This document shows positions 1-64,000 of a stretch of DNA of 64,000 bases, piece after piece. The stretch's first letter is position 1, and each line of letters starts with the position of its first letter. The notes below the pieces were generated by a model. It was not told where the DNA came from and did not search any database. It saw only the letters and a list, made by a program, of their open reading frames with translations. Source of the stretch: Cryobacterium lactosi (GTDB lineage: Bacteria > Actinomycetota > Actinomycetes > Actinomycetales > Microbacteriaceae); contig NZ_SOHM01000029.1 of NCBI RefSeq assembly GCF_004403945.1, positions 38,978 to 102,977 on the forward strand. The letters run 5' to 3'. A program made the position numbers and the translations under genes.

Positions 1-13
1 GATGCCGCGATCT

Positions 14-74
14 GCGGGGAAGGCGCCGCTACGCCGCTGGCGCGCCACCCGCATAACGGCGCCTACCCCGCATA
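14..74. repeat. Nested palindromic intergenic repeat, copy A
   Basis: This is the first of eight copies of a ~62-bp element. The centre GGCGCGCC is flanked by arms that read GGCGCCG on the left and CGGCGCC on the right, with outer GCGGGG / CCCCGC arms. It lies just downstream of the NUDIX gene (minus strand). This copy is more mismatched in its inner arms than the others. Confidence 0.85.
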
Positions 75-136
75 AAGCCCGGGGAGCCCGCGCGCAGCCC
101 CGTCCAGCCTCACCTGCCGGGACTTCCACCCGCGCA

Positions 137-622
137 CTACCGCGCCAGCCGCCCTTCCGCGCGCAACAGCTCCGCCAGGGCTTCCAGCACGGGGACCTGC
201 CCACGCACCAGCTTCGCCCGGGCCTCCGCGAGCCCCACCCAGCGGGCGTCGTCCACCTCGGGAAACTCCCGGAACCGGCCGGACCCCTTGGGCCACTCCA
301 GCTCGAAGGTGTTGCTCACCACCTGGTGCACGACCAGGTCGACCTCGGCCGCGAACACAGTCACGACCTTGCCCGACGGCTGCCGGAACTCGCCCAGGAG
401 CACGTAGTCCGCCTCGGGTGCCGGCACCCCGATCTCCTCCTCGAATTCCCGCCGGGCAGCGTCGAACGGGTCTGCCCCGAGCGGGTACTCCCCTTTGGGA
501 ATCGACCAGGATGCGGCATCCTTGCGCGCCCAGAACGGGCCACCCATGTGCGCGATCCAGACCTCCGGCTCCGCGGCATCCGTCAACCGGTAGAGCAGGA
601 TGCCCGCACTCAGCACCGCCAC
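137..622 (-). CDS. NUDIX hydrolase
   Basis: A 161-aa NUDIX-fold pyrophosphohydrolase, expected to cleave a nucleoside-diphosphate-linked substrate in the cytoplasm. The Nudix box is visible as GEYPLG then REFEEEIGV (G-x5-E-x7-RE-x2-EE-x-G pattern). The WSIPKGEY segment in front of it is typical of small NUDIX proteins that act on (d)NTPs or diadenosine/polyphosphate compounds. The start is GTG at 622, preceded by a GAGGGC ribosome site that overlaps the stop codon of the PPK2 gene 7 bases upstream, so the two are probably translationally coupled. Pairing with a polyphosphate kinase suggests nucleotide or polyphosphate housekeeping. The substrate cannot be read from the sequence. Confidence 0.9.
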   Translation of the reverse strand: MAVLSAGILLYRLTDAAEPEVWIAHMGGPFWARKDAASWSIPKGEYPLGADPFDAARREFEEEIGVPAPEADYVLLGEFRQPSGKVVTVFAAEVDLVVHQVVSNTFELEWPKGSGRFREFPEVDDARWVGLAEARAKLVRGQVPVLEALAELLRAEGRLAR

Positions 623-629
623 GGCGCCC

Positions 630-1520
630 TCAGGACAGGGCCAGGCGGGCGCGCTCGGCCGGCACGTCGAAGTCGGCGGGCGGCCAGGTGAGCTCCAGGT
701 CCTTCAGCGCCTTCAGCAGCAGCTCCCGCACCGCGAGGCGGGCGAACCACTTGCGGTCGGCGGGCACAACATGCCAGGGCGCGGCCGCCGTAGAGGTGCG
801 CTCGAGGGCGGTCTGGTACGCGGCCTGATAGGCGGGCCAGAGCAGCCGGTCGTCGATGTCGCTCGGGTGGAATTTCCAGAACTTGTCGGGCCGGTCGAGC
901 CGCTCGAGCAGGCGCTTCTTCTGCTCCTCGGCGCTGATGTGCAGCATCACCTTGATCACGGTGGTGTCGTCGTCGACGACCTCCTGCTCGAACGCGTTGA
1001 TCAGCTCATACCGCTGATCGATCTCCTCGGGCGGGGCGAGTTGCTTGACCCGGCCGATCAGCACATCTTCGTAGTGCGACCGGTCGAAGACGCCGATCAG
1101 GCCGGCGGTGGGCAGCTCTCGGCGGATGCGCCAGAGGAAGTCGTGCCGCAGCTCGGCCGGGGTGGGCGCCTTGAACGCCACATGGCTCACGCCCTGCGGA
1201 TCGACGGCACCGACCACGTGGCGCACGATGCCGCCCTTGCCTGAGGTGTCCATGCCCTGCAGGATGAGCAGGAGCTTGCGCTTGCCGCCCGTCCGGCTGT
1301 CGGCGAAGAGCATCTCTTGCAGATGCGAGAGCTCGTTCGCGGCCGCGGCGCCGGCTGCCTGACCATCCGTTTTGTTGCCGGTGAAGCCGGGCGTCGAACG
1401 GGGGTCGATCGCGCCGAGGTCGAACCCGGGCCCGACCATGAGCAGGTGCCTGGATTCGTCGGTCCAGGCGGGAGCGGACTTCTTGGTGCCGGTTTTGCCG
1501 GTCTTGCCGGTTTTGGCCAC
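630..1520 (-). CDS. ppk2: PPK2-family polyphosphate:nucleotide phosphotransferase
   Basis: A 296-aa protein of the polyphosphate kinase 2 family, which moves phosphate between polyphosphate and nucleoside mono- or diphosphates. The Walker A is GMDTSGKGG and the Walker B/lid region contains FDRSHYEDVL and KVMLHISAEEQKKRL, all hallmarks of PPK2. I chose the GTG at 1520 (VAKTGKTGKTG, Lys/Gly/Thr-rich start) with GAAGGGA upstream. The open frame continues to 1745, but that extension translates the palindromic repeat and is not protein-like. It is followed by the NUDIX gene after 7 bases. Length fits single-domain PPK2 (about 230-300 aa); ADP versus AMP specificity is not determined. Confidence 0.92.
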   Translation of the reverse strand: MAKTGKTGKTGTKKSAPAWTDESRHLLMVGPGFDLGAIDPRSTPGFTGNKTDGQAAGAAAANELSHLQEMLFADSRTGGKRKLLLILQGMDTSGKGGIVRHVVGAVDPQGVSHVAFKAPTPAELRHDFLWRIRRELPTAGLIGVFDRSHYEDVLIGRVKQLAPPEEIDQRYELINAFEQEVVDDDTTVIKVMLHISAEEQKKRLLERLDRPDKFWKFHPSDIDDRLLWPAYQAAYQTALERTSTAAAPWHVVPADRKWFARLAVRELLLKALKDLELTWPPADFDVPAERARLALS

Positions 1521-1654
1521 AACGGTTCCCTTCGTCGGATGCTGCCATTCTGCTCTGACGGCTCCGCCTGGTCGAGCCTGACCCGCGTTCGGCTCCGCAC
1601 GCAGGCACCCCGAATCGGCTCGTGCCGAACGCTCAGGACCGCCGAATTCGCGGT

Positions 1655-1716
1655 ATGCGGGCAACGCGCCGCTGCGCCGGTGGCGCGCCACCCGCGCACC
1701 GGCGCCTGACCCGCAT
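1655..1716. repeat. Nested palindromic intergenic repeat, copy B
   Basis: Copy B has the core GGTGGCGCGCCACC with outer arms ATGCGGG and CCCGCAT. It sits in the 383-base divergent gap between the PPK2 gene and the first 68-aa membrane protein gene, so it is not simply a terminator. I see no gene in the rest of that gap. Confidence 0.85.
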
Positions 1717-1903
1717 GAGGCGGATGCCCGCGACCGCACCGCCATTCCGGGAGTGCGCGGGAGGAAGAAGTGGCGATTCCGTGACGAATTGCCCGTTTCG
1801 CCCCACTCATAGGTAGGGCGATCACTCGCTCCGGCGTCGTGGCCGCTCGGCCCCGGCCGATGCGCGCCCCGCCGCCGACTCCCCCGACAGAAAGCAGGCC
1901 ACC

Positions 1904-2110
1904 ATGACCGCTCTTCGACTCCTCATTGCCGCCGTAATCGCCTTCGCCTTCTACCTCATCGGCGCCAAGGCCGGGCGCGGCCGGTACAAGCAGATCCGCC
2001 GCAACGCCAAGAAGGCCTGGAACGACCCGACCGTGAAGAAGGCCCGCCGTAGCACCAAGAAGCTCGCGCACAAGAACGCGAACAAGCTCACCAAGGCCGT
2101 GCAGCGCTAA
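1904..2110 (+). CDS. Small basic single-pass membrane protein (paralogue 1)
   Basis: A 68-aa protein with one N-terminal membrane helix (about residues 4-22, LRLLIAAVIAFAFYLIGAKAG) followed by a very basic Lys/Arg-rich tail, so the tail probably lies in the cytoplasm against the membrane or nucleic acid. A second copy of the same family lies at 22933-23139. The two genes also share the sequence just before the start (CAGAAAGCAGGCC then CCATGACC), which includes the ribosome site. It is followed 31 bases later by a second small protein gene on the same strand. No function is recognised. Confidence 0.8.
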   Translation: MTALRLLIAAVIAFAFYLIGAKAGRGRYKQIRRNAKKAWNDPTVKKARRSTKKLAHKNANKLTKAVQR

Positions 2111-2141
2111 CTTCCCACCGCTCCACCTCGAAAGGAAACCC

Positions 2142-2495
2142 ATGACTGACAACACCGCACAGCACGCCCGCAACCTCGCCGAGGAAAACGCCGGCAACCT
2201 CGCCGAAGACACCGCCGACAAGGCCCGCGACCTCGCCGAAGACACCGCCAGCAAGGCCGGCGACCTCGCCGACCAGGCGCGCCACGCCATCGACGACACC
2301 GTCGCCACCGCCACGGCGGCCTTCCGCGACATCGACACCAACGCCGTCGTCAGCTCGGCGCAGACGTTCGCCACTGACACGTTCGACAAGCTCGCCAAGG
2401 CCTACAAGCGCAACCCTGCCCTGGTCATCACGCTCGGCTCCGTGGCCGTCGCTGCGCTGACCGGCCTCGGCGCACTGCTGGGCAAGCGCCGGTAG
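2142..2495 (+). CDS. Amphipathic repeat protein with C-terminal membrane anchor
   Basis: A 117-aa protein. Residues 5-60 are built from imperfect 11-residue repeats (NLAEDTADKARDLAEDTASKA), as in late-embryogenesis-abundant and YtxH/ElaB-like proteins. They are followed by a hydrophobic helix near the end (PALVITLGSVAVAALTGLGALLG) and a KRR tail. GGAAACC precedes the ATG. The repeat pattern predicts a long amphipathic helix or coiled coil tethered to the inner face of the membrane. It is probably co-transcribed with the 68-aa gene upstream and converges on the VOC gene with only 9 bases between them. A stress or envelope role is inferred from the repeat type only. Confidence 0.8.
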   Translation: MTDNTAQHARNLAEENAGNLAEDTADKARDLAEDTASKAGDLADQARHAIDDTVATATAAFRDIDTNAVVSSAQTFATDTFDKLAKAYKRNPALVITLGSVAVAALTGLGALLGKRR

Positions 2496-2504
2496 CCGAC
2501 CCGG

Positions 2505-2900
2505 CTAGCGCTCCGCTTCGGGCCGGTCCGCCGGCGGATGCTCCGCCACGCAGAACAGATTGCCCTCGGGATCCGCCAGGGTGGTCCACTGTACGTGTGG
2601 GTACTCATCCAGAACGTCCCACTTGTACCCGGCACCGAGGCCGACAAGACGGTCGACCTCGGCCTGCCGTGACCCCCACGGCACGGTCAGGTCGAGGTGC
2701 GAGGCCTGGTGGGCGGGCCGGGGCGCGGTCAACGGTTGAAAGAACATCGCGAATCCGCCGGGCCCGGCCGGCGGCAGGTAGACACTCTCGCCGCCGGGCG
2801 ACGGGGTGGCTCCGGTGACGGCTGCCCAGAATCCGGCGAGCGCGGCCGGGTCCTGGGCTTCAAGGTTGAACGCGCCGAGGCTGATCGAGTGACTGGTCAT
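2505..2900 (-). CDS. VOC-superfamily (glyoxalase-like) protein
   Basis: A 131-aa protein of the vicinal-oxygen-chelate fold. It starts with SHSISLGAFNLEAQDPAALAGFWAAVTG and ends with WTTLADPEGNLFCVAEH, the usual beta-alpha-beta and final metal-side motif. Members include glyoxalases, antibiotic-binding proteins and dioxygenases; the reaction cannot be assigned here. The ATG at 2900 is preferred over the upstream in-frame start because the fold begins immediately after it. It stands alone and converges with the small repeat protein. Confidence 0.8.
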   Translation of the reverse strand: MTSHSISLGAFNLEAQDPAALAGFWAAVTGATPSPGGESVYLPPAGPGGFAMFFQPLTAPRPAHQASHLDLTVPWGSRQAEVDRLVGLGAGYKWDVLDEYPHVQWTTLADPEGNLFCVAEHPPADRPEAER

Positions 2901-2943
2901 GCCCGCGACGCTATCAGGCAGCCCCGACACAGCCGGGTCACGC

Positions 2944-3468
2944 TCAGCGGTCGAGCACCGCAGCCAGTGTGGTGCCGAGCAGGCGCGCCGACTCCTCGTA
3001 TTTCGCGGTGAGCCGCTCGCTGGTTTCCGCCGGCAGCGCGGCCTGGCGTGCCGGGTTCGCGTTGTGGGCGAGGTCGGCGTGCTTCACGATCAGCGCCAGC
3101 GGGTCGGCGGCCACCCGGGCCATCGAGTCGGCGAGAGATTCGCCGGCACGTTTGGTCAACGCATCCACGGCCCGCACCAGCGGCTCCGCATAGCCCTGCG
3201 CACGCAGGTCGTCGAGGGTCACGGATGTGTCCTCCACCACGTCGTGCAGCACCGCCACGATCTTCTCCGGCACCGTGTGCACCAAGCCCATCACGCCCAG
3301 CGGATGGTCGATGTAGTCCCCACCGAGCTTGTCCACCTGCCCGGAGTGCGCCGCCCGGGCCAGCGCGATCGCGGCCTCGAGGCTGCCGGCCGCCGGGGAA
3401 TCCGCGCCTCCAACAACGGGTTCGTCCGGCTCGGGATCGGGGCTGGACTGTGCGGCTGTGAGCGTCAT
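2944..3468 (-). CDS. HD-domain hydrolase, small (p)ppGpp-hydrolase-like
   Basis: A 174-aa protein with the SpoT/MESH1-type HD pattern: YIDHP, then VLHDVVEDT carrying the HD doublet, then LIVKHADLAHN. There is no synthetase or TGS domain, so it is a stand-alone hydrolase-type protein. Family members hydrolyse (p)ppGpp or NADPH. The first ~30 residues are acidic and low-complexity and probably disordered. The ATG at 3468 is preceded by AAGGGG. It is unlinked to other stringent-response genes in the window. Confidence 0.75.
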   Translation of the reverse strand: MTLTAAQSSPDPEPDEPVVGGADSPAAGSLEAAIALARAAHSGQVDKLGGDYIDHPLGVMGLVHTVPEKIVAVLHDVVEDTSVTLDDLRAQGYAEPLVRAVDALTKRAGESLADSMARVAADPLALIVKHADLAHNANPARQAALPAETSERLTAKYEESARLLGTTLAAVLDR

Positions 3469-3685
3469 GGCAACCCCTCGAAGGTGATCAAAGGTGAATC
3501 ACTTCGACGGTAGCGCAGGTGGCCGCATTCGGGGCCGGGCCGGTGAGCGGCGGCGAGGTGCCGACGTAGCTGCACGGTACCGGTGGGCGGCGTTGGTGCA
3601 CAAGTCGTCACTTCCGCCGACTATCAATCACCCGCGAATGAGCGGATGGTTGCGGGTTCGGGTCGGAACTGTCAGGAGGTACTCC

Positions 3686-3898
3686 GTGTCGGTGCGCACC
3701 CTTCGACTCTGGAGCGGGGTTGGGTCGTTCGTTCTCATCGCGGGGGTGGTCTTTCTCGCGGTCGGTGTGGCGCTCTGGAAACCCCTGGCCACCGCCCCGG
3801 GGCTGTGGGCCCTGGGAACGGGGATACTGATCGGCGCGGGCCTGGTGGTGACCGCCATCGCCACTTCCACCCTGGTGTCCAAAACACGCCGGAAATGA
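3686..3898 (+). CDS. Small two-helix membrane protein
   Basis: A 70-aa protein with two hydrophobic segments (SGVGSFVLIAGVVFLAVGVAL and ALGTGILIGAGLVVTAIAT) and a basic KTRRK end. The GTG start at 3686 has AGGAGG six bases upstream, which decides the start over the longer open frame. The family is not recognised. It stands alone between the HD gene (opposite strand) and a PIN-domain gene. Confidence 0.65.
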   Translation: MSVRTLRLWSGVGSFVLIAGVVFLAVGVALWKPLATAPGLWALGTGILIGAGLVVTAIATSTLVSKTRRK

Positions 3899-4010
3899 CG
3901 CCGGGAGGATGCAGCGGGGAGCGTGCTGCGGGGCGAGGGTGGGAGCGGTTGTGGCGTGCTGGTGCCGGGATGCCCTGGCCCGGAGCCAGTTCTCCTGGCA
4001 CGATCGACCC

Positions 4011-4403
4011 ATGACACGGTTCACCATTGACCCAGCAGTCGCCCTCCGCCTGATCCGGAGCGCCGTGCCTCCGGCTCCGCACCACCAACTGGTGGCGCCC
4101 TCCGGGCTGCGCTCGCAGGTTCTGTCCCTGCTATACCGCGAGGTGCGCGCCGGCCGACTCGACGACGCCGTGGCGCGGCAGCAACTCGACGCGCTGGCCG
4201 GGCTGAAGATCCGCCTACTGGCCGACCGGGTATCCAGGTCGACCGCCTGGAAGATCGCGACCGAGCTGGACTGGGACGACATCGGGCCGGCGGAGTACCT
4301 CGCCGTGACCAGGCTCCAGGCCGACGCCCTCGTGACGGAGGACACAATCTTGCTCGCCCAGCGGCTGGTGCCGCTCGCGGCTTACGACGACCTGTTCCGG
4401 TAG
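4011..4403 (+). CDS. Orphan PIN-domain-like protein
   Basis: A 130-aa protein that fits the PIN (VapC-type) ribonuclease pattern. An early Asp sits in FTIDPAVALRL, the middle is helical with SQVLSLLYREVRAGRL, and the C-terminal part carries WDDIGPAEYLAVTRLQADALVTEDTIL. The last segment is the conserved D-A-x-x-V-T-x-D region. The ATG at 4011 was chosen because the sequence before it is not protein-like. No antitoxin-like gene lies next to it, so it may be a solitary or domesticated toxin fold. Its stop abuts the stop of the LacI gene on the other strand. Confidence 0.65.
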   Translation: MTRFTIDPAVALRLIRSAVPPAPHHQLVAPSGLRSQVLSLLYREVRAGRLDDAVARQQLDALAGLKIRLLADRVSRSTAWKIATELDWDDIGPAEYLAVTRLQADALVTEDTILLAQRLVPLAAYDDLFR

Positions 4404-5465
4404 CTACGCTGTCGCGCGGCCCGGCACATCCATCGGGATCGCGGCGAACTCCCGCACCACCAGCCGCGGCTTGACCATCCGGTGCCGGGGCTCGTCCGAC
4501 TCCGGAGCGCCCTGCACGTGCCCGCTGAACTCGCCGGTGAGCAGCTCGAGCACCCCGGCGGCGACTTCGTCCACCGACTGGTCGACGCTGGAGAGGCCGA
4601 TCGCCGCGGCGACCGGCGTGTTGTCGTACCCCGTGACCGGTACCCGCTCGGGGTTGGCGATCATGGCGCCCAGGGCGAGGGAGTCGCTGGCGCAGAGGAC
4701 CGCATCGAGTGTGCCCGCGGTGCGGCGCAGCTCCTGCATGGCCGCGGTGCCCTGGGCGACGCCGTCCTCGCACACCACCTCCAGCAGTGCCAGGTCGTCC
4801 TCGGTCACGTCGCCGCGCTCGAGCATCGCATCGCGCCAGCCGCGCCGGCGGTCCTCACCGGTGCCCGACGGGCTCGGCCAGCCGATGTAGCCGATGCGCC
4901 GGGCGCCCCCATCCTGCGCCGCCCGAGTCGCCTCGTGCAGCCCCGCCCAGCCGTCCACATCCACCCACAGGTGCTGCGGGTCGTTCATGTCGTTGGTGCC
5001 CCACGGCCGCCCGAACGTCACGAAAGAGATCCCGTTCTCGATCAGCCACTTCGTGCGCGGGTCGCCGGCGAAGGTGGAGGTGAGCACAAAACCGTCCACG
5101 TCGGCGCCGTCGTTCAGCCGCTGCAGCTGGGTGATCTCGTCTTCGGGGCTGGTGGCGGTGAACAGCAGCACGCGCAGCCCCTGCTTGTCGGCCTGCTCGG
5201 TGAGGGCGTGCAGAAACCGGTCCAGCACCGACCCGGAGATCCCGTCGATCATGGGATCCAGACGGATGCCGATCGTGGAACTGCGCCGGGTGCGCAGCCG
5301 CCGGGCCGACGCGTGCGGACGGTAACCCAGCTGGGCGATCGCGGCCTGCACCCGCTCCCGGGTGTCGGCGCGCACGATGCCGGGCGAGTTCATCACGTTG
5401 GAAACGGTCTGGCGGGAGACACCGGCCGCGAGGGCGACATCCGTCACCGTGGGCATTGACGCCAT
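4404..5465 (-). CDS. LacI-family transcriptional regulator
   Basis: A 353-aa regulator with a LacI helix-turn-helix at residues 5-25 (TVTDVALAAGVSRQTVSNVMN) and the hinge helix region SARRLRTRRS. A periplasmic-binding-protein-like sugar domain follows. The ATG at 5465 has GGGAGGG upstream; the longer frame to 5537 runs through an operator. It is transcribed away from a sugar ABC operon, and the shared gap carries three GATCGATC palindromes. It is therefore very likely the local, sugar-responsive repressor of both units. Confidence 0.93.
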   Translation of the reverse strand: MASMPTVTDVALAAGVSRQTVSNVMNSPGIVRADTRERVQAAIAQLGYRPHASARRLRTRRSSTIGIRLDPMIDGISGSVLDRFLHALTEQADKQGLRVLLFTATSPEDEITQLQRLNDGADVDGFVLTSTFAGDPRTKWLIENGISFVTFGRPWGTNDMNDPQHLWVDVDGWAGLHEATRAAQDGGARRIGYIGWPSPSGTGEDRRRGWRDAMLERGDVTEDDLALLEVVCEDGVAQGTAAMQELRRTAGTLDAVLCASDSLALGAMIANPERVPVTGYDNTPVAAAIGLSSVDQSVDEVAAGVLELLTGEFSGHVQGAPESDEPRHRMVKPRLVVREFAAIPMDVPGRATA

Positions 5466-5488
5466 GGTTTCCCTCCCCACCCCCAGAA

Positions 5489-5500
5489 TGGATCGATCCA
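5489..5500. promoter_or_regulatory. LacI-type operator O1 (TGGATCGATCCA)
   Basis: A perfect 12-bp palindrome 24 bases upstream of the LacI start codon. It shares the GATCGATC core with two further sites toward the ABC operon. Its position suggests autoregulation of the repressor gene. Confidence 0.7.
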
Positions 5501-5552
5501 ACACCGATCCCCCACAGAATACCGCGTTTGCCCCCACAAAAACCGCACTGGA

Positions 5553-5566
5553 TTAGATCGATCCAA
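5553..5566. promoter_or_regulatory. LacI-type operator O2 (TTAGATCGATCCAA)
   Basis: A near-perfect palindrome around GATCGATC in the divergent gap, 19 bases centre to centre from O3 (about two helical turns). That spacing would allow two dimers to bind on one face of the DNA. Confidence 0.7.
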
Positions 5567-5571
5567 AAAAC

Positions 5572-5587
5572 ATTTGATCGATCAAAT
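5572..5587. promoter_or_regulatory. LacI-type operator O3 (ATTTGATCGATCAAAT)
   Basis: A perfect 16-bp palindrome, the best of the three sites, lying 65 bases before the start of the sugar-binding protein gene and therefore in its promoter region. The surrounding bases are AT-rich compared with the window. Confidence 0.8.
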
Positions 5588-5652
5588 AAAATCAGCTACT
5601 GTGACCACTACACAAGCAAAGCGCACCGATGCGCGACAGAAGGAGCACCAAG

Positions 5653-6912
5653 ATGCAACGACGCAACTCCCGCTGGCTGATCGGCGCAGGACTCACCGTG
5701 GTCGGCGCCCTCACCCTCAGCGCGTGCGGTTCCGGATCCGGTTTCGGCGGCGACTCCGCTGATGCCGGCGGCGAACTCACCAGCGACTCCTCCCAGGGAC
5801 TCAACATCCTGATCGGCTCCAGCGGCGACGCCGAGACCGCATCCGTCAACGCCGCCGTGGCCGCCTGGTCCGACGAATCCGGCACCGACGCCAAGGTCAG
5901 CGTCGCCAGCGACCTCAACCAGCAGCTCGCCCAGGGCTTCGCCGCGCAGAAGCCCGCCGACGTCTTCTACCTCTCCACGGATGCCCTCGCCGGCTACGCG
6001 TCGAACGGCTCACTGCTCGCCTACGGCGACGAGCTGGCCAACAAAGACGACTTCTACCCCAGCCTGGTCAACTCCTTCACCTACGAGGGCGAGTTCTACT
6101 GCGCCCCGAAGGACTTCTCCACCCTGCAGCTGCTCATCAACACCGACCTGTGGGCTGCAGCCGGGCTCACGGATGCCGACATCCCCACCACCTGGGAGGA
6201 GCTCGCGACAGTGAGCACGGCCCTCACCACCGACAGCCAGGTGGGGCTCGCCATCGGTGGCGAGTACGCCCGCCTGGGTGCGTTCATGGCGCAGGCCGGT
6301 GGCAGCCTGATGAACGAGGACAGCACCGAGGTGACCGCCAATAGCGCCGAGAACGTCGCCGGTCTCGAGTACGCACAGACGCTGCTGAACGACGGCGTGA
6401 TGAGCTACGCCGCCGAAATCGGCGCCGGCTGGGGCGGCGAGGCGTTCGGCAAGCAGCTGTCCGCGATGACCATCGAGGGCAACTGGATCACGGGCGCGAT
6501 GAAGAACGACTTCCCCGACGTGAACTACACGGTCGCCGAACTCCCGGCAGGTCCTGAGGGCAAGGGCACCCTCCAGTTCACCAACTGCTGGGGTATCGCC
6601 GCCGACAGCCCCAACCAGGCTGCCGCTCTCGACCTGGTCGAGCAGCTCACCAGCAAGGACGCCCAGCTCACCTTCTCCGAGGAGTTCGGCCCGATGCCGT
6701 CCATCCAGTCCGCCGCTGAGGAGTGGAAGAGCGCCAACCCCACCCTGGTGGCCTTCCTCGACGGCGCTGACTACGCCAAGGGCGTGCCCAACGTGCAGGG
6801 TTCCGCGGATGTCGTGAGCGACCTGAACGCGCAGCTCGAGTCGCTGAAGACCGGCGACGCCCAGGCGATCCTGGACTCCGTGCAGAAGAACCTCGAAGCA
6901 CTGCTGAAGTAG
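5653..6912 (+). CDS. Sugar ABC transporter substrate-binding lipoprotein
   Basis: A 419-aa extracellular binding protein of the family-1 (MalE-like) type. It has a lipoprotein signal peptide ending LTLSAC, with Cys25 as the anchored residue, and a Ser/Gly linker. The mature part contains ADVFYLSTDALAGYASNG and AMTIEGNWITGAMKNDFPDVNYTVAELP, typical of oligosaccharide binders. The ATG at 5653 follows AGAAGGAG. It is the first gene of a four-gene operon with two permeases and a debranching-type glycosidase. No ATPase is encoded; actinobacteria commonly use a shared MsiK-type ATPase. The substrate is inferred to be an alpha-glucan oligosaccharide or related sugar from the glycosidase. Confidence 0.92.
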   Translation: MQRRNSRWLIGAGLTVVGALTLSACGSGSGFGGDSADAGGELTSDSSQGLNILIGSSGDAETASVNAAVAAWSDESGTDAKVSVASDLNQQLAQGFAAQKPADVFYLSTDALAGYASNGSLLAYGDELANKDDFYPSLVNSFTYEGEFYCAPKDFSTLQLLINTDLWAAAGLTDADIPTTWEELATVSTALTTDSQVGLAIGGEYARLGAFMAQAGGSLMNEDSTEVTANSAENVAGLEYAQTLLNDGVMSYAAEIGAGWGGEAFGKQLSAMTIEGNWITGAMKNDFPDVNYTVAELPAGPEGKGTLQFTNCWGIAADSPNQAAALDLVEQLTSKDAQLTFSEEFGPMPSIQSAAEEWKSANPTLVAFLDGADYAKGVPNVQGSADVVSDLNAQLESLKTGDAQAILDSVQKNLEALLK

Positions 6913-6918
6913 TCCGCC

Positions 6919-8010
6919 ATGTCGACGCCTGTTCGCACGTCTCGCCGCTCCAGCATCCGGGGCGGCGAGGCCGCCTCGGGGTGGCTCTTCACAGCCCCGA
7001 TGATCGTCCTGCTGGGCATGTTCCTGGTCATTCCGGTACTGATGGCCCTCTGGGTCAGCTTCTCCGACTGGAACGGGCGCGGTAGCCCCTTCTCAGCTTC
7101 CGTGTCGTTCGTGGGCGTCGACAACTACTCAGCCCTGCTCGGGGGCGGTGGCCTGGCCGAACAGGACTTCGGCACCGCGCTTCGCAACAACGCCTGGTAC
7201 GTCCTCCTGGTCGTGCCCATCCAGACCATGCTGTCGCTGTTCCTGGCGGTGCTGGTGAACCGGCAGATTCTGCGCGGCCGCGGCTTCTTCCGCACCGCGT
7301 TCTACTTCCCGTCGGTCACCAGCTCCGTCGCCATCACCGTGCTCTGGCTGTTCCTGTTCAGCTCCACCGGCGCCGTCAACAAGCTCCTCTCCTTCATCGG
7401 GGTCAACGGACCGAACTGGTTCAACGACCCGAGCGGCGTGTTGCACAACATCCTCGGCGCGTTCGGTGTCGAGACCGGCCCGGCCGCGCTGACCGGCAAT
7501 ACCTTCCTCGGCATTTCCTTCTGGGAATGGCTCGCCGGGCCATCCGTTGCCATGAGTGCCTTCATTCTGATGGCCGTGTTCACCACCAGCGGCACGTTCA
7601 TGCTGCTGTTCATCGCCGCGCTGCAGAACCTCAGCGGCGAGGTCGTGGAGGCCGCGATGATGGACGGCGCCAACGGGTGGCAGCGGTTCTGGCGGGTCAC
7701 CCTCCCCCAGCTGCGGCCGACCCTGTTCACTGTGCTCACCCTCGGCCTGATCGGCGCCTGGCAGGTCTTCGACCAGATCTATACCGGCACCCAGGGCGGG
7801 CCGGGCAAGACCACGCTCACCCCGGCGTATCTCTCGTACCAGACCGCCTTCACCAATCAGGCCTGGGGCCAGGGCGCCGCGATCGCGTTCATCCTGTTCG
7901 TCATCATCGTGTTCTTCACCCTGTTCCAACGGTGGCTGCTTGCCGAACGCAAGGTCTCGGCCCGGCGCATGCGCCCCTACCTGCAGACCCCCGCCGGAGG
8001 TTCCAAATGA
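6919..8010 (+). CDS. Sugar ABC transporter permease (MalF-like)
   Basis: A 363-aa inner-membrane permease with about six to eight helices. The EAA loop that contacts the ATPase is EAAMMDGANGWQRFWRVTLPQLRP. A cytoplasmic basic N-terminus precedes the first helix (LFTAPMIVLLGMFLVIPVLMALW). It follows the binding protein by 6 bases and overlaps the next permease by 4 bases (ATGA), so the genes are co-translated. Family: MalF/UgpA type; specificity follows the binding protein. Confidence 0.93.
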   Translation: MSTPVRTSRRSSIRGGEAASGWLFTAPMIVLLGMFLVIPVLMALWVSFSDWNGRGSPFSASVSFVGVDNYSALLGGGGLAEQDFGTALRNNAWYVLLVVPIQTMLSLFLAVLVNRQILRGRGFFRTAFYFPSVTSSVAITVLWLFLFSSTGAVNKLLSFIGVNGPNWFNDPSGVLHNILGAFGVETGPAALTGNTFLGISFWEWLAGPSVAMSAFILMAVFTTSGTFMLLFIAALQNLSGEVVEAAMMDGANGWQRFWRVTLPQLRPTLFTVLTLGLIGAWQVFDQIYTGTQGGPGKTTLTPAYLSYQTAFTNQAWGQGAAIAFILFVIIVFFTLFQRWLLAERKVSARRMRPYLQTPAGGSK

Positions 8011-8915
8011 GCACCACCGTGAGAACCCGCGTGCGCACCCAGTCGCCCTCCCAGCGGCTCAAGTCGCTCGGCCGCGAGCAGCTGCCCACCCGATTGATTG
8101 CCGGCCGGTCCCTGCTCTACGCCATGCTGATCGTGCTCGCGATCATCTACATCGCCCCGTTCCTGATCCAGGTCGCCACCTCCTTCAAAACGGATGCCGA
8201 CGCCGCCTCGAACCCGATGGCGCTGATCCCGGAGACCTGGTCCTCGGCCGCCTACCAGAGGTTGTTCCTCAACTCGGACTTTCCGGTCTGGTTCCAGAAC
8301 TCCGCCATCGTCACGGTCTTCGTCACCCTCGGCCGGGTGTTCTTCAACTCCCTGGCCGGTTACGCCCTGGCCCGGCTGCACTTCCGCGGCCGCAACGTGA
8401 TCTTCGCGCTGCTCATCGCCGTGATGAGCGTGCCCGGTGTGGTGCTGCTGATTCCCAAGTTCCTGGTGATCAACCAGCTGGGCATCTACGACACCTACGT
8501 GGCCATGATCGTGCCGCTGCTCACCGACGCCGCGGGGGTGTTCATCATGAAGAACTTCTTCGAGTCGATCCCCGCCAGCGTGGAGGAGCAGGCCCGCATC
8601 GACGGGGCCGGCACCTTCCGGGTGTTCTGGTCGATCGTGCTGCCGATGGCCCGGCCGGCGCTGGTGACCATCATCATCCTGTCGTTCCAGGGCTCCTGGA
8701 ACGAGTTGTCGCACTTCATCGTGGCTACCCAATCGCCGGAACTGACCACGCTCACCAAGGGCGTCGCGTCGCTGGCCTCCGGGCAGCTGAGTCAGGGCAC
8801 CCAGTACCCGCTCAAGCTCGCCGCGGCGGCGATCATGACCATCCCGGTGGCCGTGATGTTCTTCATCTTCCAGAAACGCATCATGAACACCACCGACGGG
8901 GCTGTGAAGGAGTAG
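8007..8915 (+). CDS. Sugar ABC transporter permease (MalG-like)
   Basis: A 302-aa permease, the partner of the MalF-like protein. The EAA loop is EEQARIDGAGTFRVFWSIVLPMARP, and several helices are evident (LLYAMLIVLAIIYIAPFLIQVATSF at the N-terminus). The ATG at 8007 overlaps the upstream stop; the open frame extends far upstream, but only as a shadow of the previous gene. Together with the preceding permease it forms the membrane channel of the importer. Confidence 0.93.
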   Translation: MSTTVRTRVRTQSPSQRLKSLGREQLPTRLIAGRSLLYAMLIVLAIIYIAPFLIQVATSFKTDADAASNPMALIPETWSSAAYQRLFLNSDFPVWFQNSAIVTVFVTLGRVFFNSLAGYALARLHFRGRNVIFALLIAVMSVPGVVLLIPKFLVINQLGIYDTYVAMIVPLLTDAAGVFIMKNFFESIPASVEEQARIDGAGTFRVFWSIVLPMARPALVTIIILSFQGSWNELSHFIVATQSPELTTLTKGVASLASGQLSQGTQYPLKLAAAAIMTIPVAVMFFIFQKRIMNTTDGAVKE

Positions 8916-8974
8916 CCGCTCCTCCCCCGTCTCCCCGACCCGCACCACAACACCACTGGAGTCGTACCTCACTC

Positions 8975-11065
8975 ATGCTTTCCCACCCCGTCCAGCCTCT
9001 GCTCCATGATTCCGCCATCGTTCTGGCCGCGCCCACCCAGGCGTGGTCAGGCTCCGACGGGCGCACGAGCCTGCCGATCCACGGTCTGTACCACGCCGAC
9101 ACCCGCATCCTCTCCGGGTGGACCCTGCTGGTCGGCGGCGCCACCGGCGAGCCGATCGGATCGGCTACCCGCGACGCCGGCGAGATGACGTTCAACGCCC
9201 TGCTCCGGCACCTCGACGACCGCACCGCCGACCCACGGCTGCGGCTGCACGTCACCCGCACGGTCACCGCTGGGCGCCTCACCGAGCAGATCACCATCGA
9301 GTCCGGGCTGGCCGAGCCGGTCGACACCACCGTGTCGGTGCGCCTGTCGGCCGACTTCGCCGACATGCAGACCGTCAAGGCCGGGCTGGCCAGTGCGGCA
9401 GACCGGGCCGCGTTCCCGGCGGCAGAACTGACCGAGATCCCCGTGGTCGACGTGCAGACCACGGCCGCGGGCATCCGTCTGGCCACCCCTACCGTGGCGG
9501 CGCTCGTGCAGCTGAGCGGCGACGGCGTGCTGTGCACGGATGCCGCGGCGCTCGGCCGCCACTCGGCCGACCCCGTCGGCGACCACGGCCAGCCCACCGA
9601 AATCGGCGCCAACTGGGCGGTCACCGTGCCGGCCCGCGGCAGCGTCACCGTCACGTGGACCGTCGACATCGACCACTCCGCCACCGTCGTGCAGGCAGCC
9701 CCCGGGCTGCCCGAGTGGGCCGGCGTGTCGGTGCAGTCCGGCGACGCCCGGCTGGGCCGCTGGGTGCAGAAGGCTCTGGAGGACCTCTCCGGCCTGCGGA
9801 TGGCCACCACGGCGCGCCCGAACGACCCGTTCCTCGCCGCCGGCGCCCCGTGGTTCTTCACCCTGTTCGGTCGGGACTCGATCTGGGCCGCCCGGTTCCT
9901 GCTGCCGCTGGGCACCGAGCTCGCCGGCTCCACGCTGCGGATCCTCGCCGAGCTGCAGGGCACCGAGAACAACGACGAGACCGCCGAACAGCCGGGCAAG
10001 ATCATGCACGAGCTGCGGCCGGCCGCGTTCACCATCCCCGGCGAAGACGTGTCGCTGCCGCCGCTGTACTACGGCACCGTCGACGCCACCCCGCTGTGGA
10101 TCTGCCTGCTCGCCGACGCGCACCGCTGGGGCCTGGCCGACACCGAGGTCGAGGCCCTGCTGCCGCACCTCGAGGCGGCCCTGTCCTGGATGCGTGACTT
10201 CGGCGACAGCGACGGCGACGGGTTCCTCGAGTACGTCGACAGCACCGGCCACGGCCTGGCCAACCAGGGTTGGAAGGACTCCGGCGACTCCATCCAGTGG
10301 CGCGACGGCAGCCTCGCCGACGGTCCCATCGCGCTCTGCGAGGTGCAGGCCTATGCCTACCAGGCCGCCATCGGCGGCGCCGACCTGCTCGACGCGTTCA
10401 ACCGGCCCGGCGGCGACGCCTGGCGGGCCTGGGCCGAGAAGCTCAAGACCCGGTTCCGCGAATCCTTCTGGATCGACTCCCCCGAGGGCCGCTACCCCGC
10501 CGTGGCACTGGACGCGTTCAAACGCCCGGTCGACACCGTGACCAGCAACATCGGCCACCTGCTCGGCACCGGCCTGCTCTCCGCCGAGGAGTCCGCCCTC
10601 GTCGCCGCCCGGCTGGTCTCCCCCGAGCTCAACTCCGGCTATGGGCTTCGCACCATGTCCACCGACTCGGCCGGCTACTGGCCGGTGAGCTACCACGGCG
10701 GCTCGGTCTGGACCCACGACACCGCCATCGCGATCGCGGGCCTCGGCCGCGACGGATTCGGCGCCGAGGCGGGCGAGCTGATCACCGGCCTGCTCGCCGC
10801 GGCCGAATCCTTCGACTACCGGATGCCCGAGCTGCACTCCGGCGACGCCGCATCCGTTGTCACCGCGGCCGGCGCCTACCCGGCCGCCTGCCGCCCGCAG
10901 GCCTGGTCGGCCGCGGCCGCCATCTCGGTGCTCGGCACCGTGCTCGGCCTCGACCCCGATCCGGCCACCGGCGAGGTGCTCTCCACCCCGATCGTGCCCG
11001 CCGTCGTCGGCGAGGTCACCCTGCACGGCGCCACCCCGTTGGTGGAGGCCGTCTCGCGCCGATGA
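8975..11065 (+). CDS. Glycogen-debranching-type (amylo-alpha-1,6-glucosidase-like) glycosidase
   Basis: A 696-aa cytoplasmic protein with two parts. The N-terminal ~250 residues are a beta-rich domain of the GDE_N type (SLPIHGLYHADTRILSGW). The following domain is an (alpha/alpha)6 toroid typical of six-hairpin glycosidases, including PWFFTLFGRDSIWAARFLLPLG, GWKDSGDSIQWRDG and GYGLRTMSTDSAGYWPVSYHGGSVWTHDTAIA. Bacterial relatives are annotated as amylo-alpha-1,6-glucosidases or broader alpha-glycosidases. It is fourth in the LacI-controlled operon, 59 bases after the MalG-like gene. That implies intracellular hydrolysis of the imported oligosaccharide. There is no signal peptide. Confidence 0.85.
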   Translation: MLSHPVQPLLHDSAIVLAAPTQAWSGSDGRTSLPIHGLYHADTRILSGWTLLVGGATGEPIGSATRDAGEMTFNALLRHLDDRTADPRLRLHVTRTVTAGRLTEQITIESGLAEPVDTTVSVRLSADFADMQTVKAGLASAADRAAFPAAELTEIPVVDVQTTAAGIRLATPTVAALVQLSGDGVLCTDAAALGRHSADPVGDHGQPTEIGANWAVTVPARGSVTVTWTVDIDHSATVVQAAPGLPEWAGVSVQSGDARLGRWVQKALEDLSGLRMATTARPNDPFLAAGAPWFFTLFGRDSIWAARFLLPLGTELAGSTLRILAELQGTENNDETAEQPGKIMHELRPAAFTIPGEDVSLPPLYYGTVDATPLWICLLADAHRWGLADTEVEALLPHLEAALSWMRDFGDSDGDGFLEYVDSTGHGLANQGWKDSGDSIQWRDGSLADGPIALCEVQAYAYQAAIGGADLLDAFNRPGGDAWRAWAEKLKTRFRESFWIDSPEGRYPAVALDAFKRPVDTVTSNIGHLLGTGLLSAEESALVAARLVSPELNSGYGLRTMSTDSAGYWPVSYHGGSVWTHDTAIAIAGLGRDGFGAEAGELITGLLAAAESFDYRMPELHSGDAASVVTAAGAYPAACRPQAWSAAAAISVLGTVLGLDPDPATGEVLSTPIVPAVVGEVTLHGATPLVEAVSRR

Positions 11066-11073
11066 CGGTCGCC

Positions 11074-11180
11074 GACGGGCCCGGCCACACCGCTGGTCGA
11101 GCCCGTCGCGTCGGTGGTCGAGCCCGTCGAGACCCGGTAACCGTCGATGACGGGCCCGGCCACACCGCTGGTCGAGCCCG
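11074..11180. repeat. Short direct repeats with GGTCGAGCCCGTCGAGACC motif
   Basis: Two identical 32-base copies (11074-11105 and 11149-11180, both beginning GACGGGCCCGGCCACACCGC) flank a third GGTCGAGCCCGTCGAGACCC unit at 11116. The GGTCGAGCC...CGAGACC part is itself an imperfect inverted repeat. It directly follows the stop of the glycosidase gene and precedes palindromic repeat copy C, so the 312-base gap up to the next gene is almost wholly repeats and regulatory sequence. Confidence 0.75.
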
Positions 11181-11224
11181 GCGAGACCCGGCGACGGGCG
11201 CTGCATCCGCGCCCGACGGAGGTC

Positions 11225-11286
11225 TGCGGGGCACGCGCCGCTATGCGGGTGGCACGCCACCCGCATAGCGGCGCCTCCCCCGCATA
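11225..11286. repeat. Nested palindromic intergenic repeat, copy C
   Basis: The inner palindrome reads CTATGCGGGTGGC / the matching right arm through GCCACCCGCATAG, with outer CTGCGGGG / CCCCGCA arms. Copy C and copy D (12831) are almost identical, including the AGCTCGA sequence that follows, so one may be a recent duplicate of the other. Together they bracket the YtrA-type operon. Confidence 0.9.
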
Positions 11287-11336
11287 GCTCGAGTTCGGCA
11301 GCCCATTGGCCAAGTTGTACTCGCAGGATGCTACAA

Positions 11337-11360
11337 GTTGTGTTAGACATGTGACACAAC
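11337..11360. promoter_or_regulatory. Inverted repeat before the YtrA-type operon
   Basis: GTTGTGT and ACACAAC arms are separated by 10 bases (TAGACATGTG), ending 17 bases before the ATG of the membrane protein gene. An extra direct repeat CAAGTTGT occurs at 11311 and 11334. GntR regulators of the YtrA type usually bind such sites in front of their own operon, so this is the likely autoregulatory operator. Confidence 0.65.
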
Positions 11361-11377
11361 AATCGAAAGAGGCCAAC

Positions 11378-12406
11378 ATGTCGCAGCACGTCCTCGCGTT
11401 GCCCAGCCCGATCGACCTGGCGGCGGCGGCGTTCACGTTGCCGCTGTTCTCCTTGGTCCTCGCCGCGCTCATCATCGCCGGCACCCTCTTCGTGCCCCGG
11501 CTCCACAACCGGGCCGGGGGCACGGCCTCGCCCACGGCCCCAGTCACAGCCCGTTACCGCCCCGAGCACCGCGCCCTCGGCATCAGCGCGATCGCCGTGA
11601 TCCTGGTGTTCGCGGTCGAGAACATCGTGCGCGGCTATCTGCTGAACCTCAGCGACATCGTCGAGTGGTGGCAATACGCCACCCCGATCTTCGCCGCGGT
11701 CCTCTGCCTGGCCATGACGCTGGCACTCATCGTGCTCAAAGGCGCCCACCAACCGGAGCGTCCGGTGGTGCCCACCACCCGCCGCACCTGGCTGAGCTTC
11801 AGCCCCCGCGCCGTCCTCATTGGTGCGAGCGCGGCCTTCATCGCCCTGCTCGGCACCACTGTTGCGGCCGGCCTGGCCTCCTCGTCCGACGACCGCGGAC
11901 GCTTCATCTACCTGGAGATCCCGGTGCCCAACACCGAGATCGAACCCCTGCGCCCCTGGTTCTATGGCTGGGACTTCGGCGTTCCGGTGCTCATTTGCCT
12001 CGCCGCCCTCGCTGTGGTCACCTGGGCCACCCTGCGCCGTAACGCCATGCGCCCCTACCTTCGACCCGAAACCGTAACCGCTGAGCGCCTTGCACGCATC
12101 CAGGTTGCCTCCGGCGCCGTGTCCATCGCCACGGCCGCCGTCCTGCTCGCCCTGGGCGGCGCGTTCCGGTTCATCGGCCGGTCCGGCTCCCTGTCACAGT
12201 TGACCATCGGGAACGACGACACCATCTACGACATGGTCTGGAAATACGCGGAGTTCGCCGCCGTTGCCCGCTACCTGGCTCCGGCGCTGGAGATCACCGG
12301 ATTCGTGCTGCTGCTGTTCGTCGCCATCCGGTTGCTTCACCGACCGACGCCGGAGGGCCACGGCCTGCGCCCCCAGCCCAGCGCCCAGCCCGAGACCGTG
12401 CGATGA
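11378..12406 (+). CDS. Polytopic membrane protein, YtrA-operon partner
   Basis: A 342-aa protein with about seven or eight predicted membrane helices and no recognised family. A loop between the central helices (SSSDDRGRFIYLEIPVPNTEIEPLRPW) is probably extracytoplasmic. The ATG at 11378 follows AAAGAGG. The next gene overlaps by 4 bases and encodes a YtrA-type GntR regulator, which normally controls ABC efflux pumps. Here there is no ATPase, so this protein may be the sole effector. The operon lies between two nearly identical palindromic repeats. Confidence 0.75.
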   Translation: MSQHVLALPSPIDLAAAAFTLPLFSLVLAALIIAGTLFVPRLHNRAGGTASPTAPVTARYRPEHRALGISAIAVILVFAVENIVRGYLLNLSDIVEWWQYATPIFAAVLCLAMTLALIVLKGAHQPERPVVPTTRRTWLSFSPRAVLIGASAAFIALLGTTVAAGLASSSDDRGRFIYLEIPVPNTEIEPLRPWFYGWDFGVPVLICLAALAVVTWATLRRNAMRPYLRPETVTAERLARIQVASGAVSIATAAVLLALGGAFRFIGRSGSLSQLTIGNDDTIYDMVWKYAEFAAVARYLAPALEITGFVLLLFVAIRLLHRPTPEGHGLRPQPSAQPETVR

Positions 12407-12792
12407 GCGCCGGCCCGATCCAACCCGTGACGGATGAGGCGAGTCCGGCTCTGGACATCTACCGCCAGTTCCGGGGCCTCATTGTGTCCGGCCAGCTCGG
12501 CGCCGGCGAGCGCCTGCCCACCGTGCGCCAGACCGCGAGTGACCTCGGCGTCGCGCCCGGCACCGCAGCGAAGGCCTACAAACTCCTCGAGCGCGACGGC
12601 CTGGTCGTCACCCGCACCGCTGCCGGCACCCGGGTCGCCGAGTCGGCCGCGGTGCTGCCCCGCTCCGTCGTGCGCCGCATCCGCGATCTGGTGGCCGAGG
12701 CGGATGTTGCCGGCGCCGAGGCCGACGACGTCATCGACGTGCTCCGGGTGATCTGGCAGGCCGGATCCGGTGCAGCGAACGACGATACCTGA
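12403..12792 (+). CDS. YtrA-type GntR transcriptional regulator
   Basis: A 129-aa regulator of the short GntR/YtrA subfamily. It is a winged helix with SPALDIYRQFRGLIVSGQLGAGERLPTVRQ and the recognition segment LGVAPGTAAKAYKLLERDGLV. A short helical tail replaces the ligand domain of larger GntR proteins. It starts inside the stop codon of the upstream membrane protein gene (ATGA). In this family the regulator typically represses its own operon and responds to cell-envelope-active compounds. The inverted repeat at 11337-11360 is the obvious candidate site. Confidence 0.9.
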   Translation: MSAGPIQPVTDEASPALDIYRQFRGLIVSGQLGAGERLPTVRQTASDLGVAPGTAAKAYKLLERDGLVVTRTAAGTRVAESAAVLPRSVVRRIRDLVAEADVAGAEADDVIDVLRVIWQAGSGAANDDT

Positions 12793-12830
12793 CCCCGATG
12801 ACGGTGGCGCATCCGCGCAGGCCCGCAATC

Positions 12831-12892
12831 TGCGGGGCACGCGCCGCTATGCGGGTGGCACGCCACCCGCATAGCGGCGCCTCCCCCGCATA
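12831..12892. repeat. Nested palindromic intergenic repeat, copy D
   Basis: This is nearly identical to copy C over the whole element and its right flank. It lies between two converging genes (the YtrA regulator and a minus-strand membrane protein), where it could also stop transcription from both sides. Confidence 0.9.
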
Positions 12893-12944
12893 GCTCGAAT
12901 TCGCCGCCGTGCCACGGCCCCCGGCACCTACCCCCGGCCCGACC

Positions 12945-13355
12945 TCAGCTTCGCGGCTCGAGCTGCCGCGTGCCGAAGTACGCGGTCAGCAGCAGCACCA
13001 GCGCGGCCCCGGCGAGAACCCCATCAACGAGTCCCGCGGGCAGCATGAAGACCATCAGCACCATGGTGACCACACAGTTGATGACCGACAACACCAGCCC
13101 CCAGAGCCGGTTGCGGAGCACACCGATCGCCCCGATGATGCGGATGGCGCCGAACACCCCACTGAGCAGCATCATGTCAACGAGGTGGTCCTGGAAAAAC
13201 GGGACGTTGAACGAGAAGTACTGGCCGATCGCATCAAAATCGACACCGAGAGCCAGCAGCGGGAACAGCGCGAAGAACACGCCGAGTTCCATGAGCCCAC
13301 CGTGCACGAGCATCAGCACTGCGGCGGCACGGTAACGATAGATCGAGGTCCCCAT
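12945..13355 (-). CDS. Four-helix membrane protein
   Basis: A 136-aa protein with four predicted membrane helices (LMLVHGGLMELGVFFALFPLL at the N-terminus, MLLSGVFGAIRIIGAIGVL, WGLVLSVINCVVTMVLMVFML, VLAGAALVLLLTAYFG). The layout recalls small actinobacterial DUF2127-like or DUF4345-like proteins, but I cannot assign a family. It is monocistronic as far as visible, with a divergent neighbour at 13426. Confidence 0.7.
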   Translation of the reverse strand: MGTSIYRYRAAAVLMLVHGGLMELGVFFALFPLLALGVDFDAIGQYFSFNVPFFQDHLVDMMLLSGVFGAIRIIGAIGVLRNRLWGLVLSVINCVVTMVLMVFMLPAGLVDGVLAGAALVLLLTAYFGTRQLEPRS

Positions 13356-13425
13356 GCTGCGATCCTAGGGGTGGTCCCGGCCGGGCCCCGCGACATCCGC
13401 ACGCCGGGGTGCCTAGGGTGGAGGC

Positions 13426-14346
13426 ATGCAGATCGAGGTCGACATTGTGCGCTGGGAACACAATTGCTGTGGCACGCCGTTCGCGGTGGGCGGCCAGGCC
13501 ACCTGGCACCTGCACGCCGTGGCACCCGAGTCCGGTGCGCCGAGCCGGTTTGTGTCCGACGAGCACGATCAGACCCCGGCCGACGTGCCGCACTGGGCCG
13601 TCACCGGCACCGTGGCCGCCATCACCGGCGTCAGCTATCCGCGCATCCCGATGCCGGGCATGATCGGCACCTCCACCTCTGATCTGTCCCGGCCGTCGAT
13701 GCAGCCGCTCACCAGTGTCGATTTTCCCGCTGAAGGTGAATGCAGCGAGTTCCGGGTGCTCCTCGATGTGCCCGACGGCACGCCCTTACCGACCCACCGA
13801 CAGGGCGCCGACGCCACCACCCAGCTCAGCCGGAAAAGGAACGCGGCGACTGTCGGCCGGCAGCGGATGACCGACGAGGTCGGCGTGCTGCTCGAGGCCC
13901 TCGCCGACGACGCCCAGAACCGTTATGCCCACCTGGCTGTCGCCATCCGCGCCACCGACAAGTCGGCCGTCACTCTGCAACCCGGTCGCACGGATGCCGC
14001 CGCGATCAGCTGGACCCGCAGCAGCGCCCCGGGCAACGACGGCATCACCGTGCAGGTCGGTGACGGCCGCTGGAGCTTCCCGGCCACCCGTGCCGATGCC
14101 GCCATCGTGCGCGAGTTCCTCGACGCCGCGGTGACCGGGCGGGTGGAGGAGCACGTGGTGCCGGCCGAGGCGCCACACACCCTCGAGACCGAGGTACGAG
14201 CGCAGGATGGCCGCAGCTGGACCGCCAGCATCGAGTTCGCGCCGTTCACGACCGGTGGTGTGATGGCGGTGCCTCGCCTGCTCTGGGATCGTGTGCAGCG
14301 CGGCGAGTACCGCTACGCCGCGTGGGACATCGCCGACAGCCACTGA
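13426..14346 (+). CDS. Uncharacterised actinobacterial protein (DUF6578-like)
   Basis: A 306-aa soluble protein beginning with MQIEVDIVRWEHNCCGTPF, a start I associate with the DUF6578 family, though from memory only. The last ~100 residues repeat the style of beta-rich binding domains (LETEVRAQDGRSWTASIEFAPF). The Cys-Cys pair at residues 14-15 might bind metal. There is no signal peptide or membrane segment. It lies divergently from the four-helix membrane protein gene. Function unknown. Confidence 0.65.
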   Translation: MQIEVDIVRWEHNCCGTPFAVGGQATWHLHAVAPESGAPSRFVSDEHDQTPADVPHWAVTGTVAAITGVSYPRIPMPGMIGTSTSDLSRPSMQPLTSVDFPAEGECSEFRVLLDVPDGTPLPTHRQGADATTQLSRKRNAATVGRQRMTDEVGVLLEALADDAQNRYAHLAVAIRATDKSAVTLQPGRTDAAAISWTRSSAPGNDGITVQVGDGRWSFPATRADAAIVREFLDAAVTGRVEEHVVPAEAPHTLETEVRAQDGRSWTASIEFAPFTTGGVMAVPRLLWDRVQRGEYRYAAWDIADSH

Positions 14347-14428
14347 CCTGCAATCAGGTCGGCCGTGCAGGTAATCCCAGATGAAACCGGGTATTGATCC
14401 CCGCTGACGATGTAGCTAGGCTCGGCCC

Positions 14429-15067
14429 ATGGCCGACTCCCAGACACTCGCCCGTGTTCACTCCGGCACCACCCGCACCTGGTTCTCCGGTGGAGCCTTG
14501 CTGTTGGCATCGGTCGTGGTGGGCGCGTCGCTACAACCCGGCTTCGTTCCCGGCTCCGGCATCCTACGCACCGCCCTGTTCTCGGCGGCCCTGCTGGTGT
14601 TCGCCTTCGGCCTCCGCGGCGGCGCGGGCAGCGTCACCGCCAGGCGCCCGCTCGGCACGATCGCCCTGGCCGGCCTGGCCGTGTGGCTGCTGCTGGGCGA
14701 GGTGTTGCAGGACACCCTGGCGACCGCCCTGAGCGACGGCAGCGCCACAACCGGGCTGCTGGTCTTCGCCTACGCGGATGCTGCGGTGCAGTTCCTGCTG
14801 GCGATCATCGCCGTGGTGCAGATCGGTCGCGCCGGCATGGTGTCTGCCCCGTGGAACTGGGTGCCGGCTTGGTGCGTCGGCGCGGTGACCGCCTCCTGGC
14901 TGCTCTCCCAGCTCGTCGCCGGCGGCACCAGCATCGACCCGATGCTCGTCACCGTGGTTCTGCTCAGCCTCGACGGCCTGCTCCGGATGGGCAGCGCCGT
15001 GCTCCTCGGCGTACTCGCGGTCGTCCTGGCCGACCGGGCCAGCCGCGCCCGGGCACCCCAAGCCTGA
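14429..15067 (+). CDS. Polytopic membrane protein of unknown function
   Basis: A 212-aa protein with about six predicted helices (TWFSGGALLLASVVVGASL, LRTALFSAALLVFAFGL, TIALAGLAVWLLLGEVLQDTL, FLLAIIAVVQIG, WCVGAVTASWLLSQLVAGG, LLGVLAVVLADRA). No family is recognised. The ATG follows an untypical region with no strong ribosome site. It converges on the EF-G2 gene with 79 bases between them. Confidence 0.65.
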   Translation: MADSQTLARVHSGTTRTWFSGGALLLASVVVGASLQPGFVPGSGILRTALFSAALLVFAFGLRGGAGSVTARRPLGTIALAGLAVWLLLGEVLQDTLATALSDGSATTGLLVFAYADAAVQFLLAIIAVVQIGRAGMVSAPWNWVPAWCVGAVTASWLLSQLVAGGTSIDPMLVTVVLLSLDGLLRMGSAVLLGVLAVVLADRASRARAPQA

Positions 15068-15146
15068 GCCGCCCAAGTCCTGGAACCCCGGCTTCCAGGA
15101 CGACCGCGCTCAGCGCCGCATCCGGGAGCCGGGTCACCAGGCGCTT

Positions 15147-17312
15147 CTACACGCTCGCCCCCGCCGGCACCAGGTTGGCCGGCACCGGTTCGTGCCGCAG
15201 GTAGCCGCGCCGGAACCAGCCGCTGCCCGCGGTGAGCGCCCGGAGCTCGATCGCGTACCGCAGCAGCTCGGCATCCGGAATCTCGGCGCTGATCTCGGTG
15301 CGCTCGTCGGCAACCGCGGTGGTGCCGGTCATATGGCCGCGGCGGGTGGACAGGTCGGTCATCACCGGGCCCACGTAGGCATCCGGCACGCTGATCGTCA
15401 CCATCGAGACCGGCTCCAGTAACTGGATGCGGCTGGCCGCGGCGGCCTCCCGCAACGCCAGTGCCCCAGCGGCCTGGAACGCGGCATCCGACGAATCGAC
15501 GCTGTGCGTCTTGCCGCCCACCAGGGTCACCCGGATGTCCACTACGGGGAATCCCGCCGAGACGCCCCGCTCCATCTGGGCCCGCACGCCTTTCTCCACC
15601 GAGGCGACGTAGTGGCCGGGGATGACACCGCCGACGATCCTGTTCACGAATTCGAAGCCTGCCCCGCGTGGCAGCGGCTCCACCTCGATCTCGCAGATGC
15701 CGAACTGGCCGTGCCCGCCGGACTGCTTGACGTACCGGCCCCGGGCGGCGGCCGGGCGGGCGAAGGTTTCCCGCAATGGCGTGATCACCTCCACAGTCTC
15801 CAGCTTCACGCCCTGGGCGCGCAGCCGGTCCAGCACCACCTCGGCGTGCGCCTCCCCCATGCACCAGAGCACCAGCTGGTGGGTTTCGCTGTTGCGCTCC
15901 ACCCGCAGCGTCGGGTCGACGGCCACGATCTTGCCAAGGTTCTTCGCCAACGCGTCGTCGTCGCTGTGCGTTTCGCCGCGCACCGCCACCGGCATCAGCG
16001 GCTCCGGCATCTCCCACGCCGCCACCAGCAGCGGGTTCTCCTTGTCGGACACGGTGTCGCCGGTCTCCGCGTCGGTGAGCCGGGTGAGCGCGCAGATGTC
16101 ACCCGCCACGCAGAACGGCACCGGATGCAGCGTCGCACCGAGCGGGGACTGCAGGTGGGTGATGCGTTCGTCGCTGTCGTGATCGAGGTGGCCGCGCTCG
16201 GTGAGCCCGTGCCCGCCGATGTGCACGATGGAGTCCTCCCGCAGCGTGCCGGAGAAGATCCGCACCAGGCAGACCCGGCCCAGGAACGAGTCGATGGTGG
16301 TGCGCACCACCTCGCCCACCAGCGGGCCGGCCGGGTCACAGGCCAGCGGCCCCGCCGGGTTGCCGTCCAGGTCGGTCACCGTGGGCAGCGCCCGCTCCAC
16401 CGGGCTGGGGAACGCGCCGGTGAGCAGCTCGAGCAGCTCGGCCAGGCCCACCCCGGTCTCGGCGGAGGTCGCCAGCACCGGGTAGAAACTGCCGCGGGCC
16501 ACGGCGATCTCCAGGTCGGCGGTGAGGGTGTCCCTGGCGATGGTCTCGCCGCCGAGGTAACGGTCCAGCAGGGTTTCGTCCTCGCTCTCGGCGATGATGC
16601 CCTCGATCAGGGTGGCCCGCGCCGCGTCGGAATCCACGAGTTCGGCCTCGGTCGCCGGTCGTTGCGCGGCGCCCGCGACGGCATCCGACACCGTGCCGGT
16701 CAGCAGGCCGAGCAACCCGGTGACGACCCCGCCGCTGTGCACCGGCACATACAGCGGCAGCACCCCCGCGCCAAAGCTCTCCCGGCAGGCCGTGAGCACG
16801 GCGTCGTAGCCGGCCCGCGGATGGTCGACCCGGCTGATCACGACGGCCCGCGGCATCCCGATCCGCTCGCACTCCGCCCAGAGCGCGGTGGTCGAGGCGT
16901 CGACGCCGTCCACGGCCGAGACCACGAACACCGCCGCATCCGCCGCCCGCAGCCCGGCGCGCATCTCGCCGATGAAGTCAGCGTAACCCGGGGTGTCGAG
17001 CAGGTTCACCTTGATCTCGCCCACGGTCAGCGGCAGCACCGCGAGCGTGACCGAGCGTTGCTGGTGGATCTCGGACGGGTCGGCGTCGCTCACCGTGTTG
17101 CCGGCCTCGATCGAGCCCAGCCGGGTGATGGCGCCGGTAGCCGCGAGCAGCGCCTCGGCGAGTATGGTCTTGCCCGCACCGGAGCGGCCGACCAGGGCCA
17201 CGTTGCGGATCCGCTCCGGTCGATCGATCGGGCCGCCCTGCGTCGACGCGGCCTTGCGCTGCTCCGCGCCGCCGCGGCCTTTCGACGCATCCTGTGTGCC
17301 TTTTCCCACCAT
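15147..17312 (-). CDS. Elongation factor G-like protein (EF-G2)
   Basis: A 721-aa translational GTPase paralogue. The G1 motif is VGRSGAGKT, G3 is DTPGYADF, and the usual NKxD is replaced by SRVDH, which is characteristic of the EF-G-like (EF-G2) group. EF-G domains II-V follow, with LRETFARPAAARGRYVKQSGGHGQFGICEIEVEP in domain IV and the C-terminal TDLSTRRGHMTG. Length matches EF-G (about 700 aa). EF-G2 proteins bind GTP but are not the main translocase; their role is unclear. The ATG at 17312 (MVGKGTQ) is chosen; the frame upstream to 18038 overlaps the doxX gene and is not protein-like. Confidence 0.92.
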   Translation of the reverse strand: MVGKGTQDASKGRGGAEQRKAASTQGGPIDRPERIRNVALVGRSGAGKTILAEALLAATGAITRLGSIEAGNTVSDADPSEIHQQRSVTLAVLPLTVGEIKVNLLDTPGYADFIGEMRAGLRAADAAVFVVSAVDGVDASTTALWAECERIGMPRAVVISRVDHPRAGYDAVLTACRESFGAGVLPLYVPVHSGGVVTGLLGLLTGTVSDAVAGAAQRPATEAELVDSDAARATLIEGIIAESEDETLLDRYLGGETIARDTLTADLEIAVARGSFYPVLATSAETGVGLAELLELLTGAFPSPVERALPTVTDLDGNPAGPLACDPAGPLVGEVVRTTIDSFLGRVCLVRIFSGTLREDSIVHIGGHGLTERGHLDHDSDERITHLQSPLGATLHPVPFCVAGDICALTRLTDAETGDTVSDKENPLLVAAWEMPEPLMPVAVRGETHSDDDALAKNLGKIVAVDPTLRVERNSETHQLVLWCMGEAHAEVVLDRLRAQGVKLETVEVITPLRETFARPAAARGRYVKQSGGHGQFGICEIEVEPLPRGAGFEFVNRIVGGVIPGHYVASVEKGVRAQMERGVSAGFPVVDIRVTLVGGKTHSVDSSDAAFQAAGALALREAAAASRIQLLEPVSMVTISVPDAYVGPVMTDLSTRRGHMTGTTAVADERTEISAEIPDAELLRYAIELRALTAGSGWFRRGYLRHEPVPANLVPAGASV

Positions 17313-17483
17313 GTGCAGCTCCCGACCTCGTCGTCCCGGCGCCAACCGCACCGTTGTTACCGATTGATACCCAGTCCGGCCCAGTCGGCAAGGGCAGTCG
17401 GCGCTGCCGACCAAAAAGTGTTCACCACCGGCGTTTCTGACGTGCCCAGGTTTGTGGATGCCCGGGATGTTCGTTACGTTCGT

Positions 17484-17506
17484 TTGCAGATGCAACCATG
17501 CATCTG
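17484..17506. promoter_or_regulatory. Overlapping palindromes upstream of doxX
   Basis: TTGCAGATGCAA (17484-17495; TTGCA/TGCAA arms) overlaps CAGATGC...GCATCTG (17487-17493 and 17500-17506). TTGCA-n2-TGCAA is a common form of MarR-type operators, so this may be a redox-responsive site. It lies about 190 bases before the doxX start, within the 376-base divergent gap between EF-G2 and doxX; nothing else stands out in that gap. Confidence 0.45.
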
Positions 17507-17688
17507 TGCCCGGGAGTGACGTTGCCGCTGCATCAGCAGCATCGCCGTCACCGAGGGTTGGCCCACCCCTGCGGGCCGTCACAAGGCCCCGTGGCAACGC
17601 AGCGGAGACGCACTGTCGACCGCACAGCCGTGCCGGCCTTCGGCCGCGCCATCCGCTCACGACCTCCATCGTTCTCGAAAGGAACCCT

Positions 17689-18159
17689 ATGTCGAACAGC
17701 GCAACAGTCTCCACGTCCACCACCCGCTCGACGCGATTCGCCTGGCCCGCCTCGCCGTCGCTCGCCCTGCTCGTTCTGCGTCTGGCGGTCGGCGCGGTGT
17801 TCATCGCCCACGGTGCCCAGAAGGTCTTCGTGTTTGGCTTCGCTGGAACGAGCGGATCCTTCGCCGACATGGGCGTGCCCCTCGCCGAGGTGGTCGGGCC
17901 GCTGGTGGGGCTGCTCGAGTTGATCGGCGGCGCGCTGCTCGTGCTGGGCCTCGCGACCCGGCTGATCGGCGCCGCGCTGGCCGTGAACATGCTCGTGGCC
18001 ACCGTTCTCGTGCACCTGTCCGCCGGCATCTTCGTCACCGAGGGCGGCTACGAGTTCACCCTCGTGCTGGGCGCCAGCGCCGTGGCCTTCGTTCTCGCCG
18101 GCGCCGGCAGGTTCTCGCTCGACGCGCTGCTGACGCAGAGCCGAGCCACGCGGGTCTAA
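17689..18159 (+). CDS. DoxX-family membrane protein
   Basis: A 156-aa membrane protein of the DoxX family with four helices, starting at the ATG at 17689 behind GAAAGGA. Diagnostic segments are LLVLRLAVGAVFIAHGAQKVF, then GLLELIGGALLVLGLATRLIGAALAVNMLVA. DoxX proteins are linked to thiol and oxidative-stress defence in actinobacteria and to quinone/thiosulfate chemistry elsewhere. It is followed by an unusually strong terminator, so it is probably transcribed alone. Confidence 0.9.
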   Translation: MSNSATVSTSTTRSTRFAWPASPSLALLVLRLAVGAVFIAHGAQKVFVFGFAGTSGSFADMGVPLAEVVGPLVGLLELIGGALLVLGLATRLIGAALAVNMLVATVLVHLSAGIFVTEGGYEFTLVLGASAVAFVLAGAGRFSLDALLTQSRATRV

Positions 18160-18179
18160 CCGCGCTCGCTGCACAACAC

Positions 18180-18221
18180 CGGGCCGGGATGCGCGCAACT
18201 TTTTGCGCGCATCCCGGCCCG
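18180..18221 (+). terminator. Strong intrinsic terminator after doxX
   Basis: A perfect 18-bp stem (left arm GGGCCGGGATGCGCGCAA, right arm its exact complement) with a CTTT loop, extendable by one further C-G pair. It starts 20 bases after the doxX stop. The downstream tract GTCTTCGTCT is only moderately T-rich. Confidence 0.85.
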
Positions 18222-18270
18222 TCTTCGTCTCAGGACAGGGTCCGGTCGCGGCGGCCGTTACGCTCGATCC

Positions 18271-18738
18271 ATGGCTACCCGATCTGCGCGCGACCCTCGA
18301 GCACGCCCGGCGGGGCGGATGCCTGCGCCGGCAGGGCGCGGCACCTCCCGTCGCAGTCCCACCGCGGTGCACTACCTGCCGATCCTGCTCTTCGCCCTCG
18401 GCTACCTCGTGGTGAACGCGTTGTGGCCGATCCCCCTCTGGGTGGCCGGCGTCTACCTCGTTGCCAGCATCGTCAGCTTCGTCGTTTATGCGGCCGACAA
18501 ATCCGCCGCCCGGGCCGACCGGCGGCGGGTACCGGAGCGGACATTGCTCGGGTTGGGCATCGTGGGCGGCTGGCCGGGCGCCATCGTGGCCCAGCAGATG
18601 CTGCGGCACAAGACGCAGAAGGCCAGCTTCCGCCGGGCATTCTGGGGCAGCGTGGTCGTGAACGTCATCGTATTCGCGGTGTTCGCGACGCCGGCGTTCG
18701 CCCTGTTCGTGGAGTGGACGAAGCGTTCGTTGCTCTGA
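18271..18738 (+). CDS. DUF1294 membrane protein
   Basis: A 155-aa protein with a ~30-residue basic N-terminus followed by the DUF1294 pattern: FVVYAADKSAARADRRRVPERTLLGLGIVGGWPGAIVAQQMLRHKTQKASF, flanked by membrane helices. DUF1294 proteins are sometimes fused to cold-shock domains; no such domain is present here. Function unknown. The ATG at 18271 is the plausible start, though the basic leader could also be trimmed at the Met within GGRMPAPAG. Confidence 0.88.
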   Translation: MATRSARDPRARPAGRMPAPAGRGTSRRSPTAVHYLPILLFALGYLVVNALWPIPLWVAGVYLVASIVSFVVYAADKSAARADRRRVPERTLLGLGIVGGWPGAIVAQQMLRHKTQKASFRRAFWGSVVVNVIVFAVFATPAFALFVEWTKRSLL

Positions 18739-18770
18739 CCCGGCGGCCGCCGGGCTCACTGTCTCGCGGT

Positions 18771-18832
18771 GCGCGGGCAAGGCGCCGCTGCGCGGGTGGC
18801 GCGCCACCCGCCTAGCGGCGCCTGACCCGCGC
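18771..18832. repeat. Nested palindromic intergenic repeat, copy E
   Basis: Core GCGGGTGGCGCGCCACCCGC with outer GCGCGGG / CCCGCGC arms. It lies between two converging genes (DUF1294 and putP). Confidence 0.88.
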
Positions 18833-18877
18833 AGCCCGTCGCATCCGCAACCCGGCTAGGGCCGCCCGGCTGCTGAA

Positions 18878-20383
18878 CTAGACGGTGGCCTTCTCGGGCT
18901 CCGTGTAGTCCTGCCGAGCCTGCGCCACGGCGGCGTCGAACTCGGTGTCGATCTCGACCGACGGCTTGTAGGTGGCGAAGGACACCACCACGGCCACGAG
19001 CAGGCTGGCGGCGAAGCCGGGCACGATCTCGTACATGGTGGCGCTCAGCGGGGAGTTGCCCCAGATGAACACCACGACGGCGCCGGTCACCATGCCGGCC
19101 AGGGCGCCCCAGGTGGAGAGCTTCTTCCAGTACAGCGAAAGCAGCACCACGGGGCCGAACGCGGCACCGAAGCCGGCCCAGGCGAAACCGACGAGCTCCA
19201 GGATGGTGGCATCGCGGTTCAGCGCAATCACCCCGGCCACGAGGGCCACCAGCAGCACGCCGAGCCGGCCGAGCATCACCATCTGCTTGGGCGACGCATC
19301 CTTCTTGCCCACGATCTTGTAGAGGTCCTCCACCAGCGCCGACGAGCACACGATCAGCTGCGACGAGATGGTGCTCATGATGGCGGCGAGCACCGCGGCG
19401 AGCACCAGGCCGGCCAAGAACGGGTGGAACAGGATCTGCGAGAGCAGCAGGAACACCGTCTCGGGGTTGTTCAGGGTGAGGTCGGGGTTCTGCTGGAAGT
19501 ACGCGATGCCGATCAGCGCGGTGGCGACGGCGCCGAGCGCGGTGAGGATCATCCAGCCGATGCCGATGCGACGGCCGGCCTTGGCATCCTTGGGGCTGCG
19601 CAGCGCCATGAAGCGCACCAGGATGTGCGGCTGGCCCACGTAGCCCAGGCCCCACGCGGCGGCCGAGATGACGCCGAGCACCGAGCCGCCGGCGGTGAAG
19701 GAGAGCAGGTCGGGGTTGACCTCGCGGATGGAGTCGATGGTGGCGCCGAGGCCGCCGGTTTCGTTGAGGGCCACCAGGGGCACCACGACCAGAGCGGCGA
19801 GCATGAGCAGGCCCTGCGCCACGTCGGTGAGGGTGGCGCCGAGGAAGCCGCCGAAGAGCGTGTAGAGCAGGGTGACGCCGGCGACGATGAGCATGCCGGC
19901 GAGGAAGGTGGAGCCGAACGAGTTCTCGAAGAACACCCCGCCGGCGACCATGCCGGAGGAGACGTAGAACGTGAAGAACACCAGAATGATCACGCCGGAG
20001 ACCACACGCAGCAGCCGGGACGAGTCTTTGAGCCGGTTCTCGAAGAAGCTCGGGATGGTGATCGAGTTGTTCGACACGGCCGTGTACGAGCGCAGCCGGG
20101 GGGCCACGAACTTCCAGTTCAGCCAGGCGCCGATGGTCAGGCCGATGGCGATCCACGCCTCCACCAGACCGGACACGTAGATGGCGCCGGGGAGGCCGAG
20201 TAGCAGCCAGCCCGACATGTCGGAGGCGCCGGCGCTGAGGGCCGCGGTGCCGGGCTTCAGGCCCCGGCCGGCGAGCATGTAGTCGTCAAGATCTTTGGTT
20301 TGACGGAAGGCGAAATAGCCGATGGCGAGCATCCCGATGAAGTACAAAACAATCGCTATGAGCTGAAAAGTCTGGTCTGACAT
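18878..20383 (-). CDS. putP: Sodium/proline symporter PutP
   Basis: A 501-aa sodium:solute symporter with about 13 membrane helices. The start (FQLIAIVLYFIGMLAIGYFAFRQTKDLDDYMLAGRGL) and SDMSGWLLLGLPGAIYVSGL are those of PutP-type proline carriers. The GVTLLYTLFGGFLGATLTDVAQGLLM region carries the Na+-linked helices, and length matches PutP (about 500 aa). The ATG at 20383 has AAAGGAC upstream. It is transcribed alone; the 280 bases upstream hold no gene. Confidence 0.95.
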   Translation of the reverse strand: MSDQTFQLIAIVLYFIGMLAIGYFAFRQTKDLDDYMLAGRGLKPGTAALSAGASDMSGWLLLGLPGAIYVSGLVEAWIAIGLTIGAWLNWKFVAPRLRSYTAVSNNSITIPSFFENRLKDSSRLLRVVSGVIILVFFTFYVSSGMVAGGVFFENSFGSTFLAGMLIVAGVTLLYTLFGGFLGATLTDVAQGLLMLAALVVVPLVALNETGGLGATIDSIREVNPDLLSFTAGGSVLGVISAAAWGLGYVGQPHILVRFMALRSPKDAKAGRRIGIGWMILTALGAVATALIGIAYFQQNPDLTLNNPETVFLLLSQILFHPFLAGLVLAAVLAAIMSTISSQLIVCSSALVEDLYKIVGKKDASPKQMVMLGRLGVLLVALVAGVIALNRDATILELVGFAWAGFGAAFGPVVLLSLYWKKLSTWGALAGMVTGAVVVFIWGNSPLSATMYEIVPGFAASLLVAVVVSFATYKPSVEIDTEFDAAVAQARQDYTEPEKATV

Positions 20384-20663
20384 TGTGTCCTTTAGATCGT
20401 GTTTCCGGCCTGCAGGCAGGCGGATGCCGCGTAAACGGACAAGAGAAGTCGCCTAGTCTCACATACCCTGCGGGTTTCTGTGAAGTCTCACAACCCGGTC
20501 GCACGCCTCCGGCACCCCGCCGATCCCAGTCATAGCCCCGGCCGCGCGCAACTCCTGCAATTTTCCAGCCACGAGCCGTGGATGCCCGTAATTGCGGGGC
20601 ATCCGCCGGTTGATGGTGTGGCCAGATGTGCCCGGTAGAGCGGGGCGTGCTGCCGGGTGCGCC

Positions 20664-21074
20664 CTACCGCGGCCGCCGCAGCCGAATCGGCCCCTTGGCG
20701 GTCGACGGGTCCACCACGGAGCCGCCTTGCGTGATCTCCAGGTCCCCGCGGGCGACCATGCGCCGAGCAGCCCGGCGGGAGGGCTCCATCAGGTCGCGCC
20801 ACTCCTCCCCGCCGATCGCCCGAGCCGCGTCGGACGGGCAGATCGTCGCATCCTGCGCCCGGGCGGCGAGCAGGGTTGCGATGGTCTCCTCTAGGCGCAG
20901 GTCGGTGTCGTCGATGCGGTGGGAGCGGCACGCGTCGGAGCAGTACTTCACCGCATCCCAGTTCTTGGCCCACTTGGCCCGCCACTGGATGCGCCGCCCG
21001 CACGACGCGCAGGTCTTGTCGCCCCGGTCACCGGCGGCGTCCGGCTCGGCGGGGGTGCGTTGACGATGGGCCAT
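20664..21074 (-). CDS. DUF2256 + DUF3253 protein
   Basis: A 136-aa protein made of two small domains. Residues ~20-55 carry CASCGRRIQWRAKWAKNW...YCSDACR, a four-cysteine zinc-ribbon-like DUF2256 motif. Residues ~60-130 are a winged-helix-like DUF3253 domain (ATICPSDAARAIGGEEWRDLMEPSRRAARRMVARGDLEITQGG). The pairing is common in bacteria, but the role is unknown; a nucleic-acid-binding function is an inference from the folds. Confidence 0.85.
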   Translation of the reverse strand: MAHRQRTPAEPDAAGDRGDKTCASCGRRIQWRAKWAKNWDAVKYCSDACRSHRIDDTDLRLEETIATLLAARAQDATICPSDAARAIGGEEWRDLMEPSRRAARRMVARGDLEITQGGSVVDPSTAKGPIRLRRPR

Positions 21075-21177
21075 GCCTTCTATCTTGCGGGATGCGGCCC
21101 GGGCCGTGTGTTGCTCGGTGCGGTACCGGAGGGGTTGCTCGGTACTGGTTGCCCGGTGGGTCCCGGAGGGCTTGCCC

Positions 21178-21247
21178 GGTACGGGTTGCGCGGTGCGGGT
21201 TGCGCGGTGCGGGTTGCCCGGTGCGGGTTGCGCGGTTGCGGCTTCTC
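21178..21247. repeat. 14-bp tandem repeat (GGTGCGGGTTGCGC)
   Basis: Five consecutive 14-base units (starts 21178, 21192, 21206, 21220, 21234), the middle ones nearly identical. More degenerate units extend back to about 21138. It lies in the 344-base gap between DUF2256 and the quinone oxidoreductase gene. No convincing gene covers it. Confidence 0.8.
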
Positions 21248-21300
21248 GGTGACGCTCGCCAGGAACTCACCACACCTCGCCGCGCCCGAGGACCTCGCTG

Positions 21301-21356
21301 CGCCCCGTGTGGCCCAGTGCACCAGCTATAGCTGGCGCATCCAGCCACACGGGGCG
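21301..21356. terminator. Composite hairpin downstream of the quinone oxidoreductase
   Basis: A perfect 13-bp outer inverted repeat (CGCCCCGTGTGGC at 21301 and its complement at 21344-21356) encloses a perfect 14-bp palindrome CCAGCTATAGCTGG at 21322-21335. It lies 63 bases past the stop of the minus-strand oxidoreductase, so it may end that transcript. There is no obvious T-tract, and the nested form resembles a repeat element as much as a terminator. Confidence 0.55.
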
Positions 21357-21418
21357 CACCCGGCCATACCCGGCGCACCGGCGACAATCCAGCGCAGGCC
21401 CGGGCCTCCAATCGCCCC

Positions 21419-22453
21419 CTACGCCCCGGCCGACACGTCGATCAGCACCTTGCCCACCACACCGCTCTCCACCAGCGCATGGGCGTCCGCCGTGTGCGCA
21501 AGGTCGGTGCGGTGCAGCGGCAGCCCGGCGTCCTCCCCCACGGCGAGCGCACCATCGGCGAGGGCCGCGTTGATGTCCTCGGCCGCGGCCCGGATCGCCT
21601 CCATGCCCACGGTGTAGAGCAGCACAAACTGGTAGCGCACGTTGAGACTGAAATGCTTCCGCACATCGAGGGTCATCTGGTCGCCGCCGTTGTTGGCGTA
21701 AACCGCGATCGACCCGCGGTTGCGGATGACGGCCAGGTCGAGCTCGGAGTTCTGGGCGGGCGCGACCTCCACGATCAGGTCCACTCCGTCCGGGGCGATC
21801 GCCCGGATCTGATCAACGATGTCATCGTCGGTGTAGGTGAGCACGTGCTGCGCCCCGGCCGCGGTGGCCAGCGCCGCCTTGACCGGTGAACTCACGGTCG
21901 TGATGACGGATGCCCCGGCCCACCGGGCCAGCTGAATCGCGGCATGCCCGACCGCACCGGCCCCACCGGCCACGAGCACCACCTTGCCGGCCAGCGCTCC
22001 CGGGTGCAGCCGCCGCGGACCGTCCTCGGCCACGGTCAGCGCACGGTGTGCCGTGATCGCCGGCACGCCCATGCTCGCGCCCTGGTCGAAGCTCGCATTC
22101 GCCGGCAGCTTGAAGACACGCTCCGCGGGCAGCACGGCCTGCTCCTGCGCGGACCCACTGTTCGCCCGCTGGTATGCCGCGAGCGCCAGCCACACCCGAT
22201 CGCCGACCGCCACATTCTCTACGCCCGCGCCGACCGCATCCACGATGCCGGCGCCGTCCTGGCCGGGCACCACATCGTCAAAGGGCAGTTTGTCGCCCGG
22301 AGCGGAGCCGCGACGCGACTTCCAGTCGGTGGGGTTCACCCCCGCGACTACGAGTCGCACCCGCACCTCGCCGGCGCCGGGGTCGGTCACCGGCCGATCC
22401 ACGAGCTGGAGCACGGACGGGTCACCGGTCTGGCTGTACACAATGGCTTTCAT
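21419..22453 (-). CDS. NADPH:quinone oxidoreductase (MDR superfamily)
   Basis: A 344-aa medium-chain dehydrogenase/reductase without the catalytic zinc cysteines, as in quinone oxidoreductases (QOR). The nucleotide site is VLVAGGAGAVGHAAIQLARWAG. The N-terminal GroES-like domain has VNPTDWKSRRG and VPGQDGAGIVDAVG. Length is normal for the family. It reduces quinones or enals with NADPH. It is monocistronic, with repeats on both sides. Confidence 0.9.
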   Translation of the reverse strand: MKAIVYSQTGDPSVLQLVDRPVTDPGAGEVRVRLVVAGVNPTDWKSRRGSAPGDKLPFDDVVPGQDGAGIVDAVGAGVENVAVGDRVWLALAAYQRANSGSAQEQAVLPAERVFKLPANASFDQGASMGVPAITAHRALTVAEDGPRRLHPGALAGKVVLVAGGAGAVGHAAIQLARWAGASVITTVSSPVKAALATAAGAQHVLTYTDDDIVDQIRAIAPDGVDLIVEVAPAQNSELDLAVIRNRGSIAVYANNGGDQMTLDVRKHFSLNVRYQFVLLYTVGMEAIRAAAEDINAALADGALAVGEDAGLPLHRTDLAHTADAHALVESGVVGKVLIDVSAGA

Positions 22454-22548
22454 ATATGGGGCAACACCGGCGCGGGTGGAATGTTTCCCGGTGTCCTCCG
22501 TCGGGTGGCACTGCTCGGCTCGCGCGGGCCCTCCGCGCCGCTTTCGGG

Positions 22549-22643
22549 GGTTACTCGGGTCACGCGCCGCCTTCGAGGGTTACACGGGTCAAGCCGCGCC
22601 GATTTGCGGGTTACTCGGGTCGGGCCGCGCCGCCTACGAGCGT
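22549..22643. repeat. ~30-bp tandem repeat (GGTTACTCGGGT units)
   Basis: GGTTACTCGGGT at 22549, GGTTACACGGGT at 22578, GGTTACTCGGGT at 22609 and a decayed unit near 22640 recur every 29-31 bases, separated by GC-rich CGCGCCG stretches. The array runs directly into palindromic repeat copy F. The whole 479-base divergent gap here is repetitive and has no gene. Confidence 0.7.
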
Positions 22644-22706
22644 TGCGCGGGTCAGGCGCCGGTAGGCGGGTGGCGCGCCACCCGCCTAGCGGCGCCTGAC
22701 CCGCAT
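22644..22706. repeat. Nested palindromic intergenic repeat, copy F
   Basis: Core GGCGGGTGGCGCGCCACCCGCC with outer GCGGGTCAGGCGCC / GGCGCCTGACCCGC arms, which are near-perfect complements. It lies in the divergent gap before the second 68-aa membrane protein gene, as copy B does before the first. Confidence 0.88.
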
Positions 22707-22708
22707 AT

Positions 22709-22850
22709 CGCCTCGCACGGCCGCAAAAACGGGCGGAGCGGGTGCCTCACACGGTCACAGCGCCTCGAACGGCCGCAAAACGGGCGGAGCGGGTGCCTCA
22801 CGCGGTCGTAGCGCCGCACCCGAGCCGCAACACCGGGCGGAGACGGAGCT
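22709..22850. repeat. ~52-bp tandem repeat
   Basis: Two nearly identical units (22709-22760 and 22761-22811) both carry CACGGCCGCAAAA or AACGGCCGCAAAA, followed by CGGGCGGAGCGGGTGCCTCA. A third, degenerate unit continues to about 22850 (GAGCCGCAAC...CGGGCGGAG). It lies between palindromic copy F and the 68-aa gene. Confidence 0.8.
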
Positions 22851-22932
22851 ACACTCACTGCGCGGGTGACGCCCGCACCCACAACCGCTCCGCGCGCCCG
22901 CACCACACCGACTCCCCAGAAAGCAGGCCGCC

Positions 22933-23139
22933 ATGACCGTCCCGCGCCTTCTCCTCGTCGCCGGCATCGCGCTCCTCTTCTACCTCCTGGGCACCAGGTC
23001 CGGCCGCAAGCGATCTACTCAGCTTCGCGACAGCGCCCTCCAGGTGTGGCACTCCCCCGAGTCGAAGAAGGCCCGCGGCAAGCTGCAGAAGTTGGCCAAA
23101 CGCAACGCGAAGAAGATCGACAAGGCCGTTCACCACTAG
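22933..23139 (+). CDS. Small basic single-pass membrane protein (paralogue 2)
   Basis: A 68-aa protein of the same length and plan as the one at 1904-2110. It has one N-terminal helix (LLLVAGIALLFYLLGTRSG) and then a Lys/Arg-rich tail ending in AKKIDKAVHH, against TKAVQR at the other copy. Its leader also matches that gene (CAGAAAGCAGGCC...CCATGACC). Both copies lie downstream of a palindromic repeat. It converges with the SOUL gene with 3 bases between. Function unknown. Confidence 0.8.
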   Translation: MTVPRLLLVAGIALLFYLLGTRSGRKRSTQLRDSALQVWHSPESKKARGKLQKLAKRNAKKIDKAVHH

Positions 23140-23142
23140 CTG

Positions 23143-23706
23143 TCAGGCGCCGAGGTCCAGCAGCACTTCGTTGCGCCGCAGGAACGCGGGCTTGAACGGC
23201 GGGTCGAACCGAGCGAACCGCGGCTCACCCGTCGCCGTGAGCCCGGCCGCGGCGACCGCCGCTCGAAGTTCCTCCAGGTGCTGGCGGTAGCCATCCTCGG
23301 TCCAGCGCCCACGGTATCGGATGGCCGCCACCAGGCTCTCTGGAACAGTGCGCAGGTGCACCTGCGGGCTGGTCGGGCGCGGAGCGGTGTCTTCGGTGAG
23401 CCCGGCGGGCAACACGAACGCGACCCGATGGCTGCCGTCGGTTGCGTCACCAGGCCGTTGCACAACCGGAGCCGTCATCGCGATCCGGGTCGAGGCGGCA
23501 TCCTGAACCACGGGGGCCGTCATCGCCACCTTCGTTCGGAACACGTTCTCACCGCTGATGTAGTTGAACAGGTACCGGAAGGCACGATTGCCGGCATCCT
23601 CGAATGGCCCGGTCACAACGACTTCGGCCAGAACGTGCTCGGGGTAGCGGCGCACCTCGAAGTCGTCGAAGCTCCGCACCACGTCATAAGGCTGCTGCTC
23701 GGTCAT
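23143..23706 (-). CDS. SOUL-family heme-binding-like protein
   Basis: A 187-aa protein of the SOUL/HEBP family. Landmarks are QPYDVVRSFDDFEVRRYPEHVLAEV at the N-terminus, AFRYLFNYISGEN, and the repeated IAMTAPVVQ element followed by HRVAFVLPAG. The family binds heme or other tetrapyrroles in some members; in bacteria the role is unsettled. The ATG at 23706 (MTEQQP) is chosen, because the upstream extension is Arg/Gln-rich and not family-like. Confidence 0.92.
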   Translation of the reverse strand: MTEQQPYDVVRSFDDFEVRRYPEHVLAEVVVTGPFEDAGNRAFRYLFNYISGENVFRTKVAMTAPVVQDAASTRIAMTAPVVQRPGDATDGSHRVAFVLPAGLTEDTAPRPTSPQVHLRTVPESLVAAIRYRGRWTEDGYRQHLEELRAAVAAAGLTATGEPRFARFDPPFKPAFLRRNEVLLDLGA

Positions 23707-23820
23707 CTCTTGACGGTACTCCTGTCTGCGGCACCCCTGTCCGCGCACGTATGTGAAGGCCTCCAGCGACGTCCTGCTCTCGCGCTGCGATCCTCAGTTC
23801 TTCGCAGCAGTCGGTTCCTC

Positions 23821-24921
23821 TCAACTGTTGTCTGCCGGCACTTTCCACGCATGCAGCAATCGGTGGATGCGGGTCGTATCAATGCCCGGCTCAGGCTCGG
23901 CGCGTGCCGCGCACAGCTTCCGGTATTTCGCGTTTGCCTGCACCCGACTCTTCTCCAACGACCTGTATGCCAAGTTGGCGACTGCGCCTCTCATCGACCA
24001 ATTAACGAACCATTTGTGGGAGAGCCTGAACGGCCAGAAAGACGTCACCACGGTTCCAACAATCAAGATCGCAAGTGAAACATTCATGTGAAGTGGCATG
24101 CCTAGCGTCGTCGCCGGGAGGAAGAACAGGAGAGCGACTATTACGTACGCAAAGGTGGGCATGACAACCCCGATAGCGGCACGCTCAATGCGATCACTGG
24201 ACGTCCACGCACTGTGCAGTGCAAGGATGTCAGCCGCCAACAGAACGCTTGGTATTGCCAGATAGAACAGCACGATCTGAACGGTGCTCGTCCAGTCCAT
24301 TGGCTCTAGGGGCAGTATGACCGCAAAGGCAACCCCGGCGATGACAACCAGATTTACTATCAAAACGACCCAGAAGTTCTTCGTTGATCGATTCAGAAGG
24401 CCAGCCAGCCCTTCCTCGGCCTGCTCTTTAGCTCTCGCCGCATGAATGATCTGGAAGTCCCACTTGACCACCAGAAATGTTCCGAGGTGCAGCGCCAAAA
24501 ACAAAATGATTGAGACCGCTGGGATGAGGACGATGAACACCGCCCAACGACTGGGCTCTTGCCAGCAGTAGGCGGCTATGAAAGCCAGCAAACATACTGT
24601 TGCCGCTGCCATAAGTTCTGCGACGAAGCCCATCACGCGTCGGGTGGCGTCGGCCGAATCCTGGTCCCCCAGTATTTGACCGCCAATGGATACTGCGTAG
24701 AAACCCAACAGAACTGTGATGTAGGTACTCATCACCCACCCCAGCTCGTTGAACAGTAGCTCTCCCGCGCCAACCGCAATTTCCCAGGCGAGTTGGCCGC
24801 CGTACAGGCCCCCTGCCGACGTCATCACCACGAGCCCGGCCATTGCCAGAAAAGTAGCGCTGATGATTGCCGTCTCCACGATGGTTTCTTGGAGCGAGCG
24901 CGTCGGGCTTTTCTCTGTCAT
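23821..24921 (-). CDS. Polytopic membrane protein, lower GC than its neighbours
   Basis: A 366-aa protein with about eight predicted helices in two groups, separated by a cytoplasmic loop (HAARAKEQAEEGLAGLLNRST). A ~55-residue basic, soluble C-terminus follows (SLEKSRVQANAKYRKLCAARAEPEPG). No family is recognised. Base composition is visibly less GC-rich than the genes around it, and codon choice is looser, which suggests transfer. It lies beside a toxin-antitoxin pair with the same look. The 304 bases between it and yefM hold only the operator described below. Confidence 0.7.
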   Translation of the reverse strand: MTEKSPTRSLQETIVETAIISATFLAMAGLVVMTSAGGLYGGQLAWEIAVGAGELLFNELGWVMSTYITVLLGFYAVSIGGQILGDQDSADATRRVMGFVAELMAAATVCLLAFIAAYCWQEPSRWAVFIVLIPAVSIILFLALHLGTFLVVKWDFQIIHAARAKEQAEEGLAGLLNRSTKNFWVVLIVNLVVIAGVAFAVILPLEPMDWTSTVQIVLFYLAIPSVLLAADILALHSAWTSSDRIERAAIGVVMPTFAYVIVALLFFLPATTLGMPLHMNVSLAILIVGTVVTSFWPFRLSHKWFVNWSMRGAVANLAYRSLEKSRVQANAKYRKLCAARAEPEPGIDTTRIHRLLHAWKVPADNS

Positions 24922-25189
24922 GGATATCTCTCTGCTATCTGGCCTCCAGCTGATCTCACCGCTGTTGCGAGAGCATCATTGGTTCACCGACCGAAACGAC
25001 CCTCCGACCGGCTCAACACCACGGTGTCAGAAGCCACCGACAGTGGGTGTCGAAATGGACCCGCACAGGGAGCCGAACTACACCCGCCAACCAGCCACAG
25101 CATCGGCCGGCACCACACCGGCGTCGACTAGGCGCGCCACAGCCGTGCAACAGCCGCACCAGCACCCCAGCGGAATCCAAGATTGGTAG

Positions 25190-25209
25190 TGGTACGATAT
25201 TCAGTACCA
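25190..25209. promoter_or_regulatory. Inverted repeat operator before yefM-yoeB
   Basis: TGGTAC and GTACCA arms are separated by 8 bases (GATATTCA), 16 bases before the yefM start codon. YefM-YoeB complexes are known to bind palindromes with a GTAC-containing core in their own promoter, so autoregulation is likely. Confidence 0.65.
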
Positions 25210-25225
25210 GTTGAAGGGTGGAGAG

Positions 25226-25471
25226 ATGGCAATCACGGCATCGCAAGCGAGGGCTCAGTTGTTCCCGTTGATCGAGAAGGTCAATGAGGACCACATGCCC
25301 ATCGAAATCGTCTCCAAGAAGGGCAGCGCGATTCTGATGTCGCTGGCCGACTACGAGGCGCTCGAAGAAACCGCTTACCTACTGCGCTCCCCCGCCAACG
25401 CGGCGCATCTGCTCGAGAGCATCGCGCAGCACCGGGCCGGCTCAGCGAGCGCACGCGCGCTCGCCGAGTGA
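25226..25471 (+). CDS. yefM: Antitoxin of the Phd/YefM family
   Basis: An 81-aa antitoxin. The N-terminus MAITASQARAQLFPLIEKVNED and the following IEIVSKKGSAILMSLADYEALEETAYLL match YefM closely, including the DNA-binding first half and the Leu/Tyr-rich neutralising helix. The start is ATG at 25226 behind GGAGAG; the ORF can be read from further upstream, but this is the family start. It overlaps yoeB by 4 bases (GTGA). It neutralises YoeB and, with it, represses the operon. Confidence 0.93.
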   Translation: MAITASQARAQLFPLIEKVNEDHMPIEIVSKKGSAILMSLADYEALEETAYLLRSPANAAHLLESIAQHRAGSASARALAE

Positions 25472-25722
25472 TAATCGCTTTCACGGATGCCGGCTGGGAC
25501 GACTACCAATACTGGGTCACCACCGACCGGGCGATGGTGAAGCGCATCAACAAGCTCATTGCCGACGTGCAGCGCACCCCGTTCACCGGCATCGGCAAAC
25601 CCGAAGCCCTCAAGCATCAGCTCGCCGGCTACTGGTCCCGTCGAATCTCCGACGAGCATCGGCTGGTCTATGCGGTGGAACAGAACGAGATCGTCATCAT
25701 CGCCGCTCGGCACCACTACTGA
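25468..25722 (+). CDS. yoeB: Toxin of the YoeB family
   Basis: An 84-aa ribosome-dependent mRNA endoribonuclease of the RelE/YoeB fold. Family marks are FTDAGWDDYQYW at the start, KRINKLIADVQRTPFTGIGKPEALKHQLAGYWSRRISDEHRLVY, and the C-terminal IIIAARHHY with the catalytic His/Tyr. It starts with GTG within the yefM stop region, so it is co-translated at lower level than the antitoxin. Length equals that of E. coli YoeB. All key positions appear intact, so the toxin is probably active. Confidence 0.94.
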   Translation: MIIAFTDAGWDDYQYWVTTDRAMVKRINKLIADVQRTPFTGIGKPEALKHQLAGYWSRRISDEHRLVYAVEQNEIVIIAARHHY

Positions 25723-25911
25723 ATCGGAACTAGCGAACCCCGCTCGCCCGGCGCAGGACCGGCAGGTGCGCACCCCGAGCATGATGGCAGCCGTCCACCA
25801 CGCCTGCCGAAACCATTCGCGCGGCAACACCGGTCACGACCCTGCGACCTCTCGAAGTCGATGAGCACCTCGTTGCGCCGCGGGAATCGCCAGCGTTACG
25901 AAATGCCTCCG

Positions 25912-25973
25912 TGCGGGTGAAGCGCCGCTATGCGGGTGGCGCGCCACCCGCATAGCGGCGCCTACCCCGCATA
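25912..25973. repeat. Nested palindromic intergenic repeat, copy G
   Basis: Core CTATGCGGGTGGC / GCCACCCGCATAG around GCGC, with outer GTGCGGG / CCCCGCA arms. It lies between yoeB and the terminator of the secreted protein gene, i.e. between converging genes. The remaining part of the 339-base gap has no gene. Confidence 0.9.
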
Positions 25974-26014
25974 TCGACCCGGCACACGGAAAGACCCTCG
26001 GCGAAAACGAAAAC

Positions 26015-26052
26015 GAGGGGGTGCCCCGACGCGCGCGCCAGGGCACCCCCTC
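26015..26052 (-). terminator. Intrinsic terminator of the secreted-protein gene
   Basis: A perfect 12-bp stem (GAGGGGGTGCCC / GGGCACCCCCTC) with a 14-base loop. On the minus strand it is followed by CGTTTTCGTTTTCG, a T-rich tract. It lies 10 bases after the stop of the 26062-28224 gene, in the correct orientation for it. Confidence 0.88.
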
Positions 26053-26061
26053 GTGGCCGAG

Positions 26062-28224
26062 CTACTTCCGCGCCTCGAACCACACCTGGGTGAACCCGCC
26101 GGCGGCGATGAACACCTTGCCGGCGCGCTTGTCACCCTTGCCGCGCTGCGAATCAGCGACCGGCTGCCCGGTGGCGTCGAACGCCTGCTGCACGAGCTGC
26201 TTGCCGCGCGGCACGTCGATGCGGCGCTCGGAGTCGGCCGTGTCGGCGCTCACGAACAGCGTCGAGTCGCCGGCTGGACCGGTCACCGTGACCGTGGAGA
26301 TCAGCGGCTGGATCAGCAGGGCGTCCAGCTGCACCGCGGCATCCGTCGAGCCGACGACCTCGGTCGAACGGCCCGGCAGGGTGCTGGTCAGCGGCAACGG
26401 CAACAGCTGACCGGGCGCCTCGGTGACGCCCTGCTCGCCGGCGCCGCCGTTGGCGGTGGTGCCGAGCACTGCCGACTTACCCTTGCCCGCACGTTCCCTG
26501 CCCGTGGTCCAGGTGGTCGTGCCCGACGGGTCGACGACCTGGTTCACGATCGGATGCACCCGGCGGGCCTGGTCATCGGCCGGCACCGTGATGCGCAGCG
26601 TGCCGCCCGCGGCCAGGTCCACGTAGGCGCCGCCGGACCAGTTGGCCTCACCGGTCCACGCAGACTGCGGCGTGACGACGGTGCCGCCCGTCAGAGCGCC
26701 GGACTCGGCCTCGACCACGCTCAGCCCGTGCGTGCCCACCGTGGCGCTCACGCCCAGGGCGGCCGCCTTGAGCTCGGGATGCGCGTCGAGGGTGAGCATC
26801 GAGAACAGCGCGTGGATGGTCGACTCGGCACCGGAGTTGGTGTTCACCCGGCCGTCCCGCTCGATGCCGTCGATCGCGGTGCCCGTGGCCGGGTCGTACG
26901 CCGGCAGTCCGCTGCGGTTGGCGCCGAAGTACCAGCCGGCGGTGATCGCGGCCACGTTCAGCAGCCCCGGGGCATCCGCGGCGTCGGCGGTGGCGACCAG
27001 GCTCTGCAGCCGGGAGTCGACGCCGTAGGCGATCTGCGCCTCACCGGGGGTCGGCGACCAGGCGTTGTCCGGTCCGCCCGCGGCGAGCAGCTGCGGGGTG
27101 AACTGGGCGGTGTCCTGCACCGCGGCGGCGAGCAGGGCCGGGTCGTCGAGCACCTCGGATGCGACCGCGGCCGCAGCGGGGGCCAGCCCGCCCCAGGCGT
27201 GCCAGAGGCTGGGCGACTTGGTCCACGGCATGATCGCTCCGAACGGCCAGTCGCCGCTGGCGCCCTCCACGGTGGACATCGCCGCGATGCCCTCGCTGAG
27301 CTGGGCCAGCGCGGTCTTGGCGGTGTCGGCGGTGGGCCCGGTGGCCCCGGCCTGTAGGTACGCGGCGAGGCCGAGCACGGCCTCGGCCGAGGCATCCGCC
27401 CCGTCGGCGATCAGCCAGGCCGGCACCTCATCGCCGTCGGCGACGTCGAAGCTGCCGTAGTCGCCGAGCGACCCGGCGTTCACCGCGGCCAGGCTCAGCT
27501 CCATGCGCTCCTGCAGGAACGCTGCGAACTCGGGGTCGTCATCCTTGAACGCGGCGTAACCCTCGCCGAGCGCCCACACCGTGCGGGCCAGCCAGTAGGA
27601 CTCGGCCGAGTCGCTCGGGTCGGGCAGCTCCACCGGTTCGGCGCTGGGGTTCAGGCTGCCGTCGGCCTGCTGCCAGAGCACCACATTGCCGGCGTTGGGT
27701 CCCTCGGTGGTCTGCAGGTAGGTGAGCGAGCGCAGGGTCTGGAAGGCGTGGTCGCGGCTCGTGGTGTCGCCGGTCTGCTGCCAGTGCCGCAGGTAGACCA
27801 CGGCCGCGCGGGAGGTGTCGTCGGCGTTGAAGGCGCCCTGCGTGTAGTTCCCGGTGGCCGGGTCGAGGTCGCCGCCGCCGATGGGCGTGTAGCTGCCGTC
27901 GTCGTTCTTGTCGGCGTAGGTCCACGGCGCCTCCACCACCGGGTTCTCCGCGGCCTGGTAGGTGGTGTGTCCGGCGAGCACGGGCAGCGGCACCTCAGCC
28001 AGTAGAAAATTGAGGTGGCTGAGGTTGGTCAGCGGGGCGGATGCGTCGGCCGCCGGCAGCGTCGCCGGGCCGCTGCCCACAGTGGGGGCGACCGCCGAGG
28101 CCGGGGCGATCCCCAGCGCGCCGGTGCCGACGAGGGCGACCGACAGGGTCGCGGCCAGGGCGAACCGGCCCGCCCGGGAGTGGGTGCATGGATAGGAGCT
28201 TGATCGGACTTCGTTGTACGTCAT
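26062..28224 (-). CDS. Large secreted protein with an alpha/alpha-toroid-like domain
   Basis: A 720-aa exported protein. The N-terminus is a long Sec signal (SRAGRFALAATLSVALVGTGALGIAPASAVA, cleavage after ASA). Residues ~60-480 carry repeats of paired helices with Trp/Tyr-rich turns (SYWLARTVWALGEGYAAF, WPFGAIMPWTKSPSLWHAWGGLAPAAAAVASEVL), as in six-hairpin glycosidases or hydrolases. The rest is beta-rich with a carbohydrate-binding look (VVEAESGALTGGTVV, GEANWSGGAYVDLAAGGTLRITVP). A secreted polysaccharide-active enzyme is inferred, but catalytic residues cannot be placed. A LacI-type AACCGGTT operator sits just before the start and there is no clear ribosome site, so the mRNA may be nearly leaderless. 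Confidence 0.75.
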   Translation of the reverse strand: MTYNEVRSSSYPCTHSRAGRFALAATLSVALVGTGALGIAPASAVAPTVGSGPATLPAADASAPLTNLSHLNFLLAEVPLPVLAGHTTYQAAENPVVEAPWTYADKNDDGSYTPIGGGDLDPATGNYTQGAFNADDTSRAAVVYLRHWQQTGDTTSRDHAFQTLRSLTYLQTTEGPNAGNVVLWQQADGSLNPSAEPVELPDPSDSAESYWLARTVWALGEGYAAFKDDDPEFAAFLQERMELSLAAVNAGSLGDYGSFDVADGDEVPAWLIADGADASAEAVLGLAAYLQAGATGPTADTAKTALAQLSEGIAAMSTVEGASGDWPFGAIMPWTKSPSLWHAWGGLAPAAAAVASEVLDDPALLAAAVQDTAQFTPQLLAAGGPDNAWSPTPGEAQIAYGVDSRLQSLVATADAADAPGLLNVAAITAGWYFGANRSGLPAYDPATGTAIDGIERDGRVNTNSGAESTIHALFSMLTLDAHPELKAAALGVSATVGTHGLSVVEAESGALTGGTVVTPQSAWTGEANWSGGAYVDLAAGGTLRITVPADDQARRVHPIVNQVVDPSGTTTWTTGRERAGKGKSAVLGTTANGGAGEQGVTEAPGQLLPLPLTSTLPGRSTEVVGSTDAAVQLDALLIQPLISTVTVTGPAGDSTLFVSADTADSERRIDVPRGKQLVQQAFDATGQPVADSQRGKGDKRAGKVFIAAGGFTQVWFEARK

Positions 28225-28230
28225 GGCTCA

Positions 28231-28246
28231 ACTAAACCGGTTAAGT
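28231..28246. promoter_or_regulatory. LacI-type operator ACTAAACCGGTTAAGT
   Basis: A 16-bp palindrome with one mismatched pair around AACCGGTT, 7 bases before the start codon of the secreted protein gene. LacI/GalR proteins commonly bind such CG-centred sites. The regulator at 4404-5465 has sites with a different centre (GATCGATC), so a different LacI protein, not in this window, is implied. Confidence 0.7.
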
Positions 28247-28357
28247 TCTGCCGAGTCAAGAGTAAACCTCACTTCGGCCGCCGAGACGGATGGGCCGCGG
28301 CGGCCCCGACCGCCCGCTTCCCGGGTGAGAAGAACCCCGCTGGCAACGCCCCCGCGC

Positions 28358-28924
28358 TCACCGGCCGTTCGCCGGGCTGCACCCGGTCGGCGGCGAGTTA
28401 CCGCTGATCGCGAAGTCCTCACAGGTGAGAAACCGGGCCTGGTTCGCGCCCAGCACGTACGACGCGATGACGATGCCGAGCACGACCACGGCGATGAGCC
28501 ACTTCGACCGCAGCGGGGTGCCGGCCGCGAAGTCGGGCCACACGATGCGCACGAGCACCCACAGGGTGAACGGGATGCCCACGATCACGGCCGCGAACGC
28601 CGCCAGGTCCAGCAGGGCGATGCCCACATCGGTCACGGTGTCATGGGCGACAAAGCTCAGTAGCAGCCAGACCGAGGGCAGCAGCAACAGACCCGCTCGG
28701 GCGAGCCTGCCGCGCAGGGGGCGACGTTCGACGAGCACGAAGACCAGGGCGGCAGCGGATGCGGCCCAGAGCGCCAGGATGTCGTCGAAGAAGATCTCGC
28801 CCCAGGCGCCCAGGGTGAACGCCGGCCACCAGGCGATGGCGGCCATGCCCACCATGATCACCCCGGTGGGTACGTCGCGGCGCCGACGGTCCTCCGTCAC
28901 CGCCGCATCCGATGTCTCGTGCAC
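28358..28924 (-). CDS. Membrane protein of unknown function
   Basis: A 188-aa protein with about five helices, starting from the GTG at 28924 (VHETSDAAVTEDRRRRDVP). The longer frame to 28966 has a less likely leader. Helices include GVIMVGMAAIAWWPAFTLG, ILALWAASAAALVFVLVE, AGLLLLPSVWLLLSFVA, AAFAAVIVGIPFTLWVLVRIV and KWLIAVVVLGIVIASYVLG. It ends in a Cys/Pro-rich tail (TCEDFAISGNSPPTGC). No family is recognised. Confidence 0.65.
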   Translation of the reverse strand: MHETSDAAVTEDRRRRDVPTGVIMVGMAAIAWWPAFTLGAWGEIFFDDILALWAASAAALVFVLVERRPLRGRLARAGLLLLPSVWLLLSFVAHDTVTDVGIALLDLAAFAAVIVGIPFTLWVLVRIVWPDFAAGTPLRSKWLIAVVVLGIVIASYVLGANQARFLTCEDFAISGNSPPTGCSPANGR

Positions 28925-29007
28925 GCCTGCACGGTAGCCGGGGCCCGGGCACCTGCGATAGGCCACCGCACCACCCGCTCAGCGCACGGCCGCGCAGACC
29001 AGCGTCG

Positions 29008-30870
29008 CTACGGTTGCGAACCAGGCGCCGCAGCAGGCACAGCAGCAGGCACAGCTGCCACCGTCACGGCCGCGGCAGCGACAGGCACGGGCACGGGCAT
29101 CGGCACCGGCACGGCCGCCGCCCCCGCGCCACCCCGCGGCCGACCGGGGCGCGACCTGCGCCGCCGCCGGGACGCTCCCCCACGCCCGTAGACCAACCAC
29201 ATGGTGAACCCCATGATGATCATCAACAGCACCGTGTACACGAAGGTGATCGACATGGCGTCGAGGTTGTTCTCCCCCTCGGTGCTGGCCCGAATCGCAA
29301 GCCCGAGCGGTTCGTAGAGCGGGTGGTAGAGGAACACGGCCGCGTCGTAGTCATCCAGCAGACTGTTGAAGTTGAGCGCGGTGATGGCCGCGGCGGTGGG
29401 CAGCACCAGCGGCACCAGTACGGTGCGCAGGGTGAACAGCGGGCCCGCGCCGAGGATGCGCGCGGCATCCTCGAGCGATTCGGGCACCGACGCGAACGCC
29501 GCCTTGAGCAGCCGCAGCGTGAAGGGGATCTTGATGATCACGTACGCCACCAGCAGCAGCATCGTGGTGCCAGTGAGCACCTGCCCGCCGATCAGCGGAT
29601 TGGGCCGGTCGAAGGTCATCACCAGCGCCAGCGCAATGAGGATCGTCGGCAGGATCCACGGGATGTGCAGCAGGTACTCCAGCAGCGATGTCATGGGGTT
29701 GCGGTGTTTCTGGAACACCCGGGCGACGAACAGCATGCCCAGCACCACGATCAGCGACGCCAAAGCGCTGTAGACCACGCTCACCACGAACGGTTTCAGC
29801 ACCGCGGGAGTGCCGAACACGGTGGCGTAGTTGGCTAGCGTGAACGCGTCCCAGGTGATGGTGCCGGTGCTGATCGCGTTGGCCTCGAGAAAGGAGAACA
29901 GCACGATCAACAGCACCGGTAGCGCGTAGATCACGAACAACATATACGCGACCACGTGCACGAGCACGTTCGCCACCGGGTTGCGGATCGGCTGCTTCTG
30001 CAGCGGGGTGGCCACCTTGGCCACCGAGAAGTAGGTGCCGCTTTTCTCCACCCGGTTCATCATCGCCAGCAGCACGATCGTGGCCAGGCCCAGGATGATC
30101 GCCAGCAGCGCGGCCAGGTCGCGCGATCCGCTGCTCTTGGAGAAGGTGAGGATCATCGGAGCGATGGTCTGGAAGTCGGTGCCGCCGAGCACCAGGGGCG
30201 CGGTCAACGCGCCGAGCCCGGTGAGGAAGGTGAGCACGGTGACGGCGAAGATCATCGGGCGGAGCGCCGGCAGCACGATGCGCCAGAGGATGCGCCAGGT
30301 CGACGCGCCCATATTGCGGGCGGCTTCGATGGTCTGGTAGTCGATCTTCGCCAGCGACGAGCCCAGGAACAGCATGTGGTTCGTGGTGGTGGCCAGGGTC
30401 ATCACCACGACCACCGCGAAGTAGCCGGAGAACCAGTTCGGGTCGATGTCGGGGAACACGTTGCGCACCGCGTTGGTGATGAAACCGTACTTGCCGTAGA
30501 TGAAGTTGTACCCGGCGGCCAGCACGATGCCGCCGTAGATCAGGGTGGTGGCGTAGCCGAGCCAGAGCACCCGGGAGCCGCGGATCTTGAAGTAGTCGGT
30601 GACCAGCACGATGAAGATGCCCACCACGTTCACCGTCACCGCCAGGGTCGCAGCGAGCGCGAAGCTGTGCCACAGGCTGTTCAACGCCCGTTCGGAGCTG
30701 ACCAGTTTCTCCAGCGCCCGAAAGCTGATCTTCCCGTCGGGAAAGAACGTGCTGATCAGCAGGGTGGCGTTGGGCAGCACGAGGAAGGTGGCCACGAACC
30801 AGACCAGCACCACGAGCACGACGACGACGAGTGGGGAGCGGAGCATCGCCCGCCAGGAGGAGTTACGCAT
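29008..30870 (-). CDS. Two-domain ABC transporter permease (FbpB/PhnU-V-like)
   Basis: A 620-aa permease in which two permease units are fused, about 12 helices in total, as in Fe(III) (FbpB) and some aminoethylphosphonate importers. Two EAA-type loops are visible: EAARNMGASTWRILWRIVLPALRP in the first half and EDAARILGAGPLFTLRTVLVPLVLP in the second. The last ~50 residues form an unusual low-complexity tail, Arg/Gly then Pro/Val/Ala-rich, with no helix expected. It is third in an SBP-ATPase-permease operon, 9 bases after the ATPase. Confidence 0.88.
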   Translation of the reverse strand: MRNSSWRAMLRSPLVVVVLVVLVWFVATFLVLPNATLLISTFFPDGKISFRALEKLVSSERALNSLWHSFALAATLAVTVNVVGIFIVLVTDYFKIRGSRVLWLGYATTLIYGGIVLAAGYNFIYGKYGFITNAVRNVFPDIDPNWFSGYFAVVVVMTLATTTNHMLFLGSSLAKIDYQTIEAARNMGASTWRILWRIVLPALRPMIFAVTVLTFLTGLGALTAPLVLGGTDFQTIAPMILTFSKSSGSRDLAALLAIILGLATIVLLAMMNRVEKSGTYFSVAKVATPLQKQPIRNPVANVLVHVVAYMLFVIYALPVLLIVLFSFLEANAISTGTITWDAFTLANYATVFGTPAVLKPFVVSVVYSALASLIVVLGMLFVARVFQKHRNPMTSLLEYLLHIPWILPTILIALALVMTFDRPNPLIGGQVLTGTTMLLLVAYVIIKIPFTLRLLKAAFASVPESLEDAARILGAGPLFTLRTVLVPLVLPTAAAITALNFNSLLDDYDAAVFLYHPLYEPLGLAIRASTEGENNLDAMSITFVYTVLLMIIMGFTMWLVYGRGGASRRRRRSRPGRPRGGAGAAAVPVPMPVPVPVAAAAVTVAAVPAAVPAAAPGSQP

Positions 30871-30879
30871 CCGTTGCCC

Positions 30880-31890
30880 CTAGTACTGCAGGATCGACGA
30901 CGGGTCGATGTAGAGCTGCGCCTTTGCACCGGGCGCGAGCGGCAGCGCCCCGTTCTCGGGCACCAGCGCGCGCAGCCGGCTGCCGTTGCTGTCGATCGTG
31001 TAGGTGCTGTGCGAGCCCTGGTAGACCCGGTCGGCGATCACGCCGTCCAGCCGAATGGATGCGCCGCGCGCCGGCGGCTGCAACCCCACCTTCTCCAGCC
31101 GCAGGTAGGAGCTCTTCTCGGCGGCGAGGAACTCCCCGCCGCTGCCCCGCAGGTGCTGCAGGAACTCGCCGGAGAGCCGGTTCGTGGCACCCACGAACGT
31201 GGCGACGAACTCGGTGGCCGAGCGGTTGTAGATCTCCTCCGGGGTGCCCACCTGCTCCACTACACCGTGGTTGAACACGGCGATCCGGTCGCTCATGGTG
31301 AGGGCTTCCTCCTGGTCGTGGGTCACGTAGACCGTGGTGATGCCCAGCTCCCGTTGCAGGTTCTTCAGCTGCTCGCGCAGTTGCACACGCAGCTTGGCGT
31401 CGAGGTTGGAAAGCGGTTCGTCCAGCAGCAGGATGCGCGGCTTGAGCACCAGGGCCCGGGCGATGGCCACCCGCTGCTGCTGACCGCCGGACAGCTCCGA
31501 GACGTTCTTGGCCAGCTGCTCCGGGGTGAGCTCCACCTGCGCGGCGATCTCGTCGACCAGCCGGTCGGTTTCGACCTTGCCGGTCTTCCGCACCTTGAGG
31601 CCGAAGGCGATGTTCTCCCGCACGCTCATGCTGGGGAACAGCGCGTAGTTCTGGAACACCATGCCCACGCTGCGCTTCTCGCTGGGCAGCTTGCTGGCCG
31701 CCTTGCCGTCGATGTAGATCTCCCCCGCGCTGGGCTCGATGAACCCCGCCAGGGTGCGCAGCGCTGTGGTCTTGCCGCAGCCCGACGGGCCGAGCAGGGT
31801 GAAGAACTCACCCTGCTCCACCTGGAGGTTCAGCTGCGGAATGGCGACCTGCTCACCGAAGGTGACCTCGATGTTCTCGAACCTGATCAT
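30880..31890 (-). CDS. ABC transporter ATPase (FbpC/PotA-like)
   Basis: A 336-aa ATPase. Walker A is GPSGCGKTT, the signature is LSGGQQQRVAIARAL, and Walker B is ILLLDEPLSNLDAKLR. The C-terminal ~100 residues form a TOBE-type domain (RLDGVIADRVYQGSHSTYTIDSNGSRLRALVP), typical of Fe(III), spermidine and sugar importers. The ATG at 31890 starts IRFENIEVTFGEQVA. It lies 80 bases after the binding protein gene and 9 before the permease gene. It powers uptake of the binding protein's ligand. Confidence 0.93.
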   Translation of the reverse strand: MIRFENIEVTFGEQVAIPQLNLQVEQGEFFTLLGPSGCGKTTALRTLAGFIEPSAGEIYIDGKAASKLPSEKRSVGMVFQNYALFPSMSVRENIAFGLKVRKTGKVETDRLVDEIAAQVELTPEQLAKNVSELSGGQQQRVAIARALVLKPRILLLDEPLSNLDAKLRVQLREQLKNLQRELGITTVYVTHDQEEALTMSDRIAVFNHGVVEQVGTPEEIYNRSATEFVATFVGATNRLSGEFLQHLRGSGGEFLAAEKSSYLRLEKVGLQPPARGASIRLDGVIADRVYQGSHSTYTIDSNGSRLRALVPENGALPLAPGAKAQLYIDPSSILQY

Positions 31891-31970
31891 GGTGATGCTC
31901 TCTCGTGCGGTATCGACGGGTAACGGCGGCCTCGGGTGCCGGCGATTGATGAGCGGAGTGCGACTGCGGG

Positions 31971-33041
31971 TTACGGCAGGTACTCGAGCTCGGTCTTCTC
32001 CACCCAGGAGCCGATGTTCTCGCGGGTGAGCGCGTAGTCGATGTCCTGCTTGGGCAGCGACTCGATCAGCTCCACCACCTCGGGCAGCGCCTCGGCGCGA
32101 GCCTTCTCGTTCACCGGGTACGACGCGAACTCGGCCGCGAACGCACCCTGGGTCTCGGCGCTGCCGAACCAGTCGATGAACTTCTCGGCCGCGGCCTCAC
32201 GCGGGGTGCCGGCGATCACGGCGATCTGCTCGGTCACGTAAGGCACGCCATCCGCCGGGCTGATCACGCCGGTCGTGGTGCCGTACTCGGCGTCCCGGCT
32301 GGTGATGCCGCTGGAGGGCAGCACGCCGAAGTCGACGTCACCACGGGCCATGCGGGCGTACAGGTCGGTGCCCTCCTCGGCGGGCGAGCCGTGTGCGTAG
32401 TACTCCTGCACCTGGTCCCAGCCCTTGTCGGAGACACCGAGGTCGCCGTCTTCGTCGAGGTACGGTGCCAGCAGGCCGGCGAGAACCAGCTGCGGGGTGG
32501 CCTGGCCGAGGGCGGTGTTCACTTCGTAGCGGGCCTCGTAGGCGGAGTCCTCCCACAGGTCGGCCACCTCGGTGGGGGCATCCGCGGCGGGGATCTTGTT
32601 GGTGTCGTACACCGTGACGATGGCCTGCTCCACGAGCGGCCAGAACACGCCGTCCTTCGGGTCACCGGACTCCTGGTCGACCTCGGCCGACCACGACGGC
32701 TCGTAGGCGCTGACGGCCTCTTCGTCTTTGAGGGTTTCGAAGAACATGTTGTTCAGGCCGAACACGACGTCGCCCACCGGGTTGTTCTTCTCGGCCACGA
32801 TGCGGTTGGCCAGGTCGGCGCCGCCCAGGCCCACGATCTCAATGTCGATGCCCGCTTCCTTGGCCTGCGCGGTGACCCATTCGCCCCGGCCGTCCCCGTT
32901 GGAGTTCGTGTAGACGATCAGGGTGCCGTCGGCGTCGCCGCCCGCTTCGGAGCCGGCATCCGCCGAGGCACATGACGCCAGCACCATGGTGCTGAGAATA
33001 AGGGTGGCAACGGAGGCCGTCTTGAAGGTGCGCTTGTGCAA
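31971..33041 (-). CDS. ABC transporter substrate-binding lipoprotein (Fe(III)/phosphonate/thiamine type)
   Basis: A 356-aa binding protein with a lipoprotein signal ending VLASC (Cys24 with the TTG start). The mature part (TLIVYTNSNGDGRGEWVTAQAKEAGIDIEIVGLGGADLANRI) is family-1 and resembles Fe(III) and 2-aminoethylphosphonate binders. I prefer the TTG start at 33041 (LHKRTFKTAS), behind AAAAGGA, over the in-frame ATG at 33077 that adds 12 residues. It is first in its operon. No iron-box palindrome was recognised, so iron versus phosphonate stays open. Confidence 0.85.
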   Translation of the reverse strand: MHKRTFKTASVATLILSTMVLASCASADAGSEAGGDADGTLIVYTNSNGDGRGEWVTAQAKEAGIDIEIVGLGGADLANRIVAEKNNPVGDVVFGLNNMFFETLKDEEAVSAYEPSWSAEVDQESGDPKDGVFWPLVEQAIVTVYDTNKIPAADAPTEVADLWEDSAYEARYEVNTALGQATPQLVLAGLLAPYLDEDGDLGVSDKGWDQVQEYYAHGSPAEEGTDLYARMARGDVDFGVLPSSGITSRDAEYGTTTGVISPADGVPYVTEQIAVIAGTPREAAAEKFIDWFGSAETQGAFAAEFASYPVNEKARAEALPEVVELIESLPKQDIDYALTRENIGSWVEKTELEYLP

Positions 33042-33484
33042 TTGTGTTCGTCCTTTTCCAGGCCGCGAGGGCGCCACGGGCGCTCACCGGCCGTATCTGC
33101 GTATGGCAATCGTCACTTCACGCTAGGGCGGTGTGAAACCGGCCCCTGACCGTTCGAGCGACTGTTCGCCTCGTGTTTGTGTGCTGTACACCAGCGGATG
33201 CGGCGGGCATCCGACTCACCCCGATCGAGGGCGCCGCATCGTCAGCCCCTGTGGTCCCCGAATATCGTGAGCGACTCTGCCCATTTTTTATCTCCCCAAA
33301 ACGAATTCCTGCCCCCACGTTAGGGGGTGCGCGGGAATCTGTATGTCCTCCTAAATGCGGACACAACACTTGCGGCGCGCGGCAACAAACGACCCATGAA
33401 TGGCAAGTGTTTACCAGTTGTGCCGGGTTCATAATTTGTCAGCTTTCATTGACCCGCTCCCTCCCTGGGGCACAGACTCAACGG
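33042..33484. other. Divergent intergenic region without a gene
   Basis: 443 bases separate the binding protein gene (minus) from the GNAT gene (plus). The middle part, around 33280-33330, is more AT-rich than the average (TTTTTTATCTCCCCAAAACG), consistent with promoters, but I could not define a site. Open frames here are not protein-like. Confidence 0.5.
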
Positions 33485-34093
33485 GTGAACCGGATACGCC
33501 CCTACGAACCGAGGGACCTCACCGACCTCTACGAGATCTGCGTGCGCACTGGAGCGTCCGGCGGCGACGCGACGGGTCAGTACGAATCGGACAACCTTCT
33601 CGGTGACATCTTCGCCGCCCCGTACGCGACGCTCGAACCGGAACTCGCGTACGTGGTGGACACCGGCGACCGGGTCTCCGGCTACCTTGTGGGAACCGCG
33701 AATACGAGCTCGTTCGTCGAGCGGTACCGCGAGGACTGGCTGCCCCGATTCGACGCTCGCTATCCCCTCGTCGAACCGGCGGTGACCGCTCATCAGAAGA
33801 TGGTCGCACGCGGCCACAACCCGAATTCGATGATCACTCCGGGAACCGAACTCTTTCCGGCACACCTACACATCGACCTGCTCCCCCAGCTCCAGGGCCA
33901 GGGCTTGGGCCGAGTCCTTCTGCGCACGCTGCTCGCCGCGCTGCGGGAACGTGACGTGCCGGGAGTGCACCTCGGCGTCGACATCAACAACCTCGGGGCG
34001 AGGGCGTTCTATTCGCGGCTGGGCTTCCGCCCGCTCCCGACCGACCCGACCAACGAGGCCGTGCTCGGCATCCGCACCGACGCGGAGATCTGA
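33485..34093 (+). CDS. GNAT-family N-acetyltransferase
   Basis: A 202-aa acetyltransferase starting with GTG at 33485 (MNRIRPYEPRDLTDLYEICVRTG). Acetyl-CoA site: HIDLLPQLQGQGLGRVLLRTLLAAL (Q/RxxGxG/A pattern as QGQGLG). Final fold segment: GVDINNLGARAFYSRLGFRPL. The insert WLPRFDARYPLVEPAVTAHQKMVARGHNPNSM makes it longer than a minimal GNAT (about 150 aa). This resembles the acetyltransferase-like proteins related to the C-terminal domain of O-GlcNAcase. Substrate unknown. Confidence 0.9.
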   Translation: MNRIRPYEPRDLTDLYEICVRTGASGGDATGQYESDNLLGDIFAAPYATLEPELAYVVDTGDRVSGYLVGTANTSSFVERYREDWLPRFDARYPLVEPAVTAHQKMVARGHNPNSMITPGTELFPAHLHIDLLPQLQGQGLGRVLLRTLLAALRERDVPGVHLGVDINNLGARAFYSRLGFRPLPTDPTNEAVLGIRTDAEI

Positions 34094-34124
34094 GATTCTG
34101 CAGACGGGATGGCCGTAGCTGCGA

Positions 34125-34188
34125 TCCGCGGGCGCCGCGCCGTTTCGCGGGTGGCGCGCCACCCGCAGAGCGGCGCCTTGCCCGCATA
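34125..34188. repeat. Nested palindromic intergenic repeat, copy H
   Basis: Core GCGGGTGGCGCGCCACCCGC; the outer arms (CCGCGGGCGCCG and CGGCGCCTTGCCCGC) are somewhat diverged. It is the right-most copy. None is seen in the remaining ~30 kb of the window. Confidence 0.85.
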
Positions 34189-34565
34189 CCGCCGTCCTCC
34201 TGAACCGAGCATGCGCATCCGTCCTGCCACTGGCTTGCGGTTGCCCCACCTACCGCGCGGCGAATCGTTCCCCGCGCAGCGGTTGCGGCGTCCACCAGGT
34301 CACCGTGCGCCACACCCACTCCGCCGGCCCGAACCTGAACCGGCGCAGCCACCACCAGCTGGCCAGCCACTGCAGCGGCATCGAGAGCCACGATGCGGCC
34401 GCCCGATGGGCGCACCGTCGGGGTGACGCGGGCGGGAGCGAGCATGGGCAACGCGGTCATGGAACTCCTGGGGTTGTGGCTGGTACTCCAGTCAACCCGG
34501 GGCATGCCCGGGGCCGCGTCCTTCGCTGGTCACTCCGCCGTCAGCCCAGCGGATGAGTTCCCCCG
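34189..34565. other. Gap between GNAT and CPBP genes, no convincing gene
   Basis: The 377 bases after repeat copy H contain an open minus-strand frame whose part from about 34460 to 34240 could read as a protein, but it has no recognisable domain and runs into the palindromic repeat. It could be the debris of a lost gene. At 34524-34548 there is a 25-base sequence (CGCTGGTCACTCC..., 22 of 25 matches) shared with 46693-46717. Confidence 0.4.
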
Positions 34566-35279
34566 TCAGCTTGTCGCAGCCGCGATCGCGAGCGGTGCGA
34601 TGATCGTCGCCGTCACATTGTTGACGCCGTGCAGCACGACCCCCGGCCAGATGGATCCGGTGCGCCGAAAGAGAAGAGCGGTGAGAACACCGACGACGAA
34701 CGCCACGGGCAGCACTGTGTTGAAGCCATGCGCGACGGCGAAAATCGTGGCACTCGCAATGACTGCGAGCCACGCGGGAAATCGGTTGAACAGTGAATTG
34801 GCGACCACACCGCGGAAGAAGGCCTCTTCACCGATCGGAGTGATGATCGAGCCGGCGATCACCGTCAAGACCAGCCCCAGAAGGCCCGCCGCGGCACCTG
34901 CCTGGTAGTCCGACTGCACATTCTGGGCGTCGCCACTCAGGGTGGAGTAGATGGCGGAGGCGATCCCGCCGAGGATGAACGCGACGAGACCGAGTCCCGC
35001 CCCGGCAAGGAGATGACGTGCCTTGGCGCGGCGGATGCCGAACGCGGCGAGTCCGCGAATGCGCACGAGTGCTGCGACCGCCAGCGCGACCATCCCCATG
35101 GCGCCAGAGACGACGAACCCGACGACCCCCGCTACGGCATCGTTCTCGACAAGCGGGAGCAGCAGATACACCAGCGCTAGGCACCCGATGTATGCCGCCC
35201 CTCCGGCAAGGAGCTCTGGCCAGCCCGGTGCCGTCCGCCGTGTTGGTTTCGTGTACGTCTGGGATGTTGCAGTGGTCAT
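34566..35279 (-). CDS. CPBP-family intramembrane metalloprotease
   Basis: A 237-aa polytopic protein (about seven to eight helices) of the CAAX-protease/bacteriocin-processing (CPBP, ABI) family. The three catalytic motifs are present: GEEAFFRGVV (EExxxR), ATIFAVAHGFN and VVLHGVNN. The ATG at 35279 has AGGAG five bases upstream; the GTG two codons earlier overlaps that site and is rejected. Members process prenylated or peptide substrates or protect bacteriocin producers. No bacteriocin gene is visible nearby. Confidence 0.92.
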   Translation of the reverse strand: MTTATSQTYTKPTRRTAPGWPELLAGGAAYIGCLALVYLLLPLVENDAVAGVVGFVVSGAMGMVALAVAALVRIRGLAAFGIRRAKARHLLAGAGLGLVAFILGGIASAIYSTLSGDAQNVQSDYQAGAAAGLLGLVLTVIAGSIITPIGEEAFFRGVVANSLFNRFPAWLAVIASATIFAVAHGFNTVLPVAFVVGVLTALLFRRTGSIWPGVVLHGVNNVTATIIAPLAIAAATS

Positions 35280-35456
35280 GGTCACTCCTAGATGTTGATC
35301 GCGCGCGTTATCGCCCGAGACCGATTAGAAGCTATGCCCTTGGGGCAGTGTCAAGCGGCGGTCGCGTGCTCTCGCACGGCGGTCCTCACCGGTGGGATCG
35401 CACGCAGCCTCCGACCGTCAGCCGCCCCGCCGCCCCGGCACACTGGAGACGTCGGC

Positions 35457-36896
35457 TTAGGTGTCGCAGCCGATCCCGTCCTTGTCACGGTCCAGGTGGC
35501 TCGCATAACCGGGGGTGCCGGCATAAATGGGTGCGGCTCCAGCAGCGCGCACGGCATCGCAGTTCTTGTAGTACACCTCGGGTGCAGGGGCCGGTGCGAC
35601 GGGCTCGGGTTCGGGCGCCGGCGCCTCGGCCACGGGTTCGGGTTCTGGCTCCACTACCGGTGCGGCCACGGGCTCGGGGGCCACGACAACGGGCGGCGCG
35701 GGCAGCGGAGCGAACGACGAGGTGACCGCCATTTCCTCACTGCACGAGCTGAGCACAGTTGCGATCGAGTCGTGCTCGGCCTGGGTCACCCACAAACCGT
35801 AGGTTGCCTTGACCGACACCTGGCGGGCAACGTACCCGCACCGGAACGTCTTGTTCGAGGGAAGCCAGGTGGCGGTGTCACCGTCGCCCTTCTGGGCGTT
35901 CGAACGGCCGTCCACGGCGAGCAGGTTGATCGGGTCGTTGGCAAGCGAGACGCGCTGCGCCTGACTCAGCTGTTGGGCGCCGGTTTGCCAGGCGTTCGAC
36001 AAGGCGACAACGTGGTCGATCTGCACGAGGGCGGATGTATCCTGGCCGCGCACGAAGGCGACTCGTGCCGCGGTGAACGGAGAAACCAGACTGCCCGTGA
36101 GCACCTTGCACGTGCCCGACTTGGTGACCTCGGTCAGGTCGCGCGCGAGGATGTCGTTTCGAGTGTCGCATCCGTTTCGGTCGACATCGAGCCAGGCCGA
36201 GCCGAACATGCCCGTGCGGTCGTAGCCGGTTTTCGGGGCCTTACCCTTGACCGCCACGGTGGCCAGCAGGGCCAGCGCCGTGGTGTTCGTGACGTCAGTG
36301 CTTGCCACGACGACCGAGGCATCCTCATCGGGCGCCAGCACGGTTGCGGGATCGGCGGCAGATTCCGCGGAGAACGTCGGCGCCGGTGTCGGCGTCGCGG
36401 TTGGGGTTGGTGTCGGCTTGATGCTGGGCGTCGCTTCGGCGACCGGTGTCGAGTCAGCGCTGACGAGCTCGGAGCCGTTGAGCGCAGTGTCAGTGACACC
36501 ACCGAAGAACGCCGCGACGAGGCTGGCGGCCAGAGTGATCGCCGCGATCTTGCGGGTCGGAATCGACGCCCAGGAGCGCCGCCCAGTGATGACCGCGTAC
36601 AACGCGGTGAAGAATCCGACGACACCGACGAGGCCGAAGACCGCCGGAATTCCACCCGATATCGCCGTCGAGAGCAGCATAAGGAGCAGCACCGCGCCGA
36701 CGATCCAGGTACTGCGGGTCGGCTTGAACCACCCGAATCGCTTCTGCCCGGTGCCACCGCGAGGCGTAGGTGCCACTTGCTCGGTCCACGACGATCCATT
36801 CCACCAACGCTGAATACCGGACCCGTCGTTGTACCACCCCGGAGGCGTGGCGCCCTGAACGTGCAGCGGTTCGGGCGGATCTGTCGACGCGGTCAT
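35457..36896 (-). CDS. DUF2510 - membrane - HNH (DUF1524-like) - Excalibur protein
   Basis: A 479-aa protein with an unusual chain of domains. DUF2510 at residues ~19-40 (PGWYNDGSGIQRWWNGSSWTEQV) is cytoplasmic. Two or three helices follow (~55-135), then a Pro/Thr linker (SIKPTPTPTATPTPAPT). Next is an extracytoplasmic HNH-type DUF1524/GmrSD-C-like nuclease domain (YDRTGMFGSAWLDVDRNGCDTRNDIL, QIDHVVALSNAWQTG). A second Pro/Glu/Ala linker leads to an Excalibur calcium-binding motif at the end (YYKNC...GYASHLDRDKDGIGCDT). A cell-surface or secreted DNase is inferred, perhaps for nutrient DNA. The ATG has AAAGGA upstream. Confidence 0.88.
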   Translation of the reverse strand: MTASTDPPEPLHVQGATPPGWYNDGSGIQRWWNGSSWTEQVAPTPRGGTGQKRFGWFKPTRSTWIVGAVLLLMLLSTAISGGIPAVFGLVGVVGFFTALYAVITGRRSWASIPTRKIAAITLAASLVAAFFGGVTDTALNGSELVSADSTPVAEATPSIKPTPTPTATPTPAPTFSAESAADPATVLAPDEDASVVVASTDVTNTTALALLATVAVKGKAPKTGYDRTGMFGSAWLDVDRNGCDTRNDILARDLTEVTKSGTCKVLTGSLVSPFTAARVAFVRGQDTSALVQIDHVVALSNAWQTGAQQLSQAQRVSLANDPINLLAVDGRSNAQKGDGDTATWLPSNKTFRCGYVARQVSVKATYGLWVTQAEHDSIATVLSSCSEEMAVTSSFAPLPAPPVVVAPEPVAAPVVEPEPEPVAEAPAPEPEPVAPAPAPEVYYKNCDAVRAAGAAPIYAGTPGYASHLDRDKDGIGCDT

Positions 36897-37111
36897 GGGG
36901 GTCCTTTCGGGAGCGGCCGAAATGGCCGCGTGAAGGTCGGCATCCGCACGATGATGCGGCGGGATGCTGGGGGCACGGTCGCGGCGATGGATCGCGCGGC
37001 GCAGGCCGTGATACTTCCGTCAATCCCCCGTTGACTGGCCCTCGTTGACCTTACCGAGGCCGGAGCGCCCGGTCCGTGCGGTGGTGCATTGCGGGCACCC
37101 CAGAACAGGGG

Positions 37112-37219
37112 CGATTCCGGGCGCGAACGGGATATCTAACCGATTCCCAGATCGAACGCGACGAGCGCGACCGGCGGGAACTGTTCGTCGGCGTCACCCG
37201 GGTTCGCGACGGCGTGTAG
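37112..37219 (+). pseudogene. Remnant of a UvrD/PcrA-type helicase (motif VI)
   Basis: The plus-strand frame here reads ...QIERDERDRRELFVGVTRV and then RDGV before a TAG at 37217. This matches the motif VI region of UvrD-family helicases (EERRLxYVxxTRAR). No start codon or other helicase motif is joined to it, so it looks like a ~35-codon fragment of a lost gene. It lies in the 462-base gap before the minus-strand VOC gene; the rest of that gap shows no gene. Confidence 0.45.
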
Positions 37220-37358
37220 GTGGGCTGTGTTGCGGCGGCAGGGTCGCCGCCGTTGTTCTACCGTCGCCGGTTGTCGGCTGGGCGGCATCCGGCCGGGGCC
37301 GTACGGGCGGGTGCGGTACCGCACCGCACACCGCACCCGCCGGGCGTTACGCCGCGTT

Positions 37359-37814
37359 TTAGGCGGCAGCCACGTCCAGGATCCAGGTCACCCCGAAGCT
37401 GTCGGTGAGCATGCCGAATCCGGGGCTCCACGCGGATGCCGCGAGCGGCTCCACCACCACCGCACCGGCGGAGAGCGCGGCCCAGTAGCCCTGCACCTCC
37501 TCGAGGGTCTCACCGCGCACCGAGACAAAGAACGGCTGGTCGGTGAGGGTGGCACCGTTCTCCCGGCGGGTGGCGCCCACGTTGGCCGCAGACCCGCCGG
37601 TCTGCCCCGGAATGTCGTAGGCCATGACGCGGAAGCCGCCGGTGCTCTCCACCTGGCCGAAGACGACGTTGTCGGCGCCCGGGACATCCGCGGGCATGCC
37701 GAAGTCGCCGTACGTCGCGATGGTCAGCGCGCCGCCGAAGACGGACTGGTAAAACTCGAGCGCGGCGCGGGCGTCGCCGCGGAAGTTGAGGTGGGTGGTG
37801 GTCGTGATGCTCAT
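37359..37814 (-). CDS. VOC-superfamily protein (PhnB-like)
   Basis: A 151-aa protein of the PhnB/3-demethylubiquinone-methyltransferase-like VOC group. It starts MSITTTTHLNFRGDARAALEFYQSVFGG, with ATYGDFGMP inside and DSFGVTWILDVAA at the end. The ATG at 37814 is preferred; the frame to 37955 overlaps the promoter of the divergent regulator. These proteins often sit divergently from a WYL-type regulator, as here. The reaction is unknown. Confidence 0.88.
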   Translation of the reverse strand: MSITTTTHLNFRGDARAALEFYQSVFGGALTIATYGDFGMPADVPGADNVVFGQVESTGGFRVMAYDIPGQTGGSAANVGATRRENGATLTDQPFFVSVRGETLEEVQGYWAALSAGAVVVEPLAASAWSPGFGMLTDSFGVTWILDVAAA

Positions 37815-37875
37815 GTCTGCTCCTAGGGTGTGGTCGCCGGGCGTCTCCCCGACAACATCCACACTCTCAGCCATA

Positions 37876-37894
37876 TAGGCCAGTTTCGGTCCTA
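37876..37894. promoter_or_regulatory. Dyad between the VOC gene and the WYL regulator
   Basis: TAGGCCAGTTTCGGTCCTA has TAGG/CCTA ends and further matching inner pairs (six of nine). It lies 22 bases before the regulator start, in the shared 101-base gap. It is the likely binding site of the WYL regulator. Confidence 0.55.
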
Positions 37895-37915
37895 CATTCG
37901 ACGTAGTCTGAGGGC

Positions 37916-38902
37916 ATGACGACGACCACGGCTCGGCTGCTGAATCTGCTGTCACTTCTGCAGACCAGACGCGACTGGCCGGGCGCCGTTCTCGCCGAGC
38001 GGCTGGAGATCAGTCACCGCACCGTGCGCCGCGACGTCGATCGCCTCCGGGAGATGGGTTACAGCATCCAGGCCACGATGGGGCCGGATGGCGGCTATCG
38101 GCTCGACGCCGGCAGCGAGTTGCCTCCGCTCCTGTTCGACGATGATCAGGTCGTGGCTATGACCGTCGCACTGCAGGCCGCGACCGCCACCGGAGCAGGC
38201 ATCGAAGAGGCGGCCCTGCGCGCGCTCACCACCATCCGGCAGGTGATGCCGTCGCGGCTGCGTCACCGTTTGCACGCCGTGGAGTTCAGCAGTGTTCCTC
38301 GTGCCGGCGACGCTTCTGCCACCCAGGTCTCCCCTGATGTGCTCATCGCGATCTCCTCGGCCGTCCGCGCCCGAGAGGTGCTCCGGTTCGACTACACAAC
38401 GCGCACTGGCGAGCCCGGCGACGAGACCACGGAGCCGCAACCCCCGCGTCGGGTGGAGCCGCACGCGCTCCTCAGTTCGCAGTCGCGCTGGTACCTAGTG
38501 GCGTGGGACCTCGACCTCACCGACTGGCGCATCTTCCGCGCCGACCGCATCGCCCCGCGCAGCCCCACCGGGCCCCGGTTCACCCCGCGGGACATCCCCG
38601 GCGGCGACCCGCGCGATTACCTGTCCGCCCGCTTCAAGGGATCAGACCAGGTCAACGCCTGGCCGTGCACCGGCACGGTCGTGCTGCACCGGCCCGCGTC
38701 CGAGGTGCTGCCGTTCGCCGGCGACGGCACGGTCGAAGTCCTTGGCCCCGACCGGTGCCGGTACACCGCGGGATCCTGGTCGTGGATCGCCCTCGCGGCT
38801 TCCCTCGGCCGCTTCGACACGGCCATCGACGTGGTCGGCCCGCCGGAACTCACCCAGGCATTCGCCGAGCTTGCAGCACGCAACGCACAGACGGCCGGGT
38901 AG
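37916..38902 (+). CDS. HTH-WYL transcriptional regulator
   Basis: A 328-aa regulator with an HTH_11 winged helix at residues ~5-60 (TARLLNLLSLLQTRRDWPGAVLAERLEISHRTVRRDVDRLREMGY), then TMGPDGGYRLDAG. The WYL ligand-sensing domain follows (RRVEPHALLSSQSRWYLVAWDLDLTDWRIFRADRI), ending in a WCX-type tail. It is transcribed divergently from the VOC gene it probably controls and is followed 87 bases later by an alpha/beta hydrolase gene. Effector unknown. Confidence 0.92.
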   Translation: MTTTTARLLNLLSLLQTRRDWPGAVLAERLEISHRTVRRDVDRLREMGYSIQATMGPDGGYRLDAGSELPPLLFDDDQVVAMTVALQAATATGAGIEEAALRALTTIRQVMPSRLRHRLHAVEFSSVPRAGDASATQVSPDVLIAISSAVRAREVLRFDYTTRTGEPGDETTEPQPPRRVEPHALLSSQSRWYLVAWDLDLTDWRIFRADRIAPRSPTGPRFTPRDIPGGDPRDYLSARFKGSDQVNAWPCTGTVVLHRPASEVLPFAGDGTVEVLGPDRCRYTAGSWSWIALAASLGRFDTAIDVVGPPELTQAFAELAARNAQTAG

Positions 38903-38989
38903 CGCGGCCAAGAACCAATCCCGACCCCGCCCGACTGCGAACCCTCAGAGGACGAGCCGCACCCGCGGCTTCCAGGAAGGCACCACCTC

Positions 38990-39826
38990 ATGGTTGAGAT
39001 CACCGCCCATCACGGACTGTTCAAGAACACCGACCTGCACGTCGACGACTTCGGCGGCCCCGGTCGCCCCATCGTCCTGATCCACGGCTGGCCCCTGTCG
39101 GGCGAGTCCTGGAAGAAGCAGGTGCCCGCCCTCGTCGACGCCGGCTACCGGGTCATCACCTACGACCGGCGCGGTTTCGGGCGCAGCGACAAGCCCAAGA
39201 CCGGGTACGACTACGACACCCTCACCTCCGACCTGCACACGCTCATTGAAGAGCTCGACCTCACCGACGTCACCCTGGTGGGCTTCAGCATGGGCGGCGG
39301 CGAGGTCGCCCGCTGGTTCACCAAGTACGGGTCTGAGCGCATCCGCAGTGTGGTGTTCGCCTCAGCGGTGCCGCCATACCTGTTGACCACCGACGACAAC
39401 CCCGACGGCCCGCTGCCCAAGAAGCAGGCCGACGAAATGACGGCACAGTTGACGGCCGACTCGGATGCGTTCTATGACGACTTCACGACGCAGTTCTTCT
39501 CGGTGGATGGTGTGCTCAAGGTCTCCGAGGACGACCGGCAGGAAGCAATCACCCTGGCGAAGCAGGCCTCGAAGACGGCGGCGTTGGAGGCTATGGCATC
39601 CTTCGCCAACACCGACTTCCGCAACGATCTCGACCGGGTCACAGTGCCGACTCTGGTCATCCACGGAGACGGCGACGGCACCGTGCCCTTCGAAGGATCC
39701 GGCGCGCGCACCCATGCGGCCATCGCGGGATCGGAGCTCGTCGTGATCGAGGGCGCTCCGCACGGGGTGACCGTGAGCCACGCCGATGAGTGGAACGCGG
39801 CAGTTCTGGAGTTCCTGGCGCGATAA
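38990..39826 (+). CDS. Alpha/beta hydrolase (non-heme chloroperoxidase/esterase type)
   Basis: A 278-aa alpha/beta hydrolase with the oxyanion HGWPLSG, the nucleophile elbow GFSMGGG (catalytic Ser), the acid in TLVIHGDGDGTVP and the His in GAPHGVTVSH. This set is typical of cofactor-free haloperoxidases and related esterases. ATG at 38990 behind GGAAGGCACC. It may share a transcript with the WYL regulator and ends at a hairpin terminator. Confidence 0.92.
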   Translation: MVEITAHHGLFKNTDLHVDDFGGPGRPIVLIHGWPLSGESWKKQVPALVDAGYRVITYDRRGFGRSDKPKTGYDYDTLTSDLHTLIEELDLTDVTLVGFSMGGGEVARWFTKYGSERIRSVVFASAVPPYLLTTDDNPDGPLPKKQADEMTAQLTADSDAFYDDFTTQFFSVDGVLKVSEDDRQEAITLAKQASKTAALEAMASFANTDFRNDLDRVTVPTLVIHGDGDGTVPFEGSGARTHAAIAGSELVVIEGAPHGVTVSHADEWNAAVLEFLAR

Positions 39827-39838
39827 CGACGGATCACG

Positions 39839-39865
39839 AGTGCCCCGGGTTCTCCTCGGGGCACT
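39839..39865 (+). terminator. Hairpin after the alpha/beta hydrolase
   Basis: AGTGCCCCG / CGGGGCACT, 9-bp perfect stem with a 9-base loop, 12 bases after the stop codon. No long T-tract follows, so efficiency is uncertain. Confidence 0.65.
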
Positions 39866-39974
39866 CTGTGCGCCGGTGTCGTGCATGCGGGATGGCCACG
39901 GGCGCGCTCCGCTTCACGCCGGAGGGCGGCCCCGCACCGCGGAGCCGCCCTCTGGCGAGACAAACGAATCGAAA

Positions 39975-41501
39975 CTACACGGCGTCAGCAGCCGCTTCCT
40001 TCGCGGCCTTGCGCTCCGCCTTCTCGGCGTCGAGCACAGCCTTCTCGGCCGCCTTCTCCGCGGCGATCCAGACGTCACGCTTGGCTCCGGGCACCCAACC
40101 CTTGTCCACAACGCGGATCTGGTAGACGATCGCGACGCTGACGAGCACCACGGCGATGAGGATCGCGAGGATGACCGCGAGGCCGCCGCCCACGCCGACG
40201 CTCACACCCACGAGGGTGCCGAACCAGCCGAAGTCCGCGTCGCCGAAGGTGCTGTTGGCGAAGCCGAAGTCGCCAAGCACCAGCAGCAGAATGGCGGGCA
40301 GGATGGTGATGATCACGCCGTTGACGAAACCGCCGATCATCGCGCCCAGGCGTCCGCCGGTCGCGTTGCCGTAGACACCGGCGCCACCACCGGTGAAGAA
40401 GTGCGGCACCATGCCGGGCAGGATCAGCGCGAGACCGAAGACCGGGTTCAGCCACACCGCCAGTACACCGAGGGCGATGAGGCCACCGGCGAAGGAACTC
40501 AGAAAGCCGATCAGCACGGCGTTGGCGCCGAACGGGAACACGATGGGGATGTCGAGCGCCGGGCGGGCTCCGGGGACGACCTTCTCGGCGATGCCCTGGA
40601 ACGCGGGAACGAGTTCACCAAGCACGGTGCGCACACCGTAGAGGATAACTGCGACGCCTACACCGAACTGCAATGCCTGCGAGAACGCCGCCATGATGAA
40701 CGCGCCGGCGTCGGCGGACCCGAAGATGTCGAGCGCCTCCTGCAGCGGCAGGGCGATGAGGCCCCAGATGGCGAAGACCATGTAGATGAGCACCATCGAC
40801 AGTGACGTGGCCACCATCGAGTCGCGCAGGAACTTCAGGCCCTGCGGAAACTTGATGTCTTCGGTGGACTTGCTGTTGCGGCCCACGACCTGGCCGGCGG
40901 CGCCGGCGGCGATGTAGCCGAGGGTGCCGAAGTGGCCGATCGCGATGGTGTCGTTGCCGGTGATCTTCTTGGTCCATGGGTGCACGAACGCGGGCATCAC
41001 GACCATGATCACGCCGAGCAGCAGCGCACCGATGAGCACGACGAGCCAGCTCTGGCCGGCGCCGAAACCGACCGAGAGCACCACGGTGAGCATGGTGGCC
41101 ATGAAGACCATGTGGTGCCCCGTGAGGAACACATATTTAAGAGGAGTGAACCGGGCCAGCGCGAGCATCACCAGGAAGCCGAGCGTGAGCACGTAGGCGC
41201 TCTGCGCACCGAATTCGTCCTGCGCAATGGCGGTGATGACCTCGTTGGTGGGGATGACGCCCTGGGCACCGGTCACCGCGAGAATCAGGTTGCCCAGCGG
41301 GTCGAGCGAGCCCACCACCACGTTGGCGCCGGCGCCGAGGATCAGGAAGCCGAGAGCCGCCTTGAGGGCACCGCCGATCACCTGCCCGGAGTTGCGCTTG
41401 AGCGCCATCAGCCCGATCGCGGTGATGATGCCGATCAGATACGCGGGCACGTTGAGAATCTGCTGCCCGATGAAATTCAGTACGACGACTAGCCACTCCA
41501 T
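39975..41501 (-). CDS. PTS sugar transporter subunit IIC, ascorbate (SgaT/UlaA) type
   Basis: A 508-aa membrane permease of the UlaA family, about 11 helices. It carries the family's MVPHFFTGGGAGVYGNATGGRLGAMIGGFVNG and the early GQQILNVPAYLIGIITAIGLMALKR. A ~45-residue charged C-terminal tail rich in Ala/Glu/Lys (WIAAEKAAEKAVLDAEKAERKAAKEAA) is probably helical and cytoplasmic. It is last in a IIA-IIB-IIC series on the minus strand. The family transports ascorbate in enterobacteria; the gene context here lacks ascorbate enzymes, so the substrate is uncertain. Confidence 0.9.
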   Translation of the reverse strand: MEWLVVVLNFIGQQILNVPAYLIGIITAIGLMALKRNSGQVIGGALKAALGFLILGAGANVVVGSLDPLGNLILAVTGAQGVIPTNEVITAIAQDEFGAQSAYVLTLGFLVMLALARFTPLKYVFLTGHHMVFMATMLTVVLSVGFGAGQSWLVVLIGALLLGVIMVVMPAFVHPWTKKITGNDTIAIGHFGTLGYIAAGAAGQVVGRNSKSTEDIKFPQGLKFLRDSMVATSLSMVLIYMVFAIWGLIALPLQEALDIFGSADAGAFIMAAFSQALQFGVGVAVILYGVRTVLGELVPAFQGIAEKVVPGARPALDIPIVFPFGANAVLIGFLSSFAGGLIALGVLAVWLNPVFGLALILPGMVPHFFTGGGAGVYGNATGGRLGAMIGGFVNGVIITILPAILLLVLGDFGFANSTFGDADFGWFGTLVGVSVGVGGGLAVILAILIAVVLVSVAIVYQIRVVDKGWVPGAKRDVWIAAEKAAEKAVLDAEKAERKAAKEAAADAV

Positions 41502-41543
41502 TGTGGGAGCTCCTAATTCTGTGAGAGTGAGACGGTGACGGGG

Positions 41544-41816
41544 TTACTCGACGGCGGCGGTGAGCTTCTCGGTGATCTCCTCGAGATCGAAGAAGTTGTT
41601 GATGATGATGACCTCGGCGGGCACGTCGCCGAGCTCCTCGGCCAGTTCCTCCGAGGTGAGCACGATCTCGGCGGTCTGCGCGGCGCCACGGGCCACGCCC
41701 ATGTCGGCGGCTTCAACATCCGCATCGATGCCGAGCTTGGCGAGAACCTTCTCGGCGTTCATTTTGAGCAGCACTGAGGTTCCAATGCCCATTCCACAGA
41801 CGGCGACGATCTTCAT
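41544..41816 (-). CDS. PTS subunit IIB, ascorbate (SgaB/UlaB) type
   Basis: A 90-aa phosphocarrier. The phosphorylated Cys is in MKIVAVCGMGIGTSVLLKMNAEKVL near the N-terminus (Cys7). The rest has the IIB Rossmann-like pattern (IVLTSEELAEELG, VIIINNFFDLEEITEKL). It passes phosphate from IIA to the sugar during uptake through IIC. It lies 42 bases upstream of the IIC gene on the same strand. Confidence 0.92.
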   Translation of the reverse strand: MKIVAVCGMGIGTSVLLKMNAEKVLAKLGIDADVEAADMGVARGAAQTAEIVLTSEELAEELGDVPAEVIIINNFFDLEEITEKLTAAVE

Positions 41817-41873
41817 GGGGTGCCTTTCGATTGGGTGAGACGAGTGTGAGAAAGCGGTTGTGTGGGGGCCGCG

Positions 41874-42335
41874 TTACGCGGCAGCAGCGGCGAGGTCGCC
41901 GAGCACGGCGCGCACCTCGTCGGCGGTCTTGGCCACGACCAGGCGCTTCATCGCGGGGCCGTCGGAGAGCACCCCGGCGAGCGAGCGCATTACCTGGAGG
42001 TGCGCGTCGTGGTCCTTGGCGGCCAGGCCGATCACGAGGGTGACGGGGTCGTTGGCCTTGTTGCCGAACTCCACCGGGGTGGCCAGGCTAACCCAGCTCA
42101 GTCCCCCGGTGAGAACCGCGGGCGACGGGCGGGAGTGCGCGAGGGCGACGCCCGGGGCGATGACGATGTAGGGGCCGTGCTTCTCGACGGCGTCGATCAT
42201 CTCGTCGGTGTAGGCATCCGTGGTGGCGCCGCCGGCCACGAGTCCCGCGCCCGCGAGACGGATGGCGGCCCGCCAGTCGGCGGCCTCCGCCTGGGTCTCG
42301 ATCGACGAGAGGGCTTCGGCCAGGTTCAGTGCCAC
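41874..42335 (-). CDS. PTS subunit IIA, mannitol/fructose/ascorbate (UlaC) type
   Basis: A 153-aa IIA protein. The phosphorylated His is in YIVIAPGVALAHSRP. The start is GTG at 42335 with AAAGGAG upstream, which decides it. Family pattern: YTDEMIDAVEKHGPYIVIAPG and the later VIGLAAKDHDAHLQVMRSLAGVL. It is first of the three PTS genes and lies behind its own regulatory box (42403-42436). It receives phosphate from HPr. Confidence 0.92.
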   Translation of the reverse strand: MALNLAEALSSIETQAEAADWRAAIRLAGAGLVAGGATTDAYTDEMIDAVEKHGPYIVIAPGVALAHSRPSPAVLTGGLSWVSLATPVEFGNKANDPVTLVIGLAAKDHDAHLQVMRSLAGVLSDGPAMKRLVVAKTADEVRAVLGDLAAAAA

Positions 42336-42402
42336 GAATGAACTCCTTTGTTGTTTCCGGTGCAGCCGGCCCGCGAGGGCGACTGGCTTGACTGTATAAG
42401 CC

Positions 42403-42436
42403 TAAGCGACCTTTTGTCTACAAGTGCACCAAAGTA
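42403..42436 (-). promoter_or_regulatory. Candidate ROK operator upstream of the PTS genes
   Basis: The segment ending in ACCAAAGTA (42428-42436), preceded by TTTGTCTACAA, resembles the site at 43787-43802, where TTTGTATACCAAAGTA occurs. Both lie in front of the genes of one catabolic locus, so a common regulator, the ROK protein, is the simplest reading. Confidence 0.5.
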
Positions 42437-42529
42437 AATTCGGATGCCTCGCCGGGGTCGCCGCCAGCGGGCGCGCCAAACCGCGCGGCCATCAGTGCCG
42501 CCGCCGGGCCGGAACAGTGACGGGCCAGC

Positions 42530-43714
42530 TCAGGCCGGCTGCGTGTGCAGCGAGACGCCGATGCCGCCGCCGCGGGTGAGCCGACTGATGCGGTCAGCCT
42601 CGAAGAGCGCGTCCTGCGCGATGAGCGACGCACCGGTGACACCGGCGATGTGGCCGAGCCGGGACTTCTCCACCACCAACCCCTGGAGGGCGAAGTCGCG
42701 CGCGCCGGCGAAGATCGCCTCCCGAATCGCGCCAAGGAACAGCTCGCCTGCCTGCGCAAGGTTGCCGCCGACCACCACGGCCTGCGGGTTGAGCAGCCCC
42801 ACCACGTGGGCGAGGCTCTGGCCGATCTCGGTGCCGGTCTCGGCGAGCAGGCGCAGCACGGCGGCGTCGCCGTCGTTGGCCAGGCCCACGATGTCGCTAC
42901 TGGTGCGCACCCGGCGACCCAGGCTGAGTAGCTCGCTGCGAATGACCGCCCCGCTGGCGATCGACTCCAGCCGCACGGTGCGGTCCCCGCCGGCGCGCAC
43001 GGCGCTGAGCTCGCCGGCACCGCCGCGGGAGCCGTGGTAGATCGAGCCGTCGAGCACGAACGCCAAGCCCACGCCGATGCCGGCCTTGAGCACCACCACA
43101 TCGCGGTACTCGGTCCAGCCGCGGCGGGCCTCGGCGAGCGCCATGATGTTCACGTCCCGGTCCACGGCGAAGACGGCGTGGTCGTAACGGCCGGCGAAGT
43201 ACTCCTTCACCAGCACGTCGTTCCACTGGGTGTCCACCTGCGGGCTGGCGAGCCGCCCGGTGACGAAGTCGACCGGGCCGGGCACACCCACGCCGATGCC
43301 CACCACGTCGGCGCGGGTCTTGCCGAGCCGGTCGAGCATGTGGTCGAACACCTGGCCGGCCCACTCGAAGATCTCCGCCGGCCCCTCGCTCAGACCGATG
43401 TCGGCCTCATCTTCACTGAGGATGGTGGAGACCAGGTCGGTGATGGCCAGACGGGTGTGCGAACCGCCGATGTCCACGGCCAGCAGTAGGCCGACATCCG
43501 GGTTCACGGCGAATTCTTCGGGCGGGCGGCCGCCGCGGGAGTCGAGCTGCCCCACGCTCATCACGATGGAGGCGTGCAGCAGTTCGTCGAGCCGGCGGGC
43601 CAGGGTGATGCGCGACCAGCCGAGCTGCTCGATGAGGTCGGTGCGGGTGGTGGCACGGCCGGAGCGGATGAGGTCAAGCACCACACCCGAGCCGGTGGAC
43701 AGAGCGTGTGCCAT
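42530..43714 (-). CDS. ROK-family transcriptional regulator
   Basis: A 394-aa ROK repressor. There is a winged helix at the N-terminus (LIRSGRATTRTDLIEQLGWSRITLARRLDELL) and then the sugar-kinase-like ROK domain: LLAVDIGGSHTRLAITDL with the phosphate loop, VGIGVGVPGPVDF, and LKAGIGVGLAFVLDGSIYHGSRGGAGELS. The usual zinc site Cys cluster of ROK kinases is not evident, as is common in regulators. The ATG at 43714 is preferred. It is divergent to the transketolase gene and upstream of the PTS genes, so it probably controls both. Confidence 0.93.
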   Translation of the reverse strand: MAHALSTGSGVVLDLIRSGRATTRTDLIEQLGWSRITLARRLDELLHASIVMSVGQLDSRGGRPPEEFAVNPDVGLLLAVDIGGSHTRLAITDLVSTILSEDEADIGLSEGPAEIFEWAGQVFDHMLDRLGKTRADVVGIGVGVPGPVDFVTGRLASPQVDTQWNDVLVKEYFAGRYDHAVFAVDRDVNIMALAEARRGWTEYRDVVVLKAGIGVGLAFVLDGSIYHGSRGGAGELSAVRAGGDRTVRLESIASGAVIRSELLSLGRRVRTSSDIVGLANDGDAAVLRLLAETGTEIGQSLAHVVGLLNPQAVVVGGNLAQAGELFLGAIREAIFAGARDFALQGLVVEKSRLGHIAGVTGASLIAQDALFEADRISRLTRGGGIGVSLHTQPA

Positions 43715-43786
43715 GGAATTCCCATCCTTCGAACGCATCCGCCCGGCCTGCGGGTGGTGCAAAACCAACTGTTTGACTTAAGTACA

Positions 43787-43802
43787 TTTGTATACCAAAG
43801 TA
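43787..43802. promoter_or_regulatory. Candidate ROK operator between regulator and transketolase
   Basis: TTTGTATACCAAAGTA; TTTG and CAAA flank the TATAC centre as a dyad. It ends 6 bases before the transketolase start codon, which also lacks a clear ribosome site, so binding here would block expression directly. It shares ACCAAAGTA with the site before the PTS genes. Confidence 0.6.
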
Positions 43803-43808
43803 TCTCGC

Positions 43809-45890
43809 ATGGCTACCGAAACGAAGAAGTTCCCGTCACAGACGACGTCCGCCGCACTCGACGCCCGCGCCGTCGCAAGCGCCCAGGCCCTGGCCGCCCA
43901 CGTGGTGCAGGCCAAAGGACATGGACACGGCGGCACCGCCATGGCATTGGCACCAGTGTCCCACGTGTTGTTCTCCCGAGTGCTGCGGCACTCCCCCGCC
44001 CACCCCGACTGGCCCGCCCGCGACCGCTTCGTTCTTTCGGCCGGTCACGCGAGCCTTTTGCTCTACACCCAGCTGTTCCTCACCGGCTACGGCCTCACCC
44101 TCGACGACCTGGCCAAGAGCCGCACCCTGGGCTCGAAGACCCCAGGTCACCCCGAGGTGCACCACACCGTGGGCGTGGAGATGAGCACCGGCCCGCTCGG
44201 CCAGGGCGTCGCCTCCGCGGTGGGCATGGCCATGGCCGCCCGGCACGAGAGCGCCATGTTCACCCCCGGCTCCGCCCTGCTCGACCACACCACCTGGGTA
44301 CTCGCCGGCGACGGTTGCCTGCAGGAGGGCGTCTCCGGTGAGGCGAGCAGCCTGGCCGGCACCCTCGGCCTCGACAACCTCGTGCTGATCTGGGACGACA
44401 ATCACATCACCATCGACTCCGGCACTGACGAGACCTTCAGCGAAGACGTGCGAGCCCGCTACCGGGCCTACGGATGGCGGGTGCTCGAGATCGACACCCC
44501 CACCGACCTCGATGCCCTCGAGGCCACCCTGCGCGAGGCAGCCGAGCGCACCGGCCGGCCCACCCTCGTGGCCCTGCGCACCGTGATCGGCGCCCCGTCG
44601 ACTAAGTTCAGCGGCACCTCCGCCGCGCACTCCGGCGGCTTCGGCGCCGACGAGCTCGCCCTGGTGAAGACCACGCTGGGGTTCGCGCCCGACGCACCGC
44701 TTCACGACCTCGTCTCCCCCGAGACCCTCGAGCACACCCGCGGCGCGCTCACCCGCGGCGAGCGGATGCACACCACCTGGGAGGCCGACCTCGCCACCTG
44801 GGCCACCCGGGAGCCCGAGGCCGCCGCCCGCTGGCGAGCCTTCCGCGGCGGCGAATTCTCCACCGCCGCCCTCGACACCGTGAAGCTCGGCGAGCCCGGC
44901 GACAAGATCGCCACCCGCAAGACCAACGGCGCCGTGCTCCGCGCCCTACAGGGCCAGGCCCCGCTCTGGGGCGGCTCCGCCGACCTCGCTGGCTCCACCA
45001 CAGTGGAGGTGGACGGCGACAGGTTCTCCGCCGCCAACCCGGCCGGCGAGTTCATCCGGTTCGGCATCCGCGAGCACGCCATGGCCGCCATCCTCAGCGG
45101 CATCGCCCTGCAGGGTCCGTGGCGCCCGTTCGCCTCCACCTACCTGGTGTTCAGCGACTACATGCGCCCGAGCATCCGCCTGGCCGCACTGATGGGCCTC
45201 GGCGCGGTGTACGTCTACACCCACGATTCCGTCGCCGTGGGCGAAGATGGCCCCACCCACCAGCCGGTGGAGCAGATCGGGTCGCTGCGCACCGTGCCAG
45301 GCCTCGACGTCGTGCGCCCCGCCGACTCCGTCGAGGTCGTCGCCGCCTGGCGCCGCATCCTCGCCTCGCCCGACCGCCCGGTCGCCCTCATCCTCAGCCG
45401 GCAAGACCTGCCCGTGCTGACCAGCACCGCCCTCACCCAGGCCGGGGTGACGGCCGGTGGCTACGTGCGCTGGCAGCACGGCGACGGCACCGACCTGGCG
45501 ATCCTCGCCACCGGCAGCGAGGTGCACCTCGCCATCGACGCCGCCACCCAGCTCGCCGACGAGGGCATCAACGCCCGAGTAATCTCGATGCCCTGCGTTG
45601 AGTGGTTCGCCGAGCAGACCGCCGAGTACCGCGAGTCGGTGCTGCCGGCTGCCCTGCGCGCCCGGGTCGCCGTCGAGGCCGGCCGCGGCGACGCCTGGTA
45701 CCGCTGGGTGGGAATAGACGGCCAGGTGGTTTCGGTCGAGGAGTTCGGCGAGTCGGGCAGCGGCCCCGAGGTGCTGCGCCTTCGCGGCATCCACCTCGAC
45801 GCGGTCATCGCCGCCGCGCACGACACCCTCACCAGCACTGCCGGCGACCGCACCACGGCGCACGGCACCCCCGAACTGATCACCAACTAA
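43809..45890 (+). CDS. tkt: Divergent transketolase
   Basis: A 693-aa full-length transketolase, with thiamine-diphosphate site [18 protein letters not shown]...[10 protein letters not shown], domain [35 protein letters not shown] and the His of [19 protein letters not shown]. The usual N-terminal SGHPG motif is changed to GHGHGG, so it is probably a pathway-specific paralogue and not the housekeeping enzyme. It converts C2 units between ketose and aldose phosphates with magnesium and ThDP. It is followed 10 bases later by deoC and faces the ROK regulator. Confidence 0.93.
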
Positions 45891-45900
45891 GGACGCACCC

Positions 45901-46596
45901 ATGACTTCCCTCTCCCCTAACGCCGCCACCGTGGCCCGCATGATCGACCACACCCTGCTCAAGCCCGAGGCCACCGCCGACGACGTCACCGCCCTCATCG
46001 CCGAAGCCATCGAGCTGGGCACCTACTCGGTCTGCGTCTCTCCCTCGATGCTGCCGCTCACCATCCCCGCCGGCGCCGACCTCAAGATCGCCGTCGTCTG
46101 CGGCTTCCCCAGCGGCAAGCACCTCAGCAGCATCAAGGCCGCCGAGGCCGCTCTCGCCATCAATCAGGGCGCCGACGAGATCGACATGGTCATCGACATC
46201 GGCGCCGCCAAGGCCGGCCGCTTCGCCGACGTGCAGGCCGACATCGCGGCCGTGCGCGCCAGCGTCCCCGCCCCGAAGCTGCTCAAGGTGATCATCGAGT
46301 CCGCTGCGCTGACAGATGCCGAGATCGTTGCCGTCTGCAACGCCGCCGTGGCCGCGGGTGCCGACTTCGTCAAAACCTCCACCGGCTTCCACTCCGCCGG
46401 TGGCGCCTCTGTGCACGCGGTGCGGCTGATGAAACAGACCGTGGGCGAGCGCGCCCAGGTGAAGGCGGCGGGCGGGGTGCGCAGCTTCGAAGACGCGCTC
46501 GCGATGGTTGAGGCCGGTGCAGCCCGACTCGGCGTCTCTGGCAGCGCGGCGTTACTCGCTGGCGCCACCGCAATCGGCTCCGTCGACAACTACTGA
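45901..46596 (+). CDS. deoC: Deoxyribose-phosphate aldolase-type protein
   Basis: A 231-aa TIM-barrel aldolase with [16 protein letters not shown] at the start, [38 protein letters not shown] with its Lys, and the Schiff-base lysine in [15 protein letters not shown]. It cleaves 2-deoxyribose-5-phosphate into acetaldehyde and glyceraldehyde-3-phosphate. It lies 10 bases after the transketolase gene, in one operon. Relatives of DeoC can accept other substrates, and the setting beside a PTS and a transketolase suggests a sugar-catabolic role. Confidence 0.94.
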
Positions 46597-47169
46597 TCTG
46601 GCGAGAAGCCGCTCCGGTCCCCCGCAAGCGCGACCCGCAGACCACAGCTGTCATCTCGCCGAGCGTCATCCGGCAAGATAACAGTTCCGGGCCGCTGGTC
46701 ACTCCCCAGTGAGCCCACCTAATCAATCACGCGTCGCGCTGATCGCGGCTGGGCGATGTTGGTGCAACACCTTGTGGTCGTGCCGGAGGCATCTGTCGAC
46801 GGAGTGGAGCTCACTACGCTGGTTGCTGCTGTACCTGAACCATGACCACGACAAGATGAATAAGCTGGCCACCGACACCCTCCTTTCGGGCCATTGCGGT
46901 CGCTCCGGGCAATCCTCGGCGAGCCACTCAACAAGGACAAGTCTCGTCGGTGACGTCATCCGCATATGCTCGGCCGGCACATCGAAGCGGTTACTTACCT
47001 GCGGGGCTCGTCGGGAAGCGGGCCTAGATCTTCCGCCGGGCCTAGGCTGCTCCCGCCGAACAGGGAGTAATGCCATTTCTGCATCCATCTGGGCCGCGGA
47101 CCAGAAAGTCATCCCAGCCTGGACATTCTTTGGATGTCGCCAATAGAGTGACGCTGAGGGGTATTGAAG
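46597..47169. other. 573-base gap before the defence island
   Basis: No convincing gene. Two open frames cross it on opposite strands, but neither shows a protein-like pattern. It contains the 25-base sequence at 46693-46717 also seen at 34524. The base composition falls and becomes more mixed from about 46730, and the REP-like palindromes of the left side do not occur. It is the likely left boundary of transferred DNA. The last part includes GAGGGG, the ribosome site of the SRA-HNH gene. Confidence 0.5.
46693..46717. repeat. 25-bp sequence shared with 34524-34548
   Basis: Begins CGCTGGTCACTCC and ends AGCCCA, with 22 of 25 matches to the other copy. The TCACT/AGTGA pair here can form a short hairpin that is not preserved at the other site. 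Its nature is unknown. Confidence 0.45.
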
Positions 47170-48084
47170 ATGGCTAAATTCTTTGGGACACCGGCCGGGG
47201 TCAAGGTCGGCCAGTTCTTCATCGACCGTCGCGCGCTCCACGAAGCACTCGTCCACCGCCCGCCGCAGGCCGGCATCAGCGGAACCAAGTTAGAGGGCTC
47301 CGACTCGATCGTCATATCTGGCGGGTATGTCGACGACGAAGACAACGGCGATTACATCATCTACACCGGCCATGGCGGCAAAGACCCGAATAGTTCTCGT
47401 CAGATCGCGGATCAGTCTCGAGAGGCAACCGGAAATGCTGGTCTCATCACGAGTCATGCCGTAGCTCTGCCGGTTCGTGTCGTGCGAGGAAAGCACAAGA
47501 GTTCAGCGTTTGCCCCGCCGGCGGGTTTTGTCTATTCGGGTCTCTACTTGGTTACCCAATGGTGGATGGAACAGGGGCGGGACGGCTTCCAAATCATTCG
47601 GTTCCGGCTCGAGAGGATCGATGAACAGGTCCCTATTGAACCGCGATCGTTGAATCTGCCTGACCCGGAATTCGCTACAACGTTCGTGTCACGTCGGATT
47701 CGAGATTCGCAGTTGGCGCGTGAGGTCAAGAAGCTCTACGACTATTCGTGTCAGGTCTGCGACCAAGCAATCCCAACCTCGAACAACTCGTTCTACGCCG
47801 AGGGTGCTCATGTCAGACCGTTGGGGCGACCCCATCTGGGCGATGATGCTCTGACGAACATCTTGTGCCTCTGCCCAAACCACCACTCCCAGTTTGATCT
47901 GGGAGGACTCGTTCTCACCGACGATATGGAGGCCATTGAGACACGAACGATGACGCCGATTGCCAGCCTTTCCTTTCGCAAACACCACGTCGTCGAAGCT
48001 TCGAATGCCGGCTACCACCGGGCCCTTTGGCTGGGCACGCGTGGCCTGTCGAGCGACATGCGTGTGCTACAGCCGTCCGCATAG
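47170..48084 (+). CDS. SRA-HNH modification-dependent endonuclease (type IV-like)
   Basis: A 304-aa protein joining two domains. Residues ~5-155 are a YDG/SRA domain (GYVDDEDNGDYIIYTGHGGKD...), the fold that flips out and reads 5-methyl- or hydroxymethylcytosine. Residues ~190-265 are an HNH nuclease (YDYSCQVCDQAIP...EGAHVRPLGRPHLGDDALTNILCLCPNHHSQFDLGGLVL), with two CxxC-type zinc pairs and the catalytic His. Such SRA-HNH enzymes cut DNA carrying modified cytosine. The ATG at 47170 follows GAGGGG at 8 bases. It points toward the four-gene helicase-methylase operon, with which it converges. Confidence 0.92.
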   Translation: MAKFFGTPAGVKVGQFFIDRRALHEALVHRPPQAGISGTKLEGSDSIVISGGYVDDEDNGDYIIYTGHGGKDPNSSRQIADQSREATGNAGLITSHAVALPVRVVRGKHKSSAFAPPAGFVYSGLYLVTQWWMEQGRDGFQIIRFRLERIDEQVPIEPRSLNLPDPEFATTFVSRRIRDSQLAREVKKLYDYSCQVCDQAIPTSNNSFYAEGAHVRPLGRPHLGDDALTNILCLCPNHHSQFDLGGLVLTDDMEAIETRTMTPIASLSFRKHHVVEASNAGYHRALWLGTRGLSSDMRVLQPSA

Positions 48085-48233
48085 AGGGATGCAACTCCAC
48101 ATTTTCGAAGCTTCAGCGTCGGCCTAGCGGTAACGGCGTTTTCAGTCTCTAAAGCCCTTCGCAGTATCGACTGAACATAGGCGGCCATGAGCTTCCGGCA
48201 AGCGGAGAGAAATTCCTGGTATAACTCGCCACG

Positions 48234-50498
48234 TCAGTTGTCTCCAAGGGATTTTAGTGTCTGATCAGTCGATCCATGAAGCAGCGGCGAGGCCTTGCCA
48301 GCCCACGAGATTACAAGCTCGTCCCGCGCACGGCTGGCCGCTACGTAGAGCAACGAACGCTCCCGCAACATCGCGTCCTCCAGCTCCTCTGGAGCGACGC
48401 CCTTGAGCGCCCAGGCGTTCGGAATCGACCCCTCCGAGACATCGAACAACAGCACGCGAGAGAACTCCATGCCTTTCGCCTTGTGCATCGTCAATACGAG
48501 TGGATGGCCAACAAAGCCGGCGCCTGGCTCGGTGAACGCTGCCGTTACTCCGCGATCGGCAAGCTGTTCCTTGAGCTTGAGCCCCTGGTTGCGAGATCGA
48601 GCCAAAACCGCCACCGTTTCGGGCGTGATGTCTTCATCAGCGAGCCAGCCCTTGAGCACCTCAGCGACCTTGTCGTACTGCCCATCGGCCGTGGTGGATG
48701 AGATCACGCGCGGGGACGGCCCGCTCCGCGACGAGCGGTACCCGTGCTCGTTCTCGTCGTTCCCGTCGCTGTCAACGAATTCGCCTCCTTCCAGCACGCC
48801 AAGCGCGAAACGCAGGTTCTGTTGGGTAGTGCGGTAGTTCAGCTTCAGCCGACGCGAGCGGCCCGTGATCTTGATGCCATATCGCGACAGCACCACCGGA
48901 TGGCCGTAAATGCGTTGATGCGTATCCTCCGCGATGAAGAGGTCGTTCTTGCCTTCACCTGCCAATGCGCGCAGCAACTGCCAGTGCAGTGGCGTGAGGT
49001 CTTGGCCCTCATCAACGAGTACGTGGTCCGCAAGGCGTTCTGGGTTGGAGTGTTCCAGATATGCAGCCGCAATTGCGGAGACCTCCGCGAAGCTCAGCGT
49101 GCCCATGTGTCGGGCGGATTGTCGGTATTGATCGACCACGGCCCACACCTCCGCACGTTTGCGACGATCGAGCGCGATGCCTCTACCGGGCCGACGCACC
49201 TTGAAGTACTTTTCCTTGCTAGTCACCCGGTTTGGCAGAATCACTTGGAGGTACTCGCCCTCAAAGAACGACGCGTTCTGCAGCTGCTCTGGCAGGTCCG
49301 CCCCAGCGTCATCGATCGCTTCGCGCCAACCGGCATCGGTGCCGACGAGCGCCCCACGGGGTTCGATCGGCACTCCAAAGACATGCTCCGCAGCCTTTCC
49401 GAACTGCGCACCGGCGGTGTCACGAACGGCAACGGCGAGCGCATCGATGCCGCGCACAAGCACACCCGGCTTGCCCAGACCTTTGGCCCACGGGGTCTTC
49501 GGGTCAAGCCGTTCGAGATCGCTCTCTAGAGCAGACGAAAGGGCCTTCGTGAACGTAGTGAGCACGACCCGGGAGGCGGGGTTCGTCTCAGCCAACCGGT
49601 GTGCCCGGTGCAAGAGCACCACGGTCTTTCCTGTGCCTGCGCCGCCCGACAAACGGAACGCGCCATTGAAATCTTTCTCAACGTATGTGCGCTGTTCCGG
49701 GTGCAGGAAGATTCGCCAGGCGCCGAAGTCTCCGCCTTCGATAACCCGCCTCAATTCTTCGTCGTTCTCAATGAACGCAAACTGCATCCGTGCGGCCGGG
49801 TGCTGCAGGCCCTTCGCGATTCGCTCATCTTCTGTCTCGTCAGCTGTTGGTGGAGTCTCCTCTTCGGGCTCTGCTTGTTCAGTGGTGAACCCAAGGGCCA
49901 CCCGAATCTTCTCTACCGTGTCGCCCACGGCTAGCCCAAGCACCGCATCAATTTGCCATTGGTTCGCGAGGCTCTCCGACATCTGCAACAGCTCGTCTTC
50001 ACTCGTGGCAGCGAAGATTCTCCGCGCAGCAAGCTCATCGAAACCGAGCGTCATAGTCAGATCCGTCAGGAGGTACCCGTGCGTCGCGAGAAACGACTCG
50101 GCAGGCTTGTCCGGTTTCGGACCGGCCTGCAAAGGATTCGTAGGCTGGTCGCCAGCCGCCGGCATCCCTTCTTCGATGATCTCCGTGATGCCGTTAATCG
50201 GGTTGAAGTGCAACACTCGCGTTCGCGCACGCTCGATCGCTTCGTCGTGCGGCCACGTGCCGTCGTAGACGTAGATCGACTCGCCGTTCTTCTGATCGAG
50301 TTTGAACAACACGGCCCGCCAGAACTGATCGACTCGCCCAGTGCGTGCGCGCGCATCCGCGGCCTTCTGCATTGGCTCAATATGTAGCCCCGGGGAGGTG
50401 TCGTCTGTAGCCAATTTCTGCAGGAAGGCGAAGGACTTCGACTGCACGATCTTGTCGAGCTTCTGCCCCTTGAGCTTGGACATCACAATCTGTGGCAT
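48234..50498 (-). CDS. UvrD-type helicase with RelE-like N-terminal domain
   Basis: A 754-aa protein. Residues ~1-100 resemble a RelE/ParE toxin fold: SFAFLQKLATDDTSPGLHIEPMQ, then RTGRVDQFWRAVLFKL and YDGTWPHDEAIERA. Residues ~265-750 are a superfamily-1A helicase with Walker A GGAGTGKT (285-292), motif II LVDEGQD (DEGQD 496-500), LTMHKAKGMEF and LLYVAASRARDEL. A charged linker (EEETPPTADETEDE) lies between. It is last in the operon, 7 bases after the DUF1998 helicase. Families with this fusion exist; a toxin activity of the N-terminus is inference, since the catalytic residues of RelE are not obvious. Confidence 0.85.
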   Translation of the reverse strand: MPQIVMSKLKGQKLDKIVQSKSFAFLQKLATDDTSPGLHIEPMQKAADARARTGRVDQFWRAVLFKLDQKNGESIYVYDGTWPHDEAIERARTRVLHFNPINGITEIIEEGMPAAGDQPTNPLQAGPKPDKPAESFLATHGYLLTDLTMTLGFDELAARRIFAATSEDELLQMSESLANQWQIDAVLGLAVGDTVEKIRVALGFTTEQAEPEEETPPTADETEDERIAKGLQHPAARMQFAFIENDEELRRVIEGGDFGAWRIFLHPEQRTYVEKDFNGAFRLSGGAGTGKTVVLLHRAHRLAETNPASRVVLTTFTKALSSALESDLERLDPKTPWAKGLGKPGVLVRGIDALAVAVRDTAGAQFGKAAEHVFGVPIEPRGALVGTDAGWREAIDDAGADLPEQLQNASFFEGEYLQVILPNRVTSKEKYFKVRRPGRGIALDRRKRAEVWAVVDQYRQSARHMGTLSFAEVSAIAAAYLEHSNPERLADHVLVDEGQDLTPLHWQLLRALAGEGKNDLFIAEDTHQRIYGHPVVLSRYGIKITGRSRRLKLNYRTTQQNLRFALGVLEGGEFVDSDGNDENEHGYRSSRSGPSPRVISSTTADGQYDKVAEVLKGWLADEDITPETVAVLARSRNQGLKLKEQLADRGVTAAFTEPGAGFVGHPLVLTMHKAKGMEFSRVLLFDVSEGSIPNAWALKGVAPEELEDAMLRERSLLYVAASRARDELVISWAGKASPLLHGSTDQTLKSLGDN

Positions 50499-50505
50499 GA
50501 GCGAG

Positions 50506-53500
50506 CTACTTTCCAGTTCCCAATGCTGCTACGACAGCTTCAATATTCGGTTCGACAATGACCCAGCCGGCTGCTTCAAGTTCGGCGCGGTCCCCATCTT
50601 CGAGCCCGAGCGCCACCGCGACCTGTTCGATTTCCCAAGCGATACCAACGGGGATGCCGTCAGCAACCTCTATACCGATTGTGGGTACTCCCATATCCGG
50701 CCAGACAGCAAGTTGTGACAACAGGTCTCGCTCGTCGCCGTCAGCGAATTCAAGCGCCGCTGCCCACTCGGCTGAGAGAGCAGCGTTGACCACAATGTCG
50801 ACCGCGCCAAATTGCGGCGCGTAGTCGTGCACCTCGGACATCGCCATGATCTCGCCAAGCCGTGTCACGTCGGCCGCACCGAGCAGGTTCGAGAGTCGCA
50901 GCCACAGTCGCCACGCATCCGCGTAGTTCGTATGCGCCAAGGCGCTCGGTCGGTCGTCGAGCATAACCACGACCTCGGTGGCATCTCCGCTTCCGGAGTA
51001 TCTGGAAGCCATCACCACAGACTCGCGCACCAGTTGCCATGCGTACGGCAGGTTGGATGATGCAGGCACGGCACCATTCAGTACGTCCGCTGCGCGCCCG
51101 ACCAGCGCTTCCGCTGAAACAACAGCTTCGACGAACGATCCTGGCAAGGTGAGCATCGGCAATGCATGAGCCACCCGCCTCCACCGGTCCTGAGCCGCAG
51201 CAGGATCCTGCAACCAGTCCATGAGCTGAGTTATCGGGTTGGCCGTCACGTGGTCTAGCGCGCTTGGTGACAAACCAAACTGGTTGACCATGGATGCCGC
51301 CAGGTCCCGGTCGAACCACGATGCAGCCGGCTCTGCGGTTCCCTGGTCCGCTCGCTTGATGTCATCCCAGGTGATCGCCATCACACCGTAGCCCTGCGCT
51401 CGCAGGTACCGCCGCTTTGAAGCGTCATCGGCGATCCGGTTGTGGGCGGTCGTCGCGTGAAACGCTCGACCGTCTGTGTAAATCGCCAGAGGAGTTGCTC
51501 CGCCGCCGACGGCCTCCAACACGAAGTCTGGTCGGGTCTTCCCGATCAAGGGCTGCGGGGTAAGCGCCCACTGATGCTTGCTGCCCGGCAGCGTCAGTCG
51601 AATGGTGTTGCCCCAGGCGCCGGGAATCTCCTTGATCGTGGCGCCGAGGGCGCGCGCCCGGTCCATGAACACTTTGCGGAACCACTGTTCGAGGATCGAC
51701 TCCGGGTCCTGTGACCCTGGATCGATTTGGGTCACGATCCAGGGAGCAGCATCGCCGTGCTCATCGACACCCAGAATCGTACGCAAGTGCCGTTCAGCGC
51801 TGGCGCGTGAGACGCGACCGAGATCTCCGCCCGGCGCGAAGGGAAGCAGACACCGATGGCAGGCGTTTCTGCCTTCGTGTTGACAGGGGCAGTCGGCCAC
51901 GATTCGCCAGGCCCGCTCGAGAATGTCTCGGACGTTGCCCTGGTCGGCCAGGTCCGCGAGGTACCCGGTACCGCCAGGCACGGCATCGTGAATGAGCAGG
52001 GCAATATTGTTGACCTCGTCGCCCAGCACGGGTTCCACGATGGTGACGAGTCTCAAGTGGTCGGGGTCGCCGCCAATGACCTCCCTCAGGCCCAACTGCA
52101 CCGCCGCCGAGAGGCTTGGCAGGCCAAGGCCGTCACCAACCGTCACTGCGCTGGGCAGCCGCAGCACGACGCCCTGCGTCGTCAGTGTGCGGCTGAGGGC
52201 GAGCTGCCGTGCGTGCTCGTCCTTGGACTTGCGGTAGCGACACCATGGGCGATGCTCCCGAGCGGTGTTGACGTCACCCTTCTGATCGAGCTTGCCGCAG
52301 GCCCCGCATACGCGGAACAGCGGCGGGGAGTGTTCCTCCCCCGCGACCATCCGTGGTACCCCCGCACCCGCTACCTTTCCCAAGTTGACCCAACGGATGG
52401 TCAGCTCTCGCAGATATTTCACTCCGAAGTTGGTTCCTTCAACGAACCACTGGCGCGCAACGTTGGCCGGGTCGATGTCGGCTGCGATCTGCACGGTGAA
52501 TCGCTCGCGCTGCCGCTCATCACGCCGGTCGCTGATGGTGGACTCGTCCCGGCGCACCTCGGCCGAGACCTGTTCCAGCTCTGCGACGTCGAACTTCTGG
52601 TTGGCGTCGGCGATGCCTTTGCTCCCGCAGCGCGGGCAGCTTGCCGCCCCCTTTGCTGCGTCGCCATCCATCGGCACCATGACGTCGCGGGCGTACCCGC
52701 AGTCAGGGCAGAACACCCAGGTCTGCACCCGGGAGCCTTCACTGCCCAGATCCACGGCGTCGATGAAGATCTCGACACCCTGGGCGTAGAAGGTCGCCCC
52801 CGGCGCGAGTTCGTTGATCGCGATTCCGGCGCCGCGCTCGTAGGTGATGGCGTCGTGCTGGAACTCCTGGCTATCGGGGTCGATCCAGCTCAGTGCGACG
52901 TCGAGCCTCACACTGTCGTCGAGCAGGGTGTAGTTGGGCAGCACACCAAAGCGCTCGAGTGCGCCGACCCAATGCTCGTCGTACAGATCGCTCGATTGAC
53001 GGATGACCATTCCCAGCGATGCCTTGGCCGCTCTAAATGCGACCTTGTCGTCTTCGCTCGCGGCCGGGTGACCGGCAGCCGCCTCCAACTCGGGCAGCGA
53101 TTCCACGATTGCCTTCTTGCGCAGCCGCAGGTTCTCGATCTCACCGTTCCAGCGAGCGCTGGACGCGATCAGCGTGCTTGCGATTCCGCTAGTGCGCGGC
53201 TCGACGCCGGGCATCGACCAACTGCGAAGTGTCTCGACTGCCCATTCGCTGAGGTGGTCGAAGGTTGCGAGAAAGGCCTCGAGGCGATCAATCGCGTTGG
53301 CTTCGGCATCGTCGATTACGGTCGCCAGGAACGCGGTTCCTTCGGTCTTGGCGAGCACGTCACGGGCGTGAGCGACGCCAGGGATCAGCCCCTCCGCGGC
53401 CAGGCGGTCAACGATGGATGCAATGTACTGGCGTCGCAGAATCTCTTCTGCGTTCAGGTAGGTGGCCGGCGGGCGCACCTCTCCATTGATCACGGAGAGC

Positions 53501-56500
53501 GGATCGCCCAGCTTCGGCAGCTGCTCGCCACGGCCGACGACGAAAGCCATCGTGAGCGCGTTCCCAGTCAGACGCCCCGCCCGCCCCACACGCTGCAGGT
53601 AAGAGGCGACCGATCTCGGTAGCCCAGCTAGGAAGACCGTCGAGAGGTCCCCGATGTCTATACCCATTTCTAGTGTGGGCGTAGCCACGAGCACGTTGGG
53701 CGCATCCGGCCTCTCAATCGCGGCCTTGAACCCGTCCTCGTATTCGAGGCGCACCTCGTCTTTGAGCATGCTGGTGTGCTCACGGGCGACCACCCGGCGA
53801 ATTTCGCCGTCGTTGTACTGCCCGCGGTAGTAGTTCGCCTTACCGGCAACGGGCCGAAGGGTGCCGCGGCAACGCGCCACCATGCACGGCCCGCCGCCAA
53901 GCTGGTCGACGACGGTGGCCGTTCCCGGCACCGGGGTCTGACACGTGTCGCACTCGAGCAAGTTGCGCGCGGCTTCCAGCTCAACGAGAGCAATGGGGGC
54001 AACGAGGATCCGGCTGGGGCTCAGCTGATAAGCGATCGCACCGCTGGCCCCGATCGGGGCGCTGAGAATGATCCCGCTCTTCTCTAATTCGACGAAGAGC
54101 AGCTTCGTGAGCTTGGCACCGTCAGAGGCCGTGACGCCGAGCACCTTGCGTGCCCAGACGGCGTACCAGCCCTGCGACGAGGTCGCCTGGTCGAGATTGG
54201 AGTCGCGGGCACCCTTCAAGGCAGCCGCGGAGCCGACCCGCGGGTAGGCAGGCGCTTCGCGATCTTTGGGGAAGGCGGGCATGCCTTCGCCACGGGGCCG
54301 ACCGCCCCAAACATGCCAACGCTCGCCGTTGTTCTCGATGTATTTGCGGAACCACTCGTGCTCAATCGAACCGCGCTCGCGCATGCGCTCGAGCACGCCA
54401 CGAACCCAGCGCACGACGTCTACCGTTGCGACCTCGCCGTCACTGTCCTCGTCTACGAAGCCCGCGGTCTCGAAGTCACGCACCGTTGCGCGACCGATGG
54501 CCTCGAGTCGCGTCTCCGGGCCCGCATCGACCTCGGCAGCCACAGAGCCAGTCAGCTCGAGAGTGCGACCGACCCGGGATTGCAGCCCGAATTCCATGGC
54601 CAGGTCGAACTTGAGGCGCTTTCGCACCAGTCTCATCGTTCTTGCAGGCACGTTTCGAGCGCTATCCTCGATCCAGAATGACGAGAAGGAATCTCGGTCA
54701 ACGACGTCAGGCGCCAGCAGGCGGTAGCGCAGGAAATTGTCGTCACCTGCGCGACGCAGGAGCTCCTCGGCAACGTCGTCGAGGGTCGAGACCCCCTCGC
54801 CGATGGCGTCCCGGATGGCATTTCGCAAGCTGAAAACGTGCGATCGGCTCTGCACGAATCCGGCGCGATGGGCGGCATCCTGCACGCTGTCGGTGAAGAC
54901 AAGCGCCTTCTTCTCGGTGGCGTCCAAATGCCGATCGCCGAAGATGGTGTTGATGCTCACCGAGAGCAGCGTCGAGATCGCGCTACCGAGGAAGCGGATG
55001 CCGTCGGCCTTCTGGCAGTTCGGGCAGACGTCGTTGTGCGAGGCCTCGTCGGCGTCGTCACCCATCAGCGTGAGAACAGGGAGAACGTCAGTAACGGCCT
55101 GCACGGCCTCCTCGTCGTGGGGCGGCTCGAGGCTGAGGTGGCGTTGCTGCACGTCGAACCAGAACAGTCCCTCCGTCTTCGACTCATCATCAGCAGCCGC
55201 CTGCTCCTGCTGGTCGGCTTCCCGCGGCGCATAAATGAGTGCCCGAAATCGCGCTGAGCTGTTGGCATGATTACGACGGATGTCGATGTCGCTGTGATCG
55301 AGGTCGAACCCAACAGGGCCGAGCTGCACGCCCCAGCCACTGCGCCCACAGTGCCGACAGTAGATGGCGGGGAATTTCGCGCGTCCTTCCACGCTGAACG
55401 GGTCGTCGTTCTCGCGCTCTTCGATGCCGCCGTCGTCAGACCAGTCGTATCCGACCGTGGGGCCGGCGTATCGGTCGAGCCGGGTGAGCGCGCGAACCCA
55501 CAAGTGCAGATCCACCGAGGCCGCCGAGCGGCCAGCCACAGCTCGTACGTGGCTCAGCGCAGCGATCACTGCGACCAGGAAACTTTCGCGGGCAGCATCT
55601 CGTTGCTCGATGCTCTCGGTAGTTCTGAGTCCGGCGGGAAACAACGCCACGGCCAGCGTGTCGATCGACACCGCATCGCTCGCGGCCTCGCAGAGGTCAA
55701 GGATGAACGGATGCCCCTGGGCAGCCGCGAGCATCAGCTCGGGGGTGGCGTCGGCGAACGCCTCCGCCGCATTCGGTTTGCTTCCTTCTGAGTACAGGGT
55801 GGCAAAGACCGTCGCAGCGAGGGTCTCGGCGTCGCGGTGTTGTTCGCCCAGCGCGGCGACTGCATCGATCAGTTCGGTGACGAGGGCAGCGTCCACAGGT
55901 CGATGTTGGAGGCCACGGTCGGCGAGACTTTCTTGAGCCCCCGCTGACCAGTCTTCGAGGCTCAGGCGGGTTTCGGTGATGATGCTCTCGTCATCGAAGT
56001 CGTCGCCGAAGACGGTGTTGGCGAAGTCGACCATGAGCGTGGGGTCGCCTTTGTCGCCGAGGGTGGCGGACGTGGCGATGGGGGTGATGAGCCCGAGCGG
56101 ACGAGCCCTAGCCGCGTCATCGATGTCTGGATGGGCGTCGGGCCAGTTGCGCTTGAGGGCGAGGCCCAGCCGGCGCAGCAACATGGCGACGTCGGTGCCC
56201 TGAGCTCCATCGTAGGTATGGAACTCGTCGAGCACGAGATAGCGCAGGCTGCTTGCGCTCTGCTTCCAGAGGGCCTGATCGGCGGGGCGCAGCAGCAGCT
56301 GGTCGAGCATCTTGTAGTTGGTGAGCAAGATGTCGGGGGCCTCGGCGTGCATCGCCGCGCGGTCGGTGATGAGCCCGTCGGCGGTGACGGTACTGCGAGT
56401 GGGTCCGCTCTGCCCGGTGTAAAGGGCGGCGCGCACCCCGCCCAGCGCAGGGCTGGTGGTGATGAGCTCGGTCAGGCGGCGGGCCTGGTCGTTGGCGAGG

Positions 56501-56940
56501 GCGTTCATCGGGTAGAGGATAAGCGCCTTGATTCCCTCGACGCCCTCGCGCTTGGCGCGCAACACGTGGTCAAGGATCGGGTGGAGGAAGGCCTCCGTCT
56601 TACCGGAGCCAGTTCCGGTGGTGACGAGCGTCGGCAGCGGGCGAGGTTTTTCAGCGCTCAGGTCCGCGCTGCTGAGCCGTGCAAAGGCCGCGGCCTGGTG
56701 CCCGTAGGGCGGGAAGCCTTCGTACCAGTCGAGTGTCGAACGCCAGCCGCCCTCCGCGGGCTTGAACGGCAGGCGCAGCCGCACGTAAGGGCCCTTGAAG
56801 ATCCCCCGCTCCGGATGCCGCAGAAAGCGATCGAGCGCCACGCGAGCGTCCTCATCGGCGAGGGCAAACGTGGTGGAGAGGTAGTCGACGAGTCCGTCCC
56901 GCACATCCTCCGCCTGAAGGGTCGGGAGCAGTTCGCTCAC
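50506..56940 (-). CDS. DEAD-helicase + DUF1998 + nuclease-like domain (DrmA/DrmB-like fusion)
   Basis: A 2144-aa protein. It is a superfamily-2 helicase of the YprA/MrfA type with Walker A TGTGSGKT (108-115), DEFH (238-241), SATLGDKG and the C-lobe LEMGIDIGDLSTVFLAGLPR / RVGRAGR near residue 1110. Several cysteine pairs follow (around 997, 1420 and 1540, e.g. CDTCQTPVPG and CPDCGYARDV). The DUF1998 (MZB) cluster DCPCQHEGRNACHRCLLPF is near 1682. Near 1800-1850, RPDFVLEAVGGGATPLAIY then TDGRAFHAT resembles a Vsr/DUF559-type nuclease. DISARM DrmA and DrmB together correspond to this protein. It overlaps the methylase gene by 4 bases. Confidence 0.85.
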   Translation of the reverse strand: MSELLPTLQAEDVRDGLVDYLSTTFALADEDARVALDRFLRHPERGIFKGPYVRLRLPFKPAEGGWRSTLDWYEGFPPYGHQAAAFARLSSADLSAEKPRPLPTLVTTGTGSGKTEAFLHPILDHVLRAKREGVEGIKALILYPMNALANDQARRLTELITTSPALGGVRAALYTGQSGPTRSTVTADGLITDRAAMHAEAPDILLTNYKMLDQLLLRPADQALWKQSASSLRYLVLDEFHTYDGAQGTDVAMLLRRLGLALKRNWPDAHPDIDDAARARPLGLITPIATSATLGDKGDPTLMVDFANTVFGDDFDDESIITETRLSLEDWSAGAQESLADRGLQHRPVDAALVTELIDAVAALGEQHRDAETLAATVFATLYSEGSKPNAAEAFADATPELMLAAAQGHPFILDLCEAASDAVSIDTLAVALFPAGLRTTESIEQRDAARESFLVAVIAALSHVRAVAGRSAASVDLHLWVRALTRLDRYAGPTVGYDWSDDGGIEERENDDPFSVEGRAKFPAIYCRHCGRSGWGVQLGPVGFDLDHSDIDIRRNHANSSARFRALIYAPREADQQEQAAADDESKTEGLFWFDVQQRHLSLEPPHDEEAVQAVTDVLPVLTLMGDDADEASHNDVCPNCQKADGIRFLGSAISTLLSVSINTIFGDRHLDATEKKALVFTDSVQDAAHRAGFVQSRSHVFSLRNAIRDAIGEGVSTLDDVAEELLRRAGDDNFLRYRLLAPDVVDRDSFSSFWIEDSARNVPARTMRLVRKRLKFDLAMEFGLQSRVGRTLELTGSVAAEVDAGPETRLEAIGRATVRDFETAGFVDEDSDGEVATVDVVRWVRGVLERMRERGSIEHEWFRKYIENNGERWHVWGGRPRGEGMPAFPKDREAPAYPRVGSAAALKGARDSNLDQATSSQGWYAVWARKVLGVTASDGAKLTKLLFVELEKSGIILSAPIGASGAIAYQLSPSRILVAPIALVELEAARNLLECDTCQTPVPGTATVVDQLGGGPCMVARCRGTLRPVAGKANYYRGQYNDGEIRRVVAREHTSMLKDEVRLEYEDGFKAAIERPDAPNVLVATPTLEMGIDIGDLSTVFLAGLPRSVASYLQRVGRAGRLTGNALTMAFVVGRGEQLPKLGDPLSVINGEVRPPATYLNAEEILRRQYIASIVDRLAAEGLIPGVAHARDVLAKTEGTAFLATVIDDAEANAIDRLEAFLATFDHLSEWAVETLRSWSMPGVEPRTSGIASTLIASSARWNGEIENLRLRKKAIVESLPELEAAAGHPAASEDDKVAFRAAKASLGMVIRQSSDLYDEHWVGALERFGVLPNYTLLDDSVRLDVALSWIDPDSQEFQHDAITYERGAGIAINELAPGATFYAQGVEIFIDAVDLGSEGSRVQTWVFCPDCGYARDVMVPMDGDAAKGAASCPRCGSKGIADANQKFDVAELEQVSAEVRRDESTISDRRDERQRERFTVQIAADIDPANVARQWFVEGTNFGVKYLRELTIRWVNLGKVAGAGVPRMVAGEEHSPPLFRVCGACGKLDQKGDVNTAREHRPWCRYRKSKDEHARQLALSRTLTTQGVVLRLPSAVTVGDGLGLPSLSAAVQLGLREVIGGDPDHLRLVTIVEPVLGDEVNNIALLIHDAVPGGTGYLADLADQGNVRDILERAWRIVADCPCQHEGRNACHRCLLPFAPGGDLGRVSRASAERHLRTILGVDEHGDAAPWIVTQIDPGSQDPESILEQWFRKVFMDRARALGATIKEIPGAWGNTIRLTLPGSKHQWALTPQPLIGKTRPDFVLEAVGGGATPLAIYTDGRAFHATTAHNRIADDASKRRYLRAQGYGVMAITWDDIKRADQGTAEPAASWFDRDLAASMVNQFGLSPSALDHVTANPITQLMDWLQDPAAAQDRWRRVAHALPMLTLPGSFVEAVVSAEALVGRAADVLNGAVPASSNLPYAWQLVRESVVMASRYSGSGDATEVVVMLDDRPSALAHTNYADAWRLWLRLSNLLGAADVTRLGEIMAMSEVHDYAPQFGAVDIVVNAALSAEWAAALEFADGDERDLLSQLAVWPDMGVPTIGIEVADGIPVGIAWEIEQVAVALGLEDGDRAELEAAGWVIVEPNIEAVVAALGTGK

Positions 56941-59900
56941 GAGCGCTCCGCCAGGATCTTCTCGAAGTGCGTGTACGCCTGCCGCATGTCCGCCTCACGG
57001 TCGAGCGTGATAAACGGCAATTCGTACGTATATGTGTTTCCAGCGGCGTTGGTCTTGGTGCGCGCTTCGTGATCGATGCGCTCCCCCCTTGAACGCCATA
57101 CGGAGAGCACCGAATTAGGCACCAGGCGACCGTTAAAATCATAGAAGGAAACATTGCGATCGTAGCCGTACAACACTGCGAACTGCGTTCGATAGACCGT
57201 GCACAACTCATCTGCGGTCACCCCCAGCATGAGCGCGACCAGTGCGTCGACCTCGACAAGCAGCTGCCGACGGTCAGACGCTCGGCGTATTGGCGTTCGC
57301 GAGGTCCAGACGCCTTCGACTTCTCCCATTAAGGGTCGGTTCGGATACTCAAGGCCGCCCGCCCAGCACTCATTCAGGAACCCAGGATCGAATCCTTCGG
57401 ACCAAAGGCGCGCGTATGCGCCGGTAAGCGCATTCTGGCGGAGCACCCTGAGCGCAATGCTTGAAAAGAGCAAATGGTCACTACTCACCATCGACAGTTT
57501 CGTCACCACCCCACGGTTCACGGTGGATGGGTCCGTCGCGCGCACCGCGAAGTCGTTGATGAGGGACTCCAGCGACGCGGTTGCTTGAATGAGACCGGCG
57601 GCCGATGACGCGCCCGCGCTCATGACCGCGTTCACATGCGTCGCCCCAGGCGGAATGATTGTTGGGATTAGCGTCCGCTCATTCTTACTCGCGGCCATGT
57701 TTCTCCATGCGACACGGTAGTGGGCGCGGGCAGGCTCTCGGTTGGCACCCCAGTGCGTATAAGCGGCGGCGAACTTCTCGGGATCTACTGCAGGCTTGTA
57801 GGAAGTGACCGGAAGTGCGTCGAATTCTAGTGTTTCAAGGTCGGTCGCTGACCAGTCCTGATTGTGGAGCATCGTCTCGTTGGGCGACTTATTGAAAGGC
57901 GTTGCCACAAACATGTGAGGCCCTTGGAGAATCGCCTCGCCCCAAGAAGGAGCTACGCCCCACGCGACATCGAAGTATCCCTTCGTGCGATCACTCTTCT
58001 CGTGCCAGCCTGCGGAGAACTCGAGTCCCAGATCACCGATTCGACGGCTATGCGAGAGCTTCTCGAGCACAGCTGCAGTTTCTCGATTGACGGCATAAAC
58101 CATTCGTGCCTGCCGAACCGGAACATCGTCTCCCTCAAGCAAGGCGTGCCAAGTCTGAAGAGTGTCGTCGGTCACCGTTGTGATGCGATTTCGGTGGGGA
58201 CGCACGTCCCAGTTCCCCTCGCGATCTTTTAGACCGGGTTCCTCACCGGACCCGTTGTGGAGGTATGAACGGTCGACTACGTCGGGGTGGTACAGATAGG
58301 CCGCCATCTCGAATTTGGGAGCGGCTGCCTCATGCCCATAGACATGAATTCCAAACGATGCCTTGTCGTCAATCTCGAAGAGAATTCTCTCGTTTAGGAA
58401 ATGCCAGTGCCGGCGCAGCCGCGAATAGGCCGATGCACGGAAGAGACCTGCCTTTTCGTCTGTGAAATGCGTCTCGGGGTGAATTAGTGCGCTGGCGCCT
58501 CGCTCGCTTCGGTGCCTCCACGCCTGTTCTATGAAGCACAGATAGAGGTTTGGCTGCATTTTTGTGACGTGCGGGTACTCAGTAGGTGATCCTGCAAAAG
58601 CCGCAATTACCGCAATTTCGCTGGTTCCGTCGATCACGAGATTTGCCACCCCGACGTGCGCAAGCGTCTCGTTTCGCTTCACAGCGATCTGAGCCTGAGT
58701 TGGCTTCACCGTGAGCTGCCACCAAGGGTCGCCTTCAGCAAGTAGGGCGTCCACGTCGGATCGAGGCCGCACCCACGGCGGATTTCCCACCTGAAGGTCG
58801 AAACCGCCCCCCGCGAAAACCGTGGCGAAGTCCAGCTCCCAGTGAAAGAATCCCTGCTGGGCGGCTATGCGTTCGGAAACGGCGAGCCAAGGGTAGGCGC
58901 CGATTGCCTCCTCAATTGGCGCCACCATGGCGAACGCGAGCTCATTGTCCTCTGCCGCGCCAAGCTCAGACCACTGGTTCGAGAGGCCAAGCGTCGTCTG
59001 ACCCTGAGCGGCAAGCTTGGCCTTAACCTCGAAGTGAGTGCCAAGAAGGGCCGTGAGACCGGCGATCCACACGTCCAGACTCGGTGGCTGAGCACCCTGC
59101 GTGAGGGTATCCGTGAGCGGCCAGAACCAGAGGGAGTTCCACGCGTCCATCACACGGCGAAGACGCTGATAGGCGCCGTTGGCGTCAGCGAGTTTGCGCT
59201 CGATTTCTTCACGACTCACGTGAGGTGAGGTCTCGCCAGGCTCGACCGCAGCGGAGACAGCTCCCCAAAGTGGAATTTGGCGGCGAATCTCGCGCTCGGC
59301 AATCTCGAGACGGCGGAGGGCGAACTGCCAGAGCGTCTCCACTCGGTACGACAGATTCACGAGCTGGTCGAGCTGCTTCTTCGTCGGCTTGGCCGCGATC
59401 TGACGACGCCATGCCTTGAGGGCGGCAAGCGCCTCGGGCGCAAGTTCCTTAGCCTCCTTGGCCTCGACTGCGCTGCCCCAGCCCTCGGCCGGAAGGAGGA
59501 AATGGTGGATGGATCCAGCGATACCCGAGGCGATCTTGCCCTCGCGAAGGTCGGTCGCGAGGTCCGACACCGGCACGTCGCGCGGCACGGCCTTGAGCCA
59601 CGCCTTGGAGTTCACTTGGTCGCGGCTGTAGACCGCACGGCGAGAACCGATAAGAGAGTTACCACGCTTGAGGTGGAGCCCGAACCAAGGGGCTTGCAAG
59701 TCCTCAGACATGGTGTCGAGCCAGAGCGAGATCTCCGCAAGCTCAACGGCAGTTCCATTGAGGTCGACGCCATAGACCTGGTGAAGGGCGATCGAGGCCT
59801 TCACCTTCTGCAGTTCCCGCGGGTAGGCATCCGGATCAGTCTTTTCGCCCAGTTCGGCCTGCCGGCGGCGCAGATACTGATCGGCCAGCTGCCGCACTGC

Positions 59901-61643
59901 CTCGAGGGCGAATGCACCGGAGCCGAGCGCCGGCTCACAAACGGTGAGTTCGAGAATCTCGGCGGCCGTCGTGGTTATGCCGTTCTGGTCCAGGAGTTCT
60001 TCGAGCGCCTGCGAGACTGTAAACCGAGTGAGCACTTCGGGTGTGTAGTAGGAGGCTGACTGCTGGCGCTCCCGGCCGGCTAGCCGGAAGACGAAGCTTC
60101 CCTGCGGGTGAATTCGGGCGCGCGTCTCACCCGTGATGGGGTGCGTTTCCTGCACGAAGTCCTTGGGCTCGATGCTTTGTGAGCGTTCGACGGGCACGAC
60201 CCAGGAGCCCTTGTCGGCGTTGCCGTCTTTGGCCACCTCGTAGAGCTCGGTCTCGGCAAAGAAGCCCGTGTACGACATGAGACCTTCGTAGACGGCGCCG
60301 AGCTGGTTAATCCCCAGGTCTGCGTAGCTAATGAAGCCGCGGTCGCGGCCCTTCTGTTCCTTGCTCAGCAGCAGGTGAGCGAGAACCTCCTGGAGCTTGG
60401 CGTCGCTCAGCTTCACCTCGTCGATGTGGGCAGTCGCCTTGGGGAGGAAGAGGTCAGCGCGCAGGCTGTTGAAGACCAGGCCGTCGCGGAGGTCGGACGC
60501 TTCGGAGGGGGTCTCGATAGGCTCGGCCAGCGACCGGTTCGTAACGCCATGTCCCCGATCTACGAGGCGAAAGAGCACCGCCAGGGACTCATAGAGATGA
60601 GTGCCGTTCTCGCCCTGTTCGGTGGCGAGCTTGACGAGGGTCAGTTCGCGGAGGCGGTCGAGGCTGTAGCCCTCCTCGTATTCGCTCGCTCCGACGGGCA
60701 GAACGTTGAGTTCTGGCGAGGCCTCGGCGTAGAGCAGAAACAAGATTCGGTACAGGAATCGCAGCGACTGCTTCGCGAGCGTCTGAGCCTCGCTACCGGG
60801 CAGCGGTTCCAGGCCCTTCCGGCGGCGCCGCGCTACCACATCGTTCGCGATGATCTCGATTGACAGCCGCACGCCCTCACGCAGGTCCTGAGAGACACCG
60901 ACCGTGTGCTTGATCGACTCTTCGAGCACCTGGGACCACCAGATGTCACCCTCCGCATCAGGGGCCAGCGACTCGGCCGACACGCAGGTGAGCGCACGAT
61001 CAATCTCGCCACCCTTTTTTGCATCGTTGCGGGCGACCACCAGTTGCAGGTCGACAGCGAGGTAGCGTCCCTCTGCCCACCGCTCCCGCTCTGCGACGAG
61101 GAGCCACTTCCCGGCGAGGACCAGAGCGAAGATGGGCCCGTCATCCTCGACAAAGATGGTGGAGAGCAGCCGCGCGACCGAGGAGATCGCGTGCTTGTCG
61201 TTGTCGTCAACCTCGAACGGAACCAGCAAGGTGTCGGCATCCCGAGCGAGCAGGTCTTCGAGTGTGTCGACAGGGCGGGCCTCGATGACCACGAACGGTG
61301 AACCGTCGACGAGGCCGGGCTGGGTTACGCGCAGCAGCGGTCCGTTCCGGTCGAAGTGATAGCCGCCGCCGGTGAATCCGAGCACTGTGATCAGAGGACC
61401 GTAGATCTCGTCACGAATGGCCAGGTCGCCATAGCCTGGCGGGAGTGCCGCCAGGCGTGTCTCGAGCTGGGCGCGCATCGCGGTGAACCGGGCCCGCACC
61501 GACGGGGTGCCCTCCGCATCCTGCTCGTCCCATTCCTTGCGACGCGCCAGCGCACGAGCTTGGAACGACTGGGCCTTCGCATCCGTCGTAAAGAAGTGGT
61601 CGCTCAGCCAGCCCTCACCGATGATGATCGCTTCATCTGACAT
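56937..61643 (-). CDS. PglX/Eco57I-type adenine-specific DNA methylase (DrmMI-like)
   Basis: A 1568-aa protein. Residues ~55-300 are a helical/nuclease-like N-terminal region of the type seen in Eco57I-like enzymes. The SAM-binding motif I is EPALGSGAF (570-578) and the catalytic motif IV is NPPW (954-957), so N6-adenine methylation is expected. The C-terminal ~500 residues are the likely target-recognition region (NWDVRPHRNRITTVTDDTLQTWH...). The ATG at 61643 lies 3 bases after the helicase stop, and its own stop region overlaps the next start. Length and context match DrmMI or PglX; a methylase without a separate nuclease subunit fits DISARM or BREX better than a classical system. Confidence 0.92.
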   Translation of the reverse strand: MSDEAIIIGEGWLSDHFFTTDAKAQSFQARALARRKEWDEQDAEGTPSVRARFTAMRAQLETRLAALPPGYGDLAIRDEIYGPLITVLGFTGGGYHFDRNGPLLRVTQPGLVDGSPFVVIEARPVDTLEDLLARDADTLLVPFEVDDNDKHAISSVARLLSTIFVEDDGPIFALVLAGKWLLVAERERWAEGRYLAVDLQLVVARNDAKKGGEIDRALTCVSAESLAPDAEGDIWWSQVLEESIKHTVGVSQDLREGVRLSIEIIANDVVARRRRKGLEPLPGSEAQTLAKQSLRFLYRILFLLYAEASPELNVLPVGASEYEEGYSLDRLRELTLVKLATEQGENGTHLYESLAVLFRLVDRGHGVTNRSLAEPIETPSEASDLRDGLVFNSLRADLFLPKATAHIDEVKLSDAKLQEVLAHLLLSKEQKGRDRGFISYADLGINQLGAVYEGLMSYTGFFAETELYEVAKDGNADKGSWVVPVERSQSIEPKDFVQETHPITGETRARIHPQGSFVFRLAGRERQQSASYYTPEVLTRFTVSQALEELLDQNGITTTAAEILELTVCEPALGSGAFALEAVRQLADQYLRRRQAELGEKTDPDAYPRELQKVKASIALHQVYGVDLNGTAVELAEISLWLDTMSEDLQAPWFGLHLKRGNSLIGSRRAVYSRDQVNSKAWLKAVPRDVPVSDLATDLREGKIASGIAGSIHHFLLPAEGWGSAVEAKEAKELAPEALAALKAWRRQIAAKPTKKQLDQLVNLSYRVETLWQFALRRLEIAEREIRRQIPLWGAVSAAVEPGETSPHVSREEIERKLADANGAYQRLRRVMDAWNSLWFWPLTDTLTQGAQPPSLDVWIAGLTALLGTHFEVKAKLAAQGQTTLGLSNQWSELGAAEDNELAFAMVAPIEEAIGAYPWLAVSERIAAQQGFFHWELDFATVFAGGGFDLQVGNPPWVRPRSDVDALLAEGDPWWQLTVKPTQAQIAVKRNETLAHVGVANLVIDGTSEIAVIAAFAGSPTEYPHVTKMQPNLYLCFIEQAWRHRSERGASALIHPETHFTDEKAGLFRASAYSRLRRHWHFLNERILFEIDDKASFGIHVYGHEAAAPKFEMAAYLYHPDVVDRSYLHNGSGEEPGLKDREGNWDVRPHRNRITTVTDDTLQTWHALLEGDDVPVRQARMVYAVNRETAAVLEKLSHSRRIGDLGLEFSAGWHEKSDRTKGYFDVAWGVAPSWGEAILQGPHMFVATPFNKSPNETMLHNQDWSATDLETLEFDALPVTSYKPAVDPEKFAAAYTHWGANREPARAHYRVAWRNMAASKNERTLIPTIIPPGATHVNAVMSAGASSAAGLIQATASLESLINDFAVRATDPSTVNRGVVTKLSMVSSDHLLFSSIALRVLRQNALTGAYARLWSEGFDPGFLNECWAGGLEYPNRPLMGEVEGVWTSRTPIRRASDRRQLLVEVDALVALMLGVTADELCTVYRTQFAVLYGYDRNVSFYDFNGRLVPNSVLSVWRSRGERIDHEARTKTNAAGNTYTYELPFITLDREADMRQAYTHFEKILAERS

Positions 61644-61646
61644 GCG

Positions 61647-64000
61647 TTACTCCCCCGTGCCGTTCTCATCTGTGAAATCTTGTGGAACCACAACGAGCAG
61701 TGGGCGCACCAACTGCTGGTGTGGCTTCATCGACTCGGCCATCAACCGCTCCTGCTCCACGGTTACGCGGCGCAACTTCAAGTCCTTGACCTGTATGAGT
61801 GCGTTGGCGTCTTCCTCCCACCGGTCAACGCGGCTCGACCAGCGATCGATACGTTGCTCGATGGAGGTCGCCGAAGCATCCGAGAATTGGTCCGCGAGGG
61901 CTCGGGCGGCGCGAACGGCCGGCGCGATGAGCCGTTGCAGGCTGTCTACCGTGACCGGGCCGTGGTTGATCGCCTTTGCACCGGTGAACCCGATGGTTTC
62001 AAGAGCCTCGTGGGCGGTACCGTGGGCGGTCGGCAGCACAAACTCCGGGTTTGAGGGGTCGGGAATCTGAGCCGTGATGTATGAGCTGGCGACCACCTGA
62101 CCACGACGGTTCGTGAGTGTGGCGAACAGCAGCACGGTGGGCGCGTCCACGTCACCGCGCACGGCGAACACCTGGTTGCGTCCCAGGTTCGACAGGGCAC
62201 GGTCACTGGCCCACTCCAGCACGGGATGCAACGGGCCGAGGTAGTGCGCCTCGGGCCACAGTGACGTGCTGGCCTTGTTGTCCCGAGCATCCTGCAACAG
62301 CGCCTTGCCTCGCTGAGGGGAGACGACCAGCTTGAGCTCGTCGATGACATTGCGATCACGTAGGTAGCTCTGCGGTAGCACCTCGAGGCGCTGGGCGAGG
62401 TCACGGGTGGGCGAGAGTGAGACCAAGCCGTGGTTCGGGTATTCGTGCCAGTTCACACCGTTGTCGGCGACGGATGCTGCGGGAGTGGCGAAGGTCGCCT
62501 GAAGCGCTTCGCGGAGGAAGGCTGTGTCGTCGGCGAAGAGGCCACTACCGGCATCCGTCGCACCGGATGCCGCGGCGCTCGGCTGTGTCGAACCCTGACC
62601 GGCGGCAAGTCGCGCCAGCAGAGCGCCGATACTGTCGCCGTTGTCGATCACGTGATCGGGAGTGGGTACCGCCTCATCGAGGTTCTTCTTGCCGGCGAGC
62701 ACCTTGCGGATTTCGTCCTCTTCGACCTTGGCGTCGTACTTGCCCATGAGCGATGCGGCGTCGCCGAGGGCGCTGTGAGCTTCATGCTCGCGCTCGAGCA
62801 CGCGCTTCAGCACGCGGATGTCCCCGGCGAACTTGTCGTTTGAGGGGTCGAGCAGCAGGGTCGTGATCTGCGGGCGTTTCTTCTGGCCGTACCGGTCGAT
62901 GCGACCGTTGCGCTGCTCGATGCGGATGAGGCTCCACGGAATGTCAAAGTGAATCAGCTCGTGGCACTGGGAGTGTAGGTTGACGCCCTCGGAAGCGACA
63001 TCGCCGGTGATGAGCACGCGGATCGGGGATGAGGACTGCTTGAAGCTCTCAACGATTTCCTGCTGCTCAACGTCGGTCAGGCCGCCGTGAAGGACTCGAA
63101 TCTGGTCGTCTTTGAGCTTGAGGTCGGTGAGCAGCTTGGCGCGGAGCCAGTGCAGGGTGGCGACGCGTTCCGAGAAGACGACGGCGCGCTCAGTGCCCTT
63201 GCGGCTGACATCGATCGATTTGAGGTACTCGACGAGCCTCATGTACTTGGCCGAGGGCGCGGAGAGGGCCGCATCCGACAGGTCGGAGAGGTACGCGAGA
63301 GCTTCGCGCTCTCTGGCCTGGCCCCCGTCGGCAGGCGGGGTTACCTTCCTTAGCCGTTCCTTGACCGATTCCTTGAGTGCGGCGGGTGACGACAGGAATG
63401 CCTTTGCGAGCGTCCAGGGAAAGAGGCTGCCGTTGTCGCCCGAGTACGGAGAAGAACCATTTTCGGGGTGGAGCCAGACGTTCGCGAGCTCATCGGCTGC
63501 CGCGTTCTCGGCGGGTGAGGCATCGACGAGGAAGTGCTGAGGCGGCATCCGCTCTGCCCAGTCGGCGCCGACTTCGCGCGCGACCTCTTCACTATGGCGG
63601 TGCCGTCGGATGATGAGACGTTTCACCTCGGACTCGATGATCTCGCCGTCCGGGGTCACAGCGGTGGGTTCGAGCAGGCGGATGAGTTCGGCGAAGGATT
63701 CCTTGTTGCCGTTGTGCGGAGTGGCACTTGCCAAGATCAGGGCTTCGGTGTTTGGCGCGAGGACGCGCGCGAGACGGTTGTTGAGGGTCTTGCCGGTGAT
63801 GTTGTGCGACTCGTCGATCACCACGGCATCCCATTTGTACTTCGCCAGGTGGCTGCGGTATTTCTCCTGCTTGAGCGTGTCGATCGAGATGATGGCGCGC
63901 TTGTAGAGGCTGAAGGGGTTGCGAGTGGCAGGGAGTTTTTGGCGCACGCGTTGGATGCCGACGGAGTCGAGGCGCACGAACGGAAGCGCGAATCGCGTCC
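61647..64000 (-). CDS. SNF2-type helicase (DrmD-like), 5' end outside the window
   Basis: The frame stays open to the window edge, so the N-terminus with Walker A is missing. The visible 784 codons contain motif II AVVIDESHN, motif III ILASATPHNG and the C-lobe RVLITGDVASEGVNLHSQC, and motif VI RIEQRNGRIDRYGQKKRP. This pattern is typical of the HepA-like SNF2 helicases, including DISARM DrmD. The ~350-residue C-terminal region has no helicase motifs. It is the first gene of the visible operon part; the methylase starts 3 bases after its stop. Confidence 0.9.
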   Translation of the reverse strand, partial: TRFALPFVRLDSVGIQRVRQKLPATRNPFSLYKRAIISIDTLKQEKYRSHLAKYKWDAVVIDESHNITGKTLNNRLARVLAPNTEALILASATPHNGNKESFAELIRLLEPTAVTPDGEIIESEVKRLIIRRHRHSEEVAREVGADWAERMPPQHFLVDASPAENAAADELANVWLHPENGSSPYSGDNGSLFPWTLAKAFLSSPAALKESVKERLRKVTPPADGGQAREREALAYLSDLSDAALSAPSAKYMRLVEYLKSIDVSRKGTERAVVFSERVATLHWLRAKLLTDLKLKDDQIRVLHGGLTDVEQQEIVESFKQSSSPIRVLITGDVASEGVNLHSQCHELIHFDIPWSLIRIEQRNGRIDRYGQKKRPQITTLLLDPSNDKFAGDIRVLKRVLEREHEAHSALGDAASLMGKYDAKVEEDEIRKVLAGKKNLDEAVPTPDHVIDNGDSIGALLARLAAGQGSTQPSAAASGATDAGSGLFADDTAFLREALQATFATPAASVADNGVNWHEYPNHGLVSLSPTRDLAQRLEVLPQSYLRDRNVIDELKLVVSPQRGKALLQDARDNKASTSLWPEAHYLGPLHPVLEWASDRALSNLGRNQVFAVRGDVDAPTVLLFATLTNRRGQVVASSYITAQIPDPSNPEFVLPTAHGTAHEALETIGFTGAKAINHGPVTVDSLQRLIAPAVRAARALADQFSDASATSIEQRIDRWSSRVDRWEEDANALIQVKDLKLRRVTVEQERLMAESMKPHQQLVRPLLVVVPQDFTDENGTGE

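Follow-up and report, generated by a model that had tools for sequence, protein, structure and literature searches.

The 64,000-nucleotide stretch of Cryobacterium lactosi DNA analyzed here (contig NZ_SOHM01000029.1, positions 38,978 to 102,977; "the window") contains an operon on the minus strand with the gene order armA-armB-armC-armD, in which armD is the final gene. The features are as follows:

61647..64000, minus strand: ArmA, a DrmD/BrxHII-like SNF2 helicase, the gene being cut by the window end
56937..61643, minus strand: ArmB, a PglX/Eco57I-like DNA methyltransferase with an NPPW motif, 1568 aa
50506..56940, minus strand: ArmC, a YprA/DruE-like DEAD helicase with an MrfA zinc-binding domain, 2144 aa
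48234..50498, minus strand: ArmD, a RelE-fold domain followed by a GajB/UvrD-like SF1 helicase, 754 aa
50163..50498, minus strand: RelE-fold domain of ArmD, residues 1-112, predicted from the AlphaFold2 model, fold searches, profiles and conservation
50376-50378, 50316-50318 and 50247-50249, minus strand: putative active-site codons E41, R61 and H84
49887..50093, minus strand: small helical region of ArmD, residues about 136-204, predicted from pLDDT and secondary structure
48279..49727, minus strand: UvrD/GajB-like SF1 helicase of ArmD, residues about 258-740

The open reading frame at 48234-50498, described in the initial annotation as a RelE-like domain fused to a UvrD helicase inside a defence operon, is real: it opens with ATG and encodes 754 aa on the minus strand, and stop codons are present when the same interval is read on the plus strand. 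The genes are tightly packed, with 3 bp between ArmA and ArmB, an overlap of 4 bp between ArmB and ArmC and 7 bp between ArmC and ArmD. ArmA has a full length of 987 aa, as read in the neighbouring stretch (L021:625-3588). Matches in Pfam, NCBIfam and PADLOC characterize ArmA as DrmD/BrxHII-like, ArmB as Eco57I/type IIG-like, ArmC as DruE-like with an MrfA zinc-binding domain and ArmD as UvrD/GajB-like. The translation of ArmB contains GNPPW and matches the Eco57I and MmeI methylases of Pfam, and a Pfam scan of the ArmC C-terminus past the MZB domain, using the sequence alone, named no Vsr match. This arrangement corresponds to ARMADA type II, a system defined in a 2025 preprint (Bell et al., bioRxiv 2025, PMC12458937), whose available text gives the order BrxHII-like, PglX-like, YprA-like and then GajB-like helicase, and describes the fusion of a RelE-like domain to a GajB/UvrD-like helicase as typical of this type. 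A Vsr-type nuclease at the C-terminus of ArmC is a further feature of the type. Judged from its sequence, armD belongs to an anti-phage operon of ARMADA type II, and the claim of a defence operon is supported. As the layout is the published one, the RelE plus helicase architecture is already known, and armD adds a new member to it, here from another host and with 30% identity to an E. coli relative (L032). The armD-like gene of L032 was matched in 525 of 5,426 complete E. coli genomes, 518 of which have one place with at least 80% coverage.

No antitoxin gene adjoins armD, which is flanked by ArmC (7 bp) and, at a distance of 149 bp, by a convergent gene on the plus strand (47164-48084) for a protein with SRA (SAD_SRA 1.1e-41) and HNH (HNH_2 8.6e-8) domains, possibly a type IV restriction enzyme directed at modified DNA. 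Since these two are the neighbours and no GajA is found beside armD, the locus was rejected as a Gabija system. An intact pair of a YefM-type antitoxin (Phd_YefM 9.3e-18) and a YoeB toxin (YoeB_toxin 9.5e-40) is encoded elsewhere in the window (25211-25722, plus strand) and offers a natural yardstick for the RelE domain of ArmD. Past the window end, upstream of ArmA, a reverse transcriptase (L021:5455-8436, minus strand) matches the PADLOC model RT_UG5-nitrilase with 2.2e-290, and the ARMADA operon may therefore lie in a larger defence island. A tRNA-anchored island was dismissed, since the window, L001 and L021 contain no tRNA according to ARAGORN, and so was a phage origin, since the 113-aa domain had no tblastn match up to E 1 in 50,697 phage records.

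Structure prediction and fold searches showed that residues 1-112 of ArmD form a predicted RelE-superfamily domain. The AlphaFold2 model, based on 53 aligned N-termini (the window and 52 relatives), reached a domain pLDDT of 89.7 and a pTM of 0.83. The top Foldseek matches were YoeB/ParE 6n90, YafQ and YoeB, with a probability of 1.00 for 6n90 and YafQ, a best E of 1.2e-3 and no match at or under 1e-3. With VIA-align the best match was T. thermophilus RelE (2khe, Z 8.8, rmsd 2.3 Å over 82 residues), and by title ranks 1-47 (Z 8.8 to 4.7) comprise RelE, YoeB, YafQ, HigB and ParE toxins, further toxin-antitoxin complexes, Txp40, Cami1 and the H. pylori proteins HP0892/HP0894; an unrelated title comes up for the first time at rank 48. 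Searching 177,635 PDB sequences with the profile of the 53 N-termini placed RelE-superfamily toxins in the first seven of nine positions (best 2khe, 2.3e-4; YoeB, 1.4e-3), followed by a GntR regulator and a flagellin at chance level (E 0.57 and 0.67). Prediction, fold searches and profile searches thus agree on the RelE-like N-terminus that had been proposed from three motifs, all of which do lie inside residues 1-100, and the predicted fold is not one unrelated to RelE. The C-terminal helix is followed in the AlphaFold2 model by two extra strands (residues 94-98 and 105-109).

The kinship can be narrowed further by profile-profile comparison with toxin sets that were gathered by family from 149 genomes each (YoeB, 14 of 26 loci taken; ParE, 30 of 30; HigB, 21 of 30; seven mis-extracted sequences then omitted), the ParE matches being divided by eye into RelE-type (n=9) and ParE-type (n=19) sequences. 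The probabilities of 95.5% for RelE-type, 91.6% for HigB, 51.4% for YoeB and 0.3% for ParE-type sequences showed that the domain is nearer to RelE-type, HigB and YoeB toxins, and the gyrase-directed ParE-type toxins (0.3% versus 95.5% for RelE-type) were rejected as nearest kin. The domain sequence of the window alone brought up no RelE family in Pfam or NCBIfam and a single sub-threshold Pfam match (NA-iREase3, E 0.012), and the single-sequence Pfam matches of ten domains tried were all under the curated cut-offs; relatives are therefore needed to reveal the RelE kinship. The toxin groups could not be told apart by the net charge of the domain. In Actinomycetota the domain profile matched 29 of 296 genomes at E up to 1e-4, in long open reading frames and also in numerous short ones of about 85-190 aa, taken here to be free-standing toxins.

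Conservation was read from a residue table of 80 rows (79 loci and the window), drawn from relatives that scored 120 bits or more in BLAST and are at least 600 aa long. Among 361 relatives 80 were taken into the relative listing, and 15 that failed to match a Walker A text pattern were omitted, including L092, L009-L018 and L071, the last with an ArmC-like gene beside it. L019 and L094, which lack RelE, L090, whose N-terminus is truncated at a contig end, and L070, whose start is doubtful, were set aside to give a set of 76, window included, and L093, with Asp at position 84, was further omitted for a set of 75. The set of 76 holds close pairs; at 70% identity 65 sequences are left and the picture is unchanged.

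In the profile-profile alignment with YoeB (probability 51.4%) E41, R61 and H84 of ArmD align with E46, R65 and H83, and D85 with Y84; a second alignment, of the profile with S. aureus YoeB, pairs the same Glu, Arg and His. In YoeB, E46 is the general base and H83 the general acid, and E46, R65, H83 and Y84 are essential, as stated in the accessible part of PMC12620021. Three of the four essential positions are kept in ArmD, and most of the RNA-cutting residues of the domain apparently are intact, as far as the sequence can tell. R61 occurs in 76 of 76 relatives; position 84 is His in 71, Arg in four and Asp in one (L093), and position 41 is Glu in 46, His in 23, Lys in six and Gln in one. Conserved residues of catalytic type are therefore found across the homologues (R61 in 76/76, H or R84 in 75/76, E, H or K41 in 75/76). 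The equivalent of YoeB Tyr84 is Asp85, which is kept in 67 relatives, and that of RelE Tyr87 is Ile88 in the window, a position with Tyr in 55 and Ile in 15 of 76. By column entropy R61 and R55 (the latter in 73 relatives) rank on top, H84 about fourth and E41 about 19th; the five most conserved residue columns include R61, R55 and H84 but also, at similar rank, A91 and A87. All four members with R84 are from Streptomycetaceae and carry Lys or Gln at 41 and Tyr at 88, a RelE-like set; they form one clade and may represent a single event.

The pattern E..R..R..H occurs in 12/13 YoeB, 12/17 HigB, 5/9 RelE-type and 4/19 ParE-type sequences (shuffled 3.3) and in 47/76 ArmD domains (shuffled 9.7), and the signature S/T-x-R-V..R in 13/13 YoeB, 14/17 HigB, 2/9 RelE-type and 2/19 ParE-type sequences (shuffled 2.1) and in 74/76 ArmD domains. 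The loose pattern E/H/K..R..R..H/R, present in 75 of 76 ArmD domains versus 35.6 after shuffling, discriminates poorly and is weak evidence. The motif R..R..H-D/E-x-A/G is found in 69 of 76 ArmD domains versus none of 58 YoeB, RelE-type, ParE-type and HigB sequences. Equivalents of R61 and H84 are more widespread in the superfamily, as inspection by eye showed for some of the ParE-type sequences.

That an SF1 helicase follows the N-terminal domain is confirmed by Pfam (UvrD_C 5.8e-22, UvrD-helicase 2.8e-18) and in PADLOC by NERD+UvrD (5.6e-26) and GajB (3.6e-24). K291 of Walker A and D496/E497 of Walker B are invariant in alignment A4, which comprises 50 of 57 contig loci (alignment A3, 52 of 57). 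The full-length model (pLDDT 89.0, pTM 0.83) contains a low-confidence linker between the RelE domain and the helical region (residues about 111-130, mean pLDDT 55-59), which may be flexible and let the RelE domain move; an antitoxin-like role is one conceivable function of the helical region (residues 136-204). In three of five further UvrD relatives scanned (L010, L019 and L094) a NERD nuclease domain precedes the helicase, and the scans of L092 and L093 gave no NERD-type match at this place. Although the numbers are small, NERD in the place of RelE favours an effector over mere docking. Within the fusion, tree distances of the RelE part and the helicase part are correlated (r 0.83, Mantel p 0.001, 75 sequences), as expected if both parts were inherited together.

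An ArmC-like gene adjoins RelE-UvrD in 36 of the 75 loci (the window, 27 loci, L037 and seven others), with weak or partial calls among the 27 in L033, L079 and L089 (116 to 122 bits) and a call in L068 that depends on a 197-aa piece placed by clustering; the neighbour script picks the longest open reading frames and errs in GC-rich genomes, and L037 has matches to ArmA, ArmB and ArmC. Type III restriction-modification clusters lie at most 12 kb upstream on the same strand in 17 of 75 loci. Two of the methyltransferases were scanned and match the PADLOC type III model, one near full length and the other in four stretches, and the two partner nucleases carry the annotation BPTD_3080 family restriction endonuclease and have only weak matches to type III restriction enzymes. 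The combination of a type III-like restriction enzyme, a type III methyltransferase and RelE-UvrD recurs in L034, L035, L039, L072, L078, L097, L100 and others, sometimes with a small extra gene in between; in L035 the methyltransferase gene and RelE-UvrD overlap by one base. In three loci DISARM DrmA/DrmB are found beside the fusion, directly upstream in L067 and, by sequence cluster, in L091, and on the opposite strand in L082. DpdE/DrmD-like and DrmMI-like genes are located upstream in L095, and a BrxL gene near RelE-UvrD in L038. The other loci of the 75 are either unassigned or offer too short a stretch upstream.

Two further neighbourhoods were observed. On a Thermus plasmid (L038:1-9425) and in a Meiothermus MAG (L085:1330-11419) RelE-UvrD lies downstream of a common three-gene set, whose L038 annotations are vWA, tubulin-like and hypothetical, with BrxL between the set and RelE-UvrD in L038; in L085 PADLOC matched none of the three genes at E up to 0.001. 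A Tsukamurella plasmid (L029:17097-18890) has a second annotated UvrD-helicase gene after the armD-like gene, with an overlap of 4 bp. In open-licence PMC text beyond PMC12458937, including the accessible part of PMC7251935, we found no account of RelE-UvrD with type III restriction-modification or DISARM.

With the mRNA interferases YoeB, HigB and RelE, ArmD shares the fold and the equivalents of E46, R65 and H83 of YoeB, and with YoeB and HigB also the S/T-x-R-V..R signature, but it is fused to a helicase, has no antitoxin, carries Asp for Tyr84 of YoeB and adds two strands after the C-terminal helix. Cami1, the CARF-RelE effector of type III CRISPR systems, likewise ties a RelE-fold domain to a sensor in a defence system (structures 8phj and 8phb, VIA-align Z 6.5 and 6.0 to the ArmD domain), but its sensor is a cyclic-oligoadenylate CARF domain, whereas that of ArmD would be a DNA helicase; a predicted CARF-RelE protein is described in the accessible text of PMC7293037, and our search of open-licence PMC text for Cami1 with RelE and the ribosome returned no paper. 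In the defence helicase CnuH of CoCoNuT, according to the accessible part of PMC11090510, a RelE/colicin D-like fold was likewise found, by structure alone and without sequence conservation, whereas ArmD keeps both a sequence profile and the active-site positions. Gabija GajB and the NERD-UvrD helicases are SF1 kin of ArmD, which has RelE in place of NERD.

We put about even confidence in the reading that ArmD is a conditional RNase on a DNA-sensing helicase, tethered and self-limiting rather than a free suicide toxin. ArmA and ArmC would open foreign DNA that is unmodified or replicating, the helicase would load on it, and methylation by ArmB would mark self. Loading might then license the otherwise restrained RelE domain as a local or conditional ribonuclease, whose targets could be mRNA under translation or ribosomes close to the phage DNA, or else RNA encountered on that DNA. 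With the activity tied to a DNA-bound complex the harm would be local and the cell would survive. The operon layout, the fold, the profiles, the conserved positions, the E..R..R..H counts, the co-inheritance, the swap with NERD and the non-abortive phenotype speak for such an RNase; against it stand the rank of E41 (about 19th), Asp85, Ile88, the lack of an antitoxin gene, the YoeB probability of 51.4%, the wider occurrence of R61 and H84 in the superfamily and the weak loose pattern.

The same replacement of Tyr84 by Asp85 would fit a degenerate RelE fold without catalysis, retained for docking or for binding nucleic acid, by which ArmD would be attached to ArmC or another subunit. The motif ending in H-D/E-x-A/G (69/76 in ArmD versus 0/58) could then be a docking surface, and the non-abortive phenotype of E. 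coli ARMADA II, as given in the accessible text of PMC12458937, would be compatible as well. However, R61, R55 and H84 rank in the top five conserved columns, even if A91 and A87 are placed equally high and E41 comes no higher than about 19th, position 41 varies only among Glu, His and Lys with one Gln, and the Streptomycetaceae members carry the RelE-like set of K or Q41, R84 and Y88, though as one clade. We consider docking rather doubtful.

It is unlikely that ArmD is a true abortive toxin, with the RelE domain cutting mRNA or rRNA cell-wide after foreign DNA has been sensed, so that growth stops. The fold shared with Cami1, itself a precedent, and the conserved active-site positions would suit it, and the accessible text of the preprint reports that ARMADA cells were still lysed at the highest MOIs, though this does not point specifically to an abortive toxin (PMC12458937). 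According to the same text, infected E. coli cells with ARMADA type II remained intact and viable in dye assays and the authors term the mechanism direct and non-abortive, and the ArmD mutants it reports concern the Walker motifs only (PMC12458937). The suggestion of the initial annotation that the N-terminus could act as an abortive effector is so far without support and has evidence against it. Least probable is a RelE domain that has turned into a nuclease for DNA or hybrids and assists the helicase in cis: the NERD domain, of DNA-nuclease type, that precedes related helicases (3/5 scanned) and the DNA modification and restriction genes as partners (ARMADA, type III restriction-modification, DISARM) point in this direction, but RelE-type chemistry requires the ribose 2'-OH and we know of no RelE-fold DNA nuclease.

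Returning to the conditional RNase, the occurrence of the same fusion near type III restriction-modification and DISARM genes suggests a general effector that may have been recruited by several modification-based defences. More tentatively still, RelE-UvrD could be a portable effector of DNA-modification-based immunity, in ARMADA II, in the type III restriction-modification-like operon and at DISARM-type loci, whose live RelE site acts in cis, so that the DNA-bound helicase would aim the ribonuclease only at transcripts or ribosomes on the invading DNA. A predicted RNase toxin, as the preprint names the domain, is hard to reconcile with the non-abortive system described in the accessible text of PMC12458937, and the residue map obtained here (E41, R61 and H84, with R84 in Streptomycetaceae) makes this conflict testable by point mutation. 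The other genomic settings and this residue-level test add to the published description and place the fusion in a wider setting than the published one. If the portable, cis-acting effector is real, a classical toxin fold would have been turned to non-abortive, target-restricted immunity.
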